A DNA stretch of 22,046 nt from positions 1 to 22,046 of IMG/VR virus record IMGVR_UViG_3300029798_000039; one strand, written 5' to 3'. The stretch is from a virus. The notes beneath the pieces are model-generated. The model was given only the letters and a program-made list of their open reading frames with translations, ran no database searches and had not been told where the DNA came from. The position numbers and the translations under genes are program-made. This document shows, one piece after another, positions 1-22,046 of this stretch; the stretch's first letter is position 1; every line of letters begins with the position of its first letter.

Positions 1-1
1 C

Positions 2-910
2 ATCGGTGGAAAGGTCACGGTGAGGGATGACCTCAACAAGACGATTATCAAAGGCATCAAGCTTGTCGAGGTTTCCCTTGTTGATCGGCCGGCCAACCCG
101 GAAGCGGTCTTTACCATGTACAAGGCGGAAGAGGGCGGCGACCTGAAGAAGACGGACGGCGCGGCTATCCCTGAAGATCCAGACCCGGCCCCCGATGAGG
201 CCGTCAAGGTCTTGGCCATCGGCGGCGATCCCCTACGAAAAGGAATGTATTCCATCGGGGAACTTGCAAGCCTGCTGTCGGCTGTTTCCTGGGTCGCTAC
301 CGATGCGGAATATGAAAGCCAGTATGAGGGGGACGCTTCACCGATCCCGGCCCAGCTGCGTGAATGGCTGGCCGCTGGGTGCAAAATCTTTATGGAGATG
401 GCGGCGGAAGAGGTCGCGGAAATGCAGGCGGGTCTTTTGGCTATGGTCCCGACAGTGGATCCACTTGAAATGTCGGCGGGTGTCGGGGATCTGCTGAAGG
501 CTGGCGCGACGTTGTCGACCGCGACCAAGGACAAGCTGGCGACCATTAAGGAAACGATTCAGGCGGCAATGGGACACCTTGACGAGCTGATGACGGTCAA
601 GGATCCAACCGACGATGATAAGGAAAACGCGGACGCTGTCGCGGATCTGCAGAAGTCGGCCCAGGTGTCGGCGGATGCTCTGTTGAAAGTCGAGGGAGAA
701 AACGCGGCCCTGAAAAAGCGCGTTGCCGCACTGGAGGCGGTCCCGGCCCCTTCCAAAGTTATCACCAAAACGACCGTCGTCAGTAAGGACGAGGACGCGA
801 AAGCGGAAGCCCTGACGAAAGCTGAGGCGGAAGAGTTCGAGAAGATGAGCCCGGAGCAGAAAGCGGAATCCATGCTGAAGAAGATGTTTAAGAGGCAAAC
901 CCGGACTTAA
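2..910 (+). CDS. Prohead protease/scaffold protein, C-terminal part (5' end outside window)
   Basis: The reading frame is open to the left edge (codons from base 2), so the GTG at 20 is probably internal and the gene starts upstream. Near its beginning the protein carries EVSLVDRPANPEA, a signature near the end of the protease domain of HK97-type prohead proteases and XkdF-like proteins. The remaining ~270 residues are Ala/Glu/Lys rich, with a likely coiled coil around KVEGENAALKKRVAALEA, and end in a basic tail (KKMFKRQTRT). A protease followed by a coiled-coil delta or scaffold region is expected directly before the capsid gene, which is the next gene here. Known role of the family: assembling the procapsid, then cleaving scaffold and capsid N-termini. 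The catalytic residues would lie upstream and cannot be checked. A pure scaffold protein is the alternative. Confidence 0.75.
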   Translation: MGGKVTVRDDLNKTIIKGIKLVEVSLVDRPANPEAVFTMYKAEEGGDLKKTDGAAIPEDPDPAPDEAVKVLAIGGDPLRKGMYSIGELASLLSAVSWVATDAEYESQYEGDASPIPAQLREWLAAGCKIFMEMAAEEVAEMQAGLLAMVPTVDPLEMSAGVGDLLKAGATLSTATKDKLATIKETIQAAMGHLDELMTVKDPTDDDKENADAVADLQKSAQVSADALLKVEGENAALKKRVAALEAVPAPSKVITKTTVVSKDEDAKAEALTKAEAEEFEKMSPEQKAESMLKKMFKRQTRT

Positions 911-924
911 AACCCCCGGCTTTT

Positions 925-969
925 AAAAGGCCCTGTCTGACTTCCACGTCATTCAGGGCCTTTTTTTTT
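925..969 (+). terminator. Intrinsic terminator between protease/scaffold and capsid genes
   Basis: AAAAGGCCCTG (925-935) can pair with CAGGGCCTTTT (954-964), and the stem runs into nine T residues (961-969). It lies 15 nt after the stop at 910 and 57 nt before the capsid ATG. I see no convincing -35/-10 pair between the hairpin and the capsid gene. Confidence 0.85.
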
Positions 970-1026
970 GAGATGTTCCAAGGCCGCTGAAAGGCGAGCA
1001 AATTCATTCTTTCAAGGAGTTAAACA

Positions 1027-2520
1027 ATGGACGTTACACAGAAAACGCTTGACCTTTTCAAAGGGGCTCTTGGTAATCCTGCTGACGATATCGCAAAGAC
1101 GATTTCGACTGCAACCGGCTTGGTGGCGTATGACCTCCAGGCCCCGGCCAAGAACCTCGTGCCGATCAATACCCCTATCAGGAACAGCTTGCCGCGTGTC
1201 GGTGGTGGCCTTGGTCTTGCTACCAACTGGAACGTAATCCAGGCGCTTGTCGGTTCAGGCTTTGACGCGATGGGGTGGGCTCAGGAGGGCCAGCGGGTCG
1301 GGCGGATGTCTTATACCGTAATCCCGAAAAGTGCCAGCTATTGCACGATTGGAGAAGAGGACCAGGCCACTTTTGAGGCGATCAATGCGGGCCTGACTTA
1401 CGAGGATATCCGGGCCACAGGGACAATGCGTGTCCTGCAAAAAATGATGCTGAAAGAGGAAAACGCCCTCCTGTTCGGCAATCGGTCCCTTTCCCTTGGC
1501 ACCCCCACGACCCCGACCCTGTCGGCGGGCGGTTCAGGAAATACCCTGCCCGCCTTGACGTATTCTGTCATCGTCGTTGCCCTGACGGGTGAAGGCTTCC
1601 GTGGCGCGTCGGTGGCTGGCGGCATTCCCCTTTCCACCACCTTCACCGGGGCTGATGGAAACACCTATACCTTGAACGGCGGGTCAAGCATGAAGTCGGC
1701 GGCTGCGACCCAGGCCATTACGCTTGGTCAGTTGCTCTCTTGCAGCACCCCGGCAATCCAGGGCGCGGCGGGATATGCGTGGTTTACTGGCGCGTCAGGC
1801 GCGGAGAAGCTGGAGCAGATCACCACCGTGAATAGCGCGACATTCGGGGCGCCGTTGATCGGCGGAACCCAGCAGGCGGCAACCACGGTCACGGCGGACA
1901 AGTCGGCAAACTCTGTCATGGCTTTTGATGGTCTGTTGACTGCGGCCCTGAAGCCAGGCTCTGGCGCTTATGTCCAGATGCTCGCCACTGGAACCCCTGG
2001 AACGGGGACCAAGTTGACCGCGTCCGGGCGTGGGACAGTGACCGAAATTGACCTGATGCTCTACACCATGTGGAACAATTACCAGGTTTCCCCGACTGTT
2101 CTCTGGATGAATGCCCAGCAGTTGAACGACGTTTCTACTAAGTGCTTGACCGGAGCGGCTTCGGCCCCGCTTCTTCAGATCGTCACGCCTCCAGGTGAAG
2201 GATACGCGGGCCTTATGGCTGGCGGTGTAATCGGCTTTTACTTCAACCCGTTCGCGATGAATGGCGGGATTAAGATCCCCGTCATGATTCACCCGAACCT
2301 TCCGCCTGGCGTTATTCTCGGTTGGTGTGAGGATTTACCCATGCAGTACAAATCGAACAACGTACCGAACGTCGCAGAGGTAAAGGTCCGAAAAGATTAT
2401 TACCAAATTGATTGGCCTCTCAGGACTAGGGCGCAAGAGTTCGGGGTGTACGCTGAGGAAGTCCTCGCGATTTATGCCCCGTTTGCGATGGGAGTCATTA
2501 GCAATATTGCCCCCGGCTGA
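1027..2520 (+). CDS. Major capsid protein (HK97-like fold) with inserted domain
   Basis: 497 aa. ATG 1027 is preceded by a strong ribosome site (AAGGAG 1014-1019). Position directly after protease/scaffold, length and overall character fit a major capsid protein; similar proteins are annotated as capsid proteins in proteobacterial phages. Residues ~157-290 look like an inserted beta-sandwich (Thr/Gly/Ser/Ala rich, LPALTYSVIVVALTGEG, later NGGSSMKSAA), flanked by a more helical N-terminal part and a C-terminal part containing SPTVLWMNAQQLNDV and LPMQYKSNNV. Extra surface domains are common in HK97-fold capsids; assigning this stretch as an insertion is my inference from composition. A terminator lies on each side of the gene, setting it apart as a highly expressed unit. 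Confidence 0.85.
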   Translation: MDVTQKTLDLFKGALGNPADDIAKTISTATGLVAYDLQAPAKNLVPINTPIRNSLPRVGGGLGLATNWNVIQALVGSGFDAMGWAQEGQRVGRMSYTVIPKSASYCTIGEEDQATFEAINAGLTYEDIRATGTMRVLQKMMLKEENALLFGNRSLSLGTPTTPTLSAGGSGNTLPALTYSVIVVALTGEGFRGASVAGGIPLSTTFTGADGNTYTLNGGSSMKSAAATQAITLGQLLSCSTPAIQGAAGYAWFTGASGAEKLEQITTVNSATFGAPLIGGTQQAATTVTADKSANSVMAFDGLLTAALKPGSGAYVQMLATGTPGTGTKLTASGRGTVTEIDLMLYTMWNNYQVSPTVLWMNAQQLNDVSTKCLTGAASAPLLQIVTPPGEGYAGLMAGGVIGFYFNPFAMNGGIKIPVMIHPNLPPGVILGWCEDLPMQYKSNNVPNVAEVKVRKDYYQIDWPLRTRAQEFGVYAEEVLAIYAPFAMGVISNIAPG

Positions 2521-2555
2521 TAAATAGCCAGGCTGTTTAAACGACCTCGTTACTC

Positions 2556-2587
2556 AAGGGGCCAACCGGAAAGGGTTGGCCCCTTTT
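2556..2587 (+). terminator. Intrinsic terminator after capsid gene
   Basis: AAGGGGCCAACC (2556-2567) pairs fully with GGTTGGCCCCTT (2574-2585) around a 6-nt loop and ends in TTTT. It lies 35 nt after the capsid stop. The hairpin covers the first codons of the longest version of the next reading frame (2576), one reason to start that gene at 2609. Confidence 0.9.
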
Positions 2588-2608
2588 CTATTTCTGGAGA
2601 GGAAAAAA

Positions 2609-3022
2609 ATGAATGCAAAAATGAAGGCCCCGGAAGGTTGCACTGGCTGCTCTTGTGGCGGTGAATCGTTCGACGTTGTCGAGGGCTTTGTCACTGTTCC
2701 CTTGAGTTCTGCCAGCGAGTTGATGGGACACGGTTTTATTGTCGCGGATTACGAGCCCACAGAGGCGGATATTGCGGCCCAGGCAGCGAAGGCCCAGGCG
2801 GATGAAGAAGAAGCGGCCAAGGCCAAGGAGGCCGAGGAGGTGGCTGCAGCCGCAAAAAAGTTGCTGGACGAGAAGAAGGCCCCGGCTGTCCTGATGGCAG
2901 AGGAAGAGGTCGAAAAGGCAAAAAGCGCGTTGTTTGATGCTGAAAACATAGACGACAAGCCGGGCCTTGCTCAGATCCTTGACCAGAAGATTGCCGCGCT
3001 GGACGCGCTGAAAAATGGCTGA
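2609..3022 (+). CDS. Small phage protein with N-terminal Cys motif and Ala/Glu-rich coiled region
   Basis: 137 aa from ATG 2609, preceded by GGAGAGG (2596-2602). The frame extends upstream to 2576, but that start lies inside the terminator hairpin. Residues 10-17 read CTGCSCGG, a possible metal or disulfide motif, followed by a short beta-like stretch (FDVVEGFVTVPLSSASELMGHG would be its span, residues ~19-40). From residue ~50 the protein is a long Ala/Glu/Lys helix, likely coiled coil. The position between capsid and connector suggests a head-associated role such as head completion or decoration, but I do not recognise a named family. Its last 8 bases overlap the connector gene, so the two are probably translationally coupled. 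Confidence 0.7.
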   Translation: MNAKMKAPEGCTGCSCGGESFDVVEGFVTVPLSSASELMGHGFIVADYEPTEADIAAQAAKAQADEEEAAKAKEAEEVAAAAKKLLDEKKAPAVLMAEEEVEKAKSALFDAENIDDKPGLAQILDQKIAALDALKNG

Positions 3023-3584
3023 TCTGACAACCCTTGTCAACGTCAAGCAATGGCTGGGTGTGACGGGGACGGCTGACGACTCTCTGCTTGCCCGCCTGAT
3101 TTCCGCGTCGTCTGATTATATCACCATGTGGCTAGGCCGTGACATCACGTTGCAGGCTTATATCTCGTACCGGGACGGCAGCGACGGGCGCGTAATGATC
3201 TTGAGAAATTACCCGGTTGTCTCTGTCTCTCTGCTTTCCGTGGACGGTGTCCCTATCCCGGCGGCTGTTTATTCTGCCCCCGGCGCTTTGCCGTCCCCTG
3301 GCTTCCTGTTTGATCAATACTCGGTTTCGCTTGTGGGCGGTGTCTATTCCTTCACTCGCGGGATTGCCAACGTTTATGCGGCATATCAAGCCGGGTTTGC
3401 GACCGTCCCGACGGAGATCGAGCAGGCGGCAATTGAGCTTATTTCCCTGCGGTACAAAGAGCGGGACCGGATAGGGCAAATAAGCAAGAGCATCGGCGGG
3501 GAGGTCGTTTCCTACAGTCAGAAAGACATTTCCGATTCTATCGAAACAACCCTATCAAACTATAAGCGGGTGATGCAACCATGA
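3015..3584 (+). CDS. Head-tail connector protein (gp6-like adaptor)
   Basis: 189 aa, starting inside the end of the previous gene. The N-terminus (LTTLVNVKQWLGVTGTADD, then LLARLISASSDYITMWLGR) is characteristic of the HK97 gp6 / SPP1 gp15 type of adaptor: a helical bundle that forms a ring beneath the portal. A central beta region contains YRDGSDGRVMILRNYPVVSV, typical of this family (LRNYPV/LPHRPV loop). The C-terminal helices contain AAIELISLRYKERDRIG. Family role: joins portal to the head-tail stopper during maturation. The stop overlaps the next start (ATGA at 3581-3584). Confidence 0.85.
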   Translation: MADLTTLVNVKQWLGVTGTADDSLLARLISASSDYITMWLGRDITLQAYISYRDGSDGRVMILRNYPVVSVSLLSVDGVPIPAAVYSAPGALPSPGFLFDQYSVSLVGGVYSFTRGIANVYAAYQAGFATVPTEIEQAAIELISLRYKERDRIGQISKSIGGEVVSYSQKDISDSIETTLSNYKRVMQP

Positions 3585-4078
3585 TAAGCGCGTGGCTTGA
3601 GGGCGACCAGGAAACCATTGCCCGGTTTACGCTTTTCGGCGCGAACCTCAGAACCCAGCTAGAAAAGAAGGTCCGGAGCTTGACCATGGACCTTGTCAAA
3701 AAGGTTAAGGAAGAGAAGCTGTCCGGACAGGTCTTGAACAAGAAAGAAGGCAGGCTTTCCAGAAGTATCACGCCGTCTTTTGAGTCAACTGATACCGGCT
3801 TTACTGGCATTGTTGGAACAAATGTCTCATATGCTGCACGGCATGAGTTCGGGTTCACCGGATCTGAAGATGTGAAGCCGTTCACCCGGATGATGACCCA
3901 GGCTTTCGGAAAGCCTGTGAAAAGCCCGAGGATGATCCAGGTACGGGCCTTTACCCGGAAGGTGAACTACCCAGAGCACTCGTTTCTGAGATCTTCCCTG
4001 AATGAAATGCGGGAGGATATCCGGGCAGAGATTGAGCAAACCGTCAGAGAGACGACAACGGGAGCCTTCAAGATATGA
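3581..4078 (+). CDS. HK97 gp10-like head-tail joining / tail morphogenesis protein
   Basis: 165 aa; start codon overlaps the preceding stop (ATGA). The pattern of a basic N-terminal helix (LRTQLEKKVRSLTMDLVKKV), GRLSRSITPSFE, then VGTNVSYAARHEFGF followed by a conserved C-terminal PEHSFLRSSLNEM is that of the HK97 gp10 / 'phage virion morphogenesis' family, in which the YA..hEfG and the 'P.pFlr.al' motifs are the hallmarks. Members act at the head-tail junction or in tail completion. Its place between the connector and the gpU-like protein agrees with this. Confidence 0.82.
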   Translation: MISAWLEGDQETIARFTLFGANLRTQLEKKVRSLTMDLVKKVKEEKLSGQVLNKKEGRLSRSITPSFESTDTGFTGIVGTNVSYAARHEFGFTGSEDVKPFTRMMTQAFGKPVKSPRMIQVRAFTRKVNYPEHSFLRSSLNEMREDIRAEIEQTVRETTTGAFKI

Positions 4079-4503
4079 CCAGAGAGACGATTTATGCGGC
4101 CCTGTTTGCAAAACTGTCGGCTGCAGATGGCTTCGTAACGGTTTCCCGGAAGGTCCGGCACTGGGACGATGTACCCCAGTCAGAGCAACCGGCACTATTC
4201 CAGAGCCAAAAAAAGGAGGTGCCGACGAATTCAACCGCCGGGCTTGATCCTGTATGGAATTTCACCTTGGACGTTTTCCTTTACGTCCACACTCAGGGGG
4301 ACAAAACCATTGTTCCTTCCACCATCTTAAACGGGCTTGTCGATGCGGTCCTCGTATCCATTGCCCCGGAGCCTGTCAGTAACAAGCAAACGCTTGGCGG
4401 CCTGGTTCAACACGTTTGGATTGACGGCGCGATAGTCACAGATGAGGGCGTCCTCGGAGATCAGGCCGTTGCAATTATCCCTATCACAATCAAAGTAGTT
4501 TAA
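4075..4503 (+). CDS. Tail completion / terminator protein (gpU-like)
   Basis: 142 aa; ATGA overlap with the preceding gene. N-terminal ETIYAALFAKLSAADGF, then PALFQSQKK, FTLDVFLYVHTQGDK and a C-terminal VWIDGAIVTDEGVLGDQAV followed by alternating hydrophobic IIPITIKVV fit the small alpha/beta tail terminator proteins (lambda gpU-type/HK97 gp11-type), which cap the tail tube and join it to the head. Assignment rests on pattern and on its position immediately before the tail tube gene. The stop TAA at 4501 forms part of the ribosome site (TAAGGAG) of the next gene. Confidence 0.75.
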   Translation: MTRETIYAALFAKLSAADGFVTVSRKVRHWDDVPQSEQPALFQSQKKEVPTNSTAGLDPVWNFTLDVFLYVHTQGDKTIVPSTILNGLVDAVLVSIAPEPVSNKQTLGGLVQHVWIDGAIVTDEGVLGDQAVAIIPITIKVV

Positions 4504-4514
4504 GGAGTTTCCTA

Positions 4515-5555
4515 ATGTCTCAATACTCGTTCGGCGCGGGGAATATGTTTGCAACCCCGCTACAAGATGCCTGGGGAAACGCGATTGTAAACCCCACCCC
4601 TATCCCCCTTATGGTTTTGCAGGAAGGCAGCGTGGATCTGTCCGGCGACCTCAAGGAGCTTTTTGGACAGAATCAATTCCCCGTTGCTGTTGGTCGGGGC
4701 AAGGTAAAAATGGGAATCAAGGTTAAGCCAGCGCGGATCTTTGCGGCTGCCTGGAATGCTCTCTTTTTCGGGCAAACTCTGACCCCTGGAATTTTTGCGA
4801 ACTATTCGGACACGGTGGGCGATGTGATACCCCCGGCGGCGGTTGGCGGCGTGACCGGTATTGTCCTGACTGCTGGCGGAACGGGTTACGTGACCGGCGA
4901 CATTATCCAGGTGAATCTTGGAACCGCAACGGTAAAGGCTCAAGGCGTCGTCACGGCCCCGGCTGGAATCGTGACCGCTGTGCAGGTGCTTAACTCTGGA
5001 GCCTACACGGTGGCCCCTACGGCGGCGGGCGCGACAACTGCCGTCACCGGGATAGGGACCGGGCTTCTTGTTACCTGCACCTGCACCGCTTCCGGGTCCG
5101 TTGCCTTTCCCACATCTCAGGGATCAGCCGGACTTGGTGCGGTGTTTGTCGCGGATCTTGGCTGTATTTATGCGGCCACGGGTATGTTGCTTAAACGTGT
5201 CGCTTCGGCCCCTGCTGTGGGTCAATACGCGGTTAATACTACGACCGGCATTTATACCTTTTCGACGGCTGACGCGGGCTTGACGGTCTTGCAGAGCTTC
5301 CAGTATACAAACGCCCTCTTCACGGGTGCGTCAAAACAGACTGTCTTAAATTTGCCGATGGGATACGCGCCGACTCTGCGTTTTGATTTGACGGTTGCCT
5401 ACCTTGGCAAAATGACCACGTTTTCTTTCCCGATGGCGGTGCCTCAAAAAATGTCTATCGGGTTCAAGAATGAAGACTTTTCCGTGCCTGAATTCGACCT
5501 GCAGGCCTTCGACCCTGGCAACGGGCAGGTAATGACATGGAGTGTTAGCGAGTAA
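4515..5555 (+). CDS. Major tail tube protein with inserted beta domain
   Basis: 346 aa; ribosome site AAGGAG (4502-4507) before ATG 4515. N-terminal residues 1-105 (FGAGNMFATPLQDAWG, VDLSGDLKELFGQNQFP) and the C-terminal ~150 residues (LRFDLTVAYLGKMTTFSFPM, DFSVPEFDLQAFDPG) look like one tube-type beta sandwich split by an insertion at about residues 107-194. The insertion contains two related runs, GIVLTAGGTGYVTGD and VQVLNSGAYTVAPT, matching a Gly-Tyr repeat seen in many virion proteins. The location between gpU-like protein and the G/T chaperone locus is the standard place for the tail tube. The gene is followed by its own terminator. Confidence 0.82.
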   Translation: MSQYSFGAGNMFATPLQDAWGNAIVNPTPIPLMVLQEGSVDLSGDLKELFGQNQFPVAVGRGKVKMGIKVKPARIFAAAWNALFFGQTLTPGIFANYSDTVGDVIPPAAVGGVTGIVLTAGGTGYVTGDIIQVNLGTATVKAQGVVTAPAGIVTAVQVLNSGAYTVAPTAAGATTAVTGIGTGLLVTCTCTASGSVAFPTSQGSAGLGAVFVADLGCIYAATGMLLKRVASAPAVGQYAVNTTTGIYTFSTADAGLTVLQSFQYTNALFTGASKQTVLNLPMGYAPTLRFDLTVAYLGKMTTFSFPMAVPQKMSIGFKNEDFSVPEFDLQAFDPGNGQVMTWSVSE

Positions 5556-5575
5556 AGTTGTCTCGTCGTTATTCT

Positions 5576-5617
5576 GCGCCCTGCTTGGCTTTCAGGCCTT
5601 TCAGGGCGTTTCTTTTT
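5576..5617 (+). terminator. Intrinsic terminator after tail tube gene
   Basis: GCGCCCTG (5576-5583) pairs with CAGGGCGT (5602-5609; one G-T pair), followed by TTTCTTTTT. Looser than the other terminators because of an 18-nt loop, in which GGCTTTCAGGCCTT may form a second small hairpin. Confidence 0.75.
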
Positions 5618-5647
5618 GACACCTTTCACCACTAGGAATTTCCACAC

Positions 5648-5953
5648 ATGAAAGAAGGAATAGAAATAAAAATAGGGGATGATCTGCTGATCGTTCCATC
5701 GTTGTCGTTAAAACAGGTCCGGCTTTCATTGCCGAAAATTAAAACACTGAAAATGGGATCGTTCGCCCCTGCAGATATGGCGGTATGCGTGGAGATCGTA
5801 CACGCGGCCCTTACCCGGAATTACCCGGAAATGACCAAGGACCAAGTCGAGGACGGCATCGACATGAGGAACATGGCCAAAGTCTTAAATGCAGTCATGG
5901 CGGTTTCCGGCATGGAGGTAGCACAGCCGGGGGAAATCCAGGCGGCGAAATAA
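5648..5953 (+). CDS. Tail assembly chaperone, short form (gpG-like)
   Basis: 101 aa; AGGAAT (5634-5639) precedes ATG 5648. Small acidic/helical protein (KIGDDLLIVPSLSLKQVR at the N-terminus, then PEMTKDQVEDGIDMRNMAKV) located between tail tube and tape measure, where tailed phages keep the G/GT chaperone pair that coats the tape measure during tail assembly. The stop at 5951-5953 is overlapped by an open -1 frame that has no good start of its own and encodes a conserved-looking 91-residue extension (next entry). Both products would be made from this one start, with G in excess, as in lambda. Confidence 0.8.
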   Translation: MKEGIEIKIGDDLLIVPSLSLKQVRLSLPKIKTLKMGSFAPADMAVCVEIVHAALTRNYPEMTKDQVEDGIDMRNMAKVLNAVMAVSGMEVAQPGEIQAAK

Positions 5954-6207
5954 AGTGGGGGCTCTTGTATACCTACCTCTTGACCTGCTTTCCTGGCTGG
6001 ACGTGGGAGTACATAGACGACTTTATGACCTTGCCGCGGCTGAAGGACATTTTTTCCTTTCATGACGAAAACCCGCCACAACATCGAATTCTAAACGCCC
6101 TAGCAAAGTATTACGGGATCGAGCAGAAGGGCGGCGGCGGCGCGTTGCCTGCTGATGGATTGGATGAAAACGGCGGAAGTCTTTTTGACGCTTTACCTCA
6201 AGGATAA
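5932..6207 (+). CDS. Tail assembly chaperone, T extension (probably translated by -1 frameshift from gene at 5648)
   Basis: This frame is -1 relative to the gpG-like gene and open across its stop. After the stop it encodes a protein-like sequence rich in aromatic residues (KWGLLYTYLLTCFPGWTWEY, DDFMTLPRLKDIF) ending LFDALPQG, five bases before the tape measure ATG. There is no ATG before 6025, which would remove the aromatic part; TTG 5965 has only a poor G-run upstream. The best slip site is CCG GGG GAA at 5927-5935 (five G, 5929-5933): the Gly tRNA re-pairs perfectly on GGG in -1 and Glu tRNA on GGA with one wobble. The fusion would be about 186 aa. The slip position is inferred; the G/T arrangement is well established for tailed phages. 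Confidence 0.7.
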   Translation, partial: GNPGGEIKWGLLYTYLLTCFPGWTWEYIDDFMTLPRLKDIFSFHDENPPQHRILNALAKYYGIEQKGGGGALPADGLDENGGSLFDALPQG

Positions 6208-6212
6208 AGTAA

Positions 6213-8513
6213 ATGGCAGATGATATCAGCGTAAGAATCGGGGGCAGTTCGTCTGATGCGCAAAAGGCGATTACCGATGTCACCCAGGCTTTAAAAGACG
6301 GCGCGGCCCAGATGACAAGCCACCTGGGCCTGATTACGGCGGGCTTCGATAAGTTCAAGGGCGTCCTGATCGGTGCCACTGCTATTCTGGCTGGCGGAGC
6401 CATGTTTAAAGCGGCAATGGGTGCCGCGAACGATTGGGATTCAAAAGTAGCCCAACTCTCGAAATCAATGGGGATTGCCACCGAAAAGGCTTCGGTGATG
6501 GCGGTGGCAATAAACCATGTCGGGCTTACCTCTGACCAGGTTTCAACTGCATCCATGATGCTTTCCCGACAGATGAACAGCAACGCTAACGCGTTCAAAG
6601 TTTTGGGAGTCGAGACAAAAAACACAGAGACAGGAGCATTGCGCCCAATTAGCGACGTGATGCTTGATGTTAACACAAAACTAAGGGGGATTAAAAACAC
6701 TATAGAGCAAAACGTAGCCGGAATGCAGGTTTATGGACGCTCTTGGAGCAGTATTCGGGGCATTCTTCTTTTGACAAAGGACCTGTTTGATCAATCTGAA
6801 GAGACGGCGAAACGATTGCATTTAATTGTTGGCCCGGAAGGAATCGCACAAAATAAGGCATATCAAGCATCACAAAGAGATGTAGCTCTCATCGCCAAGT
6901 CCCTTGAAATCCAGGTTGGAAATGCGCTTTTACCAGTCATGTCTAAATTGGGAAAATGGATGGGCGAAGAAGGGCCGCAGATGACGAAGGTGTTTACCCA
7001 CGTTCTTAATGGCTTGGTCGCTACAGCAGAAACAATTTACTATACATTTTTAGAGGTCGGAAACACTCTGGGAGGGGTAGCGGCGGCGGCGGTAGAGCTC
7101 GCTCATGGTCATCTTTCGCGTTCCAAGGAAATCCTGGGCGAGATCACGTCAACGAATGAGGTCACAGCCAAGAAGGTAAGTGAAATTTGGGAACACGCCT
7201 TCGATGCAGAAAAGCTCCCGCCTCTCCCGAAAGCCCCCCCTGGTGATGATAAGCCGCTGGACTTCTCCAAGGGGAAAGACGCAAAAGGGCCGGCAGAGAA
7301 AGACACCCGCCTGCAAGAATGGAAGAACGAGCTGGAGCAGATGAAGGAGGCTGAAAAGGACTACTTTAAGGACTCTAAGGCGTCTGACGAACAATATTGG
7401 ATTGCAAAGCTGGCCCTTGTCCAGGGCGGCGGCGCGAAAGAGGCGGCGCTCAGACGGCAGATTGAGCACGAGCTGTTCAATATCCACAAACAGATGGCCC
7501 AGGAACAAAGGGCGCTTGATGATGAAGCGGACGCAGCAAAGAAGGCAGCCGGGCAAAATCTTCTTGATATCAAAAAGGCGCAGCTCCAGCAAGAGTTGGC
7601 TATGGGCAGGATAAATGAAGGGCAAGAAATAGCCGGGGAACAGTCTATTCTGCAACAGAAATACCAGATAGACCTGCAAGAGCTTGATTCAAAACTTCAG
7701 AGGTACGCGGATGACAAGCTGGCATATGCCAAGCTCCAAAAGGATAAACTTGCCTTAACGCGGGAATACCTAGCCGACACGCAGCAGCTCACGGACAAAA
7801 TGGCGATAGACAACAAAAAGGCTATCGAGTCGATGCTTTCTGGGATCACTAGCGCCTTTGGCTCTGCAATAACCGGGCTGATTCAAAAAACAACGACGTT
7901 TAAACAGGCATTCCAACAGATCATGAGCTCTATCCTTTCTACCTTTATCGGGGCCATCATGAAAATGGTGGGCGAATGGGCGGCGGGAGAACTGGCAAAG
8001 ACGGCGCTTGCGCAGAAAGGTAGCCTTTTTCGGACCATACTGGAGAAGGTCGGGCTTTTGCAGACGGCGGCGGCTGTAACCACGGCTTCCGACACGACTG
8101 TTGCAGCAAAGACTGCAGAAGCGGAGGCGGTTATCCCTGGGGAGGCGGCGGTTGCTGCTGGTGGCGCGGCCTCTGCCGTTGCGTCGGTTCCTTACGATGG
8201 GCCTGAGATGGCGGCGGCGGCTTATGATGAAACATACGCAATGGTCATGTCCGGCATGGCGGGTTTTGCGGTCGGCTCTTGGAACGTCCCCGGCGATATG
8301 TTTACCAAGATCCACAAAGGGGAAATGATCGTACCCGAACAGTTCGCCTCAAGCGTCCGAGACGGCGGCGGGCTCGGTGGTGGTGGGGACGTTCACCTAC
8401 ACGTTAATGCTGTTGATTCTGACAGTGTTAAGCGGCTTTTTCGCGACAATGCGGCGGCACTCTCTGAGGTCTTGCGGCGTCAGGTTCGGAACTTTGCGCC
8501 GGTGAGGGCATAA
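6213..8513 (+). CDS. Tail tape measure protein
   Basis: 766 aa, by position and architecture the tape measure that sets tail length and fills the tube. Residues ~40-65 are hydrophobic (GFDKFKGVLIGATAILAGGA). A long charged helical region at ~370-530 is likely coiled coil, followed by a hydrophobic segment at ~540-640 (ITSAFGSAITGLIQ, then SILSTFIGAIMKMVGEWAAG) and Ala-rich sequence. The C-terminus has VGSWNVPGDMFTKIHKGEMI followed by VPEQFA, a motif shared by the C-terminal ends of many siphovirus tape measures. Using the usual ~1.5 A per residue, the tail would be on the order of 115 nm, assuming little processing. AAGGAT (6200-6205) precedes the ATG. Confidence 0.9.
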   Translation: MADDISVRIGGSSSDAQKAITDVTQALKDGAAQMTSHLGLITAGFDKFKGVLIGATAILAGGAMFKAAMGAANDWDSKVAQLSKSMGIATEKASVMAVAINHVGLTSDQVSTASMMLSRQMNSNANAFKVLGVETKNTETGALRPISDVMLDVNTKLRGIKNTIEQNVAGMQVYGRSWSSIRGILLLTKDLFDQSEETAKRLHLIVGPEGIAQNKAYQASQRDVALIAKSLEIQVGNALLPVMSKLGKWMGEEGPQMTKVFTHVLNGLVATAETIYYTFLEVGNTLGGVAAAAVELAHGHLSRSKEILGEITSTNEVTAKKVSEIWEHAFDAEKLPPLPKAPPGDDKPLDFSKGKDAKGPAEKDTRLQEWKNELEQMKEAEKDYFKDSKASDEQYWIAKLALVQGGGAKEAALRRQIEHELFNIHKQMAQEQRALDDEADAAKKAAGQNLLDIKKAQLQQELAMGRINEGQEIAGEQSILQQKYQIDLQELDSKLQRYADDKLAYAKLQKDKLALTREYLADTQQLTDKMAIDNKKAIESMLSGITSAFGSAITGLIQKTTTFKQAFQQIMSSILSTFIGAIMKMVGEWAAGELAKTALAQKGSLFRTILEKVGLLQTAAAVTTASDTTVAAKTAEAEAVIPGEAAVAAGGAASAVASVPYDGPEMAAAAYDETYAMVMSGMAGFAVGSWNVPGDMFTKIHKGEMIVPEQFASSVRDGGGLGGGGDVHLHVNAVDSDSVKRLFRDNAAALSEVLRRQVRNFAPVRA

Positions 8514-8516
8514 CAA

Positions 8517-9137
8517 ATGAGCAATGCAATCTTTCCTACACTTCCAGGCCTGGCTTGGAATGTGGTTATCACTCCCACCTTTTCGACTGCGATCAAAAGG
8601 GCGGTTTCTGGGCGGGAATTGCGGGCGGCTTATGCAGCCTACCCGCTATGGAAAATTAGCCTTTCATATGAGTTTCTGAGGGACGGAAACCGGGGCGTGG
8701 ATCTTGACACCCTGGTCGGGCTATTCCTGCAGGTCAAAGGTCAGTGGGATTCATTCCTTTATACCGTCCCTTCTGACAATGTGGCAACGGCCAAGGTGTT
8801 CGGGGCGGGGGACGGATCTACCGAAATATTTCAGCTCGTCCGGACGTTCGGGGCGGGCGGGTTCGGGTTCGTTGAGCCGGTTCAAAATCTTAACGGCAAC
8901 CCGCTTATTTATGTCAACGGCGTCCTGAAAAGCACCCCGGCAGATTACACGATTGATGCAAGCGGGATCGTTACGTTCACCGCTGCCCCTGGTAATGGAC
9001 TGCCTGTGTCCTGGTCTGGCTCGTATTTCTACCGTTGCAGGTTCCTGCAGGATTACGCCGACTTTTCTGCCTTTATGCTGGATCTTTGGGAACTCAAAAA
9101 GCTGGAATTCATCGGAGCCCCTGGAAATCGCGTATGA
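8517..9137 (+). CDS. Distal tail protein, DUF2460 / GTA gp12-like
   Basis: 206 aa. The opening NAIFPTLPGLAWNVVITP with F.T.I.RAVSGRELRAA, then FLRDGNRGVDLDTLVG, QWDSFLYT and a C-terminal FLQDYADFSAFMLDLWELKK are diagnostic for the DUF2460 family (TIGR02217), whose gene transfer agent member gp12 is the distal tail (Dit) ring. A central segment (FGAGDGSTEIFQLVR ... VNGVLKSTPADYTID) is the usual beta-rich mid-part of this family. The next three genes complete the GTA-like order Dit, hub, peptidase, large tip protein. Four bases separate it from the tape measure gene; its stop overlaps the next start (ATGA at 9134). Confidence 0.9.
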   Translation: MSNAIFPTLPGLAWNVVITPTFSTAIKRAVSGRELRAAYAAYPLWKISLSYEFLRDGNRGVDLDTLVGLFLQVKGQWDSFLYTVPSDNVATAKVFGAGDGSTEIFQLVRTFGAGGFGFVEPVQNLNGNPLIYVNGVLKSTPADYTIDASGIVTFTAAPGNGLPVSWSGSYFYRCRFLQDYADFSAFMLDLWELKKLEFIGAPGNRV

Positions 9138-9985
9138 AAACAATTTCCGGTCCCCTGCTTGCCCACATGCAGAACAATAGGATTTTCACCCTGGCGGACC
9201 TGTACACCATCACCCTTGTCGGCGGGGCGGTGTTGCGGTTCACCGACTTCGATGTCGATTTGCCCTTTGGCGGGAACGTTTTTTCTTCTTCCGGGCCTGT
9301 CTTCAAACGCGGGAAAACGCGGGTAGTAATTGGCCTTGAGGTTGACACCCTAGATGTGGAAATCTACCCGAAACAGACAGACCTTGTTAACGGGTTGCCC
9401 ATGCTTGCGGCGGCGGCGGCGGGCTCTTTTGACGGGGCGTCCTTGAAACTTGAGCGGGCTTATATTGGCCCGGTCCCCGTTGTGGTCGGTGCGATCAACC
9501 TATTTTCGGGGATTTTTGCGGATGTTTCAGCTGCAAGGGCAGGGATAAAGGCGCGGATCAATTCGGACGTTGCACAGTTCAATATTTCATTGCCCCGGAA
9601 CCTGTATCAAGCAGCGTGTTTAAACGCTCTGTATTCGACTGATTGCGGGCTATCCAGGGCGGCGGCTGCTGTAACCGGGATCGATTCCGGGGGCTCTACT
9701 GTCTCGCTGATCAAGTGTACCTCACTCCAGCAGGCGACGGGCTTTTTCAATACGGGCTATGCGACCTGGACAAGCGGCGCTTTATCGGGATTGACGCGGA
9801 CCATAAAGGGGTTCGCCCCCGGCTCGTTCTCTGTCTATCTCCCTCTACCGAATGCCCCGGCGAACGGCGACCCTTTTACGATTTACCCCGGATGTGACAA
9901 GGCCCTTTCTACCTGCATTTCCAAGGGGAATAAATCACATTTTCGGGGATGTCCTTTCATTCCAGTACCGGAGACGGCTGTATGA
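9134..9985 (+). CDS. Tail hub protein, DUF2163 / GTA gp13-like, probable Fe-S site
   Basis: 283 aa from ATG 9134, which overlaps the preceding stop; the frame stays open upstream to 9035, but that would overlap the Dit gene by ~100 bases. The protein follows the TIGR02218/DUF2163 pattern: KTISGPLLAHM start, LYTITLVGGAVLRFTDFD, VDTLDVEIYP, and a C-terminal YPGCDKALSTC followed by FRGCPFIP. Cysteines at 162, 171, 254 and 261 give C-x8-C and C-x6-C pairs, the same arrangement that binds an iron-sulfur cluster in the lambda gpL C-terminal domain and GTA hub family; C195 and C273 are additional. Cluster binding here is inference from family. The stop overlaps the peptidase start (ATGA). Confidence 0.87.
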   Translation: MKTISGPLLAHMQNNRIFTLADLYTITLVGGAVLRFTDFDVDLPFGGNVFSSSGPVFKRGKTRVVIGLEVDTLDVEIYPKQTDLVNGLPMLAAAAAGSFDGASLKLERAYIGPVPVVVGAINLFSGIFADVSAARAGIKARINSDVAQFNISLPRNLYQAACLNALYSTDCGLSRAAAAVTGIDSGGSTVSLIKCTSLQQATGFFNTGYATWTSGALSGLTRTIKGFAPGSFSVYLPLPNAPANGDPFTIYPGCDKALSTCISKGNKSHFRGCPFIPVPETAV

Positions 9986-10398
9986 TAACCCCCGAAATGA
10001 TCATAGAAGAGGCCTTGACGTGGTTAAACACCCCGTTCCATCATAAGGCGATGTTGAAGGGCGTGGGCGTTGATTGTGCGCATTTCTGCAAGGGTGTTTT
10101 CGTCAACCTCGGCATGGTTGAGCGGTTCGATGTTGCAGACTACCCACCAGACTGGCACCTACACCATGGAGGTGAACGGCTGCTTGAATATGTTCGGGCC
10201 TATTGCGACCAGGTCCCGGACCCACAGGCCGGAGACATTGCCCTTTTCCGGTTCGGGCGGTGCGAATCTCACGCGGCCATTGTTCTTGAATGGCCGCGAG
10301 TTATTCACGCATATTTCAATCAGGGCGTTGTCTATGCGTCTGCGAATGACGCGGAGCTGATCGGCCGGCACCATTCTTTTTGGAGGGTCCGGCAATGA
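9982..10398 (+). CDS. NlpC/P60 family peptidase, GTA gp14-like tail-tip enzyme
   Basis: 138 aa from ATG 9982, with GGAG at 9970-9973 and an ATGA overlap with the hub gene; an alternative ATG at 9949 lies deeper within the hub gene and is less likely. The NlpC/P60 catalytic pattern is present: Cys32 in GVGVDCAHFC, His97 in CESHAAIVLE, and a third polar position at His109 (VIHAYF). 'LNTPFHHKAMLKGVGVDC' is the typical start of the phage cell wall peptidase subgroup (TIGR02219). The probable role is local cleavage of peptidoglycan peptides by the tail tip during DNA entry, not host lysis. Confidence 0.9.
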   Translation: MITPEMIIEEALTWLNTPFHHKAMLKGVGVDCAHFCKGVFVNLGMVERFDVADYPPDWHLHHGGERLLEYVRAYCDQVPDPQAGDIALFRFGRCESHAAIVLEWPRVIHAYFNQGVVYASANDAELIGRHHSFWRVRQ

Positions 10399-13304
10399 GT
10401 GGATTATTCGGCGGCGCTGCCAGTATTGTTTCCCCGGCTGCAACTGCTATTCAGGTGCAATCGAGTTGTAACGGTGTCCCGATTGCAATTATTTACGGGC
10501 GAACTCGGTTTGCTGGAAATATCACATGGTATGGTGATTTCCTGCCCATTGCGCAAAAAACATCCAGTGGCGGAAAGGGCGGCGGCGCGACACAAACCAC
10601 CTGGACATATACATGCTCTTTTTCAATGGCTCTTTGCGAGGGGCCGATTGCTGCCGTCCCTTCGATGTGGCAAAACGGGACAAAGACAACTCCTGTTGAC
10701 CCCACTATTTTTACTCTGCATACGGGGAGTTATTCACAGCCGACATGGGCATACATGGACAGCCTACACGCTGCCCAAAGCCTCAACTATCCGGGGCTCG
10801 CTTATCAGTCTGCAGCTAATTACAACCTCAGCACTTCGGCTTCTTTGCCTGCCTTGAGTTGGGAAATACAGGGCTTTTTTGCAAATGTGGCTTTCAATTA
10901 TGCGGGAGCAAACCCGAAAGATATCATTTTCGATCTGGTCACGAATCCGCATTACGGGGCCGCTTTTGCGTCTTCAAAGATTGCTGACCTGACGGCGTAT
11001 CAAAACTATTGCGGCGCAATGGGGTTGTTTCTTTCCCCGTGCTACGATAGCCAGGCCCCTCTTGCGCAAATGCTAACGGACCTTGTCCAACTCACGAATA
11101 CGGGGATTTACTTCTCGGAAGGGCTTTTAAAACTCGTGCCTTACGGGGACACGGCAGAAACCGGGTTTGGCTATACATTCACGCCCCCAACCTCAACCCT
11201 GATCAACCTGGGGGAAGATGATTTTATCGTCGATTCCCCAGATGATGACCCTGTCCAGGTGTTGAGAAATGCGATACCGACCACGGCGAACACGTCCGCT
11301 GATGCGTTTAACCAGGTCACTCTTGAGTATCTGAATAATCTGAATGGGTACAACCCGGAGCTTTGTCCTTTGCAGGACCAGGCCAGCGTTGACCAGTTCG
11401 GGCTGATCCCGATGGATACGATTACGGCCCACCAGATCACGGATCCGACGGCGGCAAATACTGCTTGCTCGTTAATCCTGCAACGAGCGGTTTATATCCG
11501 GAACCAGTACATTTTCCGGCTCGGTTGGAACTATGCGTTCCTTGAGCCAACCGATATCGTGACTATTACCGATTCCACACTTGGTCTGATTCTAAAACCC
11601 GTCCGACTTTTGATTGTGGAAGAGGACGAAGCCGGAACCTTGACGATCACGGCGGAAGATGCCCCCCCCGGCGCGGCTTCTCGCGTTGTGGCAACCCCGG
11701 CGACTGGTGCGGGCTATTCTGTCAACGGGGCCATTGCACCGGGGAACACCTTTCCACCGGCATTTTTTGAACCTCCTGTACAGAATGTTTCCGGGACAAG
11801 CGGCGTCTCTGTCTGGCTGGGTGCAACTGGAGTTCCAGGGGCGACGAGTTGGGGCGGCGCGAATGTGTGGGCCTCCAATGATGGCAACTCTTACAGCCAA
11901 ATAGGGACAGTCACAACCCCCGGCAGGGTCGGCCATTTGACGGCGGCGATTACGAGCGGGGCAACGTCCGGGCTCGCCATCCAGCTTGACGGGCTGGGCG
12001 GCACGATTGTTTCAGGATCGGCGGCGGATGCTGCGAACATGACAACCCTCCTTTGTATCCTGGGCGCAAATCCTGAATTTATCGCTTATCAGGGCGCCAC
12101 CCTGACGGGGGCAAACGCTTATACTTTGGGCGGTCTTGTTCGGGGTTGCTATAGCTCTACTGTTGCGGCGCATAATATCGGAGACGTGGTGGTGAGGGTT
12201 GACGGCGCAATCCTTCAAGGTGCGGCCCTGGACACGTCCATGATCGGGAAAACGCTATACTTCAAGTTCTGTTCGTTCAACATTTTCGGGGCTGCAACTC
12301 AAAACCTCGCGGATGTCCCGGAGTATCAATACACTGTAACGGGATCGGCTCTCAAGGCCCCGCTTGGAAACGTCACCGGGGTTTCTTCTTTCTTCCGGTC
12401 AAACAACCTTGTCCTCTCCTGGCAAAAAGTAACGGACCCCGTGCGGACGGTTGACTATGAGGTCCGGGTCGGCGCGACATGGCCCACGGCCTTAGTTCTC
12501 GGTAAGACAAACAACCCGGAATTCAATTGCCAAGGCGGCGGCACTTATTGGATTGCGGCCCATTCCGCTTTTGCCTATTCCGCGGCCCCTGTTGCGGTGG
12601 TGATTGCGGGCTCTACTCTGGTCAAAAACGTTGTCGCGACCTGGGACGAGCAGGCGACCAGCTGGGCGGGCTCGGTATCCGGCGGGGCGATTGTCCGGGC
12701 TGGAAGCGTTGTGCTTACTGGCGGGGCTTTGTCCGGCGAGTACGCGATACCTTCCGGACATGAGGTTGATATCGGGACAGTGCAAGCCTGTAACTGCTCG
12801 ATTGCCTATGTTGCGAGGGCGGATAACCCGAACGCGCTCTTTTCGGCGGTTCCTCTGGTTTCGGCTTTGCCTTCCTTGAGGGGTAATTATGCGGGCCTGG
12901 CTGGTGTTCAAATTCAGATAGCAACGTCAGACCTATCCGGGACATACGGCGCGTGGTCTAACTTTTTTCCCGGCCAATATGTGGGGCGAAAATTCAAATT
13001 CAAGGCGATTTTGACAAGCACGGTTTCGTCAATTATCGCGGCCCTTGATGCGTTTGCCTTTACGGTCGATATGCCGGACAGGGTGGACAAGGGGACGAAT
13101 CTTTCTGTCGTTGCTGGCGGCCAGGCGGTCGCCTACGGAACGGCTTTCCAGGTAGCCCCTAACGTCCAAGTCACGATCATAAACGCGACGGCGGGGGATG
13201 ATATCGTTTTGACCGCCCAGGCAACGGGGGGCTTCACGATACAGGTAAAAAATGGCGGGGTGGGTGTTGCCCGCGTAATAAATTGGCTCGCACAGGGCTA
13301 TTAA
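10395..13304 (+). CDS. Large central tail-tip protein (gpJ/GTA gp15-like)
   Basis: 969 aa from ATG 10395, with GGAGGG at 10382-10387 and an ATGA overlap with the peptidase gene. N-terminal ~120 residues (SSCNGVPIAIIYGRTRFAGN, TWTYTCSFSMALCEGPI) and residues ~270-430 (DSPDDDPVQVLRNAIP, FGLIPMDTITAHQITDP, DIVTITDSTLGL) match the phage-tail_3 type core of central fibre/host-specificity proteins. Residues ~650-740 resemble a fibronectin type III module (VLSWQKVTD ... YEVRVG ... TYWIAAHSAF). The C-terminal ~230 residues are Gly/Ala-rich beta structure, probably receptor-proximal. Known role: closes the tail, contacts the receptor and opens for DNA passage. Confidence 0.87.
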   Translation: MSGLFGGAASIVSPAATAIQVQSSCNGVPIAIIYGRTRFAGNITWYGDFLPIAQKTSSGGKGGGATQTTWTYTCSFSMALCEGPIAAVPSMWQNGTKTTPVDPTIFTLHTGSYSQPTWAYMDSLHAAQSLNYPGLAYQSAANYNLSTSASLPALSWEIQGFFANVAFNYAGANPKDIIFDLVTNPHYGAAFASSKIADLTAYQNYCGAMGLFLSPCYDSQAPLAQMLTDLVQLTNTGIYFSEGLLKLVPYGDTAETGFGYTFTPPTSTLINLGEDDFIVDSPDDDPVQVLRNAIPTTANTSADAFNQVTLEYLNNLNGYNPELCPLQDQASVDQFGLIPMDTITAHQITDPTAANTACSLILQRAVYIRNQYIFRLGWNYAFLEPTDIVTITDSTLGLILKPVRLLIVEEDEAGTLTITAEDAPPGAASRVVATPATGAGYSVNGAIAPGNTFPPAFFEPPVQNVSGTSGVSVWLGATGVPGATSWGGANVWASNDGNSYSQIGTVTTPGRVGHLTAAITSGATSGLAIQLDGLGGTIVSGSAADAANMTTLLCILGANPEFIAYQGATLTGANAYTLGGLVRGCYSSTVAAHNIGDVVVRVDGAILQGAALDTSMIGKTLYFKFCSFNIFGAATQNLADVPEYQYTVTGSALKAPLGNVTGVSSFFRSNNLVLSWQKVTDPVRTVDYEVRVGATWPTALVLGKTNNPEFNCQGGGTYWIAAHSAFAYSAAPVAVVIAGSTLVKNVVATWDEQATSWAGSVSGGAIVRAGSVVLTGGALSGEYAIPSGHEVDIGTVQACNCSIAYVARADNPNALFSAVPLVSALPSLRGNYAGLAGVQIQIATSDLSGTYGAWSNFFPGQYVGRKFKFKAILTSTVSSIIAALDAFAFTVDMPDRVDKGTNLSVVAGGQAVAYGTAFQVAPNVQVTIINATAGDDIVLTAQATGGFTIQVKNGGVGVARVINWLAQGY

Positions 13305-13313
13305 AGGGGGATT

Positions 13314-15119
13314 ATGTCACAAGGGACAACGGTAATCGCGGACGGCTCCGGCGCGGTTGTTTTGAACGAGTTAAACGCGGCCTTCCTGGCGCTTTTGACA
13401 AATAACAGCGGGGCGGCGGCACCGGCAACCCCGTCGGCTTTCCAGTTCTGGGCGGATACCGGAAACGGCGTCCTGAAGATGAGGGACGCGGGGAATACAT
13501 TCTGGGTGGTTGTTGGCCCCCTGGCGGGAATCGTGCAACAACTCAGGGGAATCAGTGCGACCCCTGGCGGCTCTGCTCTTACGGTGGCGCTTGGTGCCTG
13601 CTCGGTAGATTTCAGATCTGCGACCCTGGCAAGCGGGGCGGTTTCAAGCGTTCCTGTCCCGGCTGCAATCTCTTTGGTTGTCCCTTCCGGCGCGACCCTT
13701 GGCACCACGTCCGGAGTTGCGGCCCGGCTTGTTGTCCTGGCGATCAATAACGCGGGAACTGTTGAGCTGGCCGTCGTCAATGTTTCCGGTGGGGCGTCGC
13801 TGGATGAAACCACGCTTATCAGCACCACGGTTTTAAATGCGTCGGCGCTTACTGCTGGCGTGATTTATTCCACCATTGACAGGGCCAGCGTTGCCTTCCG
13901 GGTGATGGGATATTTTGACATAACCCAGGCGACGGCGGGGGCCTGGGTGAGTGCGCCGACTGTCTCGCAAGGGCAGGGCGGCCAGGTCACTGTCGGCGCT
14001 GTCAGTGTCGCGAATGCAACCCAGATCGGAATGCAACAAAACCTTTACGAGTCGGCAGCGGCGGCGGGATCTTCGGATATTCTCACGGCGGCGTTTACCC
14101 CGGAGATCACGTCAACGACTCTTGCAAGCGGCAATGTTCAATTGTGGGTGCGGGCCACTCTGGCGAACACGACGGCGACCCCGACATTTACCCCCAACTC
14201 TGGGGTTGTAACGGCCTACACTATCGTAAAGGGTAACAACTTGCCCCTCTTCGCTGGCGATATTGCGGGCGCGGGACATTGGATGGTTTTGACCTGGGAC
14301 TCGACCTTGACAAAATGGGTGCTGTTGAATCCGGCGACCGGCGTCGGACCTGTGGTCACTTCTTCGGCAATCCCCCGATATTCAAACTGGAAGGCCGCGG
14401 CTATAGGGGTAAATAATAACAGTGTCGTTATTTCTGCGGACCTGGCGGACCTGACCACGTCCACCGGGAAAATTTACACGGCGGTGGCGGTATTGAAAAC
14501 GATCAACTCTGCTGGAACGGTCGGCGCACCTCTTTCGATCATGTCGGCGAAGGTCGCTAGTACCTTTTATTACATCTGGCTTTGGTACAATACTACCAAC
14601 GGTTTGACGGCGACCCTGGATATAAGCAGGACGGCCCCTACGGCCCCGACTGGTTATGTCTCGACCGATTATAGGGCCAGGATGCCGGGGGCGGTTTTGA
14701 CGGATGCCAGCGGCAGCAAATATTTGATGCAGGTCAGGACGGCAGGAAACTTGACGACATACGTCGTGGCATTATCTGGCAACGTCCTTTCTCTGCCGTC
14801 CTTGGCGTCGGGGTCGAGTATTGGTAGTGTTACGATCCCGACATGGGTCGCTGTGTCAGTCTCGGCGTATGTCCCCACAAATGTTGCCTCCTCAATACTT
14901 GTCAACTTGACTTCTGCGAATGGCGGACAGGCTATTGCCGCCCCCAATGCTGCGTATGGGGCCAACGGGTCAACTACCAATCCGCCATTCCTGGGCACGT
15001 CGGGGTATGGACTGGCGTCAGTAATGGGCGAAATGTTGCTTGAATCTACAAATATTTACTGGGCGGTTGTCAATTCGGTGGCAACAATATCCTGTTACGG
15101 ATGGAGGGATAATATATGA
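13314..15119 (+). CDS. Tail fibre / receptor-binding protein
   Basis: 601 aa, preceded by AAAGGGGG (13303-13310). The first 70 residues (VIADGSGAVVLNELNAAFLA, PSAFQFWADTGNGVLKMRD) look like a fibre attachment domain. Residues ~240-345 (ANTTATPTFTPNSGVVTAYT, AGDIAGAGHWMVLTWDST, LTKWVLLNP) are a module found in many proteobacterial phage fibres. The C-terminal half is low-charge beta structure without a recognisable enzyme motif and is the likely receptor-binding part. Very strong Ala/Gly/Thr/Ser bias. The stop overlaps the start of the fibre-assembly-like gene (ATGA at 15116), as expected for a fibre and its chaperone. Confidence 0.8.
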   Translation: MSQGTTVIADGSGAVVLNELNAAFLALLTNNSGAAAPATPSAFQFWADTGNGVLKMRDAGNTFWVVVGPLAGIVQQLRGISATPGGSALTVALGACSVDFRSATLASGAVSSVPVPAAISLVVPSGATLGTTSGVAARLVVLAINNAGTVELAVVNVSGGASLDETTLISTTVLNASALTAGVIYSTIDRASVAFRVMGYFDITQATAGAWVSAPTVSQGQGGQVTVGAVSVANATQIGMQQNLYESAAAAGSSDILTAAFTPEITSTTLASGNVQLWVRATLANTTATPTFTPNSGVVTAYTIVKGNNLPLFAGDIAGAGHWMVLTWDSTLTKWVLLNPATGVGPVVTSSAIPRYSNWKAAAIGVNNNSVVISADLADLTTSTGKIYTAVAVLKTINSAGTVGAPLSIMSAKVASTFYYIWLWYNTTNGLTATLDISRTAPTAPTGYVSTDYRARMPGAVLTDASGSKYLMQVRTAGNLTTYVVALSGNVLSLPSLASGSSIGSVTIPTWVAVSVSAYVPTNVASSILVNLTSANGGQAIAAPNAAYGANGSTTNPPFLGTSGYGLASVMGEMLLESTNIYWAVVNSVATISCYGWRDNI

Positions 15120-15514
15120 TAGGCTATGCGATTAGTGAAGACGGCACAAGTTGGCGGATGACGGACGATAAATCAGAAATGTTGCCCGGTGAAACATGGT
15201 CGGAGATCGAGCCGGTCATTCAACCATCCCCCAAAGATATCATCACCAAGTATGAGGATGCAGTCGAGGCGGCAATGGACACAGTCTTTCAGGGGTGGGG
15301 ATACAAGGACACCGAAAGATGTATCGGCTATGCTGCCAGCGCCAATCCTCAATGGAGTGCAGAAGCGGCAAAGGCCCTAGAGTACAGGGACAAGGTGTGG
15401 ATGTGGTCACAGCAGCAGCAGACGGCGATTATGGCCAACCCTGCCTTGCTTCCCGCCACCACTGAGCTTTTTGTCGCAATGATGCCAGCACCACCGGCAC
15501 GACCAAAGGTCTAA
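15116..15514 (+). CDS. Tail fibre assembly-like protein
   Basis: 132 aa, GGAGGG (15104-15109) before an ATGA overlap. The N-terminal part (YAISEDGTSWRMTDDKSEML) and middle region (YKDTERCIGYAASANPQWSA, then ALEYRDKVW) resemble small proteins encoded directly after phage fibres and annotated as fibre assembly proteins or XkdW-like proteins. The mid region recalls the 'RGYdsi..a.sYa.s....f..eA.a...WRdaVW' pattern of that group. Probable role: folding or attachment of the fibre; it could equally be a minor virion protein. Confidence 0.6.
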   Translation: MIGYAISEDGTSWRMTDDKSEMLPGETWSEIEPVIQPSPKDIITKYEDAVEAAMDTVFQGWGYKDTERCIGYAASANPQWSAEAAKALEYRDKVWMWSQQQQTAIMANPALLPATTELFVAMMPAPPARPKV

Positions 15515-15527
15515 GGAGGCCCAGCCC

Positions 15528-15956
15528 ATGCAAGACACGAAAATTTATTATCAGAAGTTCGGGGACGGATGTTTTCAACTTGTCCGCCCCTATCACTATG
15601 AGTCGGGAATAAAAACCGGCTTCCCCTGCAGCCTTCCGTTTCTGACCTATGACGGAAAGGGGCAATTTGTCTTCCTTCCCGGCTTTTGTTGGGACGGAGC
15701 AAGCGTACCCGGCCAGCTGTCGGCCCAGACAATAGCGGAAATCATGTTGTCTTTGCCGCATGATGGAAAATTCCGGATGTTCAGGGCGGGCCTGATTGAC
15801 CCGCTGGTATGGCTGGAAACAGCAAATAAAGAGATGAGGGCAGACGCGATCAAGGCGGGGATGCCTTTTGCAGAATCAGAAATTTTCTTTGTGGCGGTTC
15901 GGGATTTTGGATCCAAAAACGCTTTTGGCGGCAACCCTATTTTGGAGGCAGCATGA
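15528..15956 (+). CDS. DUF1353-like phage protein
   Basis: 142 aa; near-ideal ribosome site AAGGAGG (15513-15519). The order of motifs follows DUF1353: FLPGFCWDGASVPG (in place of F.TDlaSvP), SLPHDGKFR (the HD position), a helical EMRADAIKAG (the AD position) and a C-terminal FFVAVRDFGSKNAFGG. The family occurs in many phage genomes near fibre and lysis genes, with no firmly established function; a virion or tail-associated role has been supposed. Stop overlaps the next start (ATGA at 15953). Confidence 0.7.
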   Translation: MQDTKIYYQKFGDGCFQLVRPYHYESGIKTGFPCSLPFLTYDGKGQFVFLPGFCWDGASVPGQLSAQTIAEIMLSLPHDGKFRMFRAGLIDPLVWLETANKEMRADAIKAGMPFAESEIFFVAVRDFGSKNAFGGNPILEAA

Positions 15957-16528
15957 AAACATTAACAACTCAGTTTTACCTTGTGGCCCTGGTCTTTCTT
16001 ATCGTCATCGCCCTTTGTATTCCGGCGGTCCCGGAAGAGACGAAGGCCCAGCTTAGACCGTGGCTTTATCCTCTTCTAATTATGATCAACCCGAAACAGG
16101 GGACGGGTGCGGATATTTTCCCAGCTCAAAAAATCGATATTCCAAAGGAGGTAACGGCTACGGTGAAAAGCCTGGTCCTTGTCTTTCTCTTCTGTCTCTT
16201 CACCCTGCCTCTTGCCGGGTGTGGGTCCATGAACGAGGGCAGCGGCGCGGTATTGAATTACGCGGCCCAGAATTACGCGGGCGCCAAACAGAATGTCCAG
16301 AGCGCGGATGATATGCGGCTCGTTGCTTGGTCGGATCAGGCTTGCGCGATGAATGTTGGAGCCCTGGCCAGAAACGCAACCGGCAACCCGAACATTGTAA
16401 AGGCCGTCCTGGAGGCCTGCCCTGTCCCTTCCGTTGGGGTGATAAGCATGGGGGCGGGAAGTATCAATATTCAAACGGTGGCGGTCCCTGCCGTACTGAC
16501 GAAGCCCTACGGCGTTACGGGCCCATAA
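15953..16528 (+). CDS. Membrane protein/lipoprotein gene, long form (two hydrophobic segments)
   Basis: 191 aa from ATG 15953 (TTGGAGG at 15942-15948; ATGA overlap). Residues 8-26 form a transmembrane segment (FYLVALVFLIVIALCI), then a ~45-residue polar linker, then a second hydrophobic run at 73-87 that ends in the lipobox LAGC (Cys90). The remainder (MNEGSGAVLNYAAQNYAGAK, LVAWSDQACAMNVGALARNA) resembles phage lipoproteins of unknown function. The lipobox and a perfect ribosome site lie before codon 71 in the same frame, so the locus probably makes a second, shorter product (next entry). The linker may be a separate small gene that has lost its stop. Location between fibre and lysis genes allows a lysis or envelope role; no function is assigned. 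Confidence 0.65.
   Translation: MKTLTTQFYLVALVFLIVIALCIPAVPEETKAQLRPWLYPLLIMINPKQGTGADIFPAQKIDIPKEVTATVKSLVLVFLFCLFTLPLAGCGSMNEGSGAVLNYAAQNYAGAKQNVQSADDMRLVAWSDQACAMNVGALARNATGNPNIVKAVLEACPVPSVGVISMGAGSINIQTVAVPAVLTKPYGVTGP
16144..16152 (+). promoter_or_regulatory. Internal ribosome binding site deciding the GTG 16163 start
   Basis: AAAGGAGGT is an extended anti-16S match located inside the reading frame of the 15953 gene, ten bases before an in-frame GTG that begins a textbook lipoprotein signal peptide. Confidence 0.75.
16163..16528 (+). CDS. Lipoprotein, short form from internal GTG start
   Basis: 121 aa from GTG 16163, in frame with the 15953 gene. AAAGGAGGT (16144-16152) lies 10 nt upstream, the best ribosome site in the window. 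From this start the N-terminus is a complete lipoprotein signal: K2, a hydrophobic stretch (LVLVFLFCLFTLPLAGC) and a perfect lipobox LAGC with Cys20. The mature part is ~100 residues, Ala/Asn rich, with two further Cys (DQACAM, EACPVP). Read from the upstream start, the same hydrophobic run would be an internal membrane segment and could not act as a normal lipoprotein signal. Role unknown; outer membrane or periplasmic anchoring is inferred from the signal. Confidence 0.7.
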   Translation: MKSLVLVFLFCLFTLPLAGCGSMNEGSGAVLNYAAQNYAGAKQNVQSADDMRLVAWSDQACAMNVGALARNATGNPNIVKAVLEACPVPSVGVISMGAGSINIQTVAVPAVLTKPYGVTGP

Positions 16529-16580
16529 AGTTTGATCCTGTAGTCAACTCTTCAATCTTCTTTTCTATGAGGTTTTAAAA

Positions 16581-16883
16581 ATGCGAAATGTAATTGTGAA
16601 TGTTGGAACGACCCCGACCGACCCGCAGACTTTCCCCGGCCAGGTGTGGGCGGGCATCGACATCGGCCTTGGCGATTTCCCAAAGCAGCGCGTGACTGCA
16701 GCCACCTATTCCGCCACCTTCCTTGGTGTCCCTGCTGGCTCTTATGTAATGACGGCCCAAGCGGTTGATACAGAAGGCCAGCCCATGGGGCCGGAGCTAA
16801 CTGGACAGGCTGACGTTGTGGACGTTGACGTGCCGCGTCCGCTTGTTGATATCCCGGCGGGGCTATCCTTCACCCTGGCTTAA
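16581..16883 (+). CDS. Small beta-rich phage protein, function unknown
   Basis: 100 aa; GAGGT (16569-16573) eight bases before ATG. The composition (alternating Val/Thr/Gly, VWAGIDIGLGD, ATYSATFLGVPAGSYVMTAQ, AVDTEGQPMG) suggests a single Ig- or FnIII-like beta sandwich with no signal peptide or membrane segment. It is separated from its upstream neighbour by 52 bases and closed by a strong terminator, so its dosage is set apart from the lysis genes. It could be a virion decoration or adhesin-type domain; I recognise no named family. Confidence 0.65.
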   Translation: MRNVIVNVGTTPTDPQTFPGQVWAGIDIGLGDFPKQRVTAATYSATFLGVPAGSYVMTAQAVDTEGQPMGPELTGQADVVDVDVPRPLVDIPAGLSFTLA

Positions 16884-16906
16884 TCCTTTTCTAAACCGAT
16901 CACCCG

Positions 16907-16944
16907 GGTCAGGATGTTTTAAAAACATCCTGACCTTTTTTTTT
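16907..16944 (+). terminator. Strong intrinsic terminator before the lysis genes
   Basis: GGTCAGGATGTTTT (16907-16920) pairs perfectly with AAAACATCCTGACC (16922-16935), followed by nine T. Only 11 bases remain before the next ATG, which leaves no room for a promoter. Confidence 0.92.
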
Positions 16945-16955
16945 GAAGGGGAAAA

Positions 16956-17198
16956 ATGCCTAATGTTTCAATCACCGGGTCCGAGCTTGTCCGGTATGTC
17001 TTATGGATGTTGACTTGTATCGTCGGCTACCTGTTGACACGGTCGCTGAATAAAATCGATGCAACTATCTTAATCATTTTCGAGAAAATAAAAGAACTGG
17101 GCGACGGTCAACAGGCCCAGGAAATAAAATTGACGGAGCAGGTCACAACCTGCGAGGTCTGCAGGTTGTCCTGTCCGCAAAGGGTGAAAAAGAAATGA
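16956..17198 (+). CDS. Small one-TM protein with C-terminal Cys motif (holin or lysis-accessory candidate)
   Basis: 80 aa; AAGGGG precedes the ATG. Residues ~11-28 form one transmembrane helix (VRYVLWMLTCIVGYLLT). Residues 30-63 are amphipathic and may be coiled coil (IDATILIIFEKIKELGDGQQ). The C-terminus contains Cys66, Cys69 and Cys73 (TTCEVCRLSC) and a basic tail (RVKKK). Gene position two genes before the endolysin, the small size and the membrane helix fit a holin, antiholin or inner-membrane spanin-like part, but I recognise no family. The stop overlaps the start of the next peptide gene (ATGA at 17195). Confidence 0.65.
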   Translation: MPNVSITGSELVRYVLWMLTCIVGYLLTRSLNKIDATILIIFEKIKELGDGQQAQEIKLTEQVTTCEVCRLSCPQRVKKK

Positions 17199-17278
17199 AA
17201 AAAATCTGCTCTTACTGCCAACACGAATATATCCAGGGCTCTCATTGCCCATTATGCGGGATGCCCTGCGACGATTGA
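17195..17278 (+). CDS. 27-residue zinc-ribbon-like peptide
   Basis: ATG 17195 overlaps the stop of the one-TM protein gene (ATGA), the same coupling used throughout this phage. The peptide has CSYC near the N-terminus, then CPLC and MPC, ending in CDD: two CxxC knuckles 10 residues apart plus one further Cys, sufficient for one zinc. AAAGGG lies at 17180-17185. The short length leaves room for little more than the knuckles. The conserved spacing and coupling argue that it is translated; function unknown, perhaps a partner of the Cys-tailed membrane protein before it. Confidence 0.55.
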   Translation: MKKICSYCQHEYIQGSHCPLCGMPCDD

Positions 17279-17322
17279 GGGAAAACAAAACGGCTGGAGG
17301 TTCCAGCGAAAAGGAAGAAAAA

Positions 17323-17799
17323 ATGATCCCCACAAATAGAAAAGCGTTCCTTGACATGATAGCCTGGTCGGAAATCGGCCCGGAGCTGCTGGCGGCTTCC
17401 GATAACGGGTACAATGTTATCGTCGGGTCAACCCCCGGCCATCCTGTCCTGTTCAACTCGTATGCGGATCACCCCCGGCAACTTGTCCATTTCGAAAACG
17501 GCACCCCGGACAGTACGGCGGCGGGACGGTATCAAATCAAGGTTCGCATTTTCGATTTCTATACTAAACAGCTCAAACTTGACGGGACGTTTTCACCTGC
17601 GAATCAGGACGCTATTGCCCTGCAGCTTATTAAGGAGTGCCACGCTTTGCCCCTGATTGAAGCGGGCAATATCGTTGCGGCTATTCCCCTGTGTTCGTCC
17701 CGGTGGGCTTCCTTGCCCGGCAATACATATGGGCAGCGAATGAATAAACTCTCAGCCCTGACCGGCGCGTATAAAAACGCGGGCGGTCAGGTTGTTTAA
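17323..17799 (+). CDS. Endolysin, lambda R-type lytic transglycosylase
   Basis: 158 aa from ATG 17323 (AAGGAAG 17311-17317), the same length as lambda gpR; the upstream extension of the frame to 17245 has no matching sequence and overlaps the zinc-ribbon peptide. The sequence follows gpR throughout: NRKAFLDMIAWSE with the catalytic Glu at residue 17 (Glu19 in lambda), NGYNVIVGS, YADHPRQLV, STAAGRYQIK, FSPANQDAIALQLIKE, ALPLIEAGNI, RWASLPGNTYGQ. The enzyme cleaves the glycan MurNAc-GlcNAc bond to form 1,6-anhydro ends. There is no signal or anchor sequence, so export should depend on a holin. Endolysin export via holin agrees with the small membrane gene upstream. Confidence 0.95.
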   Translation: MIPTNRKAFLDMIAWSEIGPELLAASDNGYNVIVGSTPGHPVLFNSYADHPRQLVHFENGTPDSTAAGRYQIKVRIFDFYTKQLKLDGTFSPANQDAIALQLIKECHALPLIEAGNIVAAIPLCSSRWASLPGNTYGQRMNKLSALTGAYKNAGGQVV

Positions 17800-17837
17800 A
17801 CGACCCCGGAGAGCAGCGCACCTATCTTTCAAGATTT

Positions 17838-18035
17838 TTGCGTTGCTTTTTGCCTATTTTTAACAGTAGAAAAGCCCTTATTCGGCATCACCCAGGACCG
17901 TCACAAACAGACCTCGCCTTCACCATTAAGATAGGAGGTGTCGTTGTGTGGGAGGTCAACCGTTCGTTGAAATTCGACATCTTCGCAAAAAGTAAGGCGT
18001 TGTCAGGCGGTATGAAATCATTGAGGAATTCGTAA
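17838..18035 (+). CDS. Possible small ORF between endolysin and integrase (doubtful)
   Basis: The gap between the endolysin and integrase genes carries one open + frame from TTG 17838. A perfect AGGAGG (17933-17938) lies seven bases before an in-frame GTG at 17946, which would give a 29-residue peptide (VWEVNRSLKFDIFAKSKALS and nine more residues). The upstream part has no ribosome site. The C-terminal stretch is protein-like, but this could be a remnant. No terminator is evident in the gap. Confidence 0.25.
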   Translation: MRCFLPIFNSRKALIRHHPGPSQTDLAFTIKIGGVVVWEVNRSLKFDIFAKSKALSGGMKSLRNS

Positions 18036-18046
18036 TTGACAATTTG

Positions 18047-19171
18047 TTAGGCATTTGAGGTGTCGTGCCATGGTAGCCCTTTAGAGTCAACGGCTTTCTT
18101 TTTGTGGGCGTCTGCTATGTGGGTGTATTTCATGGTCATGGAAATATTTTTGTGGCCCAGGATATCGGCAACGGTTCGGAGGTCGACCCCGGCCATTATA
18201 AGGTAAGTGGCGGCGCAATGGCGCAAGGTGTAAAGAGTAACCCGGTTCGCGTCCCTTCCTTCCTGGTTCGCTTTTTTTGTATCTCTTTTAGTCGGCGCGT
18301 TTATCCCGGCCCTGATACAGGCGAGTTCAAACGACCGGCGGAAAAATGTAACAGGCTTGTCTTTCCTGGCTGTCTGTTCAGAAATAAAAACCAGGCTGGC
18401 GGGGTCGTCTGTCCCTGGAAGTGTCCCCAGCATTTCGACACAGGGGATGGACAAGGGAACCCGGCGCGGGTCCGTCTTTGTCTTGGTCAGGTCAAGAAAG
18501 CCCCCGTCCAGGTTCACGGCTTTCCACCGAAGCAATACCGCTTCTTCCGGCCGCATTCCTGTATTGATCAGTAGAAAAATTAAAGGGTAAAGCATCCGGT
18601 TTTTGCTTGCCCGGCAGGCATCGAGCAAAAGGGGAAACTGGCTTTCCTGCAGGATGGTCTTTCTTTCCGGCGGCGGGGCTGGCCGCTTTATGTCTTTCCC
18701 TGGATACTCCAGGCCCTCGATCCGCCACGTTATGCGGGCGGTTTCGTAGAGCCTGGAGAGCATTGATAAGTCCAGGCGGACGGATGACGGGCCAACCTCT
18801 TGCAAGCGGGCGTCCTTATATTCTTCTATGTCCTCTTTTTTTAAGGTCCGGAGAGTCAGGCCCCCAAAATGTGCAATCAATCGCTTGCCGGTGTCCCTGT
18901 CAGAAAGGATGGTGTGGCGAGATCGGCGCAAGTCCTTTTCTTTTATAGCCAGGTAGTCCACAACGGCGGCAAGGATCGTCTTGTCATCGGCGGGGATGTC
19001 CTGGCCTGGAAGCAAGAGCCCTTTCAGCAGGGCGTGTTCCACGTCTTCAGCCCAGCGCACGGCGTCAGACTTGCGGTCAAAGGTGGCGTCCTGGTGTGGT
19101 AATCCTGCCAGCCGAACCTTGACCCGGTAGACGGTGCCGCGTTTCTGTTTTCTCTCTTCGATGGTCGCCAT
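18047..19171 (-). CDS. int: Phage integrase, tyrosine recombinase
   Basis: 374 aa; AGGTGAT precedes the ATG. N-terminal ~60 residues are the arm-binding type (KRGTVYRVKVRLAGLP, Gly/basic beta region), residues ~65-165 the SAM-like core-binding domain, and ~175-374 the catalytic domain. Catalytic positions: Arg207 (NTGMRPEEA), Lys232 (TKTKTDPRR), Arg317 (LYTLRHCA), His340 (LGHKN) and nucleophile Tyr349 (MKYTHI). The box II His of the common HxLR motif is Tyr314 here, a substitution seen in other phage integrases. It faces attP and is read from the promoter described at 19222-19251. Role: site-specific insertion and excision between attP and a tRNA-Ala attB. Confidence 0.93.
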   Translation of the reverse strand: MATIEERKQKRGTVYRVKVRLAGLPHQDATFDRKSDAVRWAEDVEHALLKGLLLPGQDIPADDKTILAAVVDYLAIKEKDLRRSRHTILSDRDTGKRLIAHFGGLTLRTLKKEDIEEYKDARLQEVGPSSVRLDLSMLSRLYETARITWRIEGLEYPGKDIKRPAPPPERKTILQESQFPLLLDACRASKNRMLYPLIFLLINTGMRPEEAVLLRWKAVNLDGGFLDLTKTKTDPRRVPLSIPCVEMLGTLPGTDDPASLVFISEQTARKDKPVTFFRRSFELACIRAGINAPTKRDTKKANQEGRDANRVTLYTLRHCAATYLIMAGVDLRTVADILGHKNISMTMKYTHIADAHKKKAVDSKGLPWHDTSNA

Positions 19172-19191
19172 TTTATCACCTGCTATTTCCT

Positions 19192-19222
19192 AGGGACACT
19201 TTCAGGGACACTTTCAGGGACA
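19192..19222. repeat. Three tandem AGGGACA repeats (putative integrase arm sites)
   Basis: AGGGACA occurs at 19192, 19204 and 19216 with an exact 12-base period (unit AGGGACACTTTC). A fourth copy lies at 19446-19452 on the far side of the tRNA core. Repeated short sites flanking an att core are the expected pattern for arm-type sites of a tyrosine integrase. Confidence 0.65.
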
Positions 19223-19251
19223 ATCTAGCCAATATCGGCCCCCGCTGTCAA
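19222..19251 (-). promoter_or_regulatory. Probable sigma70 promoter of the integrase gene
   Basis: On the - strand TTGACA (19251-19246) and TAGATT (19227-19222) are 18 bases apart, giving a start near 19215 and a leader of ~45 bases. The -35 lies in the 10-bp repeats; the -10 and start lie in the AGGGACA repeats. Confidence 0.6.
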
Positions 19252-19270
19252 CTGCTGTCAACTGCTGTCA
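19244..19270. repeat. Three 10-bp tandem repeats of GCTGTCAACT
   Basis: GCTGTCAACT occurs at 19244 and 19254, and GCTGTCA again at 19264; followed by CTATAGACAG, giving the inverted pair CTGTC/GACAG. Spaced one helical turn apart, so a protein could bind along one face; candidates are integrase, an excisionase or a host bending protein. Confidence 0.6.
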
Positions 19271-19297
19271 CTATAGACAGAAGAGGGAAAAAGGCAT

Positions 19298-19339
19298 AAA
19301 AAAAGGGCTTAACAGCTTTTTTTGACTGTTAAACCCTTT
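19298..19339 (-). terminator. Leftward intrinsic terminator between attP core and integrase
   Basis: GGGCTTAACAG (19305-19315) pairs with CTGTTAAACCC (19326-19336) and, read on the - strand, ends in seven U. It lies ten bases beyond the CCA end of the tRNA fragment, so it may have been captured with a tRNA terminator. It closes the leftward operon and shields the integrase promoter. Confidence 0.85.
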
Positions 19340-19348
19340 GTATTCAAG

Positions 19349-19396
19349 TGGTGGAGCTAGTCGGGATCGAACCGACGACCTCTTGACTGCCAGTCA
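19349..19396 (-). other. attP core: 3' half of tRNA-Ala(GGC)
   Basis: Read on the - strand this contains the anticodon loop CTGGCAG with anticodon GGC, the 3' anticodon stem TCAAG, variable loop AGGTC, T arm GTCGG-TTCGATC-CCGAC, acceptor strand TAGCTCC, discriminator A and CCA. Acceptor position 70 is T, compatible with the G3-U70 identity pair of tRNA-Ala, and the 3' end matches bacterial tRNA-Ala. The 5' side stops matching within the anticodon stem (CCTGA instead of CTTGA), and there is no D arm or 5' acceptor. A 3' half next to int is what a tRNA-integrating phage carries at attP. The 347-base gene-free region 19172-19518 otherwise holds the repeats, promoter and terminator listed here. 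Confidence 0.82.
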
Positions 19397-19445
19397 GGGA
19401 AAACAGTAATCTTTCTAGTATGTTCCATGATATAGGGGCAATTCT

Positions 19446-19452
19446 AGGGACA
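19446..19452. repeat. Fourth AGGGACA copy, opposite side of the att core
   Basis: TAGGGACA here matches TAGGGACA at 19191-19198, in the same orientation. It lies ~50 bases beyond the core, a plausible second-arm integrase site. Confidence 0.5.
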
Positions 19453-19518
19453 AAACCCTTGGCCCCTGACAAATAATAATATGTTTTCACAGCTGCCGCT
19501 TGCTGTCCTCGGTGTCTT

Positions 19519-20277
19519 TCAATTCTGCATTGCTTGCGGAGCATCAATTTTGGTTCCATCCTTAAAAATTATCGTAGAGACTTCAAAGGAGGATTTTAAC
19601 TTGTCAAAGTCGGTGTCCCAAAGTTTCTGATCTTCCCGCTTGAATTGATTGATATCTGCCCCGTGATCAACCTCGATTGCTTTTTGTTTAGCGTTTATTC
19701 CCTTATCATAAGACCAAGCAAGGCTTTTGATTTTGTCGCCGAATATGTCGGTTATTGTCAAAACGCCCTTTATCCCCTGAACGTCTTTATTACTTTTATT
19801 TTCAAAAGCCATTTCTAAATATACAAATTTCTGTCCATATTCGTGTGATTTGTTCTTTTTTGCAATAAGGGCAACGGAAACCAAGCCTGAAATTTCCTCC
19901 AGTTTTGCCTTGCGCTCTGCTTCAGCTTTCTCCTTCATTGCATCCGCCTGTTTCTTTAATTCTATAGCTTCAGCATCTGCTTTTTTCTTTAACTCGACTG
20001 CGTGCGCTTCTTCAATAGCTTGTTTTGCGAGCCATTCATCTTGATCTTTGATAGCTTGCCCGACAGTGGTGTCATCGGGTGGGTTGTTGCCCATCATTAC
20101 ATTACGAATCATCCACCCTGCAATTTTGGCTTGTCCATCAGTCCCGAGCTTCTGGACAATTTCCTTTTTTTGGTTTTCCGTGAGGCTCTTTACCTTGTAT
20201 TCTTTCGGGTCTGAACACCCGAACATGGAAGCAGCCAGCAGGCAAGACATTGCCAGCATGAGTATGGTTCTTTTCAT
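19519..20277 (-). CDS. Lipoprotein with coiled coil, probable lysogenic-conversion product
   Basis: 252 aa; AGAGGA precedes the ATG. Signal peptide MKRTILMLAMSCLLAASMFGC with Cys21; the lipobox MFGC is atypical at -3. Residues 30-85 (LTENQKKEIVQKLGTD, WMIRNVMMGNNPPDD) recall DUF6694-type lipoproteins. Residues ~85-135 are an Ala/Glu/Lys coiled coil (AHAVELKKKADAEAIELKKQ). Residues 140-250 form a beta domain (FVYLEMAFENKSNKDVQGIK, GVLTITDIFGDKI, SFEVSTIIFKDGTKI), similar to domains of unknown function for extracytoplasmic interactions. The last gene of the leftward operon, ending before the attP terminator. Surface lipoproteins expressed by lysogens often block receptors; that role is only a suggestion. 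Confidence 0.8.
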   Translation of the reverse strand: MKRTILMLAMSCLLAASMFGCSDPKEYKVKSLTENQKKEIVQKLGTDGQAKIAGWMIRNVMMGNNPPDDTTVGQAIKDQDEWLAKQAIEEAHAVELKKKADAEAIELKKQADAMKEKAEAERKAKLEEISGLVSVALIAKKNKSHEYGQKFVYLEMAFENKSNKDVQGIKGVLTITDIFGDKIKSLAWSYDKGINAKQKAIEVDHGADINQFKREDQKLWDTDFDKLKSSFEVSTIIFKDGTKIDAPQAMQN

Positions 20278-20307
20278 TGGATTCCTCTTTGCTTTTTAAG
20301 TAGGTAG

Positions 20308-20532
20308 TTAAATGGATATTCCGCATTGGCTACAAAAAAGACCATGCTTGCCTCCTACGCGAGCATTTAAGGCACGATTAATAAGGGCGCAGGGCAACGT
20401 GATAAGCCCTATTCCTCCTAAAAATATTAAAGCGATATGCATCACCCAGTTGATGATGTTTTTGTTCCCTTGAAAAATGACGTTCTTATTGCACGAAGGG
20501 CAGAACCTTAATTCTTGATGTATTCTTTTCAT
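20308..20532 (-). CDS. Small membrane protein with two CxxC knuckles
   Basis: 74 aa; GAGGGG lies eight bases before the ATG. CPSC at residues ~11-14 and CSQCG at ~68-72 flank a hydrophobic segment (INWVMHIALIFLGGIGLITL). Two knuckles split by a membrane or membrane-dipping helix is a LITAF-like architecture also seen in prokaryotic superinfection-immunity-type proteins (NH..H pattern). It is placed 30 bases before the lipoprotein gene in the same direction, with no promoter visible between. Function unknown; an envelope-associated partner of its neighbours is likely. Confidence 0.65.
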   Translation of the reverse strand: MKRIHQELRFCPSCNKNVIFQGNKNIINWVMHIALIFLGGIGLITLPCALINRALNARVGGKHGLFCSQCGISI

Positions 20533-20543
20533 CCTTTTACCCC

Positions 20544-20666
20544 TCAGTATTTTTTAACCTTCTGAATAACTCGCTCAATTGCATTTATTGACACGTTACT
20601 ACTCTGTGCCGTTGATGTTTCCGTGCTTTTAGCCGATACGATCAAGCGTAGTCCCAACTTATTCAT
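20544..20666 (-). CDS. Possible 40-residue protein in the leftward operon
   Basis: Fills the otherwise empty 163-base gap between the TM2 and zinc-ribbon genes. ATG at 20666, stop TGA at 20546-20544, 11 bases before the next start. The peptide (NKLGLRLIVSAKSTETSTAQ, then SSNVSINAIERVIQKVKKY) has a basic amphipathic C-terminal helix. The frame is open further upstream to the TM2 stop (IPPTSETVKR), but no ATG lies there and the ribosome site is weak. Could be the remnant of a larger gene. Confidence 0.4.
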   Translation of the reverse strand: MNKLGLRLIVSAKSTETSTAQSSNVSINAIERVIQKVKKY

Positions 20667-20695
20667 TCGCTTGACGGTCTCTGAGGTTGGGGGAA

Positions 20696-21001
20696 TTATG
20701 AGCTAATTAGCTTATATTGGACCATAACCTCCATAGCTATCTCCTCATTTTTTCTATTCACCAGTCCAGCCACACGGAAGACATCCAAAAACCACCACAT
20801 GCCAAGCCCGCCGAGGGTAAGCCAGAAAGCAATTTGCGCCGCCCATTGCTTCAGATACAGATAATGAAACCCCAAGAAGAACCACGCAAGGTACGCTGTG
20901 CCAGTAGATTTCTCTCGGTTCCCATAATCACGCATAGCCAACAACTGTACATCTTCTGGGAGCTTCGAGAGAACTGCAAACATTGTCACCGGAAACGCCA
21001 T
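20696..21001 (-). CDS. TM2-domain membrane protein
   Basis: 101 aa; AGAGGTGA before the ATG. Residues ~35-90 match the TM2 domain: AYLAWFFLGFHYLYLKQW, then QIAFWLTLGGLGMWWFLDVF, i.e. two helices joined by the short charged loop with the 'LG.h..Yl' and 'G.g.wW..D.f' signatures. The first 30 residues are cytoplasmic-type and the last 15 end in QYKLISS. TM2 proteins occur across bacteria and phages with no uniform function. In this operon it is the first gene after the repressor and probably part of a membrane-directed set. Confidence 0.8.
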   Translation of the reverse strand: MAFPVTMFAVLSKLPEDVQLLAMRDYGNREKSTGTAYLAWFFLGFHYLYLKQWAAQIAFWLTLGGLGMWWFLDVFRVAGLVNRKNEEIAMEVMVQYKLISS

Positions 21002-21065
21002 TGAATCACCTCTTGTAAATTTTTAACTTCCGAAAGACCGAATAATCACCCCCCCCCGACAATGT

Positions 21066-21095
21066 AGTATTGACGGAAACGTGAACGGATGGCAA
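21066..21095 (-). promoter_or_regulatory. Possible promoter for the TM2 group
   Basis: On the - strand TTGCCA (21095-21090) and AATACT (21071-21066) are 18 bases apart, with a start near 21060 that would place the nine-G run (C9 at 21049-21057) in the first transcribed bases. Only moderate matches; transcription from the repressor promoter is an alternative. Confidence 0.35.
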
Positions 21096-21123
21096 TATCC
21101 CCCGGCCCACGACCAATCTTAAA

Positions 21124-21663
21124 TTATGCAGCCTTGTCTCTTTTTTGAGCTTCAGGAACTTCTTCTTTTTCGCTCCGCTCTAATAGTATTTTCATCATAC
21201 CTTCAATCGAATCAATTTTCTTCTTCATCATTTCAAGCTCGTCTTCCTTTTCTAACGCAGTATGCCCGGAGACTATCGAGAACGATAGCGCTTGCCCGTG
21301 AACTGATCCAGACTCCAACACCCGGCTTGCCATTGTGATCAGCCTAGGGGCTGGCGGTAGCTCTTGTTTTGGCTCTTCCAGCTTTGCGCTTCCTGGCCTT
21401 GGCCTCCACCCCATGGCCGTTACTGGTTCCTCCGGGGTAGATAGCATCGGGCCTTCTCCGGTCAACAGCCAACATTCGTTGATTTCCCCCCTGCACCGAT
21501 TGATGATCTTGTCGTAAACGTCTGAATTCCTTTGTTTCCACGCCGATATTGTTGCGGAGTCTTCCCCTAGGTAATTAGCCACCTCCCTGTATTTACTGAA
21601 TCTTTTAGCCTGCATTATTCTTTTCAACAATTCGTCAACGGTTGGTGAATTATTTATTGACAC
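21124..21663 (-). CDS. CI-like phage repressor with coiled-coil C-terminus
   Basis: 179 aa from GTG 21663 (AGGTG upstream). Residues 5-70 follow the phage CI HTH family (LLKRIMQAKRFSKYREVANY, LGEDSATISAWKQRN, WLLTGEGPM), which is also used by CI of phage 186. A Pro/Glu-rich linker (residues ~80-105) leads to a short beta stretch and a coiled coil at ~140-170 (KEDELEMMKKKIDSIEGMMK). There is no S24 peptidase domain: the Ser/Lys dyad and Ala-Gly cleavage site are absent, so RecA-driven self-cleavage is not expected. Divergent from the Cro-like gene with operators between them. Expected role: maintenance of lysogeny. Confidence 0.82.
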   Translation of the reverse strand: MSINNSPTVDELLKRIMQAKRFSKYREVANYLGEDSATISAWKQRNSDVYDKIINRCRGEINECWLLTGEGPMLSTPEEPVTAMGWRPRPGSAKLEEPKQELPPAPRLITMASRVLESGSVHGQALSFSIVSGHTALEKEDELEMMKKKIDSIEGMMKILLERSEKEEVPEAQKRDKAA

Positions 21664-21689
21664 GTCAACACCTGTAGGTTATTGTTCAA

Positions 21690-21712
21690 ATGTAGACAAC
21701 ATATAACTACAT
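21690..21712. promoter_or_regulatory. Operator candidate in the cI/cro intergenic region
   Basis: ATGTAG (21690-21695) and CTACAT (21707-21712) form a perfect inverted repeat with 11 bases between; a further half-site TGTAG lies at 21673-21677. Likely the binding site of repressor, Cro-like protein or both. Confidence 0.55.
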
Positions 21713-21721
21713 TCGTACATC
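21693..21721 (+). promoter_or_regulatory. Possible rightward promoter for the Cro-like gene
   Basis: TAGACA (21693-21698) and TACATC (21716-21721) have a 17-base spacer and would start near 21728. The putative operator overlaps the -35 element, so binding there should repress it. Confidence 0.45.
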
Positions 21722-21730
21722 AATAGTCAA
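21701..21730 (-). promoter_or_regulatory. Possible leftward promoter of the repressor gene
   Basis: On the - strand TTGACT (21730-21725) and TTATAT (21706-21701) are 18 bases apart, start near 21694. It overlaps the rightward promoter face to face, as is usual in phage switches. Confidence 0.5.
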
Positions 21731-21745
21731 CAAAAGGCAAGAATA

Positions 21746-21955
21746 ATGAATGAGATTTGCAGAAAAATTTGGGACAGAGACCTAACAGTCGGAAAGTGGG
21801 CATCCCTGAACGGATTCCACCCGCGATATGTGCAGGCGGTCATCACTGGCAAAAGGGGAGCGTGGGGAGCAGGGAAGGCGAAAAAGATATTTGCCGCCCT
21901 GGTCTCTCAGGGACTTATGAGCGCCGAAGAGGCGAAAAGGAGGGTGAAGGTATGA
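21746..21955 (+). CDS. Cro-like / BcepMu gp16-type DNA-binding protein
   Basis: 69 aa, preceded by AAAGGCAAG. KIWDRDLTVGKWASLNGFHP, then RYVQAVITGKRGAWGAGKAK, is a helix-turn-helix of the 'BcepMu gp16' family (W...l.s.geWAr.nGf....V..vL.Gkr...G.a..ia). It has a basic C-terminus (EEAKRRVKV) and no effector domain, consistent with a Cro-type control protein. It is the first gene of the rightward early operon and divergent from the repressor; its stop overlaps the next start. Confidence 0.8.
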   Translation: MNEICRKIWDRDLTVGKWASLNGFHPRYVQAVITGKRGAWGAGKAKKIFAALVSQGLMSAEEAKRRVKV

Positions 21956-22046
21956 GTAAAAAATTCCACTATCAGCAGCAAGTAACATTAATTAACGAGA
22001 TGATAGACGAGTACGACCGCCTCAAGGGAAGGATAGAACCGCTTGA
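21952..22046 (+). CDS. Early-operon gene, 5' part only
   Basis: ATG 21952 overlaps the preceding stop (ATGA) and AAGGAGGG (21937-21944) lies eight bases before it. The 31 visible codons (MSKKFHYQQQVTLINEMIDE, then YDRLKGRIEPL) form a helical, charged N-terminus. The gene continues beyond the window; no family can be named. Confidence 0.6.
   Translation, partial: MSKKFHYQQQVTLINEMIDEYDRLKGRIEPL

Follow-up and report, generated by a model that had tools for sequence, protein, structure and literature searches.

The window, by which we mean the whole stretch of 22,046 nucleotides of viral DNA that we analysed, carries a lysis region in which one open reading frame has two in-frame start codons, each preceded by a ribosome site. 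The part of the frame upstream of the second start is called A here and the part downstream is called B. The features of the locus are as follows.

15528..15956, + strand: DUF1353-like gene, which overlaps the start of A (PHROG 1158, E=9e-5)
15944..15948, + strand: GGAGG, the ribosome site of the upstream start (Shine-Dalgarno energy -9.3 kcal/mol)
15953..16528, + strand: fused ORF A-B, 191 aa, ATG start, an open frame without interruption
15953..16162, + strand: part A, a small membrane protein (40% identity over 45 aa to L002:7801-7986)
15974..16030, + strand: TM1 of A, residues 8-26 (Kyte-Doolittle mean 2.95)
16052..16093, + strand: weak second hydrophobic stretch of A, residues 34-47, LRPWLYPLLIMINP (19-mer Kyte-Doolittle 0.12)
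16144..16152, + strand: internal ribosome site AAAGGAGGT, with a gap of 11 nt from GGAGG to GTG
16163..16528, + strand: part B, the lipoprotein from the internal GTG, 121 aa
16163..16219, + strand: signal peptide of the short-form lipoprotein (M-K, then a hydrophobic core, then LAG ahead of the Cys)
16164..16166, + strand: TGA within GTGA, out of frame with A, at the position of A's overlapping stop in L002
16211..16222, + strand: lipobox LAGC, with the Cys codon at 16220-16222 and Gly at +2
16956..17198, + strand: small protein upstream of the endolysin, with a single hydrophobic segment (no family match)
17323..17799, + strand: endolysin, 0.8 kb downstream of the fused ORF (PHROG 90, E=9e-44)

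The ATG at 15953 overlaps the TGA (15954-15956) of the preceding gene, and the GTG at 16163 lies 70 codons further on in the same frame. An earlier note on this DNA had proposed a single gene with these two starts, encoding a TM segment and a second hydrophobic run with the lipobox LAGC, and all of these elements are present, the second run corresponding to residues 73-91 of the long form. The strong ribosome site that it had assigned to the GTG was likewise confirmed: the pairing of CAAAGGAGGTAACGGCT with the anti-Shine-Dalgarno sequence gives -12.9 kcal/mol, the strongest value among the 17 starts of phage genes scored in the window. Only ~0.1% of 3147 background positions there match that score, so the internal ribosome site is not a product of chance. 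The hydrophobic stretch at residues 34-47 was absent from that first list; at the matching place, most relatives have a clearer TM-like second segment.

By sequence, the short form MKSLVLVFLFCLFTLPLAGC-GSMNEG... is a textbook prolipoprotein, with a signal peptide and lipobox ending in Cys as in substrates of signal peptidase II. The lipobox Cys is invariant in an alignment of ten B lineages, all of which also share a core at residues ~54-93 (window 16322-16450) of the pattern W.D.ACA...GAL.RN..GN....A...ACP.P.VG, in which two cysteines are conserved. For A, B and the fused forms, relatives included, neither Pfam nor PHROG gave a significant family; the fused ORF of the window had no Pfam match, and its best PHROG hit had only E=0.52. 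AlphaFold2 models of B reached a mean pLDDT of 46 with 4 sequences and 43 with 9 sequences, which is too poor for a fold search. A PDB profile search gave weak matches of B to designed armadillo repeats (E=0.004), which we attribute to chance similarity between helices.

The nearest relative, L002, comes from a delta-proteobacterial MAG and is the sole relative that the genome collection yielded; searches of genomes from its host's order, phylum, class and family returned L002 again together with one weak match, L014, an apparently unrelated lipoprotein, and tblastn in phage and plasmid collections found no relatives. Alignment with relatives, which the earlier note had suggested as a way to see if the two parts occur as separate genes, showed that in L002 they do: A (7801-7986, 61 aa) and B (7983-8354) are two genes overlapping at ATGA, where the TGA of A overlaps the ATG of B (AAAATGAAAA). 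Between the window and L002, the B proteins are 69% identical and the A proteins 40% identical over 45 aa. Both B starts have the ribosome site AAAGGAGG, placed 10 nt before the ATG in L002 and 11 nt before the GTG in the window, and it is encoded by the P-K-E residues common to the ends of both A proteins. Compared with L002, the window has one extra base between the ribosome site of B and its start codon, and because of this base the stop of A is out of frame and the two genes are joined. We regard it as probable, on these sequence comparisons, that the ORF is a recent in-frame merger of an adjacent lysis-region pair, A and B, from which free B and an A-B precursor are probably both made.

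The one-base difference could also be read as a sequencing or assembly indel, in which case the real A would stop at the TGA overlapping the start of B, as in L002, and no fused product would exist. The two layouts do differ by exactly one base, with the TGA of the GTGA sitting just where A of L002 stops, and searches found no second copy of the window junction, so that the extra base is known from one assembled contig. However, the junction has no homopolymer, where errors of this kind usually occur, and the same pair is fused in four other contigs, which indicates that the fusion is viable in this family. We consider such an error unlikely.

Those contigs belong to a set of ten B lineages, counting L002 and the window, that was assembled from pattern and profile scans of IMG/VR, and scans by different routes repeatedly gave the same contigs. 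A and B are separate in five of the ten lineages (L002, L003 with its near-copies, L022, L030 and L031) and fused in the other five (the window, L007, L020, L021, whose fused ORF is cut by the contig end, and L044/L037). Among the separate pairs, the upstream small membrane gene of L022 overlaps B by ATGA, independently of L002; L003 has a different gene upstream of B; and L030 and L031 have a further small lipoprotein gene between the two-TM gene and B. That further gene, just upstream of B, is L031:2343-2621 and its counterpart in L030, and it ends TRTETRTCTTDFWGNQNCTVTVERH. The tree built from mature B is small, and most of its branches other than the window-L002 pair (support 99/99) are weakly supported; on it the fused or separate state needs four changes, at least two of them forced by well-supported branches.

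All four of the other fusions keep the lipobox (LSGC in L007, LGGC in L020, LTGC in L021 and LSGC in L044), and none of them has an internal ATG, GTG or TTG with both a strong Shine-Dalgarno site and a basic n-region. In L007 and L021 no in-frame ATG, GTG or TTG with a good ribosome site precedes the signal core; L020 and L044 have weak candidates, in L020 an ATG whose site is weak (-5.0) and which lacks a basic n-region, and in L044 a purine-rich stretch (-10.8) from which the codons at a suitable spacing are all CTG. That these fusions keep a lipobox without a good internal start suggests continued use of the internal lipobox. The window is the only lineage in which a single ORF has both starts well supported. 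The earlier note had itself named the conservation of only one start in relatives as evidence against its reading, and the dual-start layout indeed occurs among these lineages in the window alone, the pair being separate genes in L002 and fused without a well-supported internal start in the other four cases. Because the dual start is not conserved, a conserved topology switch can be rejected. What stands of the proposal of two products from one gene is the two starts, with two products likely and a lipoprotein coming from the internal one; the conserved one-gene device with two topologies does not. Judged from these sequences, the two starts have the look of a gene pair in the course of merging, not of a topology switch that is built in.

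A dual-topology gene could still be envisioned for the window itself, where the long form would keep its second run as an uncleaved TM segment, with the C-terminal domain in another place, the short form would be a lipoprotein, and the ratio of the two would matter. Both ribosome sites are strong, which speaks for such a gene. The A halves are highly divergent and, outside the window-L002 pair, were compared mostly through hydrophobic pattern and position; by hydropathy the second hydrophobic segment is stronger in L020, L021, L022, L030, L031 and L037/L044, short and weak in the window and L002, and weak also in L007. Where A has two hydrophobic segments, as in most relatives, B's signal would begin at the cytoplasmic face of the membrane, which restores its normal orientation, and the C-terminal domain would be periplasmic in both forms. 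The second stretch of the window is weak, so that perhaps only one TM segment precedes the signal there, and the topology of its long form could go either way. Since relatives either keep the two parts as distinct genes or carry a fusion that lacks a well-supported internal start, we hold a dual-topology gene to be very improbable.

Under the merger reading, the transition could have happened as follows. The ancestral A and B genes would have overlapped at ATGA and been translationally coupled, until a change of one base in the length between the Shine-Dalgarno site of B and its start put the stop of A out of frame. Ribosomes that start at 15953 would then read on into B to give an A-B precursor, and those that start at the GTG at 16163 would still make the free prolipoprotein B, so that both products would be present. 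The short form would be lipidated and, with Gly at +2, directed to the outer membrane. In the long form, Lgt may modify the internal lipobox and LspA may cut it, and this cleavage would leave A in the inner membrane and release B as a lipoprotein whose final location is unchanged. It can be hypothesized, tentatively and with rather less confidence than the merger itself, that the fusion works as a phage polyprotein, in which host Lgt and LspA lipidate and cut the internal signal, a single translation product thereby giving rise to an inner-membrane protein and to a lipoprotein in equimolar amount. If that were true, the fusions without a well-supported internal start, most clearly L007 and L021, would depend on cutting by LspA. 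The fusions that have a lipobox and no good start thus raise the question of whether signal peptidase II can act on a lipobox that lies within a membrane protein. Literature searches on internal lipoprotein signals or holin-lipoprotein fusions found nothing relevant in titles and abstracts. Taken together, the relatives form a natural series for the merging of coupled genes, from separate overlapping genes, to a fusion with an internal start, to fusions without a well-supported one.

Our confidence in the merged gene pair does not extend equally to its function, for which the reading is weaker. From gene context the most likely function of A and B is that of a lysis accessory, where the pair would assist the nearby endolysin. 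A Glucosaminidase endolysin lies upstream of A in L007, L022, L030 and L044, and in L007 and L044 clear DUF1353 genes come after the fused gene. Lipase_3-type genes (L002:8354-8950; L022:10557-11201; L020:509-1420, - strand; L030:8785-9435, - strand) stand immediately behind B in L002 and L022 and at a greater distance downstream in L020; for L030, the Lipase_3 match of the gene that comes after B falls below the curated cutoff. The Lipase_3-type gene near the endolysin has no visible signal peptide and overlaps B by ATGA or TAATG in L002, L022, L030 and L031; it might have a role in envelope disruption. Two further observations concern these regions. The lysis regions of the window (16581-16883) and of L031 (1687-1998) encode similar small, probably beta-rich proteins with 30% identity over 69 aa. 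Ahead of the endolysin in L015 and L016 (G630), which have relatives of the window endolysin, come a gene for an unrelated lipoprotein, one other gene and a gene for a one-TM protein, and this order implies that a lipoprotein recurs at this place with different sequences.

A small protein with TM segments beside an endolysin could be a holin, and A may be a candidate: it lies near an endolysin and has two hydrophobic segments in most relatives, although the second is weak in the window, L002 and L007. Against Pfam and PHROG, A of the window, L002, L007, L020, L021 and L022 showed no significant similarity to a known holin family, nor did A of L030, L031 and L044 against PHROG. L044 already encodes a holin of the LydA type (PF16083), and the holin role need not fall to A.

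The main rival to a lysis accessory role is superinfection exclusion, in which B would be a Cor/Llp-type lipoprotein that masks a receptor or blocks injection, with A as its small membrane partner, the two forming a late-region moron. The small lipoprotein lies directly after the tail genes, the phage has an integrase, and the position of B resembles that of llp in T5 and cor in phi80 and N15. The B protein of L022, alone among those scanned, matches PHROG 1119 (Cor), at an E of 0.22 that is not significant, and the match spans only the signal region and the first mature residues. Moreover, the endolysin and lipase genes are the more constant neighbours, and we consider exclusion somewhat unlikely. 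Whichever role applies, B is a lipoprotein family without annotation, and its position close to endolysins and lipases suggests that it could serve an undescribed phage function, either in the outer membrane or in exclusion.

Among known systems, the two-component spanins (Rz/Rz1, T4 PseT.3/PseT.2) resemble A and B in having, within the lysis region, a gene for an inner-membrane protein that overlaps one for a lipoprotein, and A and B could be a divergent pair of this kind, with A as i-spanin and B as o-spanin. With its lipobox and Gly at +2, B may be an outer-membrane lipoprotein as an o-spanin is, its C-terminus is proline-rich in L003, L007 and L044, and no other spanin was recognised in the stretches read. 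However, an i-spanin has one N-terminal TM segment and a long periplasmic domain, whereas A, at about 61-70 aa, has no long periplasmic coiled-coil domain and usually two hydrophobic segments; B has no central proline-rich stretch, and neither protein matches a family. The unimolecular spanins, such as T1 gp11, also combine a lipobox and a TM segment in one phage protein, but that family has an N-terminal lipobox and a C-terminal TM domain (PMC6139136), and the order in the window is reversed, with the TM segment or segments first and the lipobox internal. On the anatomy of A, a spanin identity seems highly doubtful.

The earlier note had also likened the gene to dual-start lysis proteins, and the genomic neighbourhood agrees with this. 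The S107/S105 holins of lambda likewise have two in-frame starts on one lysis-region gene, only a few codons apart, which give holin and antiholin. The mechanism does not carry over: in the window 70 codons lie between the starts, which set off entire domains and not a difference of two residues, and the layout is not conserved. With the Cor/Llp exclusion lipoproteins, B shares its nature as a small phage lipoprotein in the late region; it differs in having no significant profile match, and its steadier neighbours are lysis genes. The remaining comparison is with coupled ATGA pairs and their natural fusions. Coupled -4/-1 gene overlaps have been described (PMC10666635). As in such pairs, A and B would have merged in frame through the loss of an overlapping stop, and separate and fused forms coexist in relatives. 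The difference is that the downstream gene, B, starts with a lipoprotein signal, so that in the fusion a signal and a lipobox come to lie in the middle of a membrane protein.
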